A stretch of 64,000 nt of DNA from Salinisphaera shabanensis E1L3A (GTDB lineage Bacteria > Pseudomonadota > Gammaproteobacteria > Nevskiales > Salinisphaeraceae), in the NCBI RefSeq assembly GCF_000215955.2, contig NZ_AFNV02000007.1, forward strand, positions 1 to 64,000, in the 5' to 3' direction. Every line of letters begins with the position of its first letter. Positions within the stretch are counted from its first letter, which is position 1. Below are positions 1-64,000 of this stretch, in pieces. A program made the position numbers and the translations under genes. The notes beneath the pieces are model-generated. The model was not told where the DNA came from, searched no databases, and saw nothing but the letters and a program-made list of their open reading frames with translations.

Positions 1-19
1 ACCTGGTGGGTTTACACAA

Positions 20-898
20 CTAGGCCGCGGTAACCATCGCACCGCGCAGTTTCTTGATCGCGGCTACTTCCAGCTGGCGAATACGTTCGGCCGACACCTT
101 GTACTTGTCGCCAAGCTCCTGCAGGCCGATCTTGCCATCTTCTCGTAGCCAGCGGCTTTCGAGAATATCGCGGCTGCGATCGTCCAATTCGGTCATTGCC
201 CGCGACAGATTGGCGTGCTGGTAGGTCTCCCAGTCGCCATTTTCCACATCCGAGGCCGGATCATAGCCGTCGTCGGCGGAAAGATAGTCCTCGGGTGCGT
301 AGCTGTCTTCATCGTTCGCCGACGGCAGGGCGTTGTACGACGTATCACCGCCCGACAGGCGACGCTCCATCTGCAGCACCGTTTCCGGCTTGACGCCCAG
401 ATCACCCGCCACGGCGTTGACTTCCTTGTCGTTCATCCAGCCCAGGCGCTTCTTGGAACTGCGCAGGTTGAAGAACAACTTGCGCTGAGCCTTGGTTGTC
501 GCGACCTTGACGATGCGCCAGTTACGCAGGATGAATTCGTGAATTTCAGCACGAATCCAGTGCACTGCGAACGAGATAAGACGTACGCCGACATCGGGAT
601 CGAAGCGTTTGACCGCTTTCATCAGTCCGATGTTGCCTTCCTGTACGAGATCGGCCAAGGGCAGACCGTAGCCCGAGTAACCACGGGCGACGTGTACGAC
701 GAAACGCAGGTTGGACAGGATCAGCTTTTGCGCTGCCTGGATATCACCGTCGTCACGCAGCTTGCGTGCGAGCTGCTGCTCGTCGTCGACTTCCAGGACA
801 GGAATGCTCGACACCGCCTGCAGATAGGAATCGATGCTGCCGGACGCAAGCGTCGGCAGGTTCATTTTAGCGGGAGAAAGAGAGATATCGTTAGCCAT
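20..898 (-). CDS. rpoH: RNA polymerase heat-shock sigma factor RpoH (sigma-32)
   Basis: Group 3 sigma-70 family factor that directs RNA polymerase to heat-shock promoters. The 292-residue product is close to the usual 284. The N-terminal third carries region 2 with GYGLPLADLVQEGNIGLMKA, followed by the RpoH box region (TTKAQRKLFFNLR), and it ends with a region 4 helix-turn-helix (LGDKYKVSAERIRQLE). An open frame extends upstream to a TTG, but I chose the ATG at 898 because AAGGAGG lies 8 bases before it. It follows ftsX on the same strand after 137 bases, the classic ftsYEX-rpoH order. The acidic linker around residues 190-215 is longer than in E. coli. Confidence 0.97.
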   Translation of the reverse strand: MANDISLSPAKMNLPTLASGSIDSYLQAVSSIPVLEVDDEQQLARKLRDDGDIQAAQKLILSNLRFVVHVARGYSGYGLPLADLVQEGNIGLMKAVKRFDPDVGVRLISFAVHWIRAEIHEFILRNWRIVKVATTKAQRKLFFNLRSSKKRLGWMNDKEVNAVAGDLGVKPETVLQMERRLSGGDTSYNALPSANDEDSYAPEDYLSADDGYDPASDVENGDWETYQHANLSRAMTELDDRSRDILESRWLREDGKIGLQELGDKYKVSAERIRQLEVAAIKKLRGAMVTAA

Positions 899-1035
899 GT
901 GCAAAGCCTCCTTGGGACTTCTGCCTATTGCAGCCAGTCTACCAAAAATTAGCGCCTGTTGATGCAGTAATGATAGTAATGACGTTAAGACATTCGCCGA
1001 AACGTTAGGTTCCTTCTATCGCTAATTCAGTCGGA

Positions 1036-2031
1036 TTATCGCGGCTCGATTGCAGCCAGGCGGCGATTCACTGTGAGCACACAGCCCAACCAGCCCAACG
1101 CCACACCGATACCGAGCAGCATTAAAACGCCTTGGAACCCGAGCCCGTGCATGGCCAGCGCGCCGTTGTAGGAGCGCGTGAGTGCACCCAAAGGCTCGGC
1201 CAGCGCGATAAAACACAAGCCCAGCAACACAAGTGCAAGCACGGCACCGATCAGTCCGTACCAGAAGCCGCTATACAGGAACGGGCGGCGGATAAACGCA
1301 TCGGATGCGCCCAGCAGCTTCATTACCTCGATTTCTTCGCGTCGGTTTTCGATGTCCAGCCGAATCGTGTTGCCGACGATGAAGAGCACCGCGGCCGACA
1401 GCAGCAAACCGATCACCCATGCCGAGCGCTCGATCACGGAAAGAATCGCGTACAGACGTTCGAGCCACGCCTGATCGAGCTCGGCGCGAGCGACACCGGG
1501 TTCGTCCTCGAGCGATACGAGCAGGGCGCCGATTTCCGCGCGCGACATATCCGAGTGTGGAGCGATTGTGATCACGGCCGGTAGCGGATTGTCTTCGAGC
1601 GCGTCCAGCGCGGCGCCAAACCCGGACGATTGGCGAAATTGTTCCAGCCCGGCCTGAGCGGAAATATACGTACTGCTATCGACCTCGTCGCGCTCGCCGA
1701 GCCGTTCAGCCAATGCCTGGCCTTGGTTTACCGAGAGGTCATCCTGCAGATACAGCGATGCCTGTACGGCTCGATGCCAGCTTTGCGATAGCGTGTCGAG
1801 ATTGCTCATCAGGACATACAGCCCGGCCGGCAGTGCCAGTGCAATGCCGATGACCGTAGCGGTCAGCAGGCTGGCCAGCCAACGCCGATGTAACCGGCCC
1901 AGGCTTTCGATCAAACAGCGCGCATGTGAACTGAGCCAGCCCTGCGCTGGCGCGGCGAGCGTGCTCGGCAGGGTGCGCCGACGGTTGTTCTGGGCCGCGC
2001 TGCGTGTCGGTTTGTCGCTGCTGCGTGCCAT
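1036..2031 (-). CDS. ftsX: Cell division protein FtsX (ABC-type permease subunit)
   Basis: Integral membrane partner of FtsE at the division ring; in other bacteria the complex activates periplasmic murein hydrolases. The 331-residue product has a basic cytoplasmic N-terminus, one membrane segment near residues 55-75 (LLTATVIGIALALPAGLYVL), a periplasmic domain, and three C-terminal membrane segments with the conserved NTIRLDIENRREEIEVMKLLGAS stretch between them. The ATG lies only 3 bases after the ftsE stop, so translation is probably coupled. No good Shine-Dalgarno was seen. The N-terminus, rich in R, S and A, is of uncertain length but no better internal start is visible. Confidence 0.95.
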   Translation of the reverse strand: MARSSDKPTRSAAQNNRRRTLPSTLAAPAQGWLSSHARCLIESLGRLHRRWLASLLTATVIGIALALPAGLYVLMSNLDTLSQSWHRAVQASLYLQDDLSVNQGQALAERLGERDEVDSSTYISAQAGLEQFRQSSGFGAALDALEDNPLPAVITIAPHSDMSRAEIGALLVSLEDEPGVARAELDQAWLERLYAILSVIERSAWVIGLLLSAAVLFIVGNTIRLDIENRREEIEVMKLLGASDAFIRRPFLYSGFWYGLIGAVLALVLLGLCFIALAEPLGALTRSYNGALAMHGLGFQGVLMLLGIGVALGWLGCVLTVNRRLAAIEPR

Positions 2032-2034
2032 ATC

Positions 2035-2700
2035 TCAGCCGTTCTCCAGATGACCGTGATCCAGACGAATCCGGCGATGGCCCATGCGTTCGACCAGATC
2101 GATAGCATGAGTGGCGATCATGATGCTCGTGCCCGCTTCGTTAAGCCGCATGAAAAGCCGCATGATATCGGCCGACAAGGCCGGATCGAGATTGCCCGTC
2201 GGCTCGTCGGCCAGTAGCAGATACGGGCGGTCGACGACAGCACGCGCGATCCCCACCCGCTGTTGCTCGCCGCCCGACAGCGTAATCGGGAATTTGCGCT
2301 CGAGCGAGAGCAGGCCGACCGTATCGAGTGCGGCGCGTACGCGGCGGGCGATATCCGCATGCCCCAGGCCACGAATCACCAGCGGCAGGGCGACATTGTC
2401 GAACACGGTACGGTCGAACAGCAGGTTGTAGTTCTGGAAGATCAGACCCAAGCGTTGACGGTAGCGTGGAATCTGGCGTCGCTTCACCGCGGCGAGATTG
2501 GTGCCGTTGATCACGACCTGCCCGCGCGTGGGTCGCTCGATCAGGCCGATGAGCTTCATCAGCGTCGATTTGCCTGCGCCGGAATGGCCGGTCAGAAACG
2601 CCATCTCGCCGCGCTCGAGATGCAGCGACACGCCGTCGAGCGCGATCTTGCCGCCCGGATAGCGCTTGATCACATTCTTGAAGGCGACGATATCGGTCAT
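2035..2700 (-). CDS. ftsE: Cell division ATP-binding protein FtsE
   Basis: Cytoplasmic ABC ATPase that powers FtsX. The 221-residue product has Walker A GHSGAGKST, signature LSGGEQQRVGIARA and Walker B LLLADEPTGNLD, plus the FtsE-typical start of the nucleotide domain (GEMAFLTGHSGAGKS). The frame continues to a TTG at 2706, but the ATG at 2700 gives the family's usual length. It starts 18 bases after the ftsY stop and is followed at once by ftsX, forming the expected operon. Confidence 0.96.
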   Translation of the reverse strand: MTDIVAFKNVIKRYPGGKIALDGVSLHLERGEMAFLTGHSGAGKSTLMKLIGLIERPTRGQVVINGTNLAAVKRRQIPRYRQRLGLIFQNYNLLFDRTVFDNVALPLVIRGLGHADIARRVRAALDTVGLLSLERKFPITLSGGEQQRVGIARAVVDRPYLLLADEPTGNLDPALSADIMRLFMRLNEAGTSIMIATHAIDLVERMGHRRIRLDHGHLENG

Positions 2701-2718
2701 GGGCAAAAACGGGCCGCG

Positions 2719-3687
2719 TTACTTGCTGCGATCGAACAGCGCGTCCATGAAATGCTCGGATTCGAACACGCCCAGATCCTCGACTTTCTCGCCGATGCCG
2801 ATAAAACGCAACGGCAGGCCGAGACGCTTGGCGATGGCGAACACGATACCCCCGGAGGCGGTGCCGTCGAGCTTGGTGATGGTGATACCGGTCAGGCCCA
2901 CGGCTTCGTTAAACGCCACCGCCTGCTGAAGCGCGTTACCGCCGGTGGTCGCGTCCACCACGAGCATGACCTCATGCGGCGCATATTCGTCCTGCTTGCC
3001 GAGCACGCGCTTGATTTTCTTGAGCTCATCCATGAGATGGCCCTGGGTATGCAGGCGCCCGGCCGTGTCGGCAATCAGAACATCGATACCGCGCGCCTTG
3101 GCGCGCGAGTACGCGTCGAATACCACCGAAGCCGAATCGGCGCCGCTGCCCTGGGCGACCACCGGTACGTGATTGCGTTCGCCCCAGCCCTGAAGCTGTT
3201 CGACCGCGGCCGCACGAAAGGTATCGCCGGCAGCAAGCATGACCGATTGACCGGCGTCCTGAAATTTCTTGGCCAGTTTGCCGATGGTGGTGGTCTTGCC
3301 GACGCCGTTCACGCCCACCATGAGGATCACGAACGGGCGCGTGTGCTCGGGAATGGTCAACGGTTCCTCACACGGCGTAAGAATCGCGCCGAGGTGTTCG
3401 CGTAGCGCCTTGCCCAGGTCCTTGCCCGTACGCAGGCGGCCGCCATCAAACATCACCTGGAGTCGATTCATGACCTGGCCGGTGGCTTCAACGCCGACGT
3501 CGGCAAGCAGTAGCTGGGTTTCGAGTTCGTCGAGCGCATCCTGATCGACGGTTTCGCCCGGCAACAGATTGCGCAGGTCGTAGGTCAGCCACGAGTCGCC
3601 CTTGTTGAGGCTGGCTCGCATACGGGTGAAAAACCCGGGTTGCTTGAGCTTGGACGACTTGCGCGCCTTGGGATCGACGTTGGCCAT
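2719..3687 (-). CDS. ftsY: Signal recognition particle receptor FtsY (short form)
   Basis: SRP receptor GTPase that docks ribosome-SRP complexes at the membrane for co-translational insertion. The 322-residue protein consists almost only of the NG core: G1 GVNGVGKTTTIGKLAKK, the insertion-box region DTFRAAAVEQL, G3 DTAGRL, G4 TKLDG, and closing GIGEKVEDL. The long acidic A domain of enterobacterial FtsY (about 500 residues) is absent; only a short basic N-terminus (KARKSSKLKQPGFFTRMR) precedes the N domain and may itself touch lipid. It is first in the ftsY-ftsE-ftsX run. The start at 3687 lacks an obvious Shine-Dalgarno. Confidence 0.96.
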   Translation of the reverse strand: MANVDPKARKSSKLKQPGFFTRMRASLNKGDSWLTYDLRNLLPGETVDQDALDELETQLLLADVGVEATGQVMNRLQVMFDGGRLRTGKDLGKALREHLGAILTPCEEPLTIPEHTRPFVILMVGVNGVGKTTTIGKLAKKFQDAGQSVMLAAGDTFRAAAVEQLQGWGERNHVPVVAQGSGADSASVVFDAYSRAKARGIDVLIADTAGRLHTQGHLMDELKKIKRVLGKQDEYAPHEVMLVVDATTGGNALQQAVAFNEAVGLTGITITKLDGTASGGIVFAIAKRLGLPLRFIGIGEKVEDLGVFESEHFMDALFDRSK

Positions 3688-3745
3688 GGAGAATGCGCTG
3701 CTTGCGATATTGAACGTGGACGAAAGCGCGCCGCGCGGCGCCGGC

Positions 3746-5815
3746 TCAGCGCCGGTGCCCGCGTCGCGGATCGGGCGCTACTTTAGCATCGCCCGTGGCC
3801 TGGGGCGCGTTGATCAGTACGATCGAGCCGCGATCGTTTTCGACCAGACGTAAATCCACGCCCGCGGCCTTGAGATCCGCGACGAGCGCGGCCTGCGCCG
3901 CCGGGTATTGGCGTTGATCCGCCGCTGTCGCCAATAAATGAAAACGATGCGCGATCTTCTGGACATCGGTCATGCCGACCCAGAGCGGACTGCGATCGGA
4001 CGCGCGCACCTGCCCAGTGGGCCATAGTCGCAGCACCCGGCGCATATGCTCGGCCTCGGGGGGCGCGACAGCATGCACCAGAGTCAACGTCGGCTGGCGA
4101 CCATCGTGAATACGCGGCAGCACGGCGAGCTGGCGGATATCGCTGTCACTTACCAGCCAGTGCAACGGCTGACTGACGCCCAGCGCAGGTGCGGGATGCC
4201 AGCCTGCTTCGGCAAGCATCTGTTTCAGCTGGGGCGCGTGGGCGGCGGCCTGGACATTCAACGGCGCGCTGGCGCGCCCGGCGATATCCTTGATGCGCGT
4301 GTCGAGCTCACGGTAGCCATGGTCCGCCCAATGATCGATAATGCTCGGCGTGCGCTTTGCTTCGGCCTGTGCCCAGGCCCGATACGTGGTATCCGGCAGA
4401 ATGCCGGCCACCACTGCGACCATTGCAAAGCCGGCCAGCACCGCCAGCACCGGCGCACCGTGTACGCGCGCCGGACGCTGGCGGCGATAGCTGAGCACGA
4501 GCATGTTGAGCCAGACGAAAGCGATCGCCAGGCCGATGAGCAGATCGCTGGCCCAGTCCAGACCCAGATAAAGTCGTGCGAGCGCGATAAGCACGACGCC
4601 GGCGACGGTGATCGAATGGTAGTAGGGCCGCGCCGTAAGCGGCTGGCCGGCGGCGATCATCAGGCCCGCCATGCCATAAACCGTGGCACAGAGAATGAGA
4701 TCCTGGCCGCCGCCGGCGAGAAACAGCGGGTCGGTGGCATCGCCGTGGAAGTAACCGCTGGGCGCAGGGATGGCCAGCCACCAGCGCAGGCCCAGCGCAA
4801 CCAGGGCAGAAAAACCCAGCGCTACCATCCAGTGCGTCGCGGCGCGCCAGTTGCCCATCACCGCAAGTACGGCAGCGAGAACCACGGCAAAGGGCAGGTA
4901 GATCAGCGGCGAACCCATCTGCGCGATGGCGAACGCGATCTGATCCGATATCGGTGTTTGCAGGCTCTGGACGATATAGAACGCCAGCGCATCGAAATGA
5001 CCGGGATAGACCGGGCGCTGCCAGCCCCACATCACCAGATAAGCCAGGGCCGTGGCCAGCATCAGCAGCCCTGCACCGACTGCCAGTGCCGGGATTTCGG
5101 GTTGGCGCGGATCGGCCAGGGCCGGGCCAAGCAGGCCCAGTCGGCGATGGCGCCGGCTCCAGGCAAGCAGGCGTCCTGCATAGCGATGCAGTGCGACCCG
5201 CCCGGCCACGAGCACGAAACGCACACTCACGGTCGTGATCCAGACGATCGCGACCACCGCGACCAGCAGAATGGCGAGCCGGGTCGCCACTTGGGCGGCA
5301 AGATCCAGCGATGCGCCAAACACCACGCCCGGCAGGATATAGCAGGGCGCCCAGATCGCGGTCGCGATCAGGTCCATGATCACGAAGCGCGTGGTCGATA
5401 GTCCGGCGGCGCCGGCCACCGTCGGCATGATCGGGCGCAGTGCGCCGATCAGCCGGCCCATGATGATGGCCTTGCCGCCGTGATCGGCCAGGAACCGCTC
5501 ACCGCGGGCGACCAGCACAGGCGCGCGCGCGAAGCCGGGCAGCGACGACACGTGGCCGCGATAGCGCCGACCCAGCACGAAGCTGGCGCCATCGCCGATC
5601 AGGGTTCCGATAATCGCTGCCACGAAGGTCGCGCCGATTGGCAGCAGGTTGGCGCCGATCAGTGCGCCGAAGGCGAACATGAACAGCGCGCCCGGCACCA
5701 GCAGGCCGAATAGAAAGAGCGATTCGCCCAGGGCGATCGCAAATACCAGTGCAAGTGCGGCCAGCGGATGGGCGTCGACCCAGGCCAGGAGGGCCGCGAA
5801 CAGGTCGTGCCCCAT
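3746..5815 (-). CDS. DedA-PAP2-LssY-type fusion membrane protein with degenerate phosphatase site
   Basis: 689-residue polytopic inner-membrane protein in three parts. Residues about 1-205 are a DedA/SNARE-associated domain: E31, a VPG turn at 40-42, and the GRLIGALRPIMPTVAG motif at about 120-135. Residues about 240-440 are a PAP2-like domain. Residues about 470-660 resemble the LssY C-terminal domain of proteins with this architecture. DedA proteins act in lipid carrier recycling or membrane homeostasis; PAP2 enzymes dephosphorylate lipid phosphates. Here the PAP2 motifs are altered: PSGH reads PSGY (352-355), and the SRx5HxxxD motif reads ARLYLGLDWASD with Asp420 where the catalytic His belongs. 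The PAP2 half is therefore probably not a normal phosphatase. The gene sits 58 bases before ftsY on the same strand. Confidence 0.85.
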   Translation of the reverse strand: MGHDLFAALLAWVDAHPLAALALVFAIALGESLFLFGLLVPGALFMFAFGALIGANLLPIGATFVAAIIGTLIGDGASFVLGRRYRGHVSSLPGFARAPVLVARGERFLADHGGKAIIMGRLIGALRPIMPTVAGAAGLSTTRFVIMDLIATAIWAPCYILPGVVFGASLDLAAQVATRLAILLVAVVAIVWITTVSVRFVLVAGRVALHRYAGRLLAWSRRHRRLGLLGPALADPRQPEIPALAVGAGLLMLATALAYLVMWGWQRPVYPGHFDALAFYIVQSLQTPISDQIAFAIAQMGSPLIYLPFAVVLAAVLAVMGNWRAATHWMVALGFSALVALGLRWWLAIPAPSGYFHGDATDPLFLAGGGQDLILCATVYGMAGLMIAAGQPLTARPYYHSITVAGVVLIALARLYLGLDWASDLLIGLAIAFVWLNMLVLSYRRQRPARVHGAPVLAVLAGFAMVAVVAGILPDTTYRAWAQAEAKRTPSIIDHWADHGYRELDTRIKDIAGRASAPLNVQAAAHAPQLKQMLAEAGWHPAPALGVSQPLHWLVSDSDIRQLAVLPRIHDGRQPTLTLVHAVAPPEAEHMRRVLRLWPTGQVRASDRSPLWVGMTDVQKIAHRFHLLATAADQRQYPAAQAALVADLKAAGVDLRLVENDRGSIVLINAPQATGDAKVAPDPRRGHRR

Positions 5816-6094
5816 GCGTCAGGGCCTGTCGGTGTGGCGTGCGAGGCTGGGCCAAGGTGCGTTTAGCGGCAGGGCGTGGCACAGCGAGCGCCACGTAGCC
5901 GTTCTACGTACGCCGCCTGTGCCCCGTAAGTGCAGCAAAACCGCCCTTGTCCCTTGAGGCCGAGCCATCGACCTCGCGATCCGAAATCGCGCGGTGCCAT
6001 CGTGCGCCACGCCGACACGTCGTCTCGCGCCGTGTCCGGCGCGATTGATGGGCGCGACCGCGGCGCTGGTACGCAACATCAACGCCCTGTCGCC
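5816..6094. other. Intergenic region with a small inverted repeat
   Basis: 279 bases between hemL and the DedA-PAP2 gene. It contains a perfect inverted repeat, ACGTAG/CTACGT, spaced by 5 bases at 5893-5909. A minus-strand open frame of 87 codons crosses it and stops 4 bases before the DedA start, but its product is arginine-rich, resembles no family I know and has no convincing start signal. I see no supported gene. Confidence 0.4.
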
Positions 6095-7420
6095 CTAGTC
6101 GCGTGAGAGCGCTGCGAATGCCGCGTCGGCAGCATCCAGCGTACGTGCGATCGCCACGTCGTCGTGCGCCTGCGAGATGAACGCCGCCTCGAATGCCGAG
6201 GGCGCAAGGTAGACGCCGTGATCGAGCATTTCGTGAAAGAAGCGGGAGAACGCCTCGGTATCGCAGGCAGCAACATCGTCGAAACGGCTGACCTGCTTGG
6301 CATCAGTAAAGAACATGCCGAACATCGCGCCCACACGCTGGGTCATGAACGGCACGCCGTGTTTGGCCGCGCGCTCGTCGAGCCCGGCGAGCAGCTTGTC
6401 GAGTTGCGGGGCGATCGCATCGTGTACGGCGCCGCCCTTGACGCGCGAAAGCGTGGCGATACCGGCTGCCATGCCCAACGGGTGCCCGCTCAACGTACCG
6501 GCCTGATACACCGGGCCGGTCGGGGCGAGCGTCTCCATGATCTCGGCAGAGCCGCCGACTGCACCCACGGGCATGCCGCCGCCCACGATCTTGCCGAGCG
6601 CGGTCACATCCGGTTTGACGCCGTAATACGCCTGGGCACAGCCCGGGTGGACGCGAAAGCCCGTCATCACCTCGTCGAAGATCAATAGCGCGCCGTGCTG
6701 ATCGCACAGCTCCCGCAGGCCGTCGAGAAACCCTTCGGTCGGCGGCACGCAGTTCATATTCCCGGCCACCGGCTCGACCATCACACAGGCGATATCGTCG
6801 CCGTGCGTATCGAACGCCTGCACGACCGAGTCCAGGTCGTTATAGGTTGCCGAGAGGGTGTCTTCGACCACGGCCTGGGGTACGCCGGGCGAGCCAGGAA
6901 TACCCAGCGTGAGTGCGCCCGAGCCCGCGTCGACGAGCAGGGCATCGACATGGCCGTGATAGTTGCCCTTGAACTTGAGAATCTTCTTGCGGCCGGTATA
7001 GCCACGCGCGAGCCGCAGGGCGGTCATCGACGCTTCGGTACCGGAGTTGACCATGCGTACGGATTCGATCGAGTCGACCATCGAGCAGACCAGTTCGGCC
7101 AGCTCGGTCTCGAGCCCGGTCGGAGCGCCGAAGGACAGACCCTTCGCGGCCTGTTTCTGCACCGCGTCGATCACGTCGGGATGGGCATGGCCCAGAATCA
7201 TGGGCCCGAACGAGCCGACATAGTCGACATATTCGTTGCCGTCGACATCGTAGATATAAGCGCCTTTGGCGCGTTCGATGAAAGCGGGCGTGCCACCCAC
7301 ACCGGCAAAGGCCCGTACCGGCGAATTGACGCCGCCGGGTGTCACCCGTGAGGCGCGTTCGAACAGTTCAGCCGAACGCGGACCCGGGCGTTGCCACTGT
7401 GAGGTCTCGGATGCGTTCAT
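6095..7420 (-). CDS. hemL: Glutamate-1-semialdehyde 2,1-aminomutase HemL
   Basis: PLP-dependent aminomutase that converts glutamate-1-semialdehyde to 5-aminolevulinate in C5-pathway tetrapyrrole synthesis. The 441-residue product starts at ATG 7420, preceded by GGAG 8 bases upstream; the open frame reaches 7771 but overlaps thiE, so the longer reading is rejected. Family motifs seen: [14 protein letters not shown] near the start, [25 protein letters not shown], and the PLP lysine K277 in [13 protein letters not shown]. It lies 32 bases after thiE on the same strand, in a thiD-thiE-hemL run, an arrangement seen in other gammaproteobacteria. Confidence 0.97.
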
Positions 7421-7452
7421 CGAAATACTCCTGCGAAAAGTCGAATAAGATT

Positions 7453-8085
7453 CTAGGCGCCGGCATGCGAGCCGGTATCCTCGAACAGCGCGCACAGAGC
7501 GCGCGCGGCAGCGCCGCTGTCCGGGGCATGAAAGAGCGCGCCGGAGACCGCGATCAGATCGGCGCCGGCAGTGATGATATCGCCTGCGTTGTCTATGTCG
7601 ATGCCACCGATGGCCACCACCGGCACGCCCAGGGCGCGCGCCTGCGCCAACACGCTCGGATCGGCGCCCGGCGCATCGGGTTTCGTGTGCGAGTCGAAAA
7701 ATCGCCCAAAGCTGACATAGCTTGCGCCTTGCTCGATGCCCCGGCGCGCCAGCTCGATTTCGCCGGAACAACTCACGCCGATGATGGCACCCGTGCCCAA
7801 CGCAGCACGCGCGGTGGCGACGCTGCCGTCGCTCTGGCCCATATGTACGCCATCAGCGGCGACTGCCTGGGCGAGCTGCCAATCGTCGTTCACGATCAGC
7901 TGGGCGCCATAGGTGCGCGTGAGCGCGCGCAGTTCGCCGAGCAGCCCGGCATCGATACCGGTATCCCGCTTATCTCGATACTGCAGCCAGCAGGCGCCGC
8001 CGGCGAGGACGGCTTCTACCCGATCGAGGGCGTCGGTGGCCAGTGTAGTGCGATCATAGATCGCGTATAGACCGCGCGCAGTCAC
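7453..8085 (-). CDS. thiE: Thiamine-phosphate synthase ThiE
   Basis: Joins HMP pyrophosphate and the thiazole phosphate to make thiamine monophosphate. A GTG start at 8085 overlaps the thiD stop as GTGA, giving 210 residues, the usual size. Family motifs: [31 protein letters not shown], the phosphate loop region [15 protein letters not shown], and VVAIGGID. An upstream extension to 8160 would run inside thiD and is not supported. The overlap implies translational coupling with thiD. Confidence 0.94.
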
Positions 8086-8861
8086 GACGCGGGCGCAATA
8101 ATTCGTGACGGAATGCGCTGGCCGCGGCCGGCCGCAAAGGCGCGATCGAGTGTTTCCCAAGTGTATTGCTGACCCCGGCGCAATGCCTCGCCGGTTTCAT
8201 GACCGAGGGCGAGCTGGGCCGCGATCGCGCTCGCCAGCGTGCAGCCCGAGCCGTGGAATACGCCGTCCAGACGCGGCCATTCGTAGTGTTCGACCGATTC
8301 GCCGGCGGTGTACCGACGATTGACGACCTGGGCACTGGCTTCGTCGCCGCCGGTGATCAGTACGCTTGCAGCATGGGTGCTCAACGCCTTGCCGCAGCGA
8401 TCCAGATCGGTTTCGCCATGGCACAGAGCGCGTGCTTCGCGAGCGTTGGGTGTAATCACCTGAGCACGATCGAAGAGCTGGTCGTGCAATGCTTTGCCGA
8501 CACTATCGTCGGCTAGCGTGCCACCCCCGGCTGCAACGAGTACCGGGTCGATAACCAGCGGCGTGCCCGGTAACCGATCGAGCAGGGCGGCGATGCATGT
8601 TACCTGTTCGACGTTGGCGATCACCCCGAGCTTGATGGCATCGAAATGCATGTCGGCGACGGCGGTGTCCAGGCAGCGCGCAAAGAACTCGGTCGTTACG
8701 GCTTCCACGCCATGAACGTTGGTGGTGTCCTGGCAGGTCAGCAGCGTGATGACCGTTGCCGCGTGCACGCCTTGGGCGGCAGCGGACTCGATATCGGCCT
8801 GGATCCCGGCGCCACCACTCGGATCGTGCCCGGCAATCACCAGAATATTGGGTCGTTTCAT
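8082..8861 (-). CDS. thiD: Hydroxymethylpyrimidine/phosphomethylpyrimidine kinase ThiD
   Basis: Ribokinase-fold kinase that phosphorylates HMP and then HMP phosphate for thiamine synthesis. The 259-residue product begins MKRPNILVIAGHDPSGGAGIQAD, the signature ThiD start, at ATG 8861. Further motifs: VIDPVLVAAGGGTL, ITPNAREA and the anion-hole/catalytic motif DGVFHGSGCTLASA. The frame continues 15 codons upstream but those residues are not family-like. It is first in thiD-thiE-hemL, and its promoter must lie in the AT-rich region containing DnaA boxes; one box begins 38 bases upstream of the start. Confidence 0.95.
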   Translation of the reverse strand: MKRPNILVIAGHDPSGGAGIQADIESAAAQGVHAATVITLLTCQDTTNVHGVEAVTTEFFARCLDTAVADMHFDAIKLGVIANVEQVTCIAALLDRLPGTPLVIDPVLVAAGGGTLADDSVGKALHDQLFDRAQVITPNAREARALCHGETDLDRCGKALSTHAASVLITGGDEASAQVVNRRYTAGESVEHYEWPRLDGVFHGSGCTLASAIAAQLALGHETGEALRRGQQYTWETLDRAFAAGRGQRIPSRIIAPAS

Positions 8862-8898
8862 GGCGCGAAGTCTAACACTTGCGCGGTTCGCCGTTGTC

Positions 8899-9375
8899 TT
8901 ATGCACAACGGAAAAAAACGCGGCGGGGCGACTTGCGAAATTTTTTTAGTCGGTAGATTTACGCAATGGCGGTATTAGGTTAAGTGTATGATTTCACAGT
9001 ATTGTTTCCGTATGGTTACAAAATCGCCGGTTTGGGGAAAGCGCTGAAAACACGCCGCTTAAGACGGTTCGGCATCATGGTTTCCACAGGCTTATCCACA
9101 AGTCCTGTGTATTTCTAAGCTTTCGTGTTTAAGCTCAAGCGTTTAGCGAAAACAGCTCAGGGATTGTCTGCTCTACGGTAGGGGTTATGCACAGTGTCAA
9201 CCCGCTTGTGGTTCACGCATCGGTTTGTTATGACGCATTACGTCACTTTTGGTTGATCTGTAACATTATGATTATATTGGTTAAATCAAGTATTTCCTCG
9301 CGATTTCTCGGGTTCCGGGCTGAGGTTTGACCGATAGCGCCGCGCGTCCCCATTTCATCCCCAGATTTATCCACA
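8899..9375. other. oriC: Candidate replication origin: DnaA-box cluster
   Basis: AT-rich gap between thiD and the cpdA-like gene with no coding potential. Four perfect DnaA boxes of the form TTATNCACA lie in the same orientation: TTATGCACA at 8899-8907, TTATCCACA at 9092-9100, TTATGCACA at 9185-9193 and TTATCCACA at 9367-9375, the last overlapping the cpdA stop. A weaker box-like GTTTCCACA precedes the second. The block 9230-9300 is strikingly AT-rich and contains GATCTGTAACATT at 9255-9267, close to an E. coli oriC 13-mer, and AATCAAGTATTTC at 9284-9296, one base from an IHF consensus. All genes to the left run leftward and most to the right run rightward. No dnaA, dnaN, gidA or parAB is in view, so another DnaA-binding locus remains possible. 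Confidence 0.5.
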
Positions 9376-10137
9376 AGCGGCGGTCGCGGATCGGACACGT
9401 TTGACCGTGGTTTCAAATGATTGATCCGCTGCGATTTCGATCAGGCGATACCCCGGTGCCCGCGCCGGGTCGTCAGTAAACGAGTGCGCGCCAGGTGCGA
9501 ATTGGCGCATCGTGCTCGGCGTGACAAGACAGGGGCGGTCGGCGAAATCGAGTTCCGCGGCCTGATGTGCGTGTCCGCAAAGCACTGCCTTTACATGCGC
9601 GCGGCCGGCGACGACCCGTTCGAGCGCGTCGCGATCATGCAGGCCGATCGCATCGATCCAGGCGGCGCCTACGTCGATCGGCGGGTGGTGCACGAATATC
9701 AACGTCGGTGCTGTGTTCTCGGCGAGCCAGCCGTCCAGGCGTTCGAGTTGCTGGCCGCCGAGTTCTCCCGCTTCGCTACCATTGATATGGCTATCCAGCG
9801 CCATCAGCTGCCATTCACCGACGCGCAGACGCTCGTGCACAACCGCATGTTCGAGTGTCTGGGCCATGCGCAGCGGATCGTCGTGATTGCCGGCCATGGC
9901 TAACACCGGGCAGGGCAGGCGGGCGAGGGTGCTATCAAGTCGTTTGTAACCGCGTACGCTTTCGTCGTCGACTAAATCTCCGCCGAGTACGATCGCGTCG
10001 GGGCGTGGCAACGCTTCGAGCGCCGCGGCGAGTACGCGCTGAAATGCGTCTTCCACGAGCCAGCCGTGAAGCCGGGCATCGGCGTCGGCACGCAGGTGTA
10101 GATCGGTGAGGTGGATGATTTGAAGTGTGATACGCAT
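9367..10137 (-). CDS. cpdA: CpdA-like metallophosphoesterase (3',5'-cAMP phosphodiesterase family)
   Basis: Calcineurin-type phosphoesterase of 256 residues with all metal motifs: D-x-H in LTDLHL, GGDLVDD, GNHDD, H in FVHHPP, and GHAH near residue 195. This set and the length match the class III cyclic AMP phosphodiesterase CpdA, which would lower cAMP in the cytoplasm. The start at 10137 has GAGGA about 9 bases upstream. It is monocistronic and divergent from the O-methyltransferase gene. Its stop codon overlaps a perfect DnaA box. Substrate is inferred from family only. Confidence 0.8.
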   Translation of the reverse strand: MRITLQIIHLTDLHLRADADARLHGWLVEDAFQRVLAAALEALPRPDAIVLGGDLVDDESVRGYKRLDSTLARLPCPVLAMAGNHDDPLRMAQTLEHAVVHERLRVGEWQLMALDSHINGSEAGELGGQQLERLDGWLAENTAPTLIFVHHPPIDVGAAWIDAIGLHDRDALERVVAGRAHVKAVLCGHAHQAAELDFADRPCLVTPSTMRQFAPGAHSFTDDPARAPGYRLIEIAADQSFETTVKRVRSATAACG

Positions 10138-10226
10138 TCGCCATTCCTCTCGGAGTCGGCGTTATCCTGCCGGCATGGCTCGCAATAACAAGAGCCGTCA
10201 TTGTGAACACATACAGGTATGAGGCG

Positions 10227-10871
10227 ATGATCGACAAGGAACTGCTTGCTTATCTGCGCCATGTCAGTCTGCGTGAGACGGAGATTATGGTCGCCAACCG
10301 GCGGACCACGGCGGCCGAGGCCAACGCCGATCTGCAGGTCGACCCGGAGCAAGGGCAATTCATGGCTTTGCTGCTAAAGCTCGCCGGCGCGCGTCGCGGA
10401 ATCGAAATTGGCGTCTATGCCGGCTATTCCAGTCTCTGGGTTGCTCAAAGCCTGCCGACCGAGGGGCGGCTGCTGGCCTGCGACAACGACCCCGAAATCA
10501 CCGAGCGGGCGCGTCGCGACTGGGCGGCGGCCGGGCTGGCCGATCGCATCGAACTCAAGCTGGGCGACGCGCTGGCGACACTGGACGCTGAGGTTGCGGC
10601 GGGTATGGCGGGTGCCTACGACTTCGTGTTTATCGATGCCGACAAGGCAGGCTATATCGACTATTACGAGCGTGCCCTGGCGTTGGTGCATGCCGGCGGG
10701 TTGATCATGGCCGATAACAGTCTCTGGCACGGTCGTGTTATCGACCCCGATGACGAAAGCACTGATACCCAGGCGATACGTGCATTCAATCGGCACGTAC
10801 ACGCGGATGATCGGGTGGATATGAGCCTGATACCGATCGGTGATGGTCTGACCCTGGCGTATAAACGATGA
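10227..10871 (+). CDS. Class I SAM-dependent O-methyltransferase (family 3)
   Basis: 214-residue cytoplasmic methyltransferase of the caffeoyl-CoA/catechol O-methyltransferase-like group. Seen: SAM motif I GIEIGVYAGYSSLWVA, acidic D of motif II (ACDNDPEI), and the metal/active-site stretch YDFVFIDADKAGYIDYYE followed by MADNSLWHGRV. The frame extends to a GTG at 10203, but the ATG at 10227 with GAGG just upstream gives the family-like start (DKELLAYLRHVSLRE). The last four bases overlap the next gene as ATGA. The methyl acceptor cannot be told from sequence. Confidence 0.85.
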   Translation: MIDKELLAYLRHVSLRETEIMVANRRTTAAEANADLQVDPEQGQFMALLLKLAGARRGIEIGVYAGYSSLWVAQSLPTEGRLLACDNDPEITERARRDWAAAGLADRIELKLGDALATLDAEVAAGMAGAYDFVFIDADKAGYIDYYERALALVHAGGLIMADNSLWHGRVIDPDDESTDTQAIRAFNRHVHADDRVDMSLIPIGDGLTLAYKR

Positions 10872-11473
10872 GTGCGCGTATCGGCGACAACAGCGCCGCA
10901 CAGCGTAATAAAGAGCCGATTTTCGATGCGCTGGTCGAGCACCTCGCGCATGCGCGCGATGTGCTCGAGGTCGGGGCGGGCGATGCAACGCACGCGCGAT
11001 ACGCCGTCGAACGTCTCCCGCATTGCGTCTGGCAGAGCAGCGAAGCGCCCGGGCATTACCGGCGGCTGGTGGCGGCACTGGCCGACAGGTCCGAACAGAA
11101 TCTGCCCCGGCCGTTGGCGCTGGATGTGCGGGCTGCATGGCCAGCGGGTCCGTACGACGCGGTGTTCGGCGCCAATGTCGCCCACATCATGGATTGGACA
11201 GCGGTCGAAGCGCTTTTCAGCGGTGCGGCGCGCGTACTGCGCCCGGCCGGCCGTCTCTGTCTTTATGGTCCGTTCCTGCGGCGCGGCAAACCGCCGGAAA
11301 CCGGTAACGCGGCGTTCGACGCTGCACTGCGCGATCGCGATCCCGCGATGGGGCTGCGTGAAATCGAAGCGTTGGATGCGCTGGGCGAGCCGCTGTGCTT
11401 GTCACGCGTAGCCGATATCGCCATGCCGAGCGACAACCGCCTGCTTATCTGGCAGAAAGCGGCCGATCGCTAG
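10868..11473 (+). CDS. DUF938-type SAM-dependent methyltransferase-like protein
   Basis: 201-residue protein matching the DUF938 family: an N-terminal sequence of type SAAQRNKEPI, the glycine-rich SAM loop VLEVGAGDATHARY, then SEAPGHY, GANVAHIMDW and the C-terminal YGPFLRRGKPPETGNAAFD motif. The fold is that of a class I methyltransferase, but no substrate is established for the family. It starts within the stop of the O-methyltransferase gene (ATGA), so the pair is co-translated and probably functionally linked. Confidence 0.85.
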   Translation: MSARIGDNSAAQRNKEPIFDALVEHLAHARDVLEVGAGDATHARYAVERLPHCVWQSSEAPGHYRRLVAALADRSEQNLPRPLALDVRAAWPAGPYDAVFGANVAHIMDWTAVEALFSGAARVLRPAGRLCLYGPFLRRGKPPETGNAAFDAALRDRDPAMGLREIEALDALGEPLCLSRVADIAMPSDNRLLIWQKAADR

Positions 11474-11490
11474 CAGCAATCGGCCGCATT
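11459..11490. terminator. Hairpin between convergent genes, probable bidirectional terminator
   Basis: Perfect 9-bp stem GCGGCCGAT/ATCGGCCGC (11459-11467 with 11479-11487) with an 11-base loop that holds the DUF938 stop codon, followed by a short T run. It separates the convergent DUF938 and hydroxyacid dehydrogenase genes. The T tract is short on both strands, so efficiency is uncertain. Confidence 0.55.
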
Positions 11491-11500
11491 TCGGAATGTC

Positions 11501-12454
11501 CTAGTTCACCTGGTTGCGGATTCCGCCATCGATAAATGCGTGGATATTGGCGGCCACGCCTTCAAGCATGCGCTGGCGCGCACCACGGCTGCCCCAGGCG
11601 CTATGCGGCGTCACGATCAGGTTCGGTATCGCCGGATCGAGCAACGGATGATCGGCTGGCGGCGGCTCCTGGTCGAGCACGTCCAACGCGGCGCCGCCGA
11701 TCTCGCCGGCTTCGAGCGCCGCGATCAGGGCCTGTGTGTCGACGATCGCGCCGCGCGCGGTATTGATCAGAAATGCGCTGTTTTTCATCCGCGCCAGGGC
11801 GTCGGCATCGATAAGGTGCCGGGTATCGTCGGTGAGCGGGCAGTGCAGACTGATCATGTCCGAGCGTTCGAGCAGCTCGTCGATCGCTACGCGGCCCTCA
11901 CGTATTTCACGGGCGCCGGGGCGCTCGCCAACCAGAACCGTCATGCCGAAGGCCTCGGCCAGTCGCGCGACGGCCTGCCCGAGTTCGCCGTGCCCGATCA
12001 GGCCGAGCGTCTGGCCCGCGAGCTCTTCGATCGGGTAATCGAGCAGGCAAAAGAATTCACTGGCAGCCCAGTCGCCGCGCTTGACCGCGGTATCGTAGCT
12101 GGCCCAGCGCGTGGCGTGCGCCAGCATGAGCGCCAGCACGTGCTGGGAGACGGCCGGCGTGGCATAGCCGGTCACGTTGACGACCGGTATATCGCAGTGC
12201 GCCGCGGCTTGCGTATCCACGTTGTTGAAGCCGGTTGCGGCCACGCAGATAAGCTTGAGGTTATCCGCGGCCTCGAGTACGGCCGCGTCGAGTACGACCT
12301 TGTTGGTGATGACGATATCCATGCCGGCGATACGGTCACCGACTTGTTCGCGTGTGGTGTTGTGATACCACTGCCAGTCGTTGATCGCCCCGTTCAGCTC
12401 ATCCCAGTTGAGGGCGTCGCCCATCGATCCCGCGTCCAGAAAACAGCCGCGCAT
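11501..12454 (-). CDS. D-2-hydroxyacid dehydrogenase (glycerate dehydrogenase/hydroxypyruvate reductase-like)
   Basis: NAD(P)-dependent dehydrogenase of 317 residues that interconverts a 2-oxoacid and a D-2-hydroxyacid. The catalytic set is visible: Arg in INTARGAIVD, Glu in LDVLDQEPP and His in VTPHSAWGS; the Rossmann loop is GLIGHGELGQAVA. The ICVAATGFNNVD substrate loop and overall length resemble HprA-type glycerate dehydrogenases, but substrate specificity is inferred. The ATG at 12454 is preserved because AAAAGGAG precedes it by 5 bases; the open frame reaches a TTG at 12478. It converges on DUF938 and is divergent from MarR. Confidence 0.88.
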   Translation of the reverse strand: MRGCFLDAGSMGDALNWDELNGAINDWQWYHNTTREQVGDRIAGMDIVITNKVVLDAAVLEAADNLKLICVAATGFNNVDTQAAAHCDIPVVNVTGYATPAVSQHVLALMLAHATRWASYDTAVKRGDWAASEFFCLLDYPIEELAGQTLGLIGHGELGQAVARLAEAFGMTVLVGERPGAREIREGRVAIDELLERSDMISLHCPLTDDTRHLIDADALARMKNSAFLINTARGAIVDTQALIAALEAGEIGGAALDVLDQEPPPADHPLLDPAIPNLIVTPHSAWGSRGARQRMLEGVAANIHAFIDGGIRNQVN

Positions 12455-12655
12455 CGCAACTCCTTTTCCGATATACAATGCGAAAGAGTAACCGACGTGC
12501 GATGTACGCGTGTGTCGCAGCCGAATTTTTCTCGGACAGCAGGGAATCGATGTGAGTAAAATGCGGTTTTATACCTATCGTGTAAGATGCATGTGTTCGT
12601 GCTCGTAATCACGACTGATCTCAATCGGGTTCTCAACCAAGGCTGAAGAGTCACC

Positions 12656-13144
12656 ATGATCCGCAGGACAGAACAGCAAGACGAATCGTTGGGTAATCAC
12701 CTGCCTATGACCTGCCCCTCCGTGGAAGCGCTGGAATATGAACTCGCCTTTCTGGTGCGTCGCCTCGAAGCCGCCCGGCGGCGGTTCAATTTCGGCCTGG
12801 AGCGTGCGCATTATCTGTTGCTGATCCTGCTGGAACGCAAGGACCGGCAATCGGTTGGCGCGTTGGCCGAGCAGGTCAATCTCGACGCGTCGACGGTGAC
12901 GCGCCAGGTTGCAGCGATGAAGCAGGCCGGTCTGGTCGACAAGCTCGATAATCCGGACGATCGCCGCGGCGGCTTCGTGACCATTACCGAAGCGGGCCGG
13001 GATGCGGCAGCACGTGTGCGTGACCGTCGGCTCGAGCGGGTGGAGAAAGGCTTCCTGGACTGGACCGAGGCCGAGCGCAAAGAGTTCGCGCGGCTGACCG
13101 CGCGTTTCAACGATGCCATGCGCGACGAGCTCAACGAAGCCTGA
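12656..13144 (+). CDS. MarR family transcriptional regulator
   Basis: 162-residue winged-helix regulator. The recognition helix and wing are clear: VGALAEQVNLDASTVTRQVAAMKQAGLVDKLDNPDDRRGGFVTITEAG, with the MarR-typical DxRR wing. Helices on both sides would form the dimer interface. The start at 12656 is uncertain; an in-frame ATG at 12707 would still leave the whole domain. MarR proteins often respond to phenolic or lipophilic ligands. No target or operator could be assigned; the nearest divergent gene is the hydroxyacid dehydrogenase. Confidence 0.88.
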   Translation: MIRRTEQQDESLGNHLPMTCPSVEALEYELAFLVRRLEAARRRFNFGLERAHYLLLILLERKDRQSVGALAEQVNLDASTVTRQVAAMKQAGLVDKLDNPDDRRGGFVTITEAGRDAAARVRDRRLERVEKGFLDWTEAERKEFARLTARFNDAMRDELNEA

Positions 13145-13175
13145 AGCGCAAAAACAGTTCGCTATAACGTGATAT

Positions 13176-13198
13176 AGGCGGGCGTGTTCAGCCCGCCT
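13176..13198. terminator. GC-rich hairpin at the metF 3' end
   Basis: Perfect 8-bp stem AGGCGGGC/GCCCGCCT with a 7-base loop that contains the metF stop codon. It lies between the convergent marR-type gene and metF. It lacks a T tract on either side, so it may be a weak terminator or an RNA-stabilising 3' structure. Confidence 0.35.
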
Positions 13199-14069
13199 CG
13201 GCAGTACGGCTACTCGGTGTCGGCAGGCCCAGGTCTTGCCACAAATCCATCGTCGGTTGTGCCTTGTTGAGACTGTAGAAATGCAGCCCTGGCGCGCCGC
13301 CGGCGAGCAGCTGTTCGCACATACGCGCTACGACTTCGCGCCCGAATGCCTGTACCGAGGCCTTGTCGTCGCCGTAGCCTTCCATCTTCTGGCGTATCCA
13401 GCGCGGGATATCCGCCCCGCACATCGCTGAAAAACGCGATACCTGGCCGAAATCGACGATCGGCATGATACCGGGCACGATCGGGATATCGATGTTCTGA
13501 GCCGCGACTTCCTCGACGAAGTTGAAATACGCGTCGGCGTTATAGAAATATTGCGTCATCGCCGAATCCGCGCCGGCCTGAACCTTGCGCACGAAGTTGT
13601 CGATGTCGTCGGCCGGCGAGTTCGCCTGCGGGTGATATTCGGGGTAGCAGCCCACCTCGATATGGAAATCGTTGCCGTGGCGCTGCTTGATATGCGCGAC
13701 GAGTTCGTTGGCATAGCTGAACACGCCGGGCTTTTCCATACCCTCGGGCATGTCGCCACGCAGGGCGACGATCCGTTCGACGCCGGCGGCCTTGTAGCTG
13801 TCCAGCAATTCGTTGATCGAATCGTGCGTGCCTTCGATACAGGACAAATGCGGCGCCGTGGGAATACCGGTGGTTTCCATCGTGCGATTGACGGTTTCCA
13901 GCGTGCCCGAGCGGGTGGTGCCCCCAGCGCCGAACGTGACCGAGAAAAAGTCCGGCCCCAGCGTGGCGAGACGCGTGCGCGCCTTGTCCAGACGGGCTGC
14001 GCCTTTCGGCCCCTTGGGCGGGAAGAATTCGATACTGAAAGAGTTTTGCGATACGTGCGTCATGCCCAT
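13188..14069 (-). CDS. metF: Methylenetetrahydrofolate reductase MetF
   Basis: Flavoprotein that reduces 5,10-methylene-THF to 5-methyl-THF, the methyl donor for homocysteine remethylation. 293 residues, normal length. Motifs: SIEFFPPKGPKG near the start, FFSVTFGAGGTTR, HLSCIEGT, IVALRGDMPEG, EVGCYPEYHPQA, TQYFYNADAYF, and PGIMPI. Two ATGs in the same frame (14069 and 14063) are possible and neither has a strong Shine-Dalgarno. It follows ahcY on the same strand, but a hairpin with a T run lies between them, so it may be transcribed separately or only partly by read-through. Confidence 0.96.
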   Translation of the reverse strand: MGMTHVSQNSFSIEFFPPKGPKGAARLDKARTRLATLGPDFFSVTFGAGGTTRSGTLETVNRTMETTGIPTAPHLSCIEGTHDSINELLDSYKAAGVERIVALRGDMPEGMEKPGVFSYANELVAHIKQRHGNDFHIEVGCYPEYHPQANSPADDIDNFVRKVQAGADSAMTQYFYNADAYFNFVEEVAAQNIDIPIVPGIMPIVDFGQVSRFSAMCGADIPRWIRQKMEGYGDDKASVQAFGREVVARMCEQLLAGGAPGLHFYSLNKAQPTMDLWQDLGLPTPSSRTAEAG

Positions 14070-14122
14070 ACGTCCACTGTCGATGCTCGATCCGTCGGCC
14101 GTGGCCAGTCTGCCGTGACATG

Positions 14123-14158
14123 AAAAGACCCGACCCGCGTAATCGGCAGGCCGGGTCT
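14123..14158 (-). terminator. Rho-independent terminator after ahcY
   Basis: On the minus strand, AGACCCG and CGGGTCT (14152-14158 with 14126-14132) enclose an inner GC-rich arm and are followed directly by TTTT. It stands 32 bases after the ahcY stop and 54 bases before the metF start, so it probably terminates or attenuates transcription between them. Confidence 0.65.
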
Positions 14159-14190
14159 GCTCTTGGCCCGGGTTGTCCGGTCGCTAGCGT

Positions 14191-15612
<1,422 letters not shown>

Positions 15613-15639
15613 GTTCGATTCCTATTAATTTCGTGAAGT

Positions 15640-15677
15640 TCGAGCCGGCGAGCTACAAAACGCCATGCACGGCTCGA
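15640..15677 (-). promoter_or_regulatory. Two-part hairpin in the metK-ahcY spacer
   Basis: In the transcript, TCGAGCC and GGCTCGA form a 7-bp outer stem, with GGCG/CGCC as a 4-bp inner stem, a 6-base bulge on one arm and a 10-base loop. It ends 27 bases before the ahcY start. There is no T tract, so it is not a standard terminator, and I could not match the SAH riboswitch consensus. Possible roles are RNA processing, metK mRNA 3' stability or ahcY control. Confidence 0.4.
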
Positions 15678-15693
15678 CAGTGGGGTGCGGGTT

Positions 15694-16869
15694 TTATGCA
15701 GCCTGCAGGCCGGCGTCCTTGGCCAGCGCTTCGGCCTTGTCCGTGCGCTCCCACGGCAGGTCGATGTCTTCGCGGCCGAAGTGCCCGTAGGCGGCGGTCG
15801 GCGCATAGATCGGGCGCTGAAGGTCGAGCATCGTGAGGATGCCGTAGGGGCGCAGGTCGAAATGCTCGCGAATCAGCTGGGTGAGACGTTCATCTTCGAC
15901 CTTGCCGGTGCCGAAGGTCTCGACCCAGATCGAGGTCGGCTCGGCCACGCCGATGGCATACGACACTGCGACTTCGCATTTCGACGCCAGCCCGGCTTTG
16001 ACCACGTTCTTGGCCACATAGCGCGCGGCATAGGCGGCACTGCGATCGACCTTGGACGGATCCTTGCCCGAGAATGCACCGCCACCGTGACGCGCCATAC
16101 CGCCGTAGGTGTCGACGATAATCTTACGGCCGGTCAGGCCGGCATCGCCCAGCGGGCCACCCACTTCGAACTTGCCGGTCGGGTTGATATGGATGGTGGG
16201 ATTGTCGGTGAGCCATCCGCCGATCACCGGCTTGATGATTTCTTCGTGCACGGCTTCCTTGAGGTCGGCCTGCGAGATGCTCGGATCGTGCTGGGTCGAG
16301 AGCACAACGGCGTTGATCGCGACCGGCTTGCCGTCTTCGTATTCGAAGGTGACCTGCGATTTCGCATCCGGGCGCAGCCAGTCGAGCTGGCCGGATTTCA
16401 TCAGCTCGGATTGCCGGCGGGCCAGACGGTGTGCATAGGTAATCGGCGCCGGCATGAGCACGTCGGTTTCGTCGCAGGCATAGCCGAACATCAGGCCCTG
16501 ATCGCCGGCACCCTGTTCTCGCGGATCGCCGCGATCCACGCCCTGATTGATATCGGCCGACTGTTCGCCAAGCACGTTCATCACGGCGCAGCTATCGGCA
16601 TCGAAGCCCATTTCGGAGCTGGTGTAGCCGATGCTGCGCACGGTATCGCGCACGATCTTTTCGACCGGCACGTTCACGTTCTTCTTTTCGTCGGTCTTGA
16701 TCTCGCCGAAGACCATCACGAGTCCGGTCTTGGTCGCGGTTTCGCAGGCCACACGAGCGCTTGGATCCTGAGCCAGGTAGGCATCGAGGATGGCGTCGGA
16801 GACCTGATCGGCCAGTTTGTCAGGATGGCCGCCTGTGACGGACTCGGAGGTGAACAGGTATCGGCTCAT
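15694..16869 (-). CDS. metK: S-adenosylmethionine synthetase MetK
   Basis: Forms SAM from methionine and ATP. 391 residues. Family signatures: [21 protein letters not shown] at the start, the [17 protein letters not shown] hexapeptide region, and the phosphate-binding [19 protein letters not shown]. Start ATG 16869 has only a weak AGAGAG Shine-Dalgarno, which is part of a leader hairpin. Upstream of ahcY and metF on the same strand, it completes a SAM synthesis and recycling cluster. Confidence 0.98.
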
Positions 16870-16881
16870 AAGACGTTATCT

Positions 16882-16906
16882 CTCTATCCGGATGAACGGA
16901 TAAGAG
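16882..16906 (-). promoter_or_regulatory. metK 5' leader hairpin next to the ribosome-binding site
   Basis: In the metK transcript, CTCTTATCCG (complement of 16897-16906) can pair with CGGATAGAG (complement of 16882-16890) across a 6-base loop, with one bulged base. The 3' arm runs into the only Shine-Dalgarno-like stretch (AGAGAG), so folding could limit ribosome access. No SAM riboswitch consensus and no tandem MetJ boxes were recognised. The rest of 16907-17208 between metK and the SDR gene shows nothing I can assign. Confidence 0.35.
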
Positions 16907-17208
16907 TATACGCAAGCGAAATCACGGTTGCCATGACAAACCGCCAGGCGGGCGCTCTGCCGCGATCAGTTGCAGCTCGGCATCTGCCGTGGCTTGGCGC
17001 CATGTAGGGCATAGCGTCGGCGGACTATACAAATAACGCTGTTGTGACATCGGGTTGTCGGTGAGCTTTTCATATTGCGCATGCGGCTAAACGTCTTAAT
17101 CGAACACGAGGGCGGCAAGCGCGCCTGCTCAGTTCCGATGGCACACGTTGGCAACGGTGGTGGGGCGCATCGATCTGCGCGATTGCGTTTGCCATCGGTG
17201 CTGGCTAA

Positions 17209-17230
17209 TGTGACATCAAGCAATGGCACA
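17209..17230. promoter_or_regulatory. Inverted-repeat operator candidate before the SDR-diiron-BVMO operon
   Basis: Half-sites TGTGACAT (17209-17216) and ATGGCACA (17223-17230) form a 7-of-8 inverted repeat with a 6-base spacer, 33 bases before the SDR start. The core TGACATCA-AG-CAATG is repeated as TGACATCA-TT-CAATG upstream of fadI. GTGACA could also serve as a -35 element, with TAACAA downstream. Confidence 0.45.
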
Positions 17231-17263
17231 GTAACAAAAGAAACAAATCAGCCGAGGTAGCCC

Positions 17264-18124
17264 ATGTTCCGATCGAAGCGACTTTCCCACGGCGCACAGG
17301 CCGTGATTACGGGTGCAGGCAGCGGCATCGGCGAGGCTTTTGCCGTGGCTCTGGCGGCACGCGGCGGGGCCGTGGTGTGTTCCGATATCGACAAGGCCCT
17401 GGCCGAGGCGACCGCGGCACGTATCGAAGCAGCGGGTGGCCGCGCGCTGGCAACGGTCTGCGACGTGACCCGACTGGACGATGTCGCGCGGCTCGCCCAG
17501 ACGGCCACCGAATGGTTCGGCGGGGCGCCCGATCTGGTCATCAACAATGCAGGCGTTGGCGCGGGCGGGCATGCCATCGGCGAGATGAGCATGGACGACT
17601 GGCGCTGGGTGCTCGATATCAATATGTGGGGCGTGATCCACGGCTGCCACGTATTCGCGCCCATGCTTCGCGAAGCCGGGCGGGGCGGCATCATCAACGT
17701 GGCGTCCACGGCCAGCTTTGCGGCCGCACCGCGTATGGGCGCCTACAACGCCAGCAAGGCCGCCGTGCTGGCGGTCACCGAGACCCTTGCCGCCGAACTG
17801 GCCGACACGCCAATTCGCGTGACCGCGCTGTGTCCGACCTTCGTGCAGACCAACATCATGAAAGCGGGGCGCATCAGCGCCTCGTCGTCGAAGATCGCCG
17901 ACAACCTGATGCGCTGGGGCGGCGTGTCGGCCGAAAGCGTGGTCAAGAGCGCGCTCGCCGGGCTCGACCGCGGCCATCTCTATGTGTTGCCGCAGTTCGA
18001 TGCGCGTGTGGTGTGGCGTCTCAAGCGCCTTCTACCCGCCGGCTACACGAAGGGCCTGGGTTTCATCAATCGTTTTGCCGCCAACGACGCATCGGGCAAG
18101 GCCCGCGCGTCCGCTTCCGAATAA
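17264..18124 (+). CDS. Short-chain dehydrogenase/reductase (SDR)
   Basis: Classical NAD(P)-dependent SDR of 286 residues: TGAGSGIG cofactor loop, NNAGVG, catalytic Ser in NVASTAS, and YNASK (Tyr and Lys). The C-terminal tail of about 50 residues after the core is basic and could associate with membrane or with the partner proteins. GAGG lies 6 bases before the ATG. It heads a tight operon with the diiron protein and the Baeyer-Villiger monooxygenase, so a plausible job is oxidising a secondary alcohol to the ketone used by the monooxygenase. This role is inference. Confidence 0.88.
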   Translation: MFRSKRLSHGAQAVITGAGSGIGEAFAVALAARGGAVVCSDIDKALAEATAARIEAAGGRALATVCDVTRLDDVARLAQTATEWFGGAPDLVINNAGVGAGGHAIGEMSMDDWRWVLDINMWGVIHGCHVFAPMLREAGRGGIINVASTASFAAAPRMGAYNASKAAVLAVTETLAAELADTPIRVTALCPTFVQTNIMKAGRISASSSKIADNLMRWGGVSAESVVKSALAGLDRGHLYVLPQFDARVVWRLKRLLPAGYTKGLGFINRFAANDASGKARASASE

Positions 18125-18146
18125 CCCGGGCTGAGAGGAGATTCTC

Positions 18147-19070
18147 ATGGACATCGATCTGGAAAAAATGCTGGCCAAGGTCAAGGCCAGCCAGTGGGCG
18201 CTGGCCGACATCGACTGGGATGCCCCCGGCGCCGAACTGATCACCGACGAACAATGGCCCAAGCTCAAGGCCTTCATGTCCGATCTGATGTGGATCGAGC
18301 ACGTGGGCGCGCGCGGCTTTGCCGCCATGGCGCGCAAGGCTGAAGACCCGATGCTGAAAGAAATGTATACCTACTTCCATGCCGAGGAGCAGCGCCACGC
18401 CAATGCCGAGATGGCGCTGATGCGTCGCTGGGGCATGCTCGAGGAAGACGAAATTCCGTTGCCGAATATCAATTTACGACTGGTGATCGACTGGCTGGAT
18501 ACGCAGTCGGACCGGATGCCGCTCGAGGTCCTCGGCTCGGTGATCCCCATGCTCGAGGTCGCGTTGGACGGCGCGCTCTGCACGTTCCTTCTGGAACAGG
18601 TCGACGACCCGGTTTGTCACGATGCTTTCAAACGCATCAACGACGACGAATCGCGCCATCTGGGCGTGGGTTTTCACGTGCTGGAGATGCAGGGCCACGG
18701 CAAGGCCTATCGGCTGGGTCTCAATTTCATGGGCACGGTGCTCAATCCCCGTCTGATCGTCGGTATTGCCACGTATCTACCGTTGTTGTCACGTATGCGC
18801 GACAACGTTGCTGCCATGGGCCTGCCGGAAGAAAAGCTCTACAAGGCCATGAACAAGTACGAGCGTATCGGCGGGCGCACGGCGGATGGGCGCCGCAATC
18901 CCTGGTTCCAGTTGATCAGCCGCCACGGCCGCCTCGTTGCCGACCGCGGCAACAAGCTCTATCACGTGCCGGTCGATGCCATGGTCAAGCTCACCGACTA
19001 CTACCCGCGCGCGCTGCTGCGGCCGGTGCCGACCTGGGTGAAGGAACTCACCTACAAGACCGCGGCATGA
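18147..19070 (+). CDS. Ferritin-like diiron protein, putative oxygenase/oxidase
   Basis: 307-residue protein with the four-helix diiron ligand pattern: E51, E81-x-x-H84 (EEQRH), E137 and E168-x-x-H171 (DESRH). This order matches ferritin-like diiron oxygenases such as AurF-type N-oxygenases and desaturase relatives, but I cannot name the family with confidence. There is no signal peptide. GAGGAG precedes the ATG, and its TGA overlaps the ATG of the monooxygenase gene (ATGA), implying coupled synthesis and probably a shared pathway. Candidate roles are hydroxylation or desaturation of a hydrophobic substrate or ketone precursor. Confidence 0.72.
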   Translation: MDIDLEKMLAKVKASQWALADIDWDAPGAELITDEQWPKLKAFMSDLMWIEHVGARGFAAMARKAEDPMLKEMYTYFHAEEQRHANAEMALMRRWGMLEEDEIPLPNINLRLVIDWLDTQSDRMPLEVLGSVIPMLEVALDGALCTFLLEQVDDPVCHDAFKRINDDESRHLGVGFHVLEMQGHGKAYRLGLNFMGTVLNPRLIVGIATYLPLLSRMRDNVAAMGLPEEKLYKAMNKYERIGGRTADGRRNPWFQLISRHGRLVADRGNKLYHVPVDAMVKLTDYYPRALLRPVPTWVKELTYKTAA

Positions 19071-20644
19071 GCGCGGTCAACGGTCATGCGGCGTCGAAAC
19101 AGGCCGCATCAGCGTCTCGGCGCGCGCGCAAGACACCGGCAGCGCGCCAAGCGCCCGTGCTGGATGTCGCGATCATTGGCGCCGGTTTTTCCGGCCTCGG
19201 TACGGCGATCCGTCTTCGCGAGCAGGGCATTAGCGATATCGCCATCCTCGAACGCGGCGACGACGTCGGCGGCACCTGGCGGGACAACACCTATCCCGGC
19301 GCTGCCTGCGATATTCCCTCCAACCTGTATTCGTTCTCGTTCGCCCAGAACCCGAACTGGTCGCGCGGCTATTCCGGCAGCGCCGAGATACTCGACTATA
19401 TCCACCACTTGGTCGACCGTTTCGAGCTGCGTGCCTTGATGCGTTTCCGGCACACCGTGACCGGCATGACGTTCGACGAGGCCCGCGGCGTCTGGACGAT
19501 TCGCGTGGCCGGCAAGAAGAACGTCCATGCCCGTTGTGTGGTGTCGGCCCAGGGCCCGCTGGCCAATCCGGCGCTGCCCAATATCCCGGGCATCGACACC
19601 TTCGGCGGCAAGACGATCCACAGCGCGCGTTGGGAGCACAGCTACGATTTCGCCGGCAAGCGCGTTGCCGTAATCGGCACCGGCGCCAGCGCGATCCAGA
19701 TCGTACCGGCACTGGCCGAGCGGGTGGATTTCCTAAAAGTCTTTCAGCGCACGCCGGCCTGGATTCTGCCCCGGCCGGGCTACGCCGCGCCCGACTGGAA
19801 CAAAACACTCTTCGAAAAGCTGCCCGCCAGCCAGACCGCGTTTCGAAACGCCTTGTTCTATGCGCATGAGGCGATGGCCACGGGCGTGATATGGAACACG
19901 CCGGTCACACGCCTACTCGAAGGCGTGGCCAAGGCGTTTCTGCGTCATCAGGTGCCGGATGCCTGGGTGCGCCGCCAGCTCACGCCGCAATACCGTATCG
20001 GCTGCAAGCGTCTGCTCGTCTCCAACGACTATTACCCCGCGCTCATGCGCGACAACGTCAAGCTCTATACCTGGCCGATCGACAAGATTTGCGAAAAGGG
20101 GATCCGCAGCGTTGAAGGCATCGAGCATCAGGTGGACTGTATCGTCTTCGCCACCGGCTTCGCCGTGTCCAAGGCGGCCGCGCCGTTTCCGATTACCGGC
20201 GTGGACGGTCGCCGGCTCGACGACGAATGGTCGCGTGGCGCCATGGCCTATAAAAGCGTGAACGTTGCGGGCTACCCGAACCTGTTCATGGCGCTCGGCC
20301 CCAACTCCGGGCCCGGCCACAATTCTGCGCTCTCTTATATGGAGCCGCAGATCGACTACATCGTGCAGGGCATCCAGACGATCCTCGAATACGACCTGCG
20401 CGCGCTCGATGTAAGAGAAGACGCCCAGGCCAAACACAACGCCCAACTGCAGAAACGCCTGGCCAAAACCAACTGGAACTCGGGTTGCGCGAGCTGGTAT
20501 CTCACCGAAGACGGCTTCAACGCCACCATGTATCCGGGCTTCGCCACGCAGTACAAGAAACAGATGGCCCGCTTCGTGAACGAGGATTATCGAGCAATTC
20601 GCTATGAGCCTGAATTTCACGAACGGTGGATGCGTAATGACTAA
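19067..20644 (+). CDS. Baeyer-Villiger-type flavin monooxygenase
   Basis: FAD/NADPH monooxygenase of 525 residues that would insert oxygen next to a ketone to give an ester or lactone. Two Rossmann loops are seen, [10 protein letters not shown] (residues 37-46) and [17 protein letters not shown]. Between them lies the BVMO fingerprint FxGxxxHxxxW, here F179-G-G-KTI-H185-SAR-W189. An N-terminal A/R/K-rich extension of about 30 residues precedes the FAD domain. I placed the start at ATG 19067, overlapping the diiron stop; the longer open frame reads inside that gene. Substrate is unknown. AlmA-type alkane monooxygenases are relatives, but the intact fingerprint favours a true BVMO. Confidence 0.88.
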
Positions 20645-20647
20645 ACG

Positions 20648-20701
20648 GTCGCGTTCTCGCGACTGATGCCGCGGCTGGGGCAGGTTGCTGCTTGCAACCT
20701 G
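20648..20701. other. Two hairpins after the monooxygenase gene
   Basis: GTCGCG-TTCT-CGCGAC (20648-20663) and CAGGTTGC-TGCTT-GCAACCTG (20681-20701, perfect 8-bp stem) stand between the operon end and the acetyltransferase remnant. Neither is followed by a T run. They could end the operon transcript or mark the edge of the transferred segment. Confidence 0.35.
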
Positions 20702-20742
20702 GCTGTCAGCGATCAAAATGCCCATCGTCGGCAGTTGCAGCA

Positions 20743-21062
20743 GATGATCTGCCTTACAAAGGCGACACTGTCATCGGCAATGATGTCTGGCTCGGCTACG
20801 AATCGCTCATCATGCCCGGAGTAAAGATCGGCAATGGCGCTATCGTGTCCTCACGTGCTGTCGTGGTGTCTGATGTGCCGCCATACACCATGTTGGCGGT
20901 AATCCTGCAACGCCCGTCAAGCGGCGTTTCCCAGCAGAGACAGTCGACATCCTGAACGAAATCGCGTGGTGGGATTGGCCCGTCGAGAGGATCAGTGAGC
21001 ATTTGGCGAAAATCGTGTCAGGCGATATTGAAGCCTTGCGGGCATGTGCAGCCAATACGTGA
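20743..21062 (+). pseudogene. Remnant of a hexapeptide-repeat xenobiotic acetyltransferase (CatB/Vat type)
   Basis: The first frame reads [19 protein letters not shown], then [20 protein letters not shown] and SDVPPYT, the left-handed beta-helix C-terminal half of chloramphenicol/streptogramin acetyltransferases. After PPYT, near 20891, the reading frame changes: VGGNPA continues in another frame, then [20 protein letters not shown], then a tail SGDIEAL to a TGA at 21060-21062. That is exactly the family's C-terminal tail. A one-base deletion therefore breaks the gene, and the N-terminal half including the catalytic His region is missing. The sequence looks less GC-rich than its neighbours, consistent with a decayed acquired gene. 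21063-21325 holds nothing I can assign. Confidence 0.8.
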
Positions 21063-21325
21063 TCGGGGCAACGTATACGGAATTCGTGATAAGGGCTAAG
21101 AAGCCTTTTGCCAATCGCTTTCTGGAGCCCTGAATTAAATACACCGTCGGATGCGCCGGGTGCGCGAACATTCTCGGTAATCGCCAATAAAGAAGCAGGT
21201 GTGGGTTATTGGGATGGCGAGTCTTGGTTTGTTGCCCATCCAAGCGCCGCAGTCCACCGCCGTTCTTACGCCGGCAACTGAGCGCAACCGCTAGCCGAAC
21301 AGGCGTTATTCTCTCCAAAAGCCGC

Positions 21326-21940
21326 TCAGGGCTTCGCAATCGCCCGCCAGAGCATCTCAAACAGCACGTTGACTTGGGCGCTGAGCGGCGGTTCCTGTCG
21401 TCGCATGCTCTGCATCTGAATCAGGCGTGCCAATACGCCATAGAAGTAGTCGAGCAGGATCGCTTCGCTGACCTGATCGTTGAGAATGCCGCGTTCGCGC
21501 CCTTCGGCGAGCACTTCGAGAAACAGATTGGTCAGCCGTCGCTGCTGGTCGGTCACGTCATAGCGCATGGCACCCGGGTACACCGAGCCGAGAATCATGC
21601 GTGCGACCTTCTGATGCTGTTCGAAAAAGTCGAGTACCACCCAGAACACTTTGCGCAGCCGATCCTTGTACGTCTCTATGCCGGCAAGATGATCGGTCAT
21701 GCGTGCGGCCAGTGCGTTCGCCCAATGAAGTACACAGGCATCGAGCAAGGCCTGCTTATCGCCGTAGTGGCGATAGATGGTCTGTAGCGAAGCACGTGCA
21801 GCCCGCGCGATCTCGTCAAGCCGCACCTCGTGAAATGGGCGTTCGGCAAACAGATCCAGCGCGGCATTCTCGATGCGTGCGCGGGCAGCCGCGCTGGGTT
21901 TTTGCCGCGAAGAGCCGGTCGGCAAAGGAGAAATGCTCAT
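21326..21940 (-). CDS. TetR/AcrR family transcriptional regulator
   Basis: 204-residue repressor-type protein with an N-terminal helix-turn-helix (ENAALDLFAERPFHEVRLDEIARAARASLQTIYRHYGDKQALL) and an all-helical ligand domain. It is divergent from fadI with a 179-base spacer rich in inverted repeats, which makes control of the fadI-fadJ-fadE run likely; by family analogy the ligand could be an acyl-CoA or fatty acid. The same motif before the BVMO operon suggests a wider regulon. The start at 21940 lacks a clear Shine-Dalgarno. Confidence 0.88.
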   Translation of the reverse strand: MSISPLPTGSSRQKPSAAARARIENAALDLFAERPFHEVRLDEIARAARASLQTIYRHYGDKQALLDACVLHWANALAARMTDHLAGIETYKDRLRKVFWVVLDFFEQHQKVARMILGSVYPGAMRYDVTDQQRRLTNLFLEVLAEGRERGILNDQVSEAILLDYFYGVLARLIQMQSMRRQEPPLSAQVNVLFEMLWRAIAKP

Positions 21941-21969
21941 AAAAAGGCCGGTTTGAGAGTGAACATTAA

Positions 21970-22030
21970 ATTACACATATAAATGTAATCGGCTATCGTG
22001 CCTCGGTTTAATTGACATCATTCAATGTAA
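21970..22030. promoter_or_regulatory. Divergent operator/promoter region between tetR and fadI
   Basis: ATTACA/TGTAAT inverted repeat with an 8-base spacer at 21970-21989, and TTGACATCATTCAATGTAA at 22012-22030. TTGACA of the latter, with TAAGAA 18 bases downstream, is a plausible fadI promoter, so a regulator on this motif would cover the -35 element. The core is shared with the motif at 17209-17230. Confidence 0.5.
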
Positions 22031-22119
22031 GCGACTAAGAATAACGCTCGTAGCAGCAACGTATCCGTCACTCTTAGAGTGTAACCAAATTTACAGTTTC
22101 GCGTTATCGAGATGAATTC

Positions 22120-23487
22120 ATGGCAGAACAAAACGGCGCGGTAGCCACCAAGGCGCGCAAGAAAACCTCTGTAGCGAGCAAGCGATCGGCGGGTCTGAAC
22201 GGCCCGAACGGCCGCATTGCCGTCGTGGCGGGAGTGCGGACTCCGTTCACGCGTATCGCTACTGCGTTCCGCGATCAGGACGCAGTGGATCTAGGCGCGA
22301 TGGCGGCGGCCGAAGTGTTGGCGCGTACCGGTCTGGCTGCCGGCGACATCGAGCAGGCCATCTTCGGTATGACCGTCATGAAGCCGGAGGCGCCGTTCAT
22401 TGCCCGTGAAATCGTGCTCGCCTCGGGCATGGATGCGCGTACCGACGCCTATTCGATCACCCGAGCCTGTGCCACCAGCTTTCAGACCGCGGCCAGTGGC
22501 GCCGAGGCCATCGCGTTGGGTAACGCAAACGTGGTGATGACCGGCGGTACGGATTCGACGTCGGATATCTCCGTGCCGCTATCCAAGCGTCTGGCCGATG
22601 CCCTGCGCGACGCATCGCAGGCCAAGACCAACGGCGACCGCCTGAAGATACTCACACGGCTGCGTCCGAAAGACCTGATCCCGCGCAAGCCCTCGATTAC
22701 CGAATATTCAACCGGCAAGACCATGGGCGAGTCGGCCGAGCAGATGGCCAAGACCTGGGGCGTCACCCGCGCCGAGCAGGATGACCTGGCGCATGCCTCG
22801 CATACCAACGCCGCCGCTGCGCTGGCCGACGGCCGACTGGACGCGCAACGTATGACTGCGTTCGTCGCCAACAACGGCAAAACCGTGCCGGTGAGCGACG
22901 ACAACCTGGTACGAACGAATAGCGAACGCACCGGCTACGACCGGCTCAAGCCTATATTCGATCGCGCCAATGGCAGTGTGACCGCGGCTAACTCGAGCCC
23001 ACTCACCGATGGCGCGGCCGCGATGATTCTGATGAGCGAAGAGCGTGCCAAGGCGCTCGGCTACGAGCCGCTGGCCTATATCCGCGGCTATGCCTTTGCC
23101 GCGAAAACGCCGGAGCGCGATCTGTTGATGGGGCCGGTTCTGGCGGCCCCGCTAGCGCTGGAGCGGGCCGGGCTGTCGTTATCCGATCTCACGTTGATCG
23201 ATATGCACGAGGCGTTTGCGGCACAGGTCGAAGCCAATATTCGCGGCATGGAATCGAAGACCTATCTTCCGGACATGACCGGGCAGGCGCCGCTGGGCAC
23301 GATCGATCGCGACATTCTTAATGTGAACGGCGGCTCGATCGCATTCGGCCACCCGTTTGGCGCGACCGGCGCACGCATCCTTATTCAGACCGCCCACGAG
23401 CTCAAACGCCGCGGCGGCGGTCTGGCGATGACCACCGCCTGCGCGGCCGGCGGCATTGGCGCGGCCATGATTCTGGAACGCGACTGA
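22120..23487 (+). CDS. fadI: 3-ketoacyl-CoA thiolase (FadI-type acetyl-CoA C-acyltransferase)
   Basis: Cleaves 3-ketoacyl-CoA to acetyl-CoA and a shortened acyl-CoA in beta-oxidation. 455 residues. Nucleophilic Cys in SITRACATSFQTA, His in DMHEAFAAQ, and second Cys in MTTACAAGGIGAAM, with the NVNGGSIAFGHPFGATGAR loop. The first 30 residues form a lysine/alanine-rich tail not needed for the fold. The gene lies 46 bases before fadJ, and the pair should form the trifunctional-type complex used for medium and long chains. Control by the divergent TetR is likely. Confidence 0.94.
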   Translation: MAEQNGAVATKARKKTSVASKRSAGLNGPNGRIAVVAGVRTPFTRIATAFRDQDAVDLGAMAAAEVLARTGLAAGDIEQAIFGMTVMKPEAPFIAREIVLASGMDARTDAYSITRACATSFQTAASGAEAIALGNANVVMTGGTDSTSDISVPLSKRLADALRDASQAKTNGDRLKILTRLRPKDLIPRKPSITEYSTGKTMGESAEQMAKTWGVTRAEQDDLAHASHTNAAAALADGRLDAQRMTAFVANNGKTVPVSDDNLVRTNSERTGYDRLKPIFDRANGSVTAANSSPLTDGAAAMILMSEERAKALGYEPLAYIRGYAFAAKTPERDLLMGPVLAAPLALERAGLSLSDLTLIDMHEAFAAQVEANIRGMESKTYLPDMTGQAPLGTIDRDILNVNGGSIAFGHPFGATGARILIQTAHELKRRGGGLAMTTACAAGGIGAAMILERD

Positions 23488-23533
23488 GCGCTACGGCCAC
23501 CCCCGAACCGATCCGATTTCAAGCACAGGTCCT

Positions 23534-25789
23534 ATGAGTAATAACACCACGACAGCCCGGCCAGCGGCGCCTACTCAAGGGCGCGACGAACTTTTCCAAC
23601 TGGAAAAACGCGAGGACGGCATCGTTGTCCTGCGTTTCGGCGTGCCCGGCGCACGCCAGAACACGATCCAGGCCGATTTCGCGGATGCCTTCGATCATGT
23701 GCTGGAAACCATCGAGCACGACACCGAAGTGATTGGCGTAGTACTGATCTCGAACAAGCCGGGCTCGTTTCTGGCGGGCGCGGACATCGGCCTCTTCGAG
23801 CAGGTTAAGAGTGCCGGCGAGGTCGAGGCGTTGTCTTTGCGGGGGCAGGCGGGCTTCTCTCGTTTGTCAAAACTGCATGTGCCGGTGGTCGCCGCGATCG
23901 AGGGCAGCTGTCTCGGTGGTGGTCTGGAAATGGCGTTGGCCTGTGATGTGCGTATCGCAGCCGAAACGCCGGCGACCGCGCTCGGCCTGCCGGAGGTGAT
24001 GCTTGGTCTGCTACCCGCGGCCGGTGGCACCCAGCGTCTGCCACGGCTTGTGGGTATCGCCACTGGCCTCGATCTCATGCTCACCGGGCGAAAGCTGCGC
24101 CCAGCGCAAGCGAAGAAGATCGGGCTCATCGATCAGGTCGTGGCGCCCGAAGCGTTGCTCATGGAAGCCATTCGCCAGGCCCGAATCGCGGGCAAGCGTT
24201 CGTCCACCGCATCGGCTTCGCTGATTCAGCGTGCGCAAGGCCGTATGCGCGCCGGTGTGGGCGGGCTCACGAACGCGGCACTCGAGGACAACCCCGCCGG
24301 GCGCCGTGTGCTGTTCGACCAGGCGCGCAAGACCCTGCGTGCCAAGACGCACGGGCATTACCCGGCGCCGGAGCGCATTATCGGGGTCGTCGCGACGGGT
24401 TACGCGCAAGGCGTGAAAGCCGGCTTCGCGGTTGAAGCCAAGGCGTTTGGCGAGCTGGCCATGGGGCCCGTGTCGAAAGCGTTGCGTCATGTCTATCACG
24501 CCACGGAATCGCTGAAGAAAGCGACCTTCGTAGGCAGGAATGTAAAGCCGCGCGACGTGCATCAGGTTGGGGTGCTGGGCGCGGGTCTGATGGGCGCAGG
24601 TATCGCAACGGTGACCGTCGACAAGGCCGGCTTGCCGGTTCGTCTGAAGGATGTCAGCAACGAGGGGCTCGCCCGCGGCATGCAGCATGTGCGGGCCTTT
24701 TACGACAAGCGTGTGCACAACAAGGCGATGACGCGCGCGGCCGCCGATCGCTATCTGTATCAGGTGACCGCGACGACCGACTACAGCGGCATCGGCGCTG
24801 CCGATATCGTCATCGAAGCGGTGTTCGAAGACCTCGAACTCAAGCAGGCCATGCTCGCCGACGTGGAAGCCGCAGCCGATGCGCAGGGCAACCCCGATTG
24901 CATTTTCGCGACCAATACATCGTCGCTACCGATTTCGGATATCGCCGCGCGCGCCAAACGGCCCGAGAACGTGATCGGCCTGCATTATTTCTCGCCGGTC
25001 GAGAAGATGCCGCTGCTCGAAATCATCGCAACCGACAAGACATCGAAGGAAACGATCGCCACAGCGGTCGCCTTCGGCAAGGCTCAAGGCAAGACGGTAA
25101 TCGTGGTCCGCGACGGACCTGGCTTTTATACGACGCGCGCGCTGTCACCGTATCTGAACGAGGCCGCCCGTTTGCTGGCCGAGGGCGCCAGTGTTCGAGC
25201 CATCGACGAAGCGTTGGTGGACTACGGTTTCCCGGTTGGCCCGCTGACATTGCTCGATGAAGTGGGCGTGGATGTCGGTGTGAAGGTCGGTCCGATTCTC
25301 GAAGCCGCGTTTGGTCCGCGCATGGCCGCACCTGATGCGTCGGCCAAGATGATCGATGCGGGCTATCTCGGCCGTAAATCCGGCAAGGGTTTCTACGATT
25401 ACACGGCCAAGCGCAAGAAGGGCGCGAAGCGGCCAGTCAATCCGGAGCTGGCCACGCTGCTCGCGGATGACCGCCAAGGCGTGCGGGCGCCGAGCGCGGC
25501 CGAGATCGTCGAGCGTTGCACGCTGTTGTTCGTCAACGAGGCGGCCCATTGCCTGTCCGAACAAATAATCGATGACCCCATGCAAGGTGATATCGGCGCG
25601 ATCTTCGGCCTTGGTTTTCTGCCATTTACCGGCGGACCGTTTCGCTATGTCGATACCTTCGGCGTGGGCCGGGTCGTCGACCGTTTGCAAGCGCTTGCCG
25701 AGCGCCATGGCGCCCGGTTCGAACCGGCGCCGTTGCTCAAGACCATGGCGAAGGCACAAGCCGAATCGCATCGACGGTTCTACCCGTGA
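23534..25789 (+). CDS. fadJ: Fatty acid oxidation multifunctional protein FadJ (enoyl-CoA hydratase/3-hydroxyacyl-CoA dehydrogenase)
   Basis: 751-residue alpha subunit of the beta-oxidation complex. The crotonase domain spans about residues 20-220, with oxyanion-hole segments PGSFLAGADIG and IEGSCLGGGLEMALACD and catalytic Glu in LGLPEVMLGLLPAAGGTQRLPRL. The 3-hydroxyacyl-CoA dehydrogenase NAD domain begins near residue 338 (VGVLGAGLMGAGIA) with the HYFSPVEKMPLLE catalytic His-Glu pair, followed by two C-terminal dehydrogenase repeats. Pairing with fadI and overall length favour FadJ over FadB. Confidence 0.94.
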   Translation: MSNNTTTARPAAPTQGRDELFQLEKREDGIVVLRFGVPGARQNTIQADFADAFDHVLETIEHDTEVIGVVLISNKPGSFLAGADIGLFEQVKSAGEVEALSLRGQAGFSRLSKLHVPVVAAIEGSCLGGGLEMALACDVRIAAETPATALGLPEVMLGLLPAAGGTQRLPRLVGIATGLDLMLTGRKLRPAQAKKIGLIDQVVAPEALLMEAIRQARIAGKRSSTASASLIQRAQGRMRAGVGGLTNAALEDNPAGRRVLFDQARKTLRAKTHGHYPAPERIIGVVATGYAQGVKAGFAVEAKAFGELAMGPVSKALRHVYHATESLKKATFVGRNVKPRDVHQVGVLGAGLMGAGIATVTVDKAGLPVRLKDVSNEGLARGMQHVRAFYDKRVHNKAMTRAAADRYLYQVTATTDYSGIGAADIVIEAVFEDLELKQAMLADVEAAADAQGNPDCIFATNTSSLPISDIAARAKRPENVIGLHYFSPVEKMPLLEIIATDKTSKETIATAVAFGKAQGKTVIVVRDGPGFYTTRALSPYLNEAARLLAEGASVRAIDEALVDYGFPVGPLTLLDEVGVDVGVKVGPILEAAFGPRMAAPDASAKMIDAGYLGRKSGKGFYDYTAKRKKGAKRPVNPELATLLADDRQGVRAPSAAEIVERCTLLFVNEAAHCLSEQIIDDPMQGDIGAIFGLGFLPFTGGPFRYVDTFGVGRVVDRLQALAERHGARFEPAPLLKTMAKAQAESHRRFYP

Positions 25790-25917
25790 AGATCGCCTGT
25801 TCGTCATTTTCCCCTACGTCTCTCGGCGGGCGGCCTCGTCCGTCAATGAGACACCCTGAATAACGAGCCTGCGCCCCGTGCGCGATTTGTTGCTCAATAC
25901 CGACCCGGAGCCAAGCC

Positions 25918-28164
25918 ATGTTCGAAAAACTCATGCACTGGATGCAGGCCAACAACGTTTTGCCGCGTATTTCCGATACAGAGCGCCAGGCGTTGGAAGC
26001 CGGCGATGTGTGGATCGACGGCGAATTCTTTTCCGGGCATCCGGATTTCAAGCGCATGCTGGACGCCCGCTACGGCCGGCTCAGCGCCGAAGAACAGGCG
26101 TTCATGGACGGGCCGGTCAACGAGCTGCTCTCGCGGGCCGACTGCAATGAGATTGCCCTGAGCCGGCGCGTGCCGGACGACATCCTCGACTTCATGGCCG
26201 AACAGGGCTTTTTCGGGCTGATCATCCCCAAGGCGTACGGCGGCAAGGGTTTCTCGACGCTGGCGCGCTCGGCGGTCATGGCCAAGGTCACGCCGCACTC
26301 CGCGATTCTGTCGACCTATGTGGTCATTCCCAACACACTGGGCGCGGCTGAACTGCTGGTCGAGTACGGCACCGACGATCAGAAGGAGCATTATCTGCCG
26401 CGGCTCGCGCGCGGCGACTATCTGCCGTGTTTCGGGCTGACCGAACCCACCGCCGGTTCGGATGCCGCCTCGATCACGGCCGACGCCGAGGCATTTCGCG
26501 ACGACAACGGCGACGTATCGCTACGGCTGAATTTCGCCAAGCGCTATATCACCCTGGGGCCGGTCGCCAATCTCATATCGCTGGCCTGCCGGCTGCGTGA
26601 CCCGGACAACCTGCTGGGCAAGGGCGAAGCGCCGGGCATTACCGTGGTGCTCATCCATGCCGGCACGCCCGGCCTCAAGCAGGGCGATCGCCACGAGCCT
26701 ATCGGCGAAGCGTTCCCAAATGGCCCGCTGATTGGCGAGAACGTGGTGGTCAATGCCGACAATATTCTCGGTGGGCGCGACCAGGCAGGCGGGGGCTGGC
26801 GCATGCTCATGGAAAGCCTCGCGGGCGGGCGCATGGTGTCGTTGCCGGCTTCGGCGATTGGCGGCATGCGCACGATTGCTGCGGCCACCGGCGCGTACTC
26901 GATGGTACGCCAGCAGTTCGGTTTGGCGATTGGTCGTATGGAAGGTGTGGCAACGCCTATCGGCCGTCTCAACGCGTTGGCTTATATGACCGAGGGCACG
27001 CGTGTGCTCGGCTGTAGCGCGGTCGATGACGGCATCAACCCGCCCGTGGTGTCGGGCGTGCTCAAGGCCTATACCACCGAGCTGGCACGCCAGTGTGCGA
27101 CCGATGCCATGGATGTGTTTTCGGGCGCGGGCGTCATGCAGGGGCCGAAAAACATCATCGGCCGCGGTTATTGCAGCGCGCCGGTCGCAATCACGGTCGA
27201 AGGCGCCAACATCATGACGCGCACCCTCATGGTCTTCGGCCAGGGGGCGATTCGTTGTCATCCGCATGCGCTGGAAGTGGTGCGCGCCGTCGAAAACGAT
27301 GATTCAGCCGCATTTTCGAAGGGCATGCGCGGCTGGATCGGCCACTTTGTCGCCAACATGGGCCGTACGCTCGGTCACGGTCTGACTCGCGGCTTGTTCG
27401 TGCGCGTGCCGGATGTCGACAAGCACACCCGGCGCTACTACAAGAAACTCGGCTGGGCGGCATCGCGTTTTGCGCTGTTTACCGATCTGGCGCTGTTCTT
27501 CGTGGGCGGGAAGCTCAAGATGCGCGGCAATCTCACCGGCCGCTATGCGGATGCACTGGCGTGGATGCTCATGGGCTTTTCCACGCTCAAGCGCTTTGAG
27601 GCCGAAGGCCGCCAGGCGGAAGATCGTGTGCTCGTCGACTATGCGCTGCGGCTGAGTCTGGCCAAGGTGCAGGACGCGTTCGAAGGCATTTACGAAAACT
27701 TCGAAGGGCCACTCGGCAAACTGCTGCGCTGGGTCGCATTGCCCCTGCTGCGCGTGAATCGCCTGGCGCGTTTGCCGGACGATCGTATGGCCGTCGCCTG
27801 TGCGGCGGTTTCACAGCGCATGGATGCCCAGAGCGAACGACTCAATGCCGATATCTTCATGCCGGAGAACACCGACTCCGGCGTCGGACGTCTTTTCGAG
27901 GCCTTTCATCGTGTCAGCGAAGCCGCACCGCTGGTCGATCGCATCAAGGCGGCACAGAAGGACGGTCGTCTGCCGGCGGGCGATCCCGACAGCCTGACCG
28001 ACGCCGCACGAAAGGCCGGTGTGCTGAATGCCGATGAGGCCAACCAGGTCGCTGCGGCACGCCAGTCTCGCATGGCTGCGATCGATGTCGACGTGTTCAG
28101 CGAAAGCGAATTCTTCGACCGGGCCGTTCAGGCCACCCGAGACGATCGCCGGCATGCCGCTTGA
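25918..28164 (+). CDS. fadE: FadE-type acyl-CoA dehydrogenase
   Basis: FAD enzyme for the first beta-oxidation step. 748 residues, the large FadE form: central acyl-CoA dehydrogenase fold with CFGLTEPTAGSDAAS, VVNADNILGG and the catalytic Glu in ITVEGANIMTRTLMVFGQGAIRCHP, then the FadE-specific C-terminal DUF1974-like domain of about 270 residues. The N-terminal hydrophobic stretch of E. coli FadE (814 residues) is missing; here the protein opens with MFEKLMHWMQ. GGAG lies 7 bases before the ATG. It follows fadJ after 128 bases on the same strand. Confidence 0.92.
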   Translation: MFEKLMHWMQANNVLPRISDTERQALEAGDVWIDGEFFSGHPDFKRMLDARYGRLSAEEQAFMDGPVNELLSRADCNEIALSRRVPDDILDFMAEQGFFGLIIPKAYGGKGFSTLARSAVMAKVTPHSAILSTYVVIPNTLGAAELLVEYGTDDQKEHYLPRLARGDYLPCFGLTEPTAGSDAASITADAEAFRDDNGDVSLRLNFAKRYITLGPVANLISLACRLRDPDNLLGKGEAPGITVVLIHAGTPGLKQGDRHEPIGEAFPNGPLIGENVVVNADNILGGRDQAGGGWRMLMESLAGGRMVSLPASAIGGMRTIAAATGAYSMVRQQFGLAIGRMEGVATPIGRLNALAYMTEGTRVLGCSAVDDGINPPVVSGVLKAYTTELARQCATDAMDVFSGAGVMQGPKNIIGRGYCSAPVAITVEGANIMTRTLMVFGQGAIRCHPHALEVVRAVENDDSAAFSKGMRGWIGHFVANMGRTLGHGLTRGLFVRVPDVDKHTRRYYKKLGWAASRFALFTDLALFFVGGKLKMRGNLTGRYADALAWMLMGFSTLKRFEAEGRQAEDRVLVDYALRLSLAKVQDAFEGIYENFEGPLGKLLRWVALPLLRVNRLARLPDDRMAVACAAVSQRMDAQSERLNADIFMPENTDSGVGRLFEAFHRVSEAAPLVDRIKAAQKDGRLPAGDPDSLTDAARKAGVLNADEANQVAAARQSRMAAIDVDVFSESEFFDRAVQATRDDRRHAA

Positions 28165-28236
28165 GGTGATGCAAAAGCCGAGCGGCTGACTTGATCCCAT
28201 AGACAGAGCGCACCAGCCATGACGGAAGACGCTGAC

Positions 28237-29421
28237 ATGAGCCAATCGGGCAACTCGCTACTGGCCGGCGTACGGGTGCTCGATCTGACCCGGTTGCTGC
28301 CGGGGCCGCATGCCACGCAGTTGCTGGCACAACTCGGCGCCGAGGTCATCAAGATCGAAGAGCCGAACGGCGGCGACTATGCGCGCACGCTCTCGCCGGC
28401 GTTGTTCGAGCAGGTCAACCGCGGCAAGGCATCGGTCACGCTGGATTTGCGCGACCCGGGCGACGTGGCAGCGTTCAAGCGCCTGGTGGCCGATGCGGAC
28501 GTGGTGATCGAGTCGTTTCGGCCCGGCGTGATGGAGCGGCTCGGCTGTGGTTATGAAACATTGCGCGCGCTTAATCCCAAACTCGTTTATGCCGCGCTGA
28601 CCGGTTATGGCCAGACGGGACCATTAGCGCAGGCGGCCGGGCATGATCTGAATTATCTGTCGTTGTCGGGCGTGCTCGATCAGGTCGGCAACGCGGGTGC
28701 GGCGCCGGCGATATCGAATGTCCAGATCGCCGATCTGGCGGGTGGGGCGCTGACCTGCGCGGTGGGCGTGCTATCGGCGGTCATTGGGGCACGCGCCAGC
28801 GGCCAGGGCAGCTTTGTTGATGCCGCCATGCTCGATGGTTCGCTCGCGTTGCAATCGGTGGCGATGGCTACGCGCCAGCAGTTCGGGCAGACGCAACCGC
28901 GCGGGGCCGATACGCTCACCGGCGCGTTGCCCAACTACCGCGTCTATAAGTGCCGCGACGGGCGTTACCTGGCGGTCGGGGCGCTTGAGCCGAAGTTCTT
29001 CGCACGGTTGCTTGAACGATTGTCCCCGGTCGGCAGCCCAAAATCCCGGTCGCCGAAACCGCCCGGTTCAAGCAAGCCCAAAACCGCGCGCGCCAATAAG
29101 ACGTCGGGATGGGCCGATCGCATCAATGCCGCCTTGGCCGATCCCCGTCGCGCACGCTATCTGACGCGGCCGGTTCACTGGGGCCTGGCAGCCCTGTTTC
29201 GCACGCGCAGTCGCGATTCATGGGTGGCGCTGCTAGCCGATGCGGATGCCTGTACCACACCGGTGCTGACGCTCGAAGAAGCACTCGCGCATCCCCAGGT
29301 GCAGGCACGCGCGATGCAGCAGGGCGAAGCGCTGGGGTGCCCGTTGCGTTTCGACGACGCGCCCCGCGAGGCGCTTTCGCCCAGTCCGACGCTTGGCGCG
29401 GATAACGAGCGATTGCTCTAG
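28237..29421 (+). CDS. CaiB/BaiF family CoA enzyme, probable alpha-methylacyl-CoA racemase
   Basis: 394-residue type III CoA-transferase-fold protein. The racemase residues are present: His136-Asp137 in AGHDLNYLSLSG, Asp166 in QIADLAGG and Glu251 in VGALEPKFF. This His/Asp/Glu set points to alpha-methylacyl-CoA racemase, which epimerises 2-methyl-branched acyl-CoAs so that acyl-CoA dehydrogenase can act. Between about residues 264 and 310 lies a Ser/Pro/Lys-rich insertion. I prefer ATG 28237 because GGAAG lies upstream; ATG 28219 would add six residues. It follows fadE and probably belongs to the same transcript. Confidence 0.82.
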   Translation: MSQSGNSLLAGVRVLDLTRLLPGPHATQLLAQLGAEVIKIEEPNGGDYARTLSPALFEQVNRGKASVTLDLRDPGDVAAFKRLVADADVVIESFRPGVMERLGCGYETLRALNPKLVYAALTGYGQTGPLAQAAGHDLNYLSLSGVLDQVGNAGAAPAISNVQIADLAGGALTCAVGVLSAVIGARASGQGSFVDAAMLDGSLALQSVAMATRQQFGQTQPRGADTLTGALPNYRVYKCRDGRYLAVGALEPKFFARLLERLSPVGSPKSRSPKPPGSSKPKTARANKTSGWADRINAALADPRRARYLTRPVHWGLAALFRTRSRDSWVALLADADACTTPVLTLEEALAHPQVQARAMQQGEALGCPLRFDDAPREALSPSPTLGADNERLL

Positions 29422-29530
29422 GCGCAACTGACATCGGGGGCGTGAAAGCGGTGTATAGCGAGCGCCTGGTTTGGGTTGCCCGGACACAGTGGATAAACTG
29501 CCAACCAGCATTTACAAACAAGGATCGCTC

Positions 29531-30094
29531 ATGTCGCTTACTGACTCGACGATGATGCCGCTGGGCAAGAAGGCGCCCGATTTTTCGCTGCCGGATACGG
29601 TTTCCGGCCAGACGGTTTCGTTTAACGACGTCGCCGGCGAGCAAGGCACAGTGGTGATGTTCATCTGTAATCATTGCCCGTACGTGCTGCATATCATTGA
29701 TGAGATCGTGGCGGTGGCCAACCACTACCAGCCGCAAGGCATTGGCTTCGTCGCCATCTCGTCAAACGATATCGCCGAGCGCCCGGAAGATGGCCCCGAG
29801 CAGATGCAGGTGTTTGCCGAGAGCCGCGAGTTCGCGTTCCCGTATCTCTATGATGAAAGCCAAGGCGTAGCCAAGGCCTACGATGCGGTTTGCACGCCCG
29901 ATTTCTTCGTATTCGATAGCGATGGCAAATGTGCCTATCGCGGCCAGTTCGACGAGTCGCGTCCGAAAAACGGCGTGGCCATCACCGGTGCTGAACTGCG
30001 CGCCTCGCTTGATGCGCTGCTCGAAGGCGACATGATTCCTGAAGACGTTCAGGTGCCCAGCCAGGGCTGCAGCATCAAATGGAAAGCCGCCTGA
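29531..30094 (+). CDS. Thioredoxin-fold protein with CxxC (AhpC/TSA-like)
   Basis: 187-residue cytoplasmic protein: GKKAPDFSLPDTVSG start, then the active motif C46-N-H-C49-P in MFICNHCPYV, and a cis-Pro region CTPDFFVFDSDGK. This CNHC subfamily of redoxin-like proteins is widespread but without a firm substrate. The ATG at 29531 has AAGGA 7 bases upstream. It stands alone after the beta-oxidation genes and is closed by a strong terminator. Confidence 0.82.
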   Translation: MSLTDSTMMPLGKKAPDFSLPDTVSGQTVSFNDVAGEQGTVVMFICNHCPYVLHIIDEIVAVANHYQPQGIGFVAISSNDIAERPEDGPEQMQVFAESREFAFPYLYDESQGVAKAYDAVCTPDFFVFDSDGKCAYRGQFDESRPKNGVAITGAELRASLDALLEGDMIPEDVQVPSQGCSIKWKAA

Positions 30095-30156
30095 TTCGAT
30101 AGCGGCTTGGCCATGAATCGATCGAGCCCTTGGCCCGTTCGATTGGCAGTTGAAAG

Positions 30157-30190
30157 AACGCCGGTTCGCATAGCGACCGGCGTTTTTTTT
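30157..30190 (+). terminator. Rho-independent terminator after the thioredoxin-like gene
   Basis: Perfect 9-bp stem AACGCCGGT/ACCGGCGTT with a 10-base loop followed by eight T residues (30183-30190). It ends the fad-side transcription unit before the aldehyde dehydrogenase. Confidence 0.9.
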
Positions 30191-30305
30191 GCGCGCGGTA
30201 TTGGCAAGACGCGTTTGCCCGCCCATGCACGGCCACCATGAGCGACAACAACGGTTTACTCGGTATATGGTTTGCGGCGTTCGATAATGAAAAAGAGGAG
30301 TACTG

Positions 30306-31757
30306 ATGTCTGATAACGAGAAGGCCTATCCCACCGTATCGCTGCTGATCAACGGCGAGTGGCGTGCGGCCGCGGGCGGCGAAACGCTGCCCGTGATCAA
30401 CCCGGCTACCGGCGAGGTCATCGGCGAACACGCGCATGCGCGACAGGCCGATCTGGATGCAGCGCTTGAAGCCGCGGACGCCGGCTTCAAACACTGGCGT
30501 ACGGTGCCCGCGGTCAAGCGCGCGGCCATACTCAACAAAGCGGCCAATCTGCTGCGCGAGCGCGCTGACGATATCGCCCGCCTGATGACTATCGAGCAGG
30601 GCAAGCCGCTGGGCGAAGCGCGCGGCGAAACCCTCGGTGCGGCAGGCACGCTCGACTGGTTCGCCGAAGAAGCCAAGCGTATTTACGGCCGGGTGATTCC
30701 GGCACGGGCCGATAATGTGCAGCAGATTGCAGCCAAGCATCCGGTCGGCCCGGTAGCTGCCTTCACGCCGTGGAATTTCCCGCTGAATCAGGCTGTGCGC
30801 AAGGTGTCCATCGCGCTGGCCGCGGGTTGTTCGATCATTCTGAAGGGCCCGGAAGACACACCGGCTTCGGTGGCCGAGTTACTGCGGTGCTATGTGGATG
30901 CCGGCGTACCCGCGGGCGTGGTCAATCTGGTCTATGGTGTGCCGTCGGAAATCTCGGAATACCTGATTCCGCATCCGGTCATCCGCAAGATCTCGTTTAC
31001 CGGTTCGACCGCCGTGGGCAAGCAGCTGGCCGCACTGGCTGGCGCGCATATGAAACGCAACACCATGGAGCTGGGTGGCCACGCGCCGACGCTCGTGTTC
31101 GACGATGCCGACATGAAAACCGCGGTGAAGATGTCGAGCATCGGCAAGTTCATGAACGCAGGCCAGGTGTGTATCTCGCCGACGCGTTTTCTGGTTCAGG
31201 AGGGCGCCTATGAACAGTTTGTCGAGCAGTTCGTGGCCGCGGCCAAGGCGATCAAGATCGGCAACGGTCTGGAAGAAGATACCCGCATGGGTCCGCTGGT
31301 ACACGACCGGCGTCCGACGGCCGTGGGCGATATGATCGACGATGCCAAGCAGCGCGGCGCCGAAGTCCATCTCGGCGGCAAGACGGCGGACCGGCCGGGG
31401 TACTTCTTCGAGCCGACGGTGCTGAGTGGGCTCACCCATGACATGAAGATCATGAACGAAGAGCCGTTCGGGCCGGTCGCGGTCATCAATACCTTCAAGG
31501 ACACCGACGAGGCGATTGCCGAGGCCAACCGGTTGCCTTACGGCCTGGCGGCTTATGCCTTCACCTCATCCATGAAGACAGCGCATCGGATCGGTCAGGA
31601 AATCGAGGCCGGTATGATCTCGATCAACCATCTGGGCCTGGCCTTGCCGGAAACACCGTTCGGCGGCGTGAAGGATTCCGGCTACGGCTCGGAAGGCGGC
31701 AGCGAAGCGATCGAGTCTTATCTGGAAACGCGTTTCGTGACCACGGCCGCGATCTGA
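30306..31757 (+). CDS. NAD(P)-dependent aldehyde dehydrogenase (GabD/succinate-semialdehyde type)
   Basis: 483-residue aldehyde dehydrogenase. Catalytic Cys289 in NAGQVCISPTRF and general base Glu255 in MELGGHAPTLVF are intact; cofactor motif FTGSTAVGKQ and PWNFPLNQ are present. Sequence style and length match the succinate-semialdehyde dehydrogenase group, but other aldehydes, such as those from lipid or ketone breakdown nearby, are equally possible. A strong GAGGAG precedes the ATG. It is flanked on both sides by terminators, so it is a single-gene transcript. Confidence 0.88.
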   Translation: MSDNEKAYPTVSLLINGEWRAAAGGETLPVINPATGEVIGEHAHARQADLDAALEAADAGFKHWRTVPAVKRAAILNKAANLLRERADDIARLMTIEQGKPLGEARGETLGAAGTLDWFAEEAKRIYGRVIPARADNVQQIAAKHPVGPVAAFTPWNFPLNQAVRKVSIALAAGCSIILKGPEDTPASVAELLRCYVDAGVPAGVVNLVYGVPSEISEYLIPHPVIRKISFTGSTAVGKQLAALAGAHMKRNTMELGGHAPTLVFDDADMKTAVKMSSIGKFMNAGQVCISPTRFLVQEGAYEQFVEQFVAAAKAIKIGNGLEEDTRMGPLVHDRRPTAVGDMIDDAKQRGAEVHLGGKTADRPGYFFEPTVLSGLTHDMKIMNEEPFGPVAVINTFKDTDEAIAEANRLPYGLAAYAFTSSMKTAHRIGQEIEAGMISINHLGLALPETPFGGVKDSGYGSEGGSEAIESYLETRFVTTAAI

Positions 31758-31780
31758 TCGCAGCCGGCGTTCGCGCACGA

Positions 31781-31815
31781 AAAAGGCCGCACAAGATGGT
31801 TGTGCGGCCTTTTTT
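31781..31815. terminator. Bidirectional terminator between aldehyde dehydrogenase and SDR
   Basis: Perfect 14-bp stem from AAAAGGCCGCACAA (31781-31794) and its complement (31800-31813) around a 5-base loop, giving a U run on either strand. It serves both convergent genes. Confidence 0.92.
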
Positions 31816-31830
31816 ATCCCCCGGCTTTGT

Positions 31831-32643
31831 TCAGCTGGGCAGCAGCCGGCCCATTACCCGCCAGTAGTTGACCGGTACCAGCCGTGAGATTGCCGAGATA
31901 ACCTGGGCATCAACGCCGATCAGGCATCGGCCCTTGCGTTTGCCCAGGTCGCTCAAAATCTTGCTTGCAGCCTGATCGGGCGTCGTGCGCGCCATCTTGT
32001 TGACGAAATCCCCGGCGGCCTTGCCCTGGTCGTTGCCGCCGTCCGGGCCCACATAAAAACGGGCGGAATGGGCAATGCCCGTCTTGATGCCGCCCGGATG
32101 TACGCACATCACGTGCAGGTCGCTATCCGCGGTTTCGTGACGAAGCGCCTCGGTAAACCCGCGCACGGCGAACTTGGTTGCGTTGTATGTGCCCTGGGTG
32201 GGCACGCTGATCAGGCCGAATACGCTCGACACGTTCACCAGCGCGCTACCACTGTGCTTCTTGAGTTCGGGCAAAAAGGCCTTGGTGCCGTGCACCACGC
32301 CCCAGAAGTTGATCCCCATGATCCATTCGAAATCGTCGTAAGTCGTGTCTTCGATGGTTTGCGAATGGGCGACGCCTGCGTTGTTGACGACCAGATCCAC
32401 CTGGCCGTATTCGGCAACGACCTCGTCGCGAAACGTCTCGACCGCCGCACGATCGGACACGTCCACAACGCCGGTTAGCACCTTCGCATTCGCGCATTCG
32501 CTGCGGGTTTGTTCCAGGCCGGCCGTATCGACGTCGCACAGGGCGAGTCTTGCGCCACGCTTCGCACAGAGTTTGGCCAAGCTGCGCCCGATTCCGGAAC
32601 CTGCGCCGGTGATGACGACGACCTTGTTGTTCAAATCCTTCAT
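31831..32643 (-). CDS. Short-chain dehydrogenase/reductase (SDR)
   Basis: 270-residue classical SDR: VVVITGAGSGIGRS, NNAGVAHS, Ser in NVSSVFGLIS and YNATK. The C-terminal part (GGIKTGIAHSARF...DLGKRKGRCLIGVDAQVI) resembles SDRs found near monooxygenases. ATG 32643 has AGGA upstream; the open frame continues past the operators to 32799, which I reject. It is divergent from a TetR gene, and the shared spacer holds two matching palindromes, so it is the likely target of that regulator. Confidence 0.9.
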   Translation of the reverse strand: MKDLNNKVVVITGAGSGIGRSLAKLCAKRGARLALCDVDTAGLEQTRSECANAKVLTGVVDVSDRAAVETFRDEVVAEYGQVDLVVNNAGVAHSQTIEDTTYDDFEWIMGINFWGVVHGTKAFLPELKKHSGSALVNVSSVFGLISVPTQGTYNATKFAVRGFTEALRHETADSDLHVMCVHPGGIKTGIAHSARFYVGPDGGNDQGKAAGDFVNKMARTTPDQAASKILSDLGKRKGRCLIGVDAQVISAISRLVPVNYWRVMGRLLPS

Positions 32644-32752
32644 GCGGTTTCCTTTGCGTAGCGGCCGGTGACGGTCTTTTCCCGCCTCTCCAAGTAGCGT
32701 GCCGCGATCGATCTCGGGGCGGCTGGGGCGCACTGTCGTGTTGCCAGCAGAA

Positions 32753-32799
32753 CTGACAATATGTAATGTCAGATTACGTTTGACAATAAATAATGTCAA
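32753..32799. promoter_or_regulatory. Twin palindromic operators between SDR and tetR
   Basis: Two copies of a 20-bp inverted repeat, CTGACA-N8-TGTCAG at 32753-32772 and TTGACA-N8-TGTCAA at 32780-32799. Their shared 18-base cores differ at two positions. The centres are 27 bp apart and the second copy ends 9 bases before the tetR start, so binding would block tetR and probably the SDR promoter. Confidence 0.75.
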
Positions 32800-32808
32800 T
32801 ATGCACAG

Positions 32809-33480
32809 ATGAGCGACGAATCTTCTTCATCCCGCGCCAGCCCTAACGGGCGGGCGTATGGCGGTCGCAGTCTCGACGAACGCCGTAGCAAACGACGCGC
32901 GCAACTCATCGATGCGGGCATCGCGGTCTATGGCCGCGAGGGTTTTCGCGGCGCGACGGTCAAGTCGCTTTGTCGCGAGGCCGGGCTGACCGAACGCTAC
33001 TTCTATGAGTCGTTTAGAAACAGCGAAGCGCTTTTCGCCGAGGTCTATCGAACGCTCGTGCAACGGCTCGAAGAAGAAGTCGTCGCGGCAATCGATAGCG
33101 CGCCGAGCGACGCGGACGCCACCGCCCGCGCCGGGCTGCGGGTTTTTTTCGAAACCATGTATCACCAGCCGGGTACCGCCCGAATACTCTTGATCGAGAT
33201 TTTCGGCATCAGTGGCGAGATCGATCGGCTCTACCGCGAAACCACACAGAATTTCACGCGGACGCTGCAGACACTGGTGAGCAACATCTTCGTGCTCGGT
33301 CAAGACAGCGGTACCGATGCCGGGGTCCTGTCGACCGGCCTTGTGGGCTCGACGATTCATATCGCGATGTACTGGACGCTCAATCGTTATCGCGAGCCGC
33401 TCGATGTCGTCGTGGAATCCAGCCTCGCGTTGTATGTGGCCATGGCGAGGCAAGCGCAGCAGGGCGCCGAAAACGTTTGA
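32809..33480 (+). CDS. TetR family transcriptional regulator
   Basis: 223-residue regulator: a basic Ser/Arg-rich lead, then helix-turn-helix DAGIAVYGREGFRGATVKSLCREAGLTERYFYESFRNSEALF, and a helical ligand-binding domain with AGLRVFFETMYHQPGTARILLIEIFG. The start lies 9 bases after the second operator, consistent with autorepression. The divergent SDR is the natural target. The ligand is unknown. Confidence 0.9.
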   Translation: MSDESSSSRASPNGRAYGGRSLDERRSKRRAQLIDAGIAVYGREGFRGATVKSLCREAGLTERYFYESFRNSEALFAEVYRTLVQRLEEEVVAAIDSAPSDADATARAGLRVFFETMYHQPGTARILLIEIFGISGEIDRLYRETTQNFTRTLQTLVSNIFVLGQDSGTDAGVLSTGLVGSTIHIAMYWTLNRYREPLDVVVESSLALYVAMARQAQQGAENV

Positions 33481-33489
33481 CTGGCAGAT

Positions 33490-33520
33490 AAAAAAACGGC
33501 GCGGTCGTGACCGCGCCGTT
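33490..33520 (-). terminator. Terminator for the minus-strand diiron/hydrolase operon
   Basis: 12-bp stem AACGGCGCGGTC/GACCGCGCCGTT (33495-33506 with 33509-33520), with a U tract on the minus-strand side. It stands 23 bases after the stop of the last gene of the operon, between it and the convergent tetR. Confidence 0.85.
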
Positions 33521-33543
33521 GTACGTCATCGACTGTTTCGTAA

Positions 33544-34464
33544 TCAGTGATGTGTCGCGTAGGCTGCCTCCGCGTCGTCGACCAGTTCGTCGAGCTCGGC
33601 CAGCAGATCGGCGTTGTTCTGCTGCCACGGGTGGAAGCTGTACTGAAAATAGCTTAGCCATTCCGGGATCATGCGCCGAATGAAGCCGGGCTTGCCCAGG
33701 GTGAAGTTGAGCAACTTCAAGTGGCCTTTCCAGCCCTGCTTGCGGCAGTTTTCGTCGGCCCGGCTCATCTGCCAGTAGAAGCTGAGCAAAATCGGCCAGA
33801 AGAGGGTGGTGGCGAGCGTCATCGCGAATGTGCGTTCTGCCCAGTTGCGCGGACCACGACCGATGCATTTTTCGTAAACGTCATACGCCACGGCCTTGTG
33901 CTCAACTTCCTCGAGCGCGTGCCAGCGCCACATGCGTTCGAAATCTTCCTGCGAGCCCTGCATCATTTCCGGATAGCGTAGAAGCATGTCGCCCATCAAC
34001 GCAGTGTAGTGCTCAAGCGCGATGGTCGCCGCCAGCGGTAGCGATTTCGGCGTGTTCTGCTTGATCCAGTCGAGCAGGTTCCAGGTGAACTGATCGAGCT
34101 TGTGCGCGGGCAGGCCGGCTTGTTCCATCAGTTCGTTGTATTCGATGTGCTCGCGTGAGTGCATCGCTTCCTGGCCGATGAAGGCCGTTGCTGCCTTCTT
34201 GAGATCCGGGTCCGGAATCTCGTCGCGATAGCTGCGTATCGCATCGATGAACATACGCTCGCCGGCCGGGAACAGCAGGCTCAACGCGTTCATGAACTGG
34301 GTCACGTTCGGGCCTTCCTTGTGCCAGTCGTTGATGCGGTCGCCAGGCGGCAGGAAATGCAGGTCGCGACGCTCGGGCATGACCGCGACGTTCTCGCTAT
34401 GCGGGAACTCGCGTTCTGCAGCACTCGGTTTGTTCTTTACGACATCAGATGCGTTCTTGCTCAT
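33544..34464 (-). CDS. COG3687-type 'metal-dependent hydrolase', likely diiron protein (copy 1)
   Basis: 306-residue cytoplasmic protein of the family annotated as predicted metal-dependent hydrolase (PF10118). The family role is not established. I see a complete diiron ligand order: E69, E99-x-x-H102 (QEAMH), E151 and E186-x-x-H189 (EVEH), so a ferritin-like diiron fold is likely. It is closely similar to the gene just upstream (long identical stretches such as MPERRDLHFLPPGDRI and EEVEHKAVAYDVYEKC), which shows tandem duplication. GGAGG precedes ATG 34464; the upstream extension to 34500 is rejected. Last gene of the operon. Confidence 0.82.
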   Translation of the reverse strand: MSKNASDVVKNKPSAAEREFPHSENVAVMPERRDLHFLPPGDRINDWHKEGPNVTQFMNALSLLFPAGERMFIDAIRSYRDEIPDPDLKKAATAFIGQEAMHSREHIEYNELMEQAGLPAHKLDQFTWNLLDWIKQNTPKSLPLAATIALEHYTALMGDMLLRYPEMMQGSQEDFERMWRWHALEEVEHKAVAYDVYEKCIGRGPRNWAERTFAMTLATTLFWPILLSFYWQMSRADENCRKQGWKGHLKLLNFTLGKPGFIRRMIPEWLSYFQYSFHPWQQNNADLLAELDELVDDAEAAYATHH

Positions 34465-34523
34465 GGTGTCCTCCGTGATCGGGGTCGGTATGCCGTGCAA
34501 AACGGCGTATTCAAAGCAATCGA

Positions 34524-35420
34524 TTAAGCGGTGTGGCTCGCGTAAGCGGCTTCGGCGTCGTCTACCAATTGGTCGATTTCAGCCAGCAGATCGGCGTTGT
34601 TCTGCTGCCAGGGGTGGAAGCTGTATTTGAAATAGGCGAGATACTCGGGCAAGAGCTTGCGTAGATAGCCGGGGCGGCCGAGCATGAAGTTCGCCAAGTG
34701 CAGATGTCCGCGCCAGCCGGCTTTCACGCATGCCGGGTCGGCCGCAGCCAAGCGGCGATAGAACAGCATCACATGCGGCCAGAAGGTGGCCGTGGTAGTG
34801 AGCATGATGGCGCTGCGCATGGCATACGCCTTGGGCCCGCGGCCGACGCATTTTTCGTAAACGTCATACGCCACGGCCTTGTGCTCGACTTCTTCAAGCG
34901 CGTGCCAGCGCCACATGCGCTCGTAGTCTTCCTGTGAGCCGGCCATCTGTTCGGGATAGCGCAGCAACGTATCGCCCATGAGCGCGGTGAAATGTTCGAG
35001 CGCGATCGTCATCAGCAGCGGCGTGACTTTCGAGCTGTGCTTTTTTACGTATTCGGTATGCGCCCATACCTGGGCATCCAGCTCGCTGGCCGGCAGACCG
35101 GCCGCGTCCATGAGCTGGTTGTATTCGATATGTTCGCGCGAATGCATCGCTTCCTGACCGATGAACGCGGTCGCGGCCTTGCGCAGATCGGGGTCGGGAA
35201 TCTCGTCGCGATAGGCGCGTACGGCATCGATGAACATGCGCTCGCCGGCGGGAAAGAACAGGCTCAGCGCATTCATGAACTGGGTCACGTTGGGCCCGGC
35301 CTGATGCCAGTCGCAGATACGATCGCCCGGCGGCAGGAAATGCAGATCGCGCCGCTCGGGCATGACCGGGCCGCTATAGCCACTGAATTGCTGCTGCAGG
35401 TCGGCTGTGGTCTGGCTCAT
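34524..35420 (-). CDS. COG3687-type 'metal-dependent hydrolase', likely diiron protein (copy 2)
   Basis: 298-residue paralogue of the next gene downstream. Ligand pattern E60, E90-x-x-H93, E142, E177-x-x-H180, again the ferritin-like diiron order. A hydrophobic stretch near residues 205-225 (IMLTTTATFWPHVMLFYRRL) could be membrane-associated. GGAGG lies 5 bases before ATG 35420; the longer open frame overlaps the alpha/beta hydrolase and is rejected. It begins 10 bases after the hydrolase stop, so the three genes form one operon. Confidence 0.82.
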   Translation of the reverse strand: MSQTTADLQQQFSGYSGPVMPERRDLHFLPPGDRICDWHQAGPNVTQFMNALSLFFPAGERMFIDAVRAYRDEIPDPDLRKAATAFIGQEAMHSREHIEYNQLMDAAGLPASELDAQVWAHTEYVKKHSSKVTPLLMTIALEHFTALMGDTLLRYPEQMAGSQEDYERMWRWHALEEVEHKAVAYDVYEKCVGRGPKAYAMRSAIMLTTTATFWPHVMLFYRRLAAADPACVKAGWRGHLHLANFMLGRPGYLRKLLPEYLAYFKYSFHPWQQNNADLLAEIDQLVDDAEAAYASHTA

Positions 35421-35430
35421 GAGAACCTCC

Positions 35431-36384
35431 TCAAGCGCTGGTTTGCGCGGGTTCCGGAGAAGACGGATTCCGGGTGCGCTGTGGTGCCGTTTCGGCGTGA
35501 ATGGCATCGACGAAATGGCGGCAATGCGTTGCGATCGTCTCGGCCTCGCTCTGGATCGCCCAGTGCGCTGCGTCGATCTTTTTCACGGTGAGCGTCTTTA
35601 CCCACCGGTCGAGGCCGGCCACGAAGCCGGGCCCGACGAACGGATCGCGCGCGGGCACGATCACCTGTACTGGCATCTGTGCGCGGCGCTTACGCGGTGC
35701 GCGTAGCCGAGCGACGATGTTGGCGCGATACAGCGCGATGCCGGTTGCGCCGTCGCGCGCCTGGCTCGGGTTTTCGGGCAGTGTCATGCCTTCCATGCGT
35801 GCCACGATCGACGGCCAGCGGCGGCCGAGGCCTGCGTACCAAAGCAGCGAGGGCAGCCCCGGCAGATGGAACGCAAACACGTACCAGGACTTGCGCAGCT
35901 GCTTGAGCAGGCCGGCGCGATCGGTATGCCACTGCTGACGAAGCCAGTAGCCGACGTGGTCCAGGCACGGCCCGGAAATGGAAGTGAAGCTGTCGATACG
36001 GTCCGACAGCGCTGGATCGGTTGCCGCTTCCCAGCTCTGGATCGAGCCCCAGTCGTGGCCGATCAGGTGAACAGGCGCGGCCGGGCTGGCCCAGTCGATC
36101 ACCGCCGCGAGATCGGCCGCTAGATGATCGAGCGTATAGGCGCTTGTGCTTGACGGCCGGCTCGAACGACCGGCACCGCGTACGTCGTAGCGTATACAGC
36201 GATAATCTGTAGCGAGTTTGGCGACGATGCGGTCCCACACGCCGTGGTTGTCAGGGTAGCCATGCACGAATACGAGTACAGGCGCATCGGTAGGCCCGTC
36301 GGCGTAACAGGCCAGATCGACGCCGTCACCACGCACCAGGGCAGGCGCCCCAGAGTGCTCGGCGTTGTTGTCGTGATTGGTCAT
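35431..36384 (-). CDS. Alpha/beta hydrolase, epoxide hydrolase-like
   Basis: 317-residue hydrolase with HGYPDNHGVW (oxyanion-hole HG), nucleophile Asp in GHDWGS and His in DAAHWAIQSE; a cap domain lies between. An Asp nucleophile in the GHDWG elbow is typical of epoxide hydrolases and haloalkane dehalogenases rather than esterases. Together with two putative diiron proteins, which could make an epoxide or alcohol, this suggests oxygenation then hydrolysis of a hydrophobic compound, as inference. It is the first gene of the operon, with a perfect palindrome 12 bases before the start. Confidence 0.85.
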   Translation of the reverse strand: MTNHDNNAEHSGAPALVRGDGVDLACYADGPTDAPVLVFVHGYPDNHGVWDRIVAKLATDYRCIRYDVRGAGRSSRPSSTSAYTLDHLAADLAAVIDWASPAAPVHLIGHDWGSIQSWEAATDPALSDRIDSFTSISGPCLDHVGYWLRQQWHTDRAGLLKQLRKSWYVFAFHLPGLPSLLWYAGLGRRWPSIVARMEGMTLPENPSQARDGATGIALYRANIVARLRAPRKRRAQMPVQVIVPARDPFVGPGFVAGLDRWVKTLTVKKIDAAHWAIQSEAETIATHCRHFVDAIHAETAPQRTRNPSSPEPAQTSA

Positions 36385-36395
36385 TGGCCATATTC

Positions 36396-36412
36396 GATGT
36401 AATCGTTACATC
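36396..36412. promoter_or_regulatory. Perfect 17-bp palindrome before the hydrolase operon
   Basis: GATGTAATCGTTACATC, a perfect inverted repeat with 7-base arms and a 3-base centre, ending 12 bases upstream of the alpha/beta hydrolase ATG. It is a likely operator. The upstream, co-oriented MerR-type gene is the nearest candidate binder, but the position and form would also suit a TetR-type repressor. Confidence 0.6.
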
Positions 36413-36607
36413 AAACGGTGTCACAAAGATCAAGGAAGCGCAACTTTGATGTTGCGGTGCCGCAATGACGGCACGAACGCACACGGCGAAACCGTCGGCG
36501 CCGTTTTATCGGTTCGCTTGGCGTGCTATTGGGACAGGATTATCGATCGACCGAATTGGCAAGCCGGTGCCAATCGACTACCGCGCTTCAAGCGCGGCGC
36601 GCGAGCG

Positions 36608-37405
36608 TTAGCGCGCGTCGTGCAGATGTTCCATCAGCAAGGCGAGACGGTCGCCCAGGTGGCGGTCGGCTGCCTGGCCCATTGCACGCGCGACTTCCGG
36701 CAGTACTGCCATTTCCACGAGTGGACGAAAGCGCCACACGATATCGGCGAGTTCCGGCATGTCCTCTTTCGGGGGCAGTTGCCCTTCGCCATAGCGATCG
36801 AATACATGCATGGCGACCAGGCGCACCATTTCATCGGCGGCCTGTTCGACGTTGCGGCGCAGGTAGGCCACGACGTCGAGCATTTCTTCGAGTGGAATGC
36901 CGACCGCAACCAGTTCTGCGCCTGCATGCAGCATGCGCGGACTGGGCACGCGATAGCGCATGCCCTCGGGACGAATCACATCCAGTTCGATCGCTTTTTT
37001 AAGCGCCGAACGCGAGAACTGGCCGCCAAACTTCTTGAGCAACTGCGGCATCGTGACGTAGTCGGGGACTTCGTCTGTCCAGGGGCTGGCGACGGCCGTT
37101 TCGAGCCCCAACAGGCTGCCGATATCGTTGCCGCGCTCCCAGCTTCCAATCAGCTCGCCGATGTTGGCCAGCGTATAGCCGCGCTCGAGCAGGCGATTGA
37201 TGATGCGAAGACGTGACAGATGCGCATCGTTATAAATGCCTTTGCGACCCCGGCGTTCTGGCGGTGGCAGCAACCCGCGATCCTGGTAGGCGCGGATGTT
37301 GCGCACCGTGCTGCCGGTCTCGCGCGCCAGCGCATCGATCGAGAATTCCTGGGGCGCTGTATCGGTATCGGCGCCGTCGTCGGATGTCTTGGGAGCACTA
37401 GTCAT
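36608..37405 (-). CDS. MerR family transcriptional regulator
   Basis: 265-residue regulator with the MerR DNA-binding domain near residues 20-90 (FSIDALARETGSTVRNIRAYQDRGLLPPPERRGRKGIYNDAHLSRLRIINRLLERGYTLANI shortened here to its key points: VRNIRAYQDRGL, RKGIY, RLLERGYTL). The long C-terminal helical domain lacks the metal-binding cysteines of MerR/CueR and so probably senses an organic ligand. Start ATG 37405 is preferred over TTG 37411. It lies upstream of the hydrolase operon on the same strand with a 223-base gap. Confidence 0.86.
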   Translation of the reverse strand: MTSAPKTSDDGADTDTAPQEFSIDALARETGSTVRNIRAYQDRGLLPPPERRGRKGIYNDAHLSRLRIINRLLERGYTLANIGELIGSWERGNDIGSLLGLETAVASPWTDEVPDYVTMPQLLKKFGGQFSRSALKKAIELDVIRPEGMRYRVPSPRMLHAGAELVAVGIPLEEMLDVVAYLRRNVEQAADEMVRLVAMHVFDRYGEGQLPPKEDMPELADIVWRFRPLVEMAVLPEVARAMGQAADRHLGDRLALLMEHLHDAR

Positions 37406-37465
37406 GGTCAAAGGATAGCCCGGCGCGCTGTTGTCGTCATCTGAGCAGATCGCAGAGGAACTTCC

Positions 37466-38107
37466 TTAGGCGCAGCGCGCAGTGCGCGTCGCGCGGTAAG
37501 CCGCTATTTCCTCGATGGTCAGAACCGGCAGGTTATGGGCCTCTGCATAGCGCTGGATATCGTCGTTTCCTGCCATTGTGCCGTCATCGTTCATCAATTC
37601 GCACAGAACCGATGCCGGGCGCAGACCGGCCAGAATGGCCAGGTCGAGCGAGCCTTCGGTATGACCACGGCGCTCCAGCACGCCACCGGCGCGTGCGCGC
37701 AGCGGAAACACATGCCCGGGACTGACGATACGGCGCGGCCCGTCGACTGACTCAAGCGCGGCCTGGATCGTGCGTACGCGATCGATAGCCGAGACTCCGG
37801 TGGTCACGCCCTCGGCGGCTTCGATCGAAACCGTGAAGCCGGTGCCGTGGCGTGCCTGGTTGTCGCGCACCATGGGCTCGAGTTCGAGCGCATCGGCGCT
37901 GGCCTGATCCAGGCACAGGCAGACGATGCCGCTGCCGTTACGGATCATGCGGACCATGGTTTCGGTCTTGAGATTGTCGGCGGCGGCAACGATGTCGGCT
38001 TCGTTTTCGCGATCCGCGTCGTCGAGCAGCAGCACCGGGTCGCCTGCCTGGAACGCGGCGATCGCTGCGGCCAGGCGCGGGTGGTTGTTGAAATCGTGTT
38101 GGGGCAT
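37466..38107 (-). CDS. ribB: 3,4-dihydroxy-2-butanone-4-phosphate synthase RibB
   Basis: Makes the four-carbon riboflavin precursor from ribulose 5-phosphate with release of formate. 213 residues, monofunctional length (no RibA domain). Motifs: [10 protein letters not shown] (metal/acidic loop), [40 protein letters not shown] and the [12 protein letters not shown] catalytic stretch. ATG 38107 with AGAGGA upstream; the frame further upstream runs into the leader. An FMN riboswitch and a Shine-Dalgarno hairpin precede it. Confidence 0.97.
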
Positions 38108-38138
38108 GAAACGTCCTCTTGGCTGAGTCAACGTTTCA
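38107..38138 (-). promoter_or_regulatory. Shine-Dalgarno-sequestering hairpin of ribB
   Basis: In the ribB leader, TGAAACGT and ACGTTTCA pair as a perfect 8-bp stem (complement of 38131-38138 with complement of 38107-38114). The right arm includes the A of the start codon, and the AGAGG Shine-Dalgarno sits in the loop next to the stem. It lies just downstream of the FMN aptamer, so ligand-dependent control of translation initiation is likely. Confidence 0.65.
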
Positions 38139-38184
38139 GGGCGACAGGCGCGAAAGGCGTGCACCTATGCGGTGGCCGCCGTGC

Positions 38185-38322
38185 GTCTTCTTTCATCCGG
38201 ACTCTAACCGTCGGCTCTGGCATCGCACCAGATCTGCTGACCCTCGACGATGAATCGAGGCGCTCGCGGGCTCGTCGAGTACGACATACCGCCGGTGGGG
38301 AATTACACCCCGCCCTGAAGAC
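38185..38322 (-). ncRNA. FMN riboswitch (RFN element)
   Basis: Complete aptamer in the ribB leader. On the minus strand it opens with GTCTTCAGGGCGGGGTG and AATTCCCCACCGGCGGT, continues with CGAGCCCGCGAGCG, and closes with GCCGACGGTTAGAGTCC and GGATGAAAGAAGAC; P1 is GTCTTC/GAAGAC. All core blocks of the RFN consensus are recognisable. Binding of FMN would reduce ribB expression. Confidence 0.97.
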
Positions 38323-38430
38323 GGTGGCGAGTATAGCCGATCACGCAGGTCCCGTCAGATCGGTTCGCCATTGGTTCGCAGGAAGTCGCCACAGGCCCTA
38401 CTATTCCGCCTTGTTTGAAAGACCTCGATC

Positions 38431-39591
38431 ATGCGCATGCAACTCGCCAGCAAACTGCCTGCCGTGGGCACCACCATCTTCAGCGTGATGAGCGAACTCG
38501 CGGCGAAACACAACGCCGTGAATCTGGGGCAGGGGTTTCCCGACTTCGAACCGCCGGCGCAATTGCGCGACGCGCTGGCACGCGCGGTTGCCGATGGTCG
38601 AAACCAGTATCCACCCGGTATCGGCGTCGGCGCGCTGCGCGAGCAGATCGCGCACAAGACCGCTGCCATGTACGGGCGGAACACCAATCCGGACACCGAA
38701 GTCACGGTCACCTCAGGGGCCACTGAGGCGATATTCGCCGCGATCGCGGCCACCGTAAGCGCGGGCGATGAGGTCATCGTGCTCGATCCGGCGTACGACT
38801 GTTATGTGCCTGCCATCGAGTTGCAGAACGCGACCGCCATTCGCGTGCCGCTTCGGCAGCCGGATTTTGCTGTCGACTGGCAACGTGTTGCCGAAGCCAT
38901 CAGCCCGCGTACACGCATGCTGATCGTCAACTCGCCACACAACCCGACCGGCGCCGTTCTAGATGCGGTAGATCTCGATCGCCTGGCGGAGTTGCTGCGC
39001 GATACGCCGATCATCGTGTTGTCGGATGAGGTCTACGAACACATCGTTTTCGACGGCCACGCGCATCAAAGCGTGGCACGGCACGACGAACTGGCCGCGC
39101 GCAGCTTCGTGATCAGCTCGTTCGGCAAAACCTATCATTGCACCGGCTGGAAGATTGGCTATTGCGTGGCGCCGCCGCCGTTGACCGCCGAGCTGCGCAA
39201 GGTGCACCAATACCTGACGTTTGCCACCTTCGCGCCGGCCCAATGGGCGCTGGCCGAGATGCTTGCGAGCGAACCACAACACCACCTGCAGCTGGCGGAT
39301 TTCTATCAGGCCAAGCGTGATCGTTTTCGTGCGCTTCTGGCTGATACGCCGCTGATATTACGCGACGTTCCGGGCGGCTATTTTCAGCTTGTCGACTACT
39401 CGCCGATTCGGGATGTCGACGATGCGACATTTTCTCAGTGGCTTGTACGAGAAGTAGGCGTGGCCGGTGTGCCGCTGAGCCCGTTCTTCGAAACCTCGCC
39501 GGATATACGCTTATTGCGTCTGTGTTTTGCCAAGAGCGACGCCACGCTTGTGGCCGGCGCCGAACGTCTGGCTGAACTCAAGCCCGTTTAA
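38431..39591 (+). CDS. ybdL: YbdL-type methionine/kynurenine aminotransferase (class I PLP)
   Basis: 386-residue fold-type I aminotransferase. It opens with SKLPAVGTTIFSVMSELA and NLGQGFPDFEPP, as in E. coli methionine aminotransferase YbdL and related kynurenine aminotransferases. PLP lysine K233 in SSFGKTYHCTGWKIGY, VNSPHNPTGAV, DEVYEHIVFDG, and the C-terminal RLCFAKSD arginine that binds the substrate carboxylate. A methionine salvage role would fit. Its TAA overlaps the stop of the convergent channel gene (shared TTAA). Confidence 0.88.
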   Translation: MRMQLASKLPAVGTTIFSVMSELAAKHNAVNLGQGFPDFEPPAQLRDALARAVADGRNQYPPGIGVGALREQIAHKTAAMYGRNTNPDTEVTVTSGATEAIFAAIAATVSAGDEVIVLDPAYDCYVPAIELQNATAIRVPLRQPDFAVDWQRVAEAISPRTRMLIVNSPHNPTGAVLDAVDLDRLAELLRDTPIIVLSDEVYEHIVFDGHAHQSVARHDELAARSFVISSFGKTYHCTGWKIGYCVAPPPLTAELRKVHQYLTFATFAPAQWALAEMLASEPQHHLQLADFYQAKRDRFRALLADTPLILRDVPGGYFQLVDYSPIRDVDDATFSQWLVREVGVAGVPLSPFFETSPDIRLLRLCFAKSDATLVAGAERLAELKPV

Positions 39592-40643
39592 CGCCGTTCG
39601 TCGGGGTCGCCAGTCGCTGCTTCGTCGGCGTTATCGGCGTGCCAGACCGCTTCCCAGCGCCAGCCGTCGTCGCGCACGTAGGCATGCAGAAGTTTCTGAT
39701 GGTCCGTATGCATGAGTTGCTCGCGTACGGCTTGCGCGGGGGCGCCAAAGAAGTCGAAGGCGATGAAATCGTCGAGTGCCGGTATGTGCGGATTCCGGGC
39801 GCTGGGCCGAATGAACGCGCTTTCCAGCGTACCGAGAAAATGCGCGATGTTGCGCCGTGTAATGGCGATACGCGCACGCGTGTCGTCGGGTAGGCTCTGA
39901 TGGGCGCTATCGATGATCGTCAGCGTCTGATCCAGACGCGCAAGGGCAAGCGGTAGCGCCGTCATGGTGTCGGCGCTGTGAAAGTAGTGGAGGATTGGGT
40001 ACGCCAGATGCTTTTGCCCGGCGTCGGCAATCGCGGAGCCGATCTGTTCGAGTTGTGACGCGAGCGTGGCGAAGTCGCCACTGCCGACGGTGGTCCGACA
40101 GATATCGAACGGACTTTCACCCAGGGTGTTTATGGTAAGGGCGAGTTGGCGCTTTTCGGTCGCCGCCGAGATGATCGGAATCGCATAGGTGATCGACATC
40201 GTGAACAGCAGCAGGCCGTTGGCTGATGCCACCACTGTCAGAATACGAGCCCACCCGTTACCTGGCACGAAATCGCCGACGCCGAGCGTAGTCAGTGTAA
40301 AGCCGGCGAAGTAGATCCGTTCTATCAGGCTGGCGGGAATTTTCGTCGTGGAGTTCAGTACGGCATCGGGGCTGGCAAGGAATAACAACCCCCAGCCCAG
40401 CCAGGCGATCAGCACCCAGCTCAGAATCAGGGTCAGCGTAATCCAGGTGCCGGCGCGTTCGAGCATGCCGTGGCGAGGGCTGAGCCTATGCACGAACAGC
40501 AGCACGCGCCATAAGGCAGCACTCAGGCGACGGGTGAGCGGCCCGGATGTAGAGGCCGACAACGTCGTACGCGCACCGTCATAAGCGACGATCAATACAA
40601 ACAGCGCGCCGAGCACGGCTGCAATGGGGTGGCTTTCAATCAT
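39588..40643 (-). CDS. K+-channel-like membrane protein (two-helix pore) with unknown C-terminal domain
   Basis: 351-residue inner-membrane protein. Membrane segments near residues 5-20 and 70-90, a pore helix with selectivity filter TTLGVGDFVP at about residue 120, and a last helix (TVVASANGLLLFTMSITYAIPII). The TLGVGD filter suggests K+ selectivity. The soluble C-terminal 200 residues lack a RCK/TrkA NAD loop and match nothing I know. Start is uncertain: ATG 40643 is chosen; an open frame reaches 40808. The stop overlaps the ybdL stop. Confidence 0.75.
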   Translation of the reverse strand: MIESHPIAAVLGALFVLIVAYDGARTTLSASTSGPLTRRLSAALWRVLLFVHRLSPRHGMLERAGTWITLTLILSWVLIAWLGWGLLFLASPDAVLNSTTKIPASLIERIYFAGFTLTTLGVGDFVPGNGWARILTVVASANGLLLFTMSITYAIPIISAATEKRQLALTINTLGESPFDICRTTVGSGDFATLASQLEQIGSAIADAGQKHLAYPILHYFHSADTMTALPLALARLDQTLTIIDSAHQSLPDDTRARIAITRRNIAHFLGTLESAFIRPSARNPHIPALDDFIAFDFFGAPAQAVREQLMHTDHQKLLHAYVRDDGWRWEAVWHADNADEAATGDPDERR

Positions 40644-40813
40644 TAAACGCGCGCGTAGTGTTCGAATCGCAGTCGCGTGATGGTATCGATATGAGCGGTA
40701 AGTACTATCCGTATCCGCGCTGACCCTTATGACCTCGAGTACGATGAGCCGAGACATGGTCGCGGGTTTGTGCGCGGCGCAAGTGTGTTCGGCTTGTGCG
40801 TATCTCATACAAA

Positions 40814-40841
40814 AGAAACCCCGACGATTGCCGGGGTTTCT
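40814..40841 (-). terminator. Terminator after the ferritin-like lipoprotein gene
   Basis: 10-bp stem AGAAACCCCG/CGGGGTTTCT with an 8-base loop, followed on the minus strand by TTTTG. It stands 26 bases after the stop of the minus-strand gene at 40867. The next gene on the same strand, the channel, starts 170 bases further on. Confidence 0.82.
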
Positions 40842-40866
40842 GTGTCTGAGCTAACGAGGCTGTTGC

Positions 40867-41943
40867 TTACCCATCGTCACTCGAGTTATCAGCACTCGCC
40901 GCGCTCGCGGTCAGCGTGCCTCGCGTGCCATCCGGGAAGAAACCGCCGCCGTTGCTGCTGCCGACCGTGCCGCCGCCGGGCTGCGCCATTGGCGTGAGGT
41001 ATACGATGTTATGGACCTGCTGCGGGGTGCGGCTGAAGGTGATGCCATTATCGTCGGTGGGCACGATATTGGACGCCGAGTACGACGTGCCGTAGATCGA
41101 CACCGTGGTCTGGGTGTTGCCGATGCCCTGATCCAGGGCCTCGCTGCCGTCCAGGTCGTCGCGCGCCCCGGAAATTGCGTTGACCACCTGGCCCACGGTG
41201 AGGCCGGTATCGAGATAGGGCTCGTCCTGGCGCTGTGTAAGGATCGTGCGGACCAGTCCGGCGTGATAGCCCTCCACCGACAGGATGCCGGCGGCGGCGG
41301 TCAGGAAATCCGGGTTGCTCAGAAAGCGGGCGCCGCCCTTGTAAGCCGTCACGCCTACGTCTTCGAAGATGAACGCGCCGATGAGGAAGCTGACCGGGTC
41401 GGCAAAGGGGTCGAAAGCACTCAGGCCGGCTGCTTGTGCGGCCGAGTTGAATGCATCGGTGAAATTGATCGGCGGGCGTGCAATTACGCCGTCTCCGAGC
41501 CCGCCACGCAGGAATTGGACATGATCGAGTTCGTCGGACGCAATTTCTGCAGCATAACGCCCGATCAGAGGCTCTGTCGTGAAGGTGACTGCTCGACCGC
41601 CAGTCACCGATCCCACGGCCATGTTGCCGCCATTGATATCGTCATCCATCAGGCCGTTGCCGGTTACGGCACGCAGATAATATTCGGCTTCCAGATATTC
41701 GAGGTTGAGCGCGAACTGCAGCACGGCAGCATCGCTGATGCCGTCATCGCTATCGTCCTGAGCGTTGGCAAAGCCGTCGTTGTCGCTGCAGGCGGCGAGC
41801 AGCGAGCTGCCGACCAGGCCTGCAGAAAACATGCCGGCATTGGCAAGAAAGCGTCGCCGTGAATTGCTGATGGGCTCGCCGGTCGTACCGCTGATGATCT
41901 CGACCGAGCCGTTCTGTTTTGTTTCTTCGCTTTGATCTGACAT
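40867..41943 (-). CDS. Tat-exported ferritin-like lipoprotein (desiccation-related, Ferritin_2 type)
   Basis: 358 residues. The N-terminus has a twin-arginine motif SRRRFLANAG (R29-R31) and a lipobox LLAAC with Cys52, so it should be folded with its metal before export and then lipid-anchored. The mature part holds the diiron order E85, E138-x-x-H141, E194 and E224-x-x-H227, typical of ferritin-like desiccation-associated proteins. The C-terminal part is Gly/Ser-rich. Probable roles are iron/oxygen handling or stress protection in the envelope. ATG 41943 with GGAGGG upstream is preferred. Confidence 0.83.
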   Translation of the reverse strand: MSDQSEETKQNGSVEIISGTTGEPISNSRRRFLANAGMFSAGLVGSSLLAACSDNDGFANAQDDSDDGISDAAVLQFALNLEYLEAEYYLRAVTGNGLMDDDINGGNMAVGSVTGGRAVTFTTEPLIGRYAAEIASDELDHVQFLRGGLGDGVIARPPINFTDAFNSAAQAAGLSAFDPFADPVSFLIGAFIFEDVGVTAYKGGARFLSNPDFLTAAAGILSVEGYHAGLVRTILTQRQDEPYLDTGLTVGQVVNAISGARDDLDGSEALDQGIGNTQTTVSIYGTSYSASNIVPTDDNGITFSRTPQQVHNIVYLTPMAQPGGGTVGSSNGGGFFPDGTRGTLTASAASADNSSDDG

Positions 41944-42431
41944 GACCCTTATCCCTCCAATTTTCGTTGCACCGGTCGCACGACCGATAAAAGAGGGCAT
42001 CGTCGGCGTGCGTTATTCCGCCGGTCCAGCACGGGCGGAATGGCACGGTAATTTCGATACCCTTGGATTTGACGCGAGCACAACGAATAGGCCGGCCCGT
42101 GTGTATGACGACTCGTTCTTGTCTTTTATCCAGGGGAAATTCTTCGTATCGGTCGAGCTTTTAATTGGGAAAAATGGCCCAAAATAATGATAATAATAGT
42201 TTTTATGGATGACGGTTTGCCCGGATTTCGCTTTCGCCGATCTGTTCATCAACGGACCATGACAAGCGTCGTCGGCGCGTGAGCACGCGCGATTTGCGCA
42301 TGCTGTGCTCATGCGAAGCGGTGATGTCGCGGCGGCGAGGGAGGGCTGCTATGAACTAATCGCGTGTTGCCCGCTTGAGCGCTTTAATAGACAATGCACG
42401 GCCTTTGTCAAGCCGCGTCATAGGATTATCG
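41944..42431. other. Divergent intergenic region before tkt
   Basis: 488 bases between the ferritin-like gene and tkt, presumably with both promoters. The stretch 42160-42200 is very AT-rich (AAAATAATGATAATAATAG). An 81-codon plus-strand frame at 41942-42187 resembles no known protein and shows no start signal. No repeat or RNA was recognised. Confidence 0.4.
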
Positions 42432-44432
42432 ATGCCTGCACGCCGTGATCTCGCCAATGCCATCCGTATTCTGTCGATGGACGCCGTCCAGCAGGCAAAC
42501 TCTGGCCATCCCGGCATGCCGATGGGCATGGCCGATATCGCCGAAGTCCTGTTCAACGACTATATAAAGATCAATCCGGGCAATCCGGATTGGGTCGATC
42601 GCGACCGCTTTATTCTGTCCAACGGCCATGGCTCGATGTTGCAGTATGCAGTGCTGCATTTGACCGGCTATGACCTATCGCTGGACGACATCAAGAATTT
42701 TCGTCAGCTGCATTCGAAGACGCCGGGCCATCCAGAGAACTTCATGACCCCGGGCGTGGAAACCACGACTGGGCCGCTGGGCCAGGGTCTGGCCAATGCG
42801 GTCGGCATGGCGCTCGGCGAAGCCGCGCTCGCCGCGCGTTTCAATCATGCCGACGCCACGCTTGTGGATCACTACACCTGGTGTTTCGCAGGCGACGGCT
42901 GCCTCATGGAAGGCATCTCTCACGAAGCCTGTTCGCTCGCCGGCACGCTGGGGCTGGGCAAGCTCGTGGTGTTCTACGACGACAACGGTATCTCGATCGA
43001 CGGCGAAACCCGTGGCTGGTTCACCGACGATACCCCGGCGCGTTTCGAAGCCTACGGTTGGCAGGTCATCCGTAACGTCGACGGCCACGAAGCCGACGAG
43101 ATCAAGACCGCGATCGAAACCGCCCGCCAGGAAACCGGCAAGCCCACCTTGATCTGCTGCAAGACGGTGATCGGCTGGGGTTCGCCCAACAAGCAGGGCA
43201 CTGCCGGCGTGCACGGCGCGGCACTCGGCGATGAAGAAATCGCCGCGGCGCGCAAGCAGATCGGCTGGAGCGATGAAACACGCTTTGCCGTGCCGGACGA
43301 CATCTATGCCGCCTGGGACAAGCACGACAAGGGCGCCACCGCCGAGAAGAACTGGCAGGACGCCCGCGCGGCCTATGCATCGAAACATGCCGACGATATG
43401 GCAGAGTTCGAGCGCCGCCTGGCCGGGCAGATGCCACGTGACTGGCCGGCCCAGTGTCGCGCTTTCATCGAAAAGGTACAGGCTGAAGGCAAGCGTACAG
43501 CCACGCGTAAGTCGTCCAAGGCAGCGATCGAAGCCTATGCTGCGCTGTTGCCCGAACTCATCGGCGGCTCGGCCGATCTGTCCGGCTCCAACGGCACCGA
43601 CTTCAAAGGTCACGTGCCGATTACCGCGAACGACTACAGCGGCAACTATGTCTATTACGGCGTACGCGAGTTCGCCATGACCGCGATCACCAACGGGCTG
43701 AGCCTGCACGGCGGTTTCACGCCTTTCGGTGCAACGTTCCTGACGTTTTCGGACTATGCCCGCAACGCGGTGCGTATGGCCGCGCTCATGCGTTCGCGCA
43801 ACGTGCTGGTCTATACCCACGACTCGATCGGCCTGGGCGAAGACGGCCCGACCCATCAGTCGGTCGAACATATCGCCAGCCTGCGTTTGATACCGAATCT
43901 GCATGTGTGGCGTCCGGGCGACGATGTCGAGACTGCGGTGGCATGGCAGGCGGCGATCGAGCGCGAAAATGGCCCGACCGCGTTGGCGCTGTCGCGTCAG
44001 GACGTCGACCACCAGCCGCGGGATGCGGGCCAGGTTGCAGCTATTGCACGCGGCGGCTACGTGTTGCGCGAGCCCGAAGGCGAGGCCAAGGCGCTGGTTA
44101 TCGGTACCGGCTCGGAACTGGAGTTGGCAGTCGCGGCTGCCGATCGGCTGGCCGAAGAGGGCGTGGGTGTACGCGTTGTGTCCATGCCCTGTATCGAAGC
44201 CTTCAATGCCCAGAGCATGGACTATCGCGAATCGGTTCTGCCTTCAACGATCACCGCACGCGTGGCGGTCGAAGCCGGTGTGAGCGATAGCTGGTACCGA
44301 TTCGTGGGCGCGACCGGTCACGTCGTTGGCGTGAACGATTTCGGCTCGTCCGCGCCGGCGGGCGAGGTCTATGCCGAAATGGGCGTCACCGTCGACGGCG
44401 TGGTCGATGCTGTGCGCAGCCAGTTGGGTTAG
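42432..44432 (+). CDS. tkt: Transketolase Tkt
   Basis: Thiamine-diphosphate enzyme of the pentose phosphate pathway that moves two-carbon units between sugar phosphates. 666 residues, normal length. Motifs: [28 protein letters not shown], the ThDP/Mg loop [13 protein letters not shown], catalytic-site [14 protein letters not shown], and [11 protein letters not shown] chose ATG 42432 with AGGA 6 bases upstream; the frame opens earlier but the residues there are not family-like. It is followed by gap and pgk on the same strand. Confidence 0.97.
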
Positions 44433-44463
44433 TCACCAAATTATATTCAAACTTGTGTATTTC

Positions 44464-44485
44464 CTGGCCGCAGTAAATCGGCCAG
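44464..44485. other. Hairpin in the tkt-gap spacer
   Basis: CTGGCCG/CGGCCAG 7-bp stem with an 8-base loop, 21 bases before the gap start and without a T run. It may be a processing or stability element that sets gap expression apart from tkt. Confidence 0.35.
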
Positions 44486-44506
44486 AACGATAGAAAAGAG
44501 GTAGCT

Positions 44507-45514
44507 ATGGCAGTCAAAGTCGGGATCAACGGTTACGGTCGTATCGGGCGCAACGTGCTGCGTGCGCTGTATGAATCCGGCCGCAACGGCGAGATCGAGA
44601 TCGTGGCGATCAACGATCTGGGCGACGCCGAGGCGAATGCGCATCTCACCCAGTACGACACCGCGCACGGGCGTTTCCCGGGCGAGGTTTCCATCGAAGG
44701 CGAGTACATGGTCGTCAACGGCGACAAGATCAAGGTGCTCGCCGAGCGTAACCCGGCCGATCTGCCCTGGGGCGAGCTCGACGTGGATATCGTCATGGAA
44801 TGCACCGGCCTGTTCGCCAGCAAGGAAAAGGCCAGCGCCCATCTCGATGGCGGCGCCAAGAAAGTGCTGATCTCGGCCCCGGCCGGTGATATCACCACGG
44901 TGGTCTACGGCGTCAACCACGACACCATCTCCGCCGATGACAAGGTCATCTCGAACGCCTCGTGTACCACCAATTGCCTGGCGCCGCTGGTCAAACCGCT
45001 GCACGAAGCCTTCGGCATCGAATACGGGCTGATGAACACCATCCACTCGTACACCAACGACCAGGTGCTCACCGACGTCTATCACAAGGACCTGCGTCGT
45101 GCGCGCAGTGCCACCCAGAGCATGATCCCGACCGCCACCGGTGCCGCCAAGGCCGTTGGCCTGGTTCTGCCGGAACTCAACGGCAAGCTCGACGGCTTTG
45201 CCGTGCGCGTGCCCACGATCAATGTCTCGATGGTCGATCTGACCGCCCAGGTATCGAAGGACACCACGGTCGAAGAAGTCAACGCCGTACTCAAGAAGGC
45301 CGCCGAAGGCCCGCTCAAGGGCGTGCTCGCCTACAGTGAAGCGCCGCTGGTCTCGCAGGACTTCAACCATGATCCGGCTTCGTCCACGGTGGATGCGCCG
45401 TTGACCAAGGTTGCCGGTGGCAAGCTCGTGAAGGTCTGCGCGTGGTACGACAACGAGTGGGGCTTCTCCAACCGTATGCTCGACACCGCATTGGCGCTGG
45501 CCAAAGCCGGTTAA
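44507..45514 (+). CDS. gap: Glyceraldehyde-3-phosphate dehydrogenase, type I
   Basis: NAD-dependent glycolytic/gluconeogenic enzyme, 335 residues. [15 protein letters not shown] cofactor loop, catalytic Cys in [23 protein letters not shown] phosphate-binding region and the C-terminal [15 protein letters not shown] precedes the ATG. It lies 27 bases before pgk, giving a tkt-gap-pgk run for sugar-phosphate interconversion, useful for gluconeogenesis in a lipid-degrading organism. Confidence 0.98.
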
Positions 45515-45541
45515 GCAGGGCGACGAGACCGAGGAGCGCAT

Positions 45542-46723
45542 ATGACCGACATGCTCAAGATGCAAGACGTCGATCTCGCCGGCAAGCGCGTGCTGATCCG
45601 TCAGGATCTGAACGTGCCGTTCGCCAACGGCGAGGTCAGTTCGGCCGGCCGCTTGAAAGCGTCGGTGCCGACTATCCAGGCGGCACTCGATGCCGGTGCG
45701 CGGGTGATGGTCATGTCGCACCTCGGCCGTCCCAAGGAAGGTCAGCCTGACAGCGAGCACAGTCTCGAGCCGGTGGCCCGTTATCTGTCGGATCTGTTGC
45801 GTCGCGATGTGCCGTTGGCAACCGATTGGCTCGACGGCGTGGAGGTCGGCGAGGGCGAGATCGTCATGTGCGAGAACGTGCGTTTCAACGTAGGCGAAAA
45901 AGCCAACGACGAGACGCTTTCGCGCAAGATGGCCGCTCTGTGCGATGTCTTCGTCATGGACGCGTTCGGTACGGCCCATCGCGCGCAGGCATCGACCGAA
46001 GGCGTGGCCCGCTACGCCCCGGTTGCCTGTGCCGGGCCGTTGCTGTCGGCCGAAGTCGAGGCGCTTCAGGCCGCTCTGGGTGATCCCGCACGCCCGCTGG
46101 TGGTGATCGTCGGCGGGTCGAAGGTATCGACCAAGCTGGAGCTGCTTGAAAGCCTGGCCAACGTGGCGGATCAGCTGATCGTCGGTGGCGGCATTGCCAA
46201 TACGTTCCTGGCAGCCGCCGGCCATAATGTCGGCGCATCGCTGCACGAGCCGGATCTGGTGAGCGCTGCACGTCTGATTGACCGCGAGATTCGCAGCCGA
46301 GGTGGTGAAATTCCGTTGCCGACGGACGTGGTGGCCGCGACGGAAGTCTCGCCCGAGGCCCATCCGGAAGTTCGCCCCGTGACCGAACTCGAAAACGACG
46401 AGATGATTCTCGATTTCGGCCCGGAGAGCCGCGACCGGATCGCGGCGATCATGGAGAATGCCGGCACCATCGTATGGAACGGCCCGATCGGCGTTTTCGA
46501 AATCGATCAGTTCGGGGGCGGCACCCATGTGCTCGCGCGAGCGATTGCGCGCAGCAAGGCGTTTTCGATCGCCGGCGGCGGCGATACGCTCGCGGCGATC
46601 GAGAAATATCGTATTGAAGACGATGTTTCCTATATCTCCACTGGTGGGGGTGCCTTCCTCGAATTTCTCGAAGGCAAGACCTTGCCGGCGATCGCCGTGC
46701 TCGAACAACGCGCTGCCGGCTAG
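45542..46723 (+). CDS. pgk: Phosphoglycerate kinase
   Basis: 393 residues. [46 protein letters not shown], the nucleotide-binding NGPIGVFEI and the hinge [12 protein letters not shown] / [17 protein letters not shown] (split across positions) match PGK throughout. GAGGAG lies 6 bases before the ATG. A GC-rich hairpin at 46743-46762 (GCCGGGC/GCCCGGC) follows the stop but has no T run. No pyk or fba follows; a MoxR/VWA pair does. Confidence 0.98.
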
Positions 46724-46876
46724 CCCGCGTTCGGAACAGGTGGCCGGGCACTGTCGCCCGGCGACACGGCAGCGCTATGGCGGTCGTGCGGAATTGAAAA
46801 GCCGTTTCATTTCCACGACACTGGCGTTTTCGCCGCCCCGGCGATCGATACGAACTCCAACTCGCGACCCACGCCT

Positions 46877-47722
46877 ATGACCACCCAATTCACCGGGACC
46901 GACCGCTACGTCGCCACGGACGACCTCAAGCTCGCCGTCAATGCGGCGGCCACACTGCAGCGCCCGTTGCTGATCAAGGGCGAACCCGGCACCGGCAAGA
47001 CGATGCTGGCCGAAGAAGTTGCGGTCGCACTCGACAAGCCGTTCTTCCAGTGGCATATCAAGTCGACCACGAAGGCCCAGCAAGGCCTGTACGAGTACGA
47101 CGCGGTGTCACGTTTGCGTGATTCGCAGCTCGGCGACGAGAAGGTCCACGATATCGGCAATTACATCGTGCCCGGCCCGCTATGGGAATGCTTCACCTGC
47201 GATACGCAGCCGGTGCTGTTGATCGACGAAATCGACAAGGCCGATATCGAGTTCCCGAACGATTTGTTGCGTGAGATCGATCGCATGGCCTTCGATGTCT
47301 ACGAAACGCATCAGACGATCGAAGCGGCGCACCGCCCGATCATCATCATCACCTCGAACAATGAAAAGGAACTGCCGGACGCTTTTCTGCGCCGCTGCTT
47401 CTTTCACTTCATCTCGTTTCCGGACAAGGACACGATGCGCGACATCGTCGATGTCCATTTCCCGGATATCAAGAAGAACCTGCTATCCGACGCGATGGAT
47501 CTGTTCTTCGACGTGCGCGACGTACCCGGCATCAAGAAAAAGCCGTCGACATCGGAGCTGCTGGACTGGTTGAAACTGCTGCTGGCCGAAGATATTCCGG
47601 CCGAAGCGCTGCATTCCAAGAATGCCCGCGATGCGTTGCCGCCGCTTCACGGCGCGCTGCTCAAGAACGAACAGGACGTCCACCTGTTCGAGCGCCTCGC
47701 GTTCATGACGCGTCGCGGTTAA
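46877..47722 (+). CDS. MoxR-type AAA+ ATPase
   Basis: 281-residue ATPase: Walker A GEPGTGKTM, Walker B VLLIDEIDKA, sensor TSNNEKELPDAFLRRC with arginine finger. MoxR proteins work with VWA partners as chaperones for metal-cofactor insertion or complex assembly. It stands 31 bases before a CoxE-type VWA gene, so the two form a functional pair; the client is not evident here. Confidence 0.9.
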   Translation: MTTQFTGTDRYVATDDLKLAVNAAATLQRPLLIKGEPGTGKTMLAEEVAVALDKPFFQWHIKSTTKAQQGLYEYDAVSRLRDSQLGDEKVHDIGNYIVPGPLWECFTCDTQPVLLIDEIDKADIEFPNDLLREIDRMAFDVYETHQTIEAAHRPIIIITSNNEKELPDAFLRRCFFHFISFPDKDTMRDIVDVHFPDIKKNLLSDAMDLFFDVRDVPGIKKKPSTSELLDWLKLLLAEDIPAEALHSKNARDALPPLHGALLKNEQDVHLFERLAFMTRRG

Positions 47723-47753
47723 CAGCTGCGCGCGTCGCAATTCGCGCACTGCC

Positions 47754-48932
47754 ATGCTGATCGAATTTTTCTACGAACTACGCGACGCCGGGCTCAAGCC
47801 GTCGGTGACGGAGTATCTGACGCTGTTGGAGGCGCTGGATCATCACGTCGGCGGCATGAGCGTTGAGAACTTCTATTACCTGTCGCGGGCGACGCTGATC
47901 AAGGACGAAACCAAGTTCGATCGCTTCGATCAGGTCTTCGGCCACTACTTCGACGGTATCCAGGCGGCGACAGAGGATCTGACCACCGATATTCCGGACG
48001 AATGGCTCGAGAAGATGAAGCAGCTCGAGCTGTCCGACGAACAGAAGGCACAGATCGAGGCCATGGGTGGCTGGGACAAGCTCATGGAGACGCTCAAGAA
48101 GCGGCTCGAAGAGCAGGGTGAGCGCCACGAAGGCGGAAGCAAGTGGATCGGTACGGCCGGCACCTCGCCGTTCGGCGCCTATGGTTACAACCCGGAAGGC
48201 ATTCGTATCGGCCAGGACGGTTCGCGGCATCGCCGTGCCGTCAAGGTATGGGACAAGCGCGAGTTCGCGAACCTCGACGGCGCCCAGGAAATCGGCACCC
48301 GCAATATCAAGATGGCGCTACGCAAGCTACGTCGTTTCGCCCGCGAAGGCGCGGACGAAGAACTCGATATGGAGCGCACGATTCGTGCGACCGCCAAGAA
48401 CGCCGGCCATCTGGATCTGCATATGCGCCCCGAGCGGCGCAACGCCGTGAAGCTGCTGATCTTCTTCGATGTCGGCGGGTCAATGGACGATCATGTCGCG
48501 ACCGTGGAGTCGCTGTTCTCGGCTGCACGCGCCGAGTTCAAACATCTCGAGTACTACTACTTCCACAATTTTCCCTACGAGGGGCTGTGGCGCGATAACC
48601 GGCGCCGGCGCACCCAGCAGCACTCGACCTGGGATGTGTGTCATACCTACACGTCCGATTACAAAGCCATCTTTGTCGGCGACGCGACCATGAGCCCTTA
48701 CGAAATTGCCTATCCCGGCGGTTCGGTCGAGCATTGGAACGCCGAAGCCGGCGCGGTATGGCTGCAGCGGCTGCTCGATAGCTTTCCCAACGCGGTGTGG
48801 CTCAATCCGGAGCCGCGCCAGCGCTGGGATTACACGCCGTCGATTCAGATGACGCGTGAACTCATGGATGATCGTATGTATACGATGACCCTGGATGGGC
48901 TCGAGACGGCGATCGACCGGCTGGCGGACTGA
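47754..48932 (+). CDS. VWA domain protein, CoxE-like
   Basis: 392-residue partner of the MoxR ATPase. The N-terminal half is helical and charged; the C-terminal VWA domain starts with the MIDAS segment FFDVGGSMDDH, where the usual DxSxS reads D-V-G-G-S, a variant typical of this COG3825-like group. Later elements YYYFHN and DYKAIFVGDATMSPYEI fit the same group. No signal peptide or membrane segment is seen. The cell role is inferred from the pair only. Confidence 0.88.
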   Translation: MLIEFFYELRDAGLKPSVTEYLTLLEALDHHVGGMSVENFYYLSRATLIKDETKFDRFDQVFGHYFDGIQAATEDLTTDIPDEWLEKMKQLELSDEQKAQIEAMGGWDKLMETLKKRLEEQGERHEGGSKWIGTAGTSPFGAYGYNPEGIRIGQDGSRHRRAVKVWDKREFANLDGAQEIGTRNIKMALRKLRRFAREGADEELDMERTIRATAKNAGHLDLHMRPERRNAVKLLIFFDVGGSMDDHVATVESLFSAARAEFKHLEYYYFHNFPYEGLWRDNRRRRTQQHSTWDVCHTYTSDYKAIFVGDATMSPYEIAYPGGSVEHWNAEAGAVWLQRLLDSFPNAVWLNPEPRQRWDYTPSIQMTRELMDDRMYTMTLDGLETAIDRLAD

Positions 48933-49020
48933 GACGTGATCTCGGTCGTCGCGGTTCAGCTGCGATGCCCGTATCGTTTTCACGCTATCCTGCCCAGCGT
49001 CCTGCGCCGCCATCGCCGTG

Positions 49021-49866
49021 ATGACCGTTTTATCTCTATCGCCATTGTTCAGCCGCGGCGTTGCTCGTCGTATCCTCAAGCTCGCTTTAAGTGCGACCGG
49101 CTGCGTGCTGTTGCTGATCATGGGGGCCAATGCCTGGGTAGTATCAGCCACGCGCGAACTCATCGTGGACGATATGGGCCGGCTGGGCGTGCACGATGTC
49201 GGCGTTGTGTTGGGCACGAGCCCGTTTACGCGTTATGGCAATCGCAATCTGCTGTTCACCCATCGGATGATGGCCGCGGCCGAACTCTACGCTGCCGGCC
49301 ACGTGCGTCATTTGCTGCTGTCTGGCGCCAACCCGGATCGCACATACAACGAGCCGCGCAAGATGTATCAGGCGCTGCGTCGTCTGGGCGTGCCGGACGA
49401 TGCGCTGACCTTCGATTTCGCGGGTTTCCGTACGCTCGATTCGGTCGTGCGCGCACAGCGCGTGTTCGGACTTGATCGGTTCGTGATCATTTCGCAGCGC
49501 TATCATGACTACCGCGCGCTTTTCATTGCCCGTTACAACGGTGCCGAGGCCGTGGCCTATATCCGACCGCAGGAAGATCGGCGTCAGCCGCTGCGTGCCG
49601 AGACGCGCGAGTATCTGGCCCGCTTCAAGGCCGTGATCGATCTGTTCCTGTTGTCCAAAGGTCCGCGCTTTCTGGGGCCGCAGCGGCGTATCGTGATCGA
49701 GCCCGAAACAACGTACGGTTTCTTCGTACGCGATCGGCCGATTGCGCCGGTCTATGTCGTGCCTCGGCGAGCGCCGAGCGTGCCGGTTGCTCCGAGGCCG
49801 CCACTGGCGTACCCGGATCAAACACGGCGCAATGCGATGGAATCACGCACAACGAACCACCGCTGA
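49021..49866 (+). CDS. SanA/YdcF-like DUF218 membrane protein
   Basis: 281-residue protein with an N-terminal membrane anchor (LALSATGCVLLLIMGANAWVV) and a DUF218 domain: VVLGTSPFTRYGNRNLLFTHRMMAAAELY and LLLSGANPD, then RTLDSVVRAQRVFGLDRFVIISQRYHDYRAL. These fit SanA, linked to envelope barrier function in enterobacteria. The C-terminal 60 residues are basic and proline-rich. A GTG stands just before the chosen ATG. It is monocistronic after the VWA gene; 49867-50046 holds nothing assigned. Confidence 0.83.
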   Translation: MTVLSLSPLFSRGVARRILKLALSATGCVLLLIMGANAWVVSATRELIVDDMGRLGVHDVGVVLGTSPFTRYGNRNLLFTHRMMAAAELYAAGHVRHLLLSGANPDRTYNEPRKMYQALRRLGVPDDALTFDFAGFRTLDSVVRAQRVFGLDRFVIISQRYHDYRALFIARYNGAEAVAYIRPQEDRRQPLRAETREYLARFKAVIDLFLLSKGPRFLGPQRRIVIEPETTYGFFVRDRPIAPVYVVPRRAPSVPVAPRPPLAYPDQTRRNAMESRTTNHR

Positions 49867-50046
49867 ACGACTTAGCCCGGCATGAAAATCGTTGACCACG
49901 CGGCTTAATAGAACGGAATGCGCGCCGCGCGTATTCGCCGTAGCTGTCAGCCGCTGAGCCTTATCGAATGAAGGACGGCGTGTGCCGGCCATCATCGGGT
50001 GCGGTGCTGAAGAACAGCCCGCATAGTCAGCTATTTTAACGCCGGA

Positions 50047-50730
50047 TTATTCGACGATCGCCGTATCCGGCCTGGCCATGGCAGCGTGCCGCTGTAGCGT
50101 CGCGCTGGCGGCTTCGTCGATCAGACCCCGGAGCGCGGCATCGACCAGGGGCGCCCAGTCGCGATCTGCCGCGTAGGTCTCCGGATGACGCAACACGCAT
50201 TCATAATGACCGGCCATAAAAGCCATGACGACATCGGTGGCATCGCGTACCGACAATTGCGGGTGCAGGTGGCCGAGTTGGTCGATCTCGTTACATAGCG
50301 AGAGCAGCACGTCTCGTGCATCCTCGAACATCGCGCGCATGAGTTCGTCTGCCGGGTGACCATGATCGGTGACTTCACAGCGATGCATCACGATATGGCA
50401 TACGCGGCGATGGCGGGCATCATGACCCAGGCGTTCCAGGCCATGACGCATCATTTCTCGAACCAGCCATAGCGGCTCGTTGCCCGGAATATGCTGGCTC
50501 AGGCACTGGCGCAGATCGCGCAGCGGCAGATGAGTGCGCGAGACCATGGCCTCGAGCAGGGCGCGTTTGTCGGAGAAATGCCAGTAGATTGCGCCCCGGG
50601 TGACCTGGGCACGACGCGCGATTCTATCGAGCGAGGTTTGGGACACGCCGCGTGCCTGCATCTCGATCTCCGCGGCGTCGAGTATAGTCTCTCGCGTCTG
50701 CGCGGATTCATTTTTGGTGCGTCGTGCCAT
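50047..50730 (-). CDS. acrR: AcrR-type TetR repressor of the RND efflux operon
   Basis: 227 residues. It opens MARRTKNESAQTRETILDAAE, very close to AcrR/TtgR regulators, with helix-turn-helix SLDRIARRAQVTRGAIYWHFSDKRALL, then a large ligand domain. Start ATG 50730 matches the family start; the frame continuing to 50790 would cross the operator. It is divergent from acrA with a palindromic operator between, so it should repress the pump and itself, with release by hydrophobic drugs or solvents. Confidence 0.9.
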   Translation of the reverse strand: MARRTKNESAQTRETILDAAEIEMQARGVSQTSLDRIARRAQVTRGAIYWHFSDKRALLEAMVSRTHLPLRDLRQCLSQHIPGNEPLWLVREMMRHGLERLGHDARHRRVCHIVMHRCEVTDHGHPADELMRAMFEDARDVLLSLCNEIDQLGHLHPQLSVRDATDVVMAFMAGHYECVLRHPETYAADRDWAPLVDAALRGLIDEAASATLQRHAAMARPDTAIVE

Positions 50731-50781
50731 CGCCTGGTCATTCGCTCGTGCTGGTATCGAAAGCATACCGGAAAATTCGGT

Positions 50782-50805
50782 TACATACATACGCGAATGT
50801 ATGTA
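50782..50805. promoter_or_regulatory. AcrR operator
   Basis: 24-bp perfect-arm palindrome: TACATACAT (50782-50790), centre ACGCGA, ATGTATGTA (50797-50805). Both 9-base arms are identical to those of the published E. coli AcrR site; only the centre differs. It lies between acrR and acrA, 51 bases before the chosen acrA start. Confidence 0.88.
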
Positions 50806-50856
50806 TAGTTAATGGTAGATTCACCTATTTCTTCCGACCTCCTCGGGAATAGTTCT

Positions 50857-52287
50857 ATGCACCACCCTTTCCCCGCGCATGCGCGCCGTGTCTCAAACGG
50901 CTTGCGTGTCTCTTTGATGGTCGTATTCGCAGTCGCACTTTCTGCCTGTGGCGGCGGTGGCGATGGTGCCGGCGGGCAGCAAGGCCAACAGGGCCAGCAG
51001 CAACAGCCCCCGATGCCGGTGGACGTACACACCGTGATTCCGCATAGCGTGGATATCATGTCGGAGTATCCGGGCCGCGTACGCGGGCGGCGTACGGTCG
51101 AAGTACGTGCGCGGGTCGAGGGCATTCTGGAAAAACGCTTCTATAACGAAGGCGAAATCGTCAACGAAGGCGACATGCTGTTCACGATTGACCCACGCCC
51201 GTTCCAGGCCGTGGTCAACCAGCGCAAGGCTGAACTGTCGAGCGCCAAGGCAAGCTTGAACCAGGCGCAGCGTAATTGGGGCCGTGTACGTCGTCTCTAT
51301 GATGTCGACGCGGTCAGCGAGGCCGAGCGCGATGATTCGCTCTCGCAGCTCGAAACCGCGAGGGCGTCGGTCCAGCAGGCTGAAGCCAATCTCGATGCCG
51401 CGCAGATCGACCTGGGCTATACCAAGGTGAAGGCGCCGCTGACGGGTGTGACCAGTCTGCGCGATGTGGACGAGGGTGCACTGGTCAGCAATGGGACTCA
51501 GCTTACGACCATCACCCAGCTGGATCCGGTGCAGGTGCTGTTCGCACTGCCCGAAGACGACGCCATCGCACGTAACAAGGCGATGGCGGCCATGGGGGCG
51601 CAGAGTACGAGCGAACGAACCCGCGAAGCCACGATCATCCTGCCCAACGGTGACGAGTTCCCGGCCAAGGGCGTGGTGGATTTCACCCAGAGCACGATCA
51701 ATCCGGAAACCGGTACGGTGCAGCTGCGCGCGGTGGTCGAGAACACGAACAACGGGTTGATGCCGGGCCGTTACGTGCGCGCGCGCATCCGCCTGGATAC
51801 ACGTCATAACGCCGTCGTCGTGCCGAATGTGGCGGTGTCCGACGGCGAGCAGCAGACCCAGGTCTTCATCGTGGGTGACGACGGCAAGGCCAAGGCGGTG
51901 AAAGTGAAACTGGGTCCCTCCGTCGAGGAAGGCCGGCTCGTGGAATCCGGCCTGTCCGGCGGCGAGCAGGTCATCGTCTCGGGTCTGGGACAGCTCAAGC
52001 CGGGTGCGGCGGTCAAGGTCAAGTCCGACCAGGGCAATGAAAGCGCGGGTGGCAAGAACGAGGCCGGCGCCGATGGCAACAACGCGCAACAGGAACCGGT
52101 CGGCGAATCGGCCTCGGCCGAGAGCCAGCCGTCCGACAAGGCGGTGGCCGGGGTCGAGGGGCGCGCACTTCGTCTGAGCCCGCGCGAGCCGTTGCAGCAG
52201 ATCGACAAACCGCGCTCGCACACGCGCACGCGCCCGACGTATCGCACCGATGACGCCTACGCCGCCAACGTCGGTCGGGGCAGCTAA
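50857..52287 (+). CDS. acrA: RND efflux periplasmic adaptor lipoprotein AcrA
   Basis: 476-residue membrane fusion protein. Signal with lipobox LSAC followed by a Gly-rich linker, lipoyl/barrel halves ([36 protein letters not shown] split by a long coiled-coil hairpin near residues 115-180), and beta-barrel with [12 protein letters not shown]. The C-terminal tail of about 90 residues is charged and longer than usual. I chose ATG 50857, which gives a proper signal sequence; an in-frame ATG at 50812 is possible. Three bases separate it from acrB. Confidence 0.92.
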
Positions 52288-52289
52288 CC

Positions 52290-55200
52290 ATGATTTCTCG
52301 TTTCTTTATCGAACGGCCGGTATTCGCCACCGTTCTCTCGATCGTGATCACGCTCGCGGGCCTGATGGCCATGCGCGGGCTGCCCATTGCCCAGTATCCG
52401 GACGTCGTACCACCCGAAGTGGTGGTCCAGGCGACCTATCCGGGCGCCAGTGCCGAGGATATCGCGGAGACCGTGGCCGCGCCGCTCGAGCAGGAGATCA
52501 ACGGCGTCCAGGACATGCTCTACATGACGTCGACGGCGTCGGACGCGGGCACGCTGCAGATCTCGGTATCGTTCGCGATCGGTACCGATCCCGATCAGAA
52601 CACCATCAACGTCAACAACCGCGTGCAGTCGGCGCTGTCCCAGCTGCCGCAGACGGTGCGCAACACCGGCGTGCAGGTCGACAAGCGCTCGAGCAACATT
52701 CTCACCGTGCTCACGCTGTTCTCGCCCGATCAGACCTTCGATACCACGTATATCAGTAACTATGCGCTGGTTAACGTCATCGACGCACTCAAGCGTGTCG
52801 AAGGCGTGGGCGATGCGCGGCTGTTCGGTTCGCAGGATTATTCCATGCGCATCTGGCTCAATCCGAGCAAGATGGCGCGTTATCAGCTCACTCCGGCTGA
52901 TGTGCAGGCAGCGCTTCAGGAGCAGAACTCGCAGTTTGCGGCGGGCAGCTTCGGTGCCATGCCCAACGACAACGAAATCGCGTTCACATACACCGCCAGT
53001 ACCGAGGGGCGTTTCTCCAACGCGGAGCAGTTCAAGAACATCATCCTGCGGACCGAGGATAACGGCCAGGTGCTGCGCCTGGGTGATGTCTCACGCGTCG
53101 AACTGGGCGCGCAGAGTTATAGCACCAGTGGTTCGTTCTCGGGCAATCCGGCGGTTCCGTTCTTGGTGTATCTGGCGCCGGGCGCCAACTCGCTGGCGAC
53201 CGTGGAGCGTATCCGCGCGCGGATGAAAGAGTTGGGCAAGGATCTGCCCAACGGCATGGAATACGAGATTCCATTCGATACGACCAAATTCGTCGATGCC
53301 TCCATTTCGGACGTGGAACAGACGTTCATCGAGGCGATCATCCTGGTCGTGCTCGTGGTATTCCTGTTCCTGCAGAACGTACGCGCCACGCTGATTCCCT
53401 TGCTCGCAATTCCGGTGTCGGTGATCGGCACCTTCGCGGGCATGTATGCGCTCGGCTTTTCCATCAACCTGCTCACGCTGTTCGGCCTGATTCTCGCGAT
53501 CGGTATTGTCGTGGACGACGCCATCATCGTGATCGAGAACGTCGAACGCATCATGGAGGAGGAGGGCAAGTCGCCCAAGGATGCGGCGATCAAGGCCATG
53601 GAGGAGGTCAGTGGCCCGGTGATCGCGGTGGTGCTGGTACTGGCGGCCGTATTCGTGCCGGTCGGCTTTCTGGGCGGTTTGTCTGGCCAGATGTATCGAC
53701 AGTTCGCGATTACCATCGCGGTGTCGGTGGCCTTCTCGGGGCTGGTCGCACTCACGCTGACCCCGGCCCTGTGTGCGGTGTTTCTCAAGCCGCGCAAGAA
53801 AACGCCCAACTGGTTCTTTCGCAAGTTCAACCAGATGTTCAAAAAGGCGACCGGTGCCTATCTATGGGGCGTCGATCTGCTGCTGCGCCGGGCGATTCTC
53901 GGTCTGGTGCTGTTCGTGGGCGTGCTGGTAGCGACCTGGTTCATGTCCACCCAGGTGCCGGGCGGTCTGCTGCCGCAGGAGGATCAGGGCTATATCTTCA
54001 CGACCTATACCCTGCCGCCGGCGGCTTCATTGCAACGTACCGAAGAAGTCCGCGATGAGGTGATTAGCAAAAGTCTCAAGGCCATGCCGGCGGTCGAGGA
54101 TATCGTCGGTGTCGCCGGTTACGACTTTCTGGCTGGCGCTCAACGTACCTATGCCGGTATCGCCTTCCTGACGCTCAAGGACTGGGACGAGCGCGGTGGC
54201 CAAGGACAGGATTCATTTTCGCTCGTAGGCCAGACATTCGGCCTTGGCGCGCAGATCCCGGATGCCCAGATCATAGCCTTCAACCCGCCGCCCATCATCG
54301 GCTTGTCGACGACCGGTGGTTTTGAGGGCTACTTGCAGAGCAAATCCGGCGACAGCTTCAACGAAATTCGTGAGGCCGCCGGCAAGGTGGTGGCCGAGGC
54401 CAATAAACGCCCCGAGCTGTCGCAGGTGCGCACCACCCTCACGACCAACGTGCCGCGCTACCGACTGGATGTGGATCGCGAAAAAGCCAAGACGCTGGGC
54501 GTGCCGATCAACGATCTGTTTGCCACCCTCCAGGCGACTTTCGGTTCGCTGTACGTGAACCAGTTCACCTATCTGGGGCGGAACTGGCAGGTCAATATCC
54601 AGTCTGATGCGCCGTATCGCGAAAAGCCGGAGGATCTGGCCAAGGTATTCGTCCGTTCGGATACCACCGGCGACATGATTCCAGTGAGCTCGCTAGTGAG
54701 CCATGAACGCAGGCTTGCAGCCGACGTGGTAGAGCGTTTCAATATCTTCCCGGCGGCCAAGATCATGGGCTCGCCGGCGCCGGGCTATAGTTCGGGCCAG
54801 GCGAACGCGGCCATCCAGCAGGTCGTGGCCGATGTGCTCGGCGGCAACAATTACCAGCTGAGTTTCACGGGCACCGCCTATCAGGAAGAAACCGCAGCCG
54901 GATCGGGCGGGATCGCCGTGCTGTTCGGCATGATCATGGTGTTCCTGATTCTGGCGGCCCAGTACGAGAAATGGACGCTGCCGCTGGCGGTGATCACCGC
55001 GGTGCCATTCGCCGCACTGGGCGCCTTCGTGGCTGTCTGGTTTCGGGGTATCGATAACAACCTCTACTTCTCGGTGGGTTTGCTGGTGCTGATCGGTCTG
55101 GCCGCCAAGAACGCGATTCTGATCGTGGAGTTCGCGGTTATGTCGCGCGAAGAGGGCAAGTCGCCTGCGGCCGCTGCCTTTGAAGCAGCCAAATTGCGTT

Positions 55201-55445
55201 TTCGCCCAATCGTGATGACGTCGCTGGCCTTCATTCTCGGCTGTGTACCGCTGGCGCTGGCCACTGGCGCGTCGGCGAATAGCCGTAATGCCATCGGTAC
55301 GGCTGTGGTTGGTGGCATGCTGGCGGCTACGTTCTTTGCCATTCTATTCGTGCCGCTGTTCTATGATCTGGTCGAGCGCGGCTCGGCGCGGGCCGGACGT
55401 TTGCTCAACAAAAGAAAAGATGATGAAGGCAATCCCCATGCGTAA
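52290..55445 (+). CDS. acrB: RND efflux inner-membrane transporter AcrB (HAE1 family)
   Basis: 1051-residue proton-driven drug pump. Twelve membrane segments in two halves; [14 protein letters not shown] start, the proton-relay Asp pair in [14 protein letters not shown], and Lys in [14 protein letters not shown]. The large periplasmic loops with [12 protein letters not shown] and NPPPIIG are typical of the hydrophobic/amphiphilic efflux subclass. It couples with the AcrA and OprM-like genes on either side. The stop overlaps the next gene's start region. Confidence 0.97.
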
Positions 55446-56994
55446 GGCCCTTCTGCTGCTCGCGGTGGCGGGCCTGTCGGCCTGTACGCTCGGCCCGGAT
55501 TATCAGCGCCCTGATATCGACCTGCCGGATTCGGCGTTCGACTCGACGCTGCTGAGCAAGAGCCAGCGCCAGGAACTGGCGTACTGGTGGACGCGGTATC
55601 GCGATCCGGTGCTCAACGAGCTGATCGACGACGCGCTGGACGACAACCTCGACGTTGCGCTGCAGGCCGCACGCTTTCGCGAGGCGCGTGCACAGCTGGG
55701 GCTGACCAACGCCGACCTCTACCCGAGTATCTCGGCACAGGCCCAGGCCGCCCGTCAGAAAAGCAGCTACATCGGCCAGGGGGGCGCGGGTTCCGGCAGT
55801 AGCGGCGTCGGCGCGGGCGCCGGCGGCTCTTCGGGTACACCGAGCGCCGGTCGGCGCTCGGACTATTTCTCGGTCGCCGCGACGCTGAGCTATGAGCTCG
55901 ACGTGTTCGGCGGCCTGCGTCGTGCCAGCGAGCAGGCCCGCGCCGCACTGCTCTCTTCGGCCTATACCCAGGACTCGATTCGTCTGGGCGTGGTCAGTGA
56001 CGTGGTGACCAACTACATGTCGCTACGCGCGCTCGAGCGCCAGATTCGGGTCACGCAGGAAACCATTGCCACGCGCGAGCGCGGCCTCGAACTTGATCAG
56101 CAACGCTACAAATACGGCGCGATCGACAAGCTCACGCTGCTACAGACACGGTCGTTGCTCGAAACCGCACGATCGCAGATGCCGCCACTTAGGCAGCAAG
56201 CCAGCGAACTGCGTTCGGCGCTGGCGATTCTGACCGGTCGCACGCCCAGCGAGATTCTGGCCGGCCCCGAAATCAACGACGGTTCGTTCGAGGATATGCA
56301 TCTGCCCAACGACCTGCCGGTGGTGATTCCATCGCTGCTGGTCGAGCGACGGCCGGATATCCGGGCCGCCGAGGCGCAGCTAATCGCGGCGAACGCGAGT
56401 ATCGGCGTGGCGAAGGCGCAGTTCTTCCCGACCTTTGACCTCACCGCCATGATCGGCACCGAGGCGATCGATGTGGACGACCTGTTCGAGCCGTATTCAG
56501 AAACCCAGAGCATCGCCGGCACGATTTCCGCGCCGATTCTGGACTTCGGACGCCGGCAGGCGAACTACGAAACCGCGATCGCGCAGAAGGACGCAGCCGA
56601 AATCCAGTACCGTCAGACCCTGCGGCAGGCGTTTTCCGAGGTGCGCGATGCACTGGTTGCCGTGAACCTCACGGATGAGCGCGTGGAGTCGGTGCAACGC
56701 CAGGTTGATGCATATGGCGAAACCGTGGAACTGGCTCAGATTCGTTACGACGTCGGCCGGACCGCGTTTTTCGACGTTCTCGATGCGCAGCGTCAGCTGT
56801 TTACCGCGCAACTGGATCTGGCCGAGGCGATTCGTGATCGCTTTACCGCGACGGCGGACCTTTTCAAGGCCCTCGGCGGCGGTTGGACCGAAAACAGCGA
56901 TTCCTTGAACGATGGTTTGGAAGCGGTGCGTGACTCTTACGCACCGCAGAAAAACGATAGCGCGCAACCTGACGCGCGCAACGTGTCAGAATAG
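55438..56994 (+). CDS. oprM: Outer-membrane efflux channel lipoprotein (OprM/NodT family)
   Basis: 518-residue TolC-family channel. Lipoprotein signal [16 protein letters not shown], then [10 protein letters not shown], the conserved start of the NodT family. Two outer-membrane factor repeats with long helices; second-half marker [30 protein letters not shown] (family hallmark) and [12 protein letters not shown] Gly/Ser-rich insertion occurs near residues 110-140. ATG 55438 lies inside the acrB stop region with AAGG upstream; ATGs at 55420 and 55423 in frame would lengthen the signal. It completes the tripartite pump. Confidence 0.93.
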
Positions 56995-57024
56995 GAAACC
57001 TCTTCGTTTCGCTATCGAGCCTTC

Positions 57025-58167
57025 GTGCCGCAACCCGCGTCGCCCATCTCGACTTTGTATCGTATTGAAGCGCGCCCCGACGGGGTCGCGCTCGTACTCG
57101 CGGGCGACTGGGGCGCGTCGGCGCAGCTGCCGACCACGCAGCGGATCGTTGCGGAAGTGCTTGGTGCGCGCACGCACGACGCCGCACCCGTGGTCATCGA
57201 TGGGACGGAACTGGCGAGTGCGCACCCGCGGGTCGCCGCGGTCGTGTATGGCGTCAACGAGCAGTTGCGCACGCGTGCCGTGGATGTTCATTACGAAGGT
57301 CTGCCCGAGAGTGTGCACGCCCTGGTTACGCTGGCACGCCCGGCGCAGGCCGAGGAACGCACGCCTGCGCGCACCCACTGGCTTAATAGGCTGGGCAAAC
57401 GCGGCGGTCGGCGCGTCGCGTCGGTTGCGGATACGGCCGAGCTGATCGGCAACGCCTTTGCGGCCACGCCCAAGCTTGCCGTCGGCAAGGCACAGGCGCG
57501 CTGGGTCGATTTCATGGCGCTCATTCGCGAAACTGGCGCCGCCTCGTTGCCGGTCGTTACCGTGGTGAATCTGCTCATCGGTGCGGTTCTCGGCTTCGTC
57601 GGGGCGGTACAGCTGGCGACATTCGGCGCCGGCCTCTATCTGGCCGATCTCGTCGGTATCGCGGTTGCGCGCGAGATGGCGGCGATCATGACGGCGTTCA
57701 TCATGGCCGGGCGCATCGGTGCCACGTTCGCTGCGCATCTGGCGACGATGGAAGCCAACGAGGAGATCGACGCGCTGCGCATGATCGGCGTGTCGCCGTT
57801 CGAATTCCTGGTATTGCCACGTTTGACGGCGTTGACGTTGATGATGCCGCTGCTGTTTCTCTATGCCGCGGCGTTGGGCATTGGCGGCGGCATGATCGTG
57901 GCCGATGTCGTGCTCAATACCTCGCCCGCGAGTTTTCTCGGCCGCCTGCAGGATGCCGTGGCCATGCGGCATTTCGTGATCGGTTTCATCAAGGCGGTCT
58001 GTTTTGGTGTGTTGATTGCCCTGGCCAGTTGTTACCTGGGCATGCGCGCAGGGCGCAATGCGGCCGAAGTCGGGCGTGCCGCCACGCGCACGGTCGTGGT
58101 GTCGATTATCGGCATCATCGTGATCGATGCCATCTTTGCCCTGTGTACGAACGCGCTGGGAGTCTAG
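57025..58167 (+). CDS. MlaE-type lipid ABC permease with N-terminal STAS-like domain
   Basis: 380-residue inner-membrane permease. Residues about 1-105 form a STAS-like domain (as in MlaB), here fused to the permease. The MlaE/YrbE part has about five membrane segments and the signature REMAAIMTAFIMAGRIGATFAAHLATMEANEEIDALRMIGVSPFEFLVLPR. Start is GTG 57025. It leads an operon with ATPase, MCE-domain protein and lipoprotein, moving phospholipids or hydrophobic compounds between membranes. No MlaC homologue follows. Confidence 0.9.
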   Translation: MPQPASPISTLYRIEARPDGVALVLAGDWGASAQLPTTQRIVAEVLGARTHDAAPVVIDGTELASAHPRVAAVVYGVNEQLRTRAVDVHYEGLPESVHALVTLARPAQAEERTPARTHWLNRLGKRGGRRVASVADTAELIGNAFAATPKLAVGKAQARWVDFMALIRETGAASLPVVTVVNLLIGAVLGFVGAVQLATFGAGLYLADLVGIAVAREMAAIMTAFIMAGRIGATFAAHLATMEANEEIDALRMIGVSPFEFLVLPRLTALTLMMPLLFLYAAALGIGGGMIVADVVLNTSPASFLGRLQDAVAMRHFVIGFIKAVCFGVLIALASCYLGMRAGRNAAEVGRAATRTVVVSIIGIIVIDAIFALCTNALGV

Positions 58168-58170
58168 GCG

Positions 58171-58968
58171 ATGGCCGAACTCGATCCGTCACAGCCGTTG
58201 CCCGAGAAAGGAGTCGTTGTACGCGATCTTACGCTTGCGTACGGCGATACGGTCGTACAGCAGTCGCTGTCGTTTCATGTGCGCCCGGCCAGTATCTTCG
58301 TGATCATGGGGGTCTCGGGCTGTGGCAAGAGTACGTTGCTGCGCCACATGATCGACCTGGAACAGGCCGAGCAGGGCGATGTGGTGTTCGATGGCCACCG
58401 GCTATGGACCGACGACAGCGCCGAACGCGCCGCGTTGCAGCGTCGTATCGGTGTGCTGTTTCAGAGCACGGCACTCTGGAGCTCGATGAGCGTCGGCGAG
58501 AACGTCGGCCTGCCGTTGCAGCTGCATACGCGCTTGAGTGCTGCCGAAATTCGCGATCAGGTGGCGTTCAAGCTTGCCCTCGTCGGCCTCGCCGGTCAGG
58601 AATCACGAATGCCCAGCGAACTGTCGGGCGGTATGCAAAAGCGCGCCGGTCTGGCCCGTGCGATCGCCCTCGATCCGGATTATCTGTTTCTGGACGAACC
58701 GAGCGCCGGGCTCGACCCGATTACCTCGCAGCGCCTGGATGCGTTGATCATGAGTCTGCGCGATGCGTTGCAGCTGAGCGTGATTGCGGTCACCCACGAG
58801 TTGCCCAGCATCTTTACCATTGCTGACGACAGCATATATCTCGACAATGAAAGCCGATGCGCCATAGCACACGGCGATCCGCGCGTGCTCGCCGAGCATG
58901 CCGAACATGCGCGCGTACGCGCTTTTCTCAATCGCCAGCCGATCGCGGCCGAAGACGCCGCGCCGTGA
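58171..58968 (+). CDS. MlaF-type ABC ATPase
   Basis: 265-residue ATP-binding subunit: Walker A GVSGCGKST, signature LSGGMQKRAGLARA, Walker B YLFLDEPSAGLDP, and H-loop VTHELPS. The GGMQKRA signature is typical for MlaF/Ttg2A. It starts 3 bases after the permease stop. The C-terminal 35 residues extend beyond the core. It should drive the MlaE-type permease. Confidence 0.93.
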   Translation: MAELDPSQPLPEKGVVVRDLTLAYGDTVVQQSLSFHVRPASIFVIMGVSGCGKSTLLRHMIDLEQAEQGDVVFDGHRLWTDDSAERAALQRRIGVLFQSTALWSSMSVGENVGLPLQLHTRLSAAEIRDQVAFKLALVGLAGQESRMPSELSGGMQKRAGLARAIALDPDYLFLDEPSAGLDPITSQRLDALIMSLRDALQLSVIAVTHELPSIFTIADDSIYLDNESRCAIAHGDPRVLAEHAEHARVRAFLNRQPIAAEDAAP

Positions 58969-58993
58969 TGTCTGGCCGATCCGAGGTTTTCTA

Positions 58994-59977
58994 ATGGCAA
59001 GCAACCGCAGCTATACGGTCATCGGCCTGTTCATGCTCGGCGCGATCGTGCTGACCGTGGTCGGTATTCTCGCGTTGGGTGGCAACCGTATTTTTTCGAA
59101 CAGCCGCCAGGCCGTGATCTTCTTCGATCAATCCGTGCTCGGGCTGACCAATGGCTCGAAAGTGCTGTTCCGCGGCGTGCAGGTGGGTACCGTCAAGAAC
59201 GTCCAGCTGCGTCTCGACCCGAACGTGGGCAAGGCGCGTATCGGTGTCACTATCGAAATGGCCGGCAACAACACGGTGATGATGAATGGTGATCCGACCA
59301 ACACCCAGCTGAGTACGGAAGAGCTCGTAGCGCGCGGCTTGCGGGCTCAGCTGGTGGTTTGGAGTTACGTCACGTCGCAGCTGGCGGTTAATCTGGATTT
59401 TCAGCCGGATACGAAGCCGCAGTTCGCGATCAATCGCGATGATGTCGAGTTGCCGGAAATCCCGGCAGTGCCGTCCCAGATCGAGCAGCTCAAGGACACG
59501 GTCACCGGTTTGCCGTGGAAAGAGACGCTGGAAACGGTCAACGAGACCATGGGCTCGGTGGTGACGTTGGCCAACGACATGGACCAGTTGCTCAACCGCA
59601 TGGGCCCGAACCTCGAACGCACCACCGACACAACGCGCGAAGCCATTGCTGCTGCACGCGACGCGGTTTACATGAACAGCCGTCAGTTCGAAAAGACGCT
59701 CGAAAGCGTGCGCGCGTTGACCGACAACGTGAACACACAGCTCGAATCACGCGATCAGCAACTCACACGCCTGCTCAACAACGCCGAGGCAACCAGTGCC
59801 AATCTTGAGCAGTTGTCGCAAAACCTCGAGAACCTGACCGACCCGGACTCGAGTACCCGACGCGATATGGAAAGTGCCATACGCGATATCTCGGCCGGGG
59901 CGTCGTCCATGCGCCGGTTTGCAGAAACAATCGAACGTGACCCGAATGCACTGCTGTTCGGCGGAGGCCAGCGATGA
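58994..59977 (+). CDS. MCE-domain substrate-binding protein (MlaD-like)
   Basis: 327 residues: one N-terminal membrane anchor (YTVIGLFMLGAIVLTVVGILALG), an MCE domain (SVLGLTNGSKVLFRGVQVGTVKNVQL), then a long helical tail from about residue 165 with coiled-coil character. The tail is longer than in E. coli MlaD (183 residues) and resembles PqiB/YebT- or Ttg2C-like forms. GAGG lies 7 bases before ATG 58994. ATGA overlap with the lipoprotein gene. Confidence 0.9.
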   Translation: MASNRSYTVIGLFMLGAIVLTVVGILALGGNRIFSNSRQAVIFFDQSVLGLTNGSKVLFRGVQVGTVKNVQLRLDPNVGKARIGVTIEMAGNNTVMMNGDPTNTQLSTEELVARGLRAQLVVWSYVTSQLAVNLDFQPDTKPQFAINRDDVELPEIPAVPSQIEQLKDTVTGLPWKETLETVNETMGSVVTLANDMDQLLNRMGPNLERTTDTTREAIAAARDAVYMNSRQFEKTLESVRALTDNVNTQLESRDQQLTRLLNNAEATSANLEQLSQNLENLTDPDSSTRRDMESAIRDISAGASSMRRFAETIERDPNALLFGGGQR

Positions 59978-60528
59978 TGACCAACCTTGTACGCGGCGCG
60001 ATGGCCGCGGTCTTTGTAGTCGCGACTACGGCGTGCAGTAGCGTGGCGCCACTGCAACAGGTGTTGCTGTCCCCGCCGCAGGCCTCGCGTGCGGCCAGTC
60101 AGCCAAGCAGCTGGCAGGTGCGGCGAGTGCACGTACCCGAATATCTCGATAACTACGATATCCAGTTGCGTACCGACGAGTACGTGCTCACACGTATGCC
60201 GAACGCCAAGTGGGCCGAGCGACTTCCTGCGGCCATGACACGCCTGCTACAGCAGACCATCGATGAAAAGCTCGTCTCCGATCGCGGGCGTGACTATGAC
60301 GTTGACGTGGTGGTTGATTCGTTCGAGCCGCAGCCTTCGGGGCAGGTCGTGCTAGCGGCGCGCTGGAAGGTCACCCAAGCCAATACCCATACCGTGGTTG
60401 CTCGCGATAACACGGTGATTCAGCAATCGCTGCCTGCCAAACCGCGTGATCCCGCGGCGATCGGCCAGGCCATGTCGGACGCCGTACGCGAACTCGCCTT
60501 CGAGATCGTCGCCCATACCAGTCATTGA
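59974..60528 (+). CDS. ABC transport auxiliary lipoprotein (PqiC-like)
   Basis: 184-residue lipoprotein: signal with VATTAC lipobox (Cys21), followed by VRRVHVPEYLDNYDIQLRTDEY and the AERLPAAMTRLLQQTID stretch that mark the ABC_trans_aux family. Such proteins sit in the outer membrane and pair with MCE systems. It starts in the stop of the MCE gene (ATGA), so it is the fourth component of this transporter. A second ATG follows at 59977. Confidence 0.85.
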   Translation: MMTNLVRGAMAAVFVVATTACSSVAPLQQVLLSPPQASRAASQPSSWQVRRVHVPEYLDNYDIQLRTDEYVLTRMPNAKWAERLPAAMTRLLQQTIDEKLVSDRGRDYDVDVVVDSFEPQPSGQVVLAARWKVTQANTHTVVARDNTVIQQSLPAKPRDPAAIGQAMSDAVRELAFEIVAHTSH

Positions 60529-60924
60529 GTCGGGCCAGCTCAGGGGCGGCCATATCGTGCTTACCGGTACGCGCGTGAGCGTCTGATTGGCGTGGCATTG
60601 CCGTGCTCGTAACGGCGAACCAGGCCCGCTGAGCCGCAGGCTAGGCTTGCATCCAACGGTCTCCGCGAGCCACGGTGGTGGCTCCGGCTGGCCACCTGAG
60701 CGCGTATTGTTGATGTCGGTTGATGATAGGCGGCCCGAAGGCCGCCTGGGCTTCGGGCATTGCGTTCTTTGATCGGTAGCAGGATACCGCTGCGCCGGCC
60801 GTTTGTGCCGTGGCTGCACCAGCCAGCAGACTGACCGCACTGGTAGCCGGGTAGGGACAAAAAAAAGCCGCCCCTCGAAACCGAGGGGCGGCTTGTTACC
60901 GGCTCGCCGTTGGAGCGTTTTCGA
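60529..60924. other. Intergenic region between lipoprotein and OmpW genes
   Basis: 396 bases with no supported gene. AGGCGGCC-CGAA-GGCCGCCT (60728-60747) is a perfect 8-bp hairpin with a tetraloop but no T run; it may end the MCE operon transcript. Short frames here have no family likeness. Confidence 0.4.
60865..60894 (-). terminator. Rho-independent terminator of the OmpW gene
   Basis: 13-bp stem AAGCCGCCCCTCG/CGAGGGGCGGCTT around a 4-base loop; on the minus strand it is followed by a long U run (complement of the A run at 60859-60866). It stands 31 bases after the ompW stop. Confidence 0.93.
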
Positions 60925-61854
60925 TTAGAAGCGGAAGCCCATCGACAGCTGATAGAGAACGGCCTTGAAATCGTTGGTCGAGCTTACCGAACCCACGTTG
61001 ACCGGGCCGACCGTCGGGCTGAGCGCCGGCGCTTCGACGACGACGTTGTTGACCTTTGCTTCGACTTCCGCACAACCCACGTACTTCACGTCAGCGGTGA
61101 CGAACAGTTTCTCGCTGAGATTCACGTCCATGCCGATCTGACCGACGCAGGCGACCGGCTTGCTCAGGTTGAGCGTGGGTTCGTTACCGTAGGCGTTGAG
61201 AACCTCATTGGTGACGTCGGTATCGAAGGTATAGAGATACATCGCGCCGGCACCGATATAGGGCTGGAACATGGTGTCCACCCACGGGCGGTAGATGATG
61301 GTCAAGTTCGGCGGCAGCGCCTTGAGCGTACCGATCTTGCGACCCAGGGCGGGCACACCGGTCGGAATCCCGCTCTGCGTTTCCGGTGCGATCGATTCGT
61401 TGATAGCACGGCCACTGACTTCGAAGTCGAGCTTCAACGGCGGCGCCAGGGTTATCTCCGCGGCCAGATGACGACCGGTTTTCGGAATATACATGCCGAT
61501 GGTGCCGCCGAGCGTCGTCTTGTCGCCAACGGACGAGCCGGTGCCTTCAAGTTCGCTTGAGCCCACGCCGAACGGCTGGGCCGCCAGACCGTTTGCGTTA
61601 TCGATTCTCAACGGCGAACTGTCGCCTTCGTAACTCAGATGCAGCACGCCGACGCGGTAGTAGGTGTTGTCGTGCGCGTATTGGAGTGCCTGCTCAAAGA
61701 AGCCGCCGTTATCGTCGACGGTATCGGTCTGGGCGTTCTGACTCGTGCCCTGGGCAAGCGCAGTGCCGGCCAGCAGCATAAGACTCGCGCCGCCCAGCAG
61801 TTTTGCCGCGTGCTGGCTCAACCGCCGGCGCGCTGGCTTGGTTTGGTGAATCAT
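60925..61854 (-). CDS. ompW: OmpW family outer-membrane protein
   Basis: 309 residues; cleavable signal ending TALA, then an eight-strand barrel protein with KTTLGGTIGMYIPKTGRHLAAEITLAPP, LPPNLTIIYRPW, FQPYIGAGAMYLYTF and terminal Phe in LSMGFRF, the barrel-assembly signature. It is longer than E. coli OmpW (212) owing to an N-terminal segment after the signal and extra loops. OmpW channels pass small hydrophobic compounds, fitting the lipid and hydrocarbon genes here. GGAG precedes the ATG. Confidence 0.88.
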   Translation of the reverse strand: MIHQTKPARRRLSQHAAKLLGGASLMLLAGTALAQGTSQNAQTDTVDDNGGFFEQALQYAHDNTYYRVGVLHLSYEGDSSPLRIDNANGLAAQPFGVGSSELEGTGSSVGDKTTLGGTIGMYIPKTGRHLAAEITLAPPLKLDFEVSGRAINESIAPETQSGIPTGVPALGRKIGTLKALPPNLTIIYRPWVDTMFQPYIGAGAMYLYTFDTDVTNEVLNAYGNEPTLNLSKPVACVGQIGMDVNLSEKLFVTADVKYVGCAEVEAKVNNVVVEAPALSPTVGPVNVGSVSSTNDFKAVLYQLSMGFRF

Positions 61855-61932
61855 CTCCCGTCTCCCTGTTAGATTCTTGTTCGTGTTGGAGGGCGCCGCG
61901 CCGGTCTCCCCCGGCGCGGCTGCACTCAGTTG

Positions 61933-64000
61933 CTAGCGGTTCGGAAACGCGCGACCGCCATGGACCGCGTTACCCACGAGCTGGAACGTGAGTTCGGCAG
62001 GCTCGATAGTGGCGGTTGCGGGAATCGGTGCTCCAAGCAAACTGGCCGTGGCGTCGAGCTCGATCTGGTTCGCGTTACGCAGCGAAATGACCAGGCGTCC
62101 GTTCTGTTCGAACGTAACCGGCCCCACCAGATTGGCAGCAAATTGCTGCTGGTCGAGCGTGACGTTTTCACCGTCCGGCGCGTTGGCCACCAGATTCAGC
62201 GACGCCGCGAAGCAGGGCTCAAAGTCGTATTCAACGCCGCCCGGGAACTGGCCCGTACAGCGTTCCACGATATAGCCGGTCTGATTCGGCGTGCCGGTCG
62301 GGTTGGCGTCCTGGTCGTTCGGGAAGCGCAGCAGTATGCGGCCGGTGTTGATCGTCAGCAACGGTGCACCAGCCAACGTCGCGGTAGCCTCAACGCCGGT
62401 CAGGCTGGTGATCCCGCCGGGCAGCAGCGACACGGGCACACACGTCTCGGGCGTTTCGCCCACGGCCGATCCGGCGTTGGGCGTGTTGCCCTCGCCGAAT
62501 TGAACGGCGTCTACGCGCGCGCAGTCGCTGGTCGCTTCACGAATCGCAATCGGGCGGGCGAGCGACAGATAGTTCGCATACTTGCCATCAGGCCGATCCG
62601 GGCTCTCGATTGTAGCGAGAGCGCCGATGCCGCCGGCTTCCAGCGACAGCAAGGCTCGATTACCCGGCTGCAGGCGTTCGCCATCATCTACACGGCCATT
62701 ACCGTTGGTGTCGGTTTCCGGCAGCGTGAATTGGGTGGTGTAGTAGTCGTTGTTGGCCGCAATCGCGTCGAAGGGCATGACGATATCCGGACCGCCCGCG
62801 GTGCCGGTCGACGAGTCGGTCGAGCCGGTGCCGTTGAGCGGATCGGTATTGACGGCCGCACCGTTGAGGTCGGCAATAACGCCCGCCGGCACCGACCCAC
62901 CGGTACAACGGTCGCCTTCGGTACCGCAGACGACGATCCAGTAGCGCGTGCCCTGCTCAAGATAGTCGGTCGGACGAATCGTGAAGGAGCGGGTCTGGGC
63001 GTCGCCGGGGTTGGCCAGGGCGATGTCCGCGTCGACCGCGCCCACGCACTGCCCGTTGCCGTCCATTTCCTGTAGCGCCACGCTGGCGCCTTCCACGCCG
63101 TTGCCTTCGCCACTACCGGCCGTCAGACAGCCGTCGGCCAATACGATGGTGCTCGCGTCCACGAACTTTGACAGGACGGCATCAACCGGGACATTGACCG
63201 GACTTTGGAACACCGGGTAATTGAACGCGGCATTATCGGTCGAGCTGCCTACGCAGTTGCCAGCCGTGTCGCCACCGGTGACGAAGGAGTCACCCACGTT
63301 ATCCGTCTCGAGCGCACAGGGTATGCCGGGCGAGAGCGTGCCCAGTAGCGGGGGCGCGCTGTCGGTGGCGACCTGAGGCTCGGTACGGAAGTTCATGGTC
63401 AGGCCCGGCCCGCCGGCGTTGTCGCTGAGCGGGTTGCCGTCGAGATCTCTGAGTTGGTTCTCCGTGCGGCTATTGGGAAGGGAGATGGTGTAATCCGTAT
63501 CCGGCGCGAGAAGATCGACCGGATCGATAACCACGCTGAAACCTTCGACACGGTAGTTTACTTCATCCTCGGTGAGCGGCGTTCCCCCGCTCGATGCAAG
63601 CTGAATGCTCTGCGCATTGACCGTGTTCGGATCGATCGGCGAAGAAAACACAATCGCCGGGCTGGATTCGATCGGGAAACTGTTAACGGCTACACCCAGT
63701 CCGCCGCCTTGCGTGGGCGGCAGCGGCTGGCCGCCGGGCGCGGTCTGGAAGTTTGTGCAGAAGGGTTCCGGGAATGCCGTCGGCGCAGCGCCGGTATAGA
63801 ACGCGTCGTAGAGCGGCGAGCCGAAAGCGTACAGGCAGGCGCTGGGCGAGCGCGCGGTGATGACCGGGCCCACCGAGTCCTGAGTGTCACTCGCGCCTGC
63901 GACTTCGGCGTCGTCCGGGTTGGCCGGCAGTACCAGCGTCAGCTGGAAGTTGACGGTGGCGTTATCGGTGCGGTTTACGTTGATCGGGAAGGTGCCCAGC
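61933..64000 (-). CDS. Secreted protein with Ig-like (Big_5/SbsA) domains, 5' end outside the window
   Basis: The frame is open up to the window edge, so only the C-terminal 688 codons are visible. Two stretches show Ig-like Big_5 character: FSSPIDPNTVNAQSIQL with VVIDPVDLLAPDTDYTISL, and a later one with LDYLEQGTRYWIVV-like strands (FTIRPTDYLEQGTRYWIVV). A calcium-loop-like DTNGNGRVDDGE occurs near the middle. Cysteines are few, acidic residues many. The domain style suggests an exported or surface protein of a halotolerant organism. It lies 78 bases upstream of ompW on the same strand. Substrate or partner is unknown. Confidence 0.7.
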   Translation of the reverse strand, partial: LGTFPINVNRTDNATVNFQLTLVLPANPDDAEVAGASDTQDSVGPVITARSPSACLYAFGSPLYDAFYTGAAPTAFPEPFCTNFQTAPGGQPLPPTQGGGLGVAVNSFPIESSPAIVFSSPIDPNTVNAQSIQLASSGGTPLTEDEVNYRVEGFSVVIDPVDLLAPDTDYTISLPNSRTENQLRDLDGNPLSDNAGGPGLTMNFRTEPQVATDSAPPLLGTLSPGIPCALETDNVGDSFVTGGDTAGNCVGSSTDNAAFNYPVFQSPVNVPVDAVLSKFVDASTIVLADGCLTAGSGEGNGVEGASVALQEMDGNGQCVGAVDADIALANPGDAQTRSFTIRPTDYLEQGTRYWIVVCGTEGDRCTGGSVPAGVIADLNGAAVNTDPLNGTGSTDSSTGTAGGPDIVMPFDAIAANNDYYTTQFTLPETDTNGNGRVDDGERLQPGNRALLSLEAGGIGALATIESPDRPDGKYANYLSLARPIAIREATSDCARVDAVQFGEGNTPNAGSAVGETPETCVPVSLLPGGITSLTGVEATATLAGAPLLTINTGRILLRFPNDQDANPTGTPNQTGYIVERCTGQFPGGVEYDFEPCFAASLNLVANAPDGENVTLDQQQFAANLVGPVTFEQNGRLVISLRNANQIELDATASLLGAPIPATATIEPAELTFQLVGNAVHGGRAFPNR

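Follow-up and report, generated by a model that had tools for sequence, protein, structure and literature searches.

A DARS2-like candidate locus for DnaA control in the thiD-cpdA gap of Salinisphaera shabanensis

Four perfect DnaA boxes, all facing the same way, lie together in the gap between thiD and cpdA of Salinisphaera shabanensis E1L3A, and they raise the question of what such a cluster does so close to two metabolic genes. A preliminary description of this DNA took them for a chromosomal origin next to thiD/cpdA, and named a DnaA-reactivating or DnaA-titrating locus of the DARS or datA kind as the alternative. Here we analyse the whole 64-kb stretch that contains the cluster (the window), which forms the first part of the 148.8-kb contig C35, together with related genomes. 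The cluster itself is confirmed and the alternative gains support, whereas the oriC beside thiD/cpdA does not. From its layout, the gap probably holds a DARS2-like, non-coding control locus that reactivates DnaA.

Layout of the thiD-cpdA gap

A scan of both strands found two copies of TTATGCACA (8899, 9185) and two of TTATCCACA (9092, 9367), the four lying on the plus strand. These are the only four matches to TTATNCACA in the window and all fall in the thiD-cpdA gap, as the preliminary description had it. Its estimate that well under one such 9-mer per strand would be expected by chance agrees with our shuffle test, in which 100 dinucleotide shuffles yielded 0.53 matches on average and three at most, and none reached four. 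Genome-wide (3.76 Mb in 41 contigs), TTATNCACA occurs 35 times against 19 for a reversed control pattern, and the list of these matches holds no second half-kilobase with four sites. Elsewhere in the same genome, a same-strand TTATCCACA pair 173 bp apart was seen about 241 kb from dnaA (G000:C39:261347-261528).

The gap runs from the thiD start at 8861 to the cpdA stop codon at 9367 and has 47.2% GC against 61.8% for the window, so that it is indeed an AT-rich gap in GC-rich DNA. An alternative GTG start for thiD at 8906 would overlap the box at 8899. The list of open reading frames likewise confirms that all eight genes to the left of the cluster point leftward (rpoH, hemL, thiE and thiD were checked against families, the other four named by eye); to its right, cpdA, a 2-hydroxyacid dehydrogenase gene, metF, ahcY and metK also point leftward. 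No Rfam family was found at gathering score in the gap. The sole Rfam match at that score in the window is an FMN riboswitch (RF00050, 116.5 bits) at 38181-38326 on the minus strand.

Two weaker boxes in the gap, absent from the preliminary description, turn out to be the informative ones: one at 9080 and an inverted one at 9106-9114. With the perfect box at 9092 they make up a core of three (III, II and I), and box II is the reference point for the offsets given here.

8082-8861, minus strand: thiD (HMP/HMP-P kinase), flanking gene; TIGR00097 at 198 bits, just below the cut-off of 204.95
8899-8907, plus strand: distal DnaA box TTATGCACA, -193 from box II
8981-8993, plus strand: IHF-like site TAAGTGTATGATT, -111; 8/9 fixed positions of YAANNNNTTGATW
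9014-9028, plus strand: Fis-like site GGTTACAAAATCGCC, -78; 5/6 fixed positions of GnnYAnnnnnTRnnC, a sequence match only
9080-9088, plus strand: core DnaA box III GTTTCCACA, 8/9, 12 bp before box II
9092-9100, plus strand: core DnaA box II TTATCCACA, perfect match
9106-9114, minus strand: core DnaA box I AAATACACA, 7/9, inverted and weak, 14 bp after box II
9185-9193, plus strand: DnaA box of a second module, TTATGCACA
9261-9273, plus strand: IHF-like site of the second module, TAACATTATGATT, -106 from the last box; 8/9 fixed positions
9367-9375, plus strand: last DnaA box of the second module, TTATCCACA, overlapping the cpdA stop codon, with no inverted partner
9367-10137, minus strand: cpdA-like cyclic-AMP phosphodiesterase gene, the other flank; best family PRK11148 at 179.9 bits, below the cut-off of 225

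Around box II, Fis-like matches in the window fall at -222, -78, -2 and +41.

Escherichia coli DARS1 and DARS2 were taken from NC_000913 and scanned in the same way as the window. In each, two oppositely oriented boxes stand 14 bp apart, with a third at a spacing of 12 bp, in agreement with the accessible text of PMC5742627, which gives the two loci one common spacing with box I opposite; the core geometry is also given in the accessible text of PMC8682772. The core in the window has this spacing and polarity, and is weak in sequence. Read on the minus strand, its boxes I and II would stand head to head with box III in tandem, as in a DARS core.

Conservation upstream of thiD and spread among genomes

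Of 61 genomes searched for thiD (the window's own and 60 relatives), 59 gave a match, and the best-scoring 30 of these 59 loci were read, all of which were kept in the counts. Loci were anchored without gaps on box II, since unequal gene flanks made a global MAFFT alignment of these upstream sequences uninformative. Core counts are favoured by this procedure because the anchor maximises the sum of the three core scores; counts for the IHF-like site, the Fis-like site and the distal box are the best within 13, 5 and 35 offsets, respectively, and are favoured less.

The element was recognisable upstream of thiD in all 30 loci read, so the core site is kept in relatives at this position. Box II matched at all nine positions in 26 of the 30, and box III reached at least 7/9 at -12 in every one; the inverted box I reached at least 7/9 at +14 in 22 loci and fell below 7/9 in eight. 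Between -180 and -193, a distal box scoring 8/9 or better is present in 29 loci, and all 30 have a Fis-like site of at least 5/6 at -77 to -79. The IHF-like site matched at least seven of nine fixed positions in 28 loci and at least eight in 24. thiE was found in all 30 loci and cpdA was detected in only 17, so that the gene beyond the element is not constant. For G036 and G044, which were covered by the box list, two boxes spaced 190-191 bp apart lie immediately upstream of thiD. In G045, a genome of the same order, the thiD match is only 38% identical and has no TTATNCACA close to it.

The box of the second module at 9185 has a counterpart in seven of the 30 thiD loci (six of the 13 from the same genus and one from another genus). 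Across these seven the IHF-like site of the module matches from six to eight of nine fixed positions and is thus poorly conserved. None of the nine other loci of the family has a box pair at the second-module spacing; among those nine, a pair of 8/9 boxes spaced 69 bp apart occurs in L041 and a single one in L055.

These counts bear on the possibility that the locus is datA-like, or a plain titration site, at which two co-oriented high-affinity boxes around an IHF bend would gather ATP-DnaA and promote its hydrolysis or sequester it. In E. coli datA a direct box stands at -162 and, at -97, an IHF site oriented as in the window, with an inverted box nearby, and the second module of the window (box, IHF-like site, box, with no inverted box) fits datA better than DARS. 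However, the inverted box of datA lies at +12 and not +14, and its tandem partner stands beside the other high-affinity box, while the element combines the DARS triple spacing with a Fis-like site at every one of the 30 thiD loci. In three genomes it lies at 0.36-0.49 of the half-chromosome, and datA at 0.20. We regard a datA-like or purely titrating locus as unlikely.

The full architecture was sought in one genome per species (genome_contigs, 84,980 species) with a pattern that joins three boxes (distal, tandem and II) and allows 160-188 free bases. At least 118 stretches carry it; the set used here is non-random, with 120 elements found among the matches listed and two dropped as more than 85% identical. 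Where titles name a group, the matches listed are mostly Gammaproteobacteria, including former Betaproteobacteria, the listed exceptions being two rickettsial MAGs, a Rhodospirillales MAG, a Desulfobulbus MAG and Agreia. Parts for which the pattern did not select recur in these 118 listed elements: an inverted box stands at +14 in 71% (median of other offsets 0.8%, next best 20%), and an IHF-like site of at least 8/9 lies at -108 to -111 in 68% (-110 in 32%, -109 in 19%, -111 in 11% and -108 in 6%; best on the opposite strand, 6%). Fis-like matches occur at -78 in 38% and at -77 in 14%, and in the same set also on the boxes (-10 in 26%, +17 in 17%, -21 in 15%). The distal-to-core spacing among the matches listed is mostly 176-180 or 186-193, about one helical turn apart, the lower group being cut off because the lower limit of the pattern is 176. 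One of the listed loci, from Collimonas silvisoli (L166), has tandem copies of the element 458 bp apart (2261-2456 and 2719-2912), which recalls the double module of the window.

The genes beside the listed elements differ. By cluster representatives only, a gene cluster downstream in 42 of the 118 listed loci is primosomal protein N' (PriA, 330 residues tested), one upstream in 22 is HemE and one found in nine is HemW. The recurrence of the same architecture beside these and other genes in other lineages speaks against a DnaA-controlled promoter of thiD, or of thiD-thiE-hemL, that DnaA bound upstream would repress or activate. Such a promoter would suit the distal box, which precedes the thiD start by about 38 bp, and the finding of the element upstream of thiD in 30 loci, although these were chosen via thiD. 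Yet the distance from the distal box to the edge of thiD homology varies from 25 to 235 bp across 26 loci (L048, whose perfect box is the core box, was left out of this range), whereas the internal distances are fixed. We find the promoter reading improbable, and would allow for an influence of the element on thiD as a side effect only.

A pattern for the core alone, with 17 fixed bases and designed from DARS1, DARS2 and the thiD/cpdA site, occurs in 224 of 369 genomes of the class (192 of 314 of good quality), and the reversed control gave zero in every row listed. In the window's genome its one match is the thiD/cpdA site, and in one genome of the same genus (G013) it was not found. The phylum sample gave 93 genomes of 249, namely 28 of the 67 that belong to the class and 65 of the 182 that do not; the core is therefore not confined to the class. 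Three families account for 57 of the 65 outside matches (f203 with 43, f207 and f211 with seven each). Two genomes (G582 and G594) have exactly two core matches each, one close to DARS1 and the other close to DARS2. The most matches in the phylum sample, seven in a 3.1-Mb genome, were seen in G465 of family f203.

GC skew and the distance from dnaA

In the window's genome dnaA (C39:19326-20609) lies on a contig other than that of the cluster, with gidA at C39:234964. The preliminary description had looked to a skew minimum near 9 kb as the sign of an origin; the cumulative skew of C39 instead has its minimum at 22-24 kb, beside dnaA (19.3-20.6 kb), and makes a second, shallow dip at 33-35 kb, and the relatives sampled have no switch at the element. 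On C35 the skew is about zero for the first 8 kb and then positive, giving an apparent break near 8 kb. We take this break as local noise because relatives do not have it, only 8 kb lie to its left and the contig ends there. Since relatives lack the skew break, we also abandoned the idea of a single origin at which C35 and C39 would join.

Over 36-61 kb on each side of the element in three genomes of the same genus (G008, G004 and G011), skew was +0.025 to +0.026 to the left and +0.028 to +0.032 to the right. Whole chromosomes were sampled as 20-kb pieces in one- or two-contig genomes of the order, with 20 pieces for G007 (same genus) and ten each for G044 and G036. The sign change brackets dnaA both in G007 (1.32-1.55 Mb, dnaA at 1.453 Mb) and in G044 (3.22-3.50 Mb, dnaA at 3.344 Mb; a sample at 2.1 Mb was about zero). 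In G036 the switch at 1.4-1.8 Mb is near dnaA at 1.297 Mb but does not bracket it, the samples being -202 at 1.2 Mb, -24 at 1.4 Mb and +403 at 1.8 Mb. The element falls outside the switch interval in all three, at 433.6 kb in G007, 229 kb in G044 and 1.92 Mb in G036. Its distance from dnaA is 1021, 684 and 624 kb, respectively; as fractions of half the contig these distances are 0.49, 0.36 and 0.36 (the main contig of G036 comprises 3.46 of about 3.6 Mb). For G042, where position only was taken, with no skew samples, the replichore fraction of the element is 0.58. With oriC of E. coli at 3.9258 Mb, the corresponding fractions are 0.41 for DARS2, 0.20 for datA and 0.66 for DARS1.

In favour of a chromosomal origin at thiD/cpdA one could cite the perfect boxes, the AT-rich gap that contains them, the IHF-like site and the apparent skew break near 8 kb, but the skew contradicts it, switching at or near dnaA and away from the element in the three sampled genomes, keeping its sign across the element in the three same-genus contigs and reaching its C39 minimum beside dnaA, so that we consider an origin in the gap extremely improbable.

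Other box arrangements were seen in these genomes. Co-oriented TTATNCACA/TTATCCACA pairs with 186-bp spacing lie about 259 kb from dnaA at G036:C1:1557462-1557656 and about 105 kb from dnaA at G042:C1:2321120-2321314, and both genomes also have boxes upstream of thiD. G042, a genome of the order, further carries 28 TTATNCACA sites in 124 kb (G042:C1:388102-512451), 24 of them on one strand.

For four of the genomes listed in the architecture scan the distance between element and dnaA was obtained: about 53 kb in an uncultured gammaproteobacterium (L099), 33-34 kb in Limnobacter humi (L122), 68-70 kb in Solimonas variicoloris (L138) and 1.03 Mb in Pseudomonas sp. 8AS (L154), the values for L122 and L138 assuming that contig 1 is the record with the element. 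Distances of 33-70 kb mean that some lineages have origin-proximal elements, whose role may differ and which possibly form a second class.

The DARS2-like reading and known systems

The preliminary description's alternative is supported by the DARS core geometry with IHF-like and Fis-like sites, and DARS-like reactivation is the best reading of function that these sequence features suggest, in a layout that shares features with datA. The DARS reading rests on core spacing and polarity equal to those of DARS1 and DARS2 (14 and 12 bp, box I opposite), on the conservation of the parts in the 30 thiD loci and the recurrence of unselected parts in the 118 listed elements, and on the presence of the core in 224 of 369 class genomes, the same pattern finding a DARS1-like and DARS2-like pair in G582 and G594. 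It rests further on an IHF-like site oriented as in DARS2, on replichore fractions of 0.49, 0.36 and 0.36 against 0.41 for DARS2, and on the window's genome encoding IHF alpha, IHF beta and Fis, which all score above curated NCBIfam cut-offs. An HU-like protein in that genome falls below its NCBIfam cut-off, and a gene piece on C35 has Hda as its best match, below the full-length cut-off.

Several findings count against a DARS2-like locus. The weak box I (7/9 in the window and below 7/9 in eight of 30 loci) is among the strongest limits. The likeness to datA is another strong one: the succession of box, IHF-like site and box also resembles datA. The misses in G013 and G045 count against the reading too, as does the co-orientation of the distal box. 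Unlike DARS2, related elements lie 33-70 kb from dnaA in some lineages, and the core is found also outside the class, in 65 of 182 genomes. The putative IHF and Fis sites are consensus matches, and Fis-like matches also pile up on boxes.

How a DARS2-like locus in this gap might work can be outlined by analogy with E. coli. ADP-DnaA would bind the core, where the head-to-head pair of AAA+ domains would free ADP, and apo-DnaA would then depart and take up ATP. IHF at 8981 and Fis at 9014 may shape the DNA so that the distal box at 8899 is drawn to the core, and their involvement would tie the reaction to the cell cycle and growth phase. The place near mid-replichore would set the gene dosage of the locus, and a titrating or datA-like activity may be contributed by the second box-IHF-box module (9185-9375). 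Binding, nucleotide exchange and an effect on initiation are all what we infer. In E. coli, DARS2 carried on a plasmid leads to over-initiation, according to the accessible text of PMC4245941.

A broader and more speculative proposal, which we hold with low confidence, is that TTATGCACA, IHF site, Fis site and head-to-head triple form one compact module of the DnaA cycle that merges the datA and DARS2 layouts and could switch DnaA both ways. It would be widespread in Gammaproteobacteria (including former Betaproteobacteria) at thiD, priA/hemE and hemW, with a tandem second copy in part of Salinisphaera, and datA and DARS2 of E. coli would be derived, split versions.

The work on DnaA reactivation that our literature search returned, as far as its accessible text goes, concerns E. 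coli; Salinisphaera and its order extend the core geometry to another gene neighbourhood. The accessible text of PMC5742627, PMC8682772, PMC4585315, PMC4245941 and PMC12371093 yielded no mention of a DARS2-like locus at thiD/cpdA, the published DARS2 species lists standing in supplements outside that search. We would predict that the nucleotide cycle of DnaA is wired by loci that move yet keep their internal geometry, and the core pattern offers a sequence-based means to find such loci.

Among the known systems, oriC shares with the element DnaA boxes and an IHF-like site in an AT-rich gap, but the element lies away from the skew switch, at no GC-skew minimum, and its boxes are far apart. In a common frame, the element has its core in common with DARS and its box-IHF-box backbone with datA as well. 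datA, like the element, has two co-oriented high-affinity boxes around one IHF site of the same orientation. The datA order of tandem boxes 7-2, IHF site and box 3 at datA spacing is nevertheless not that of the window, where the tandem pair stands on the other side of the IHF-like site and the distances are 82 and 111 against 65 and 97 (the Fis-like scan did not include datA). DARS1 (bioD-uvrB) is identical in core spacing and polarity, yet in its scanned surroundings there is no IHF-like site at 12/13, whereas the element has conserved IHF-like and Fis-like sites.

DARS2 (rppH-mutH), with its IHF and Fis sites, is conserved at a similar genomic position in beta- and gamma-proteobacteria close to E. 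coli, according to the accessible text of PMC5742627, PMC8682772 and PMC4245941. Strict membership of DARS2 fails on genomic position, the element lying in the thiD/cpdA gap and not beside mutH, at a similar replichore fraction. Its box I is weaker and it has an extra downstream module; its distal box is co-oriented, whereas the box of DARS2 at -197 is inverted, and DARS2 has a second IHF-like site at -83. Fis-like matches in the DARS2 scan fall at -55, -137, -185, -205 and -225, any of which might be the published, essential FBS2-3 sites, against one conserved site at -78 in the element. What the two have in common is the spacing and polarity of a three-box core with box I opposite, a candidate IHF site beside it in the same orientation (at -99 in DARS2 and, 12 bp further out and conserved, at -111 in the element) and an extra full-consensus box near -195, at -197 in DARS2 and -193 in the element.
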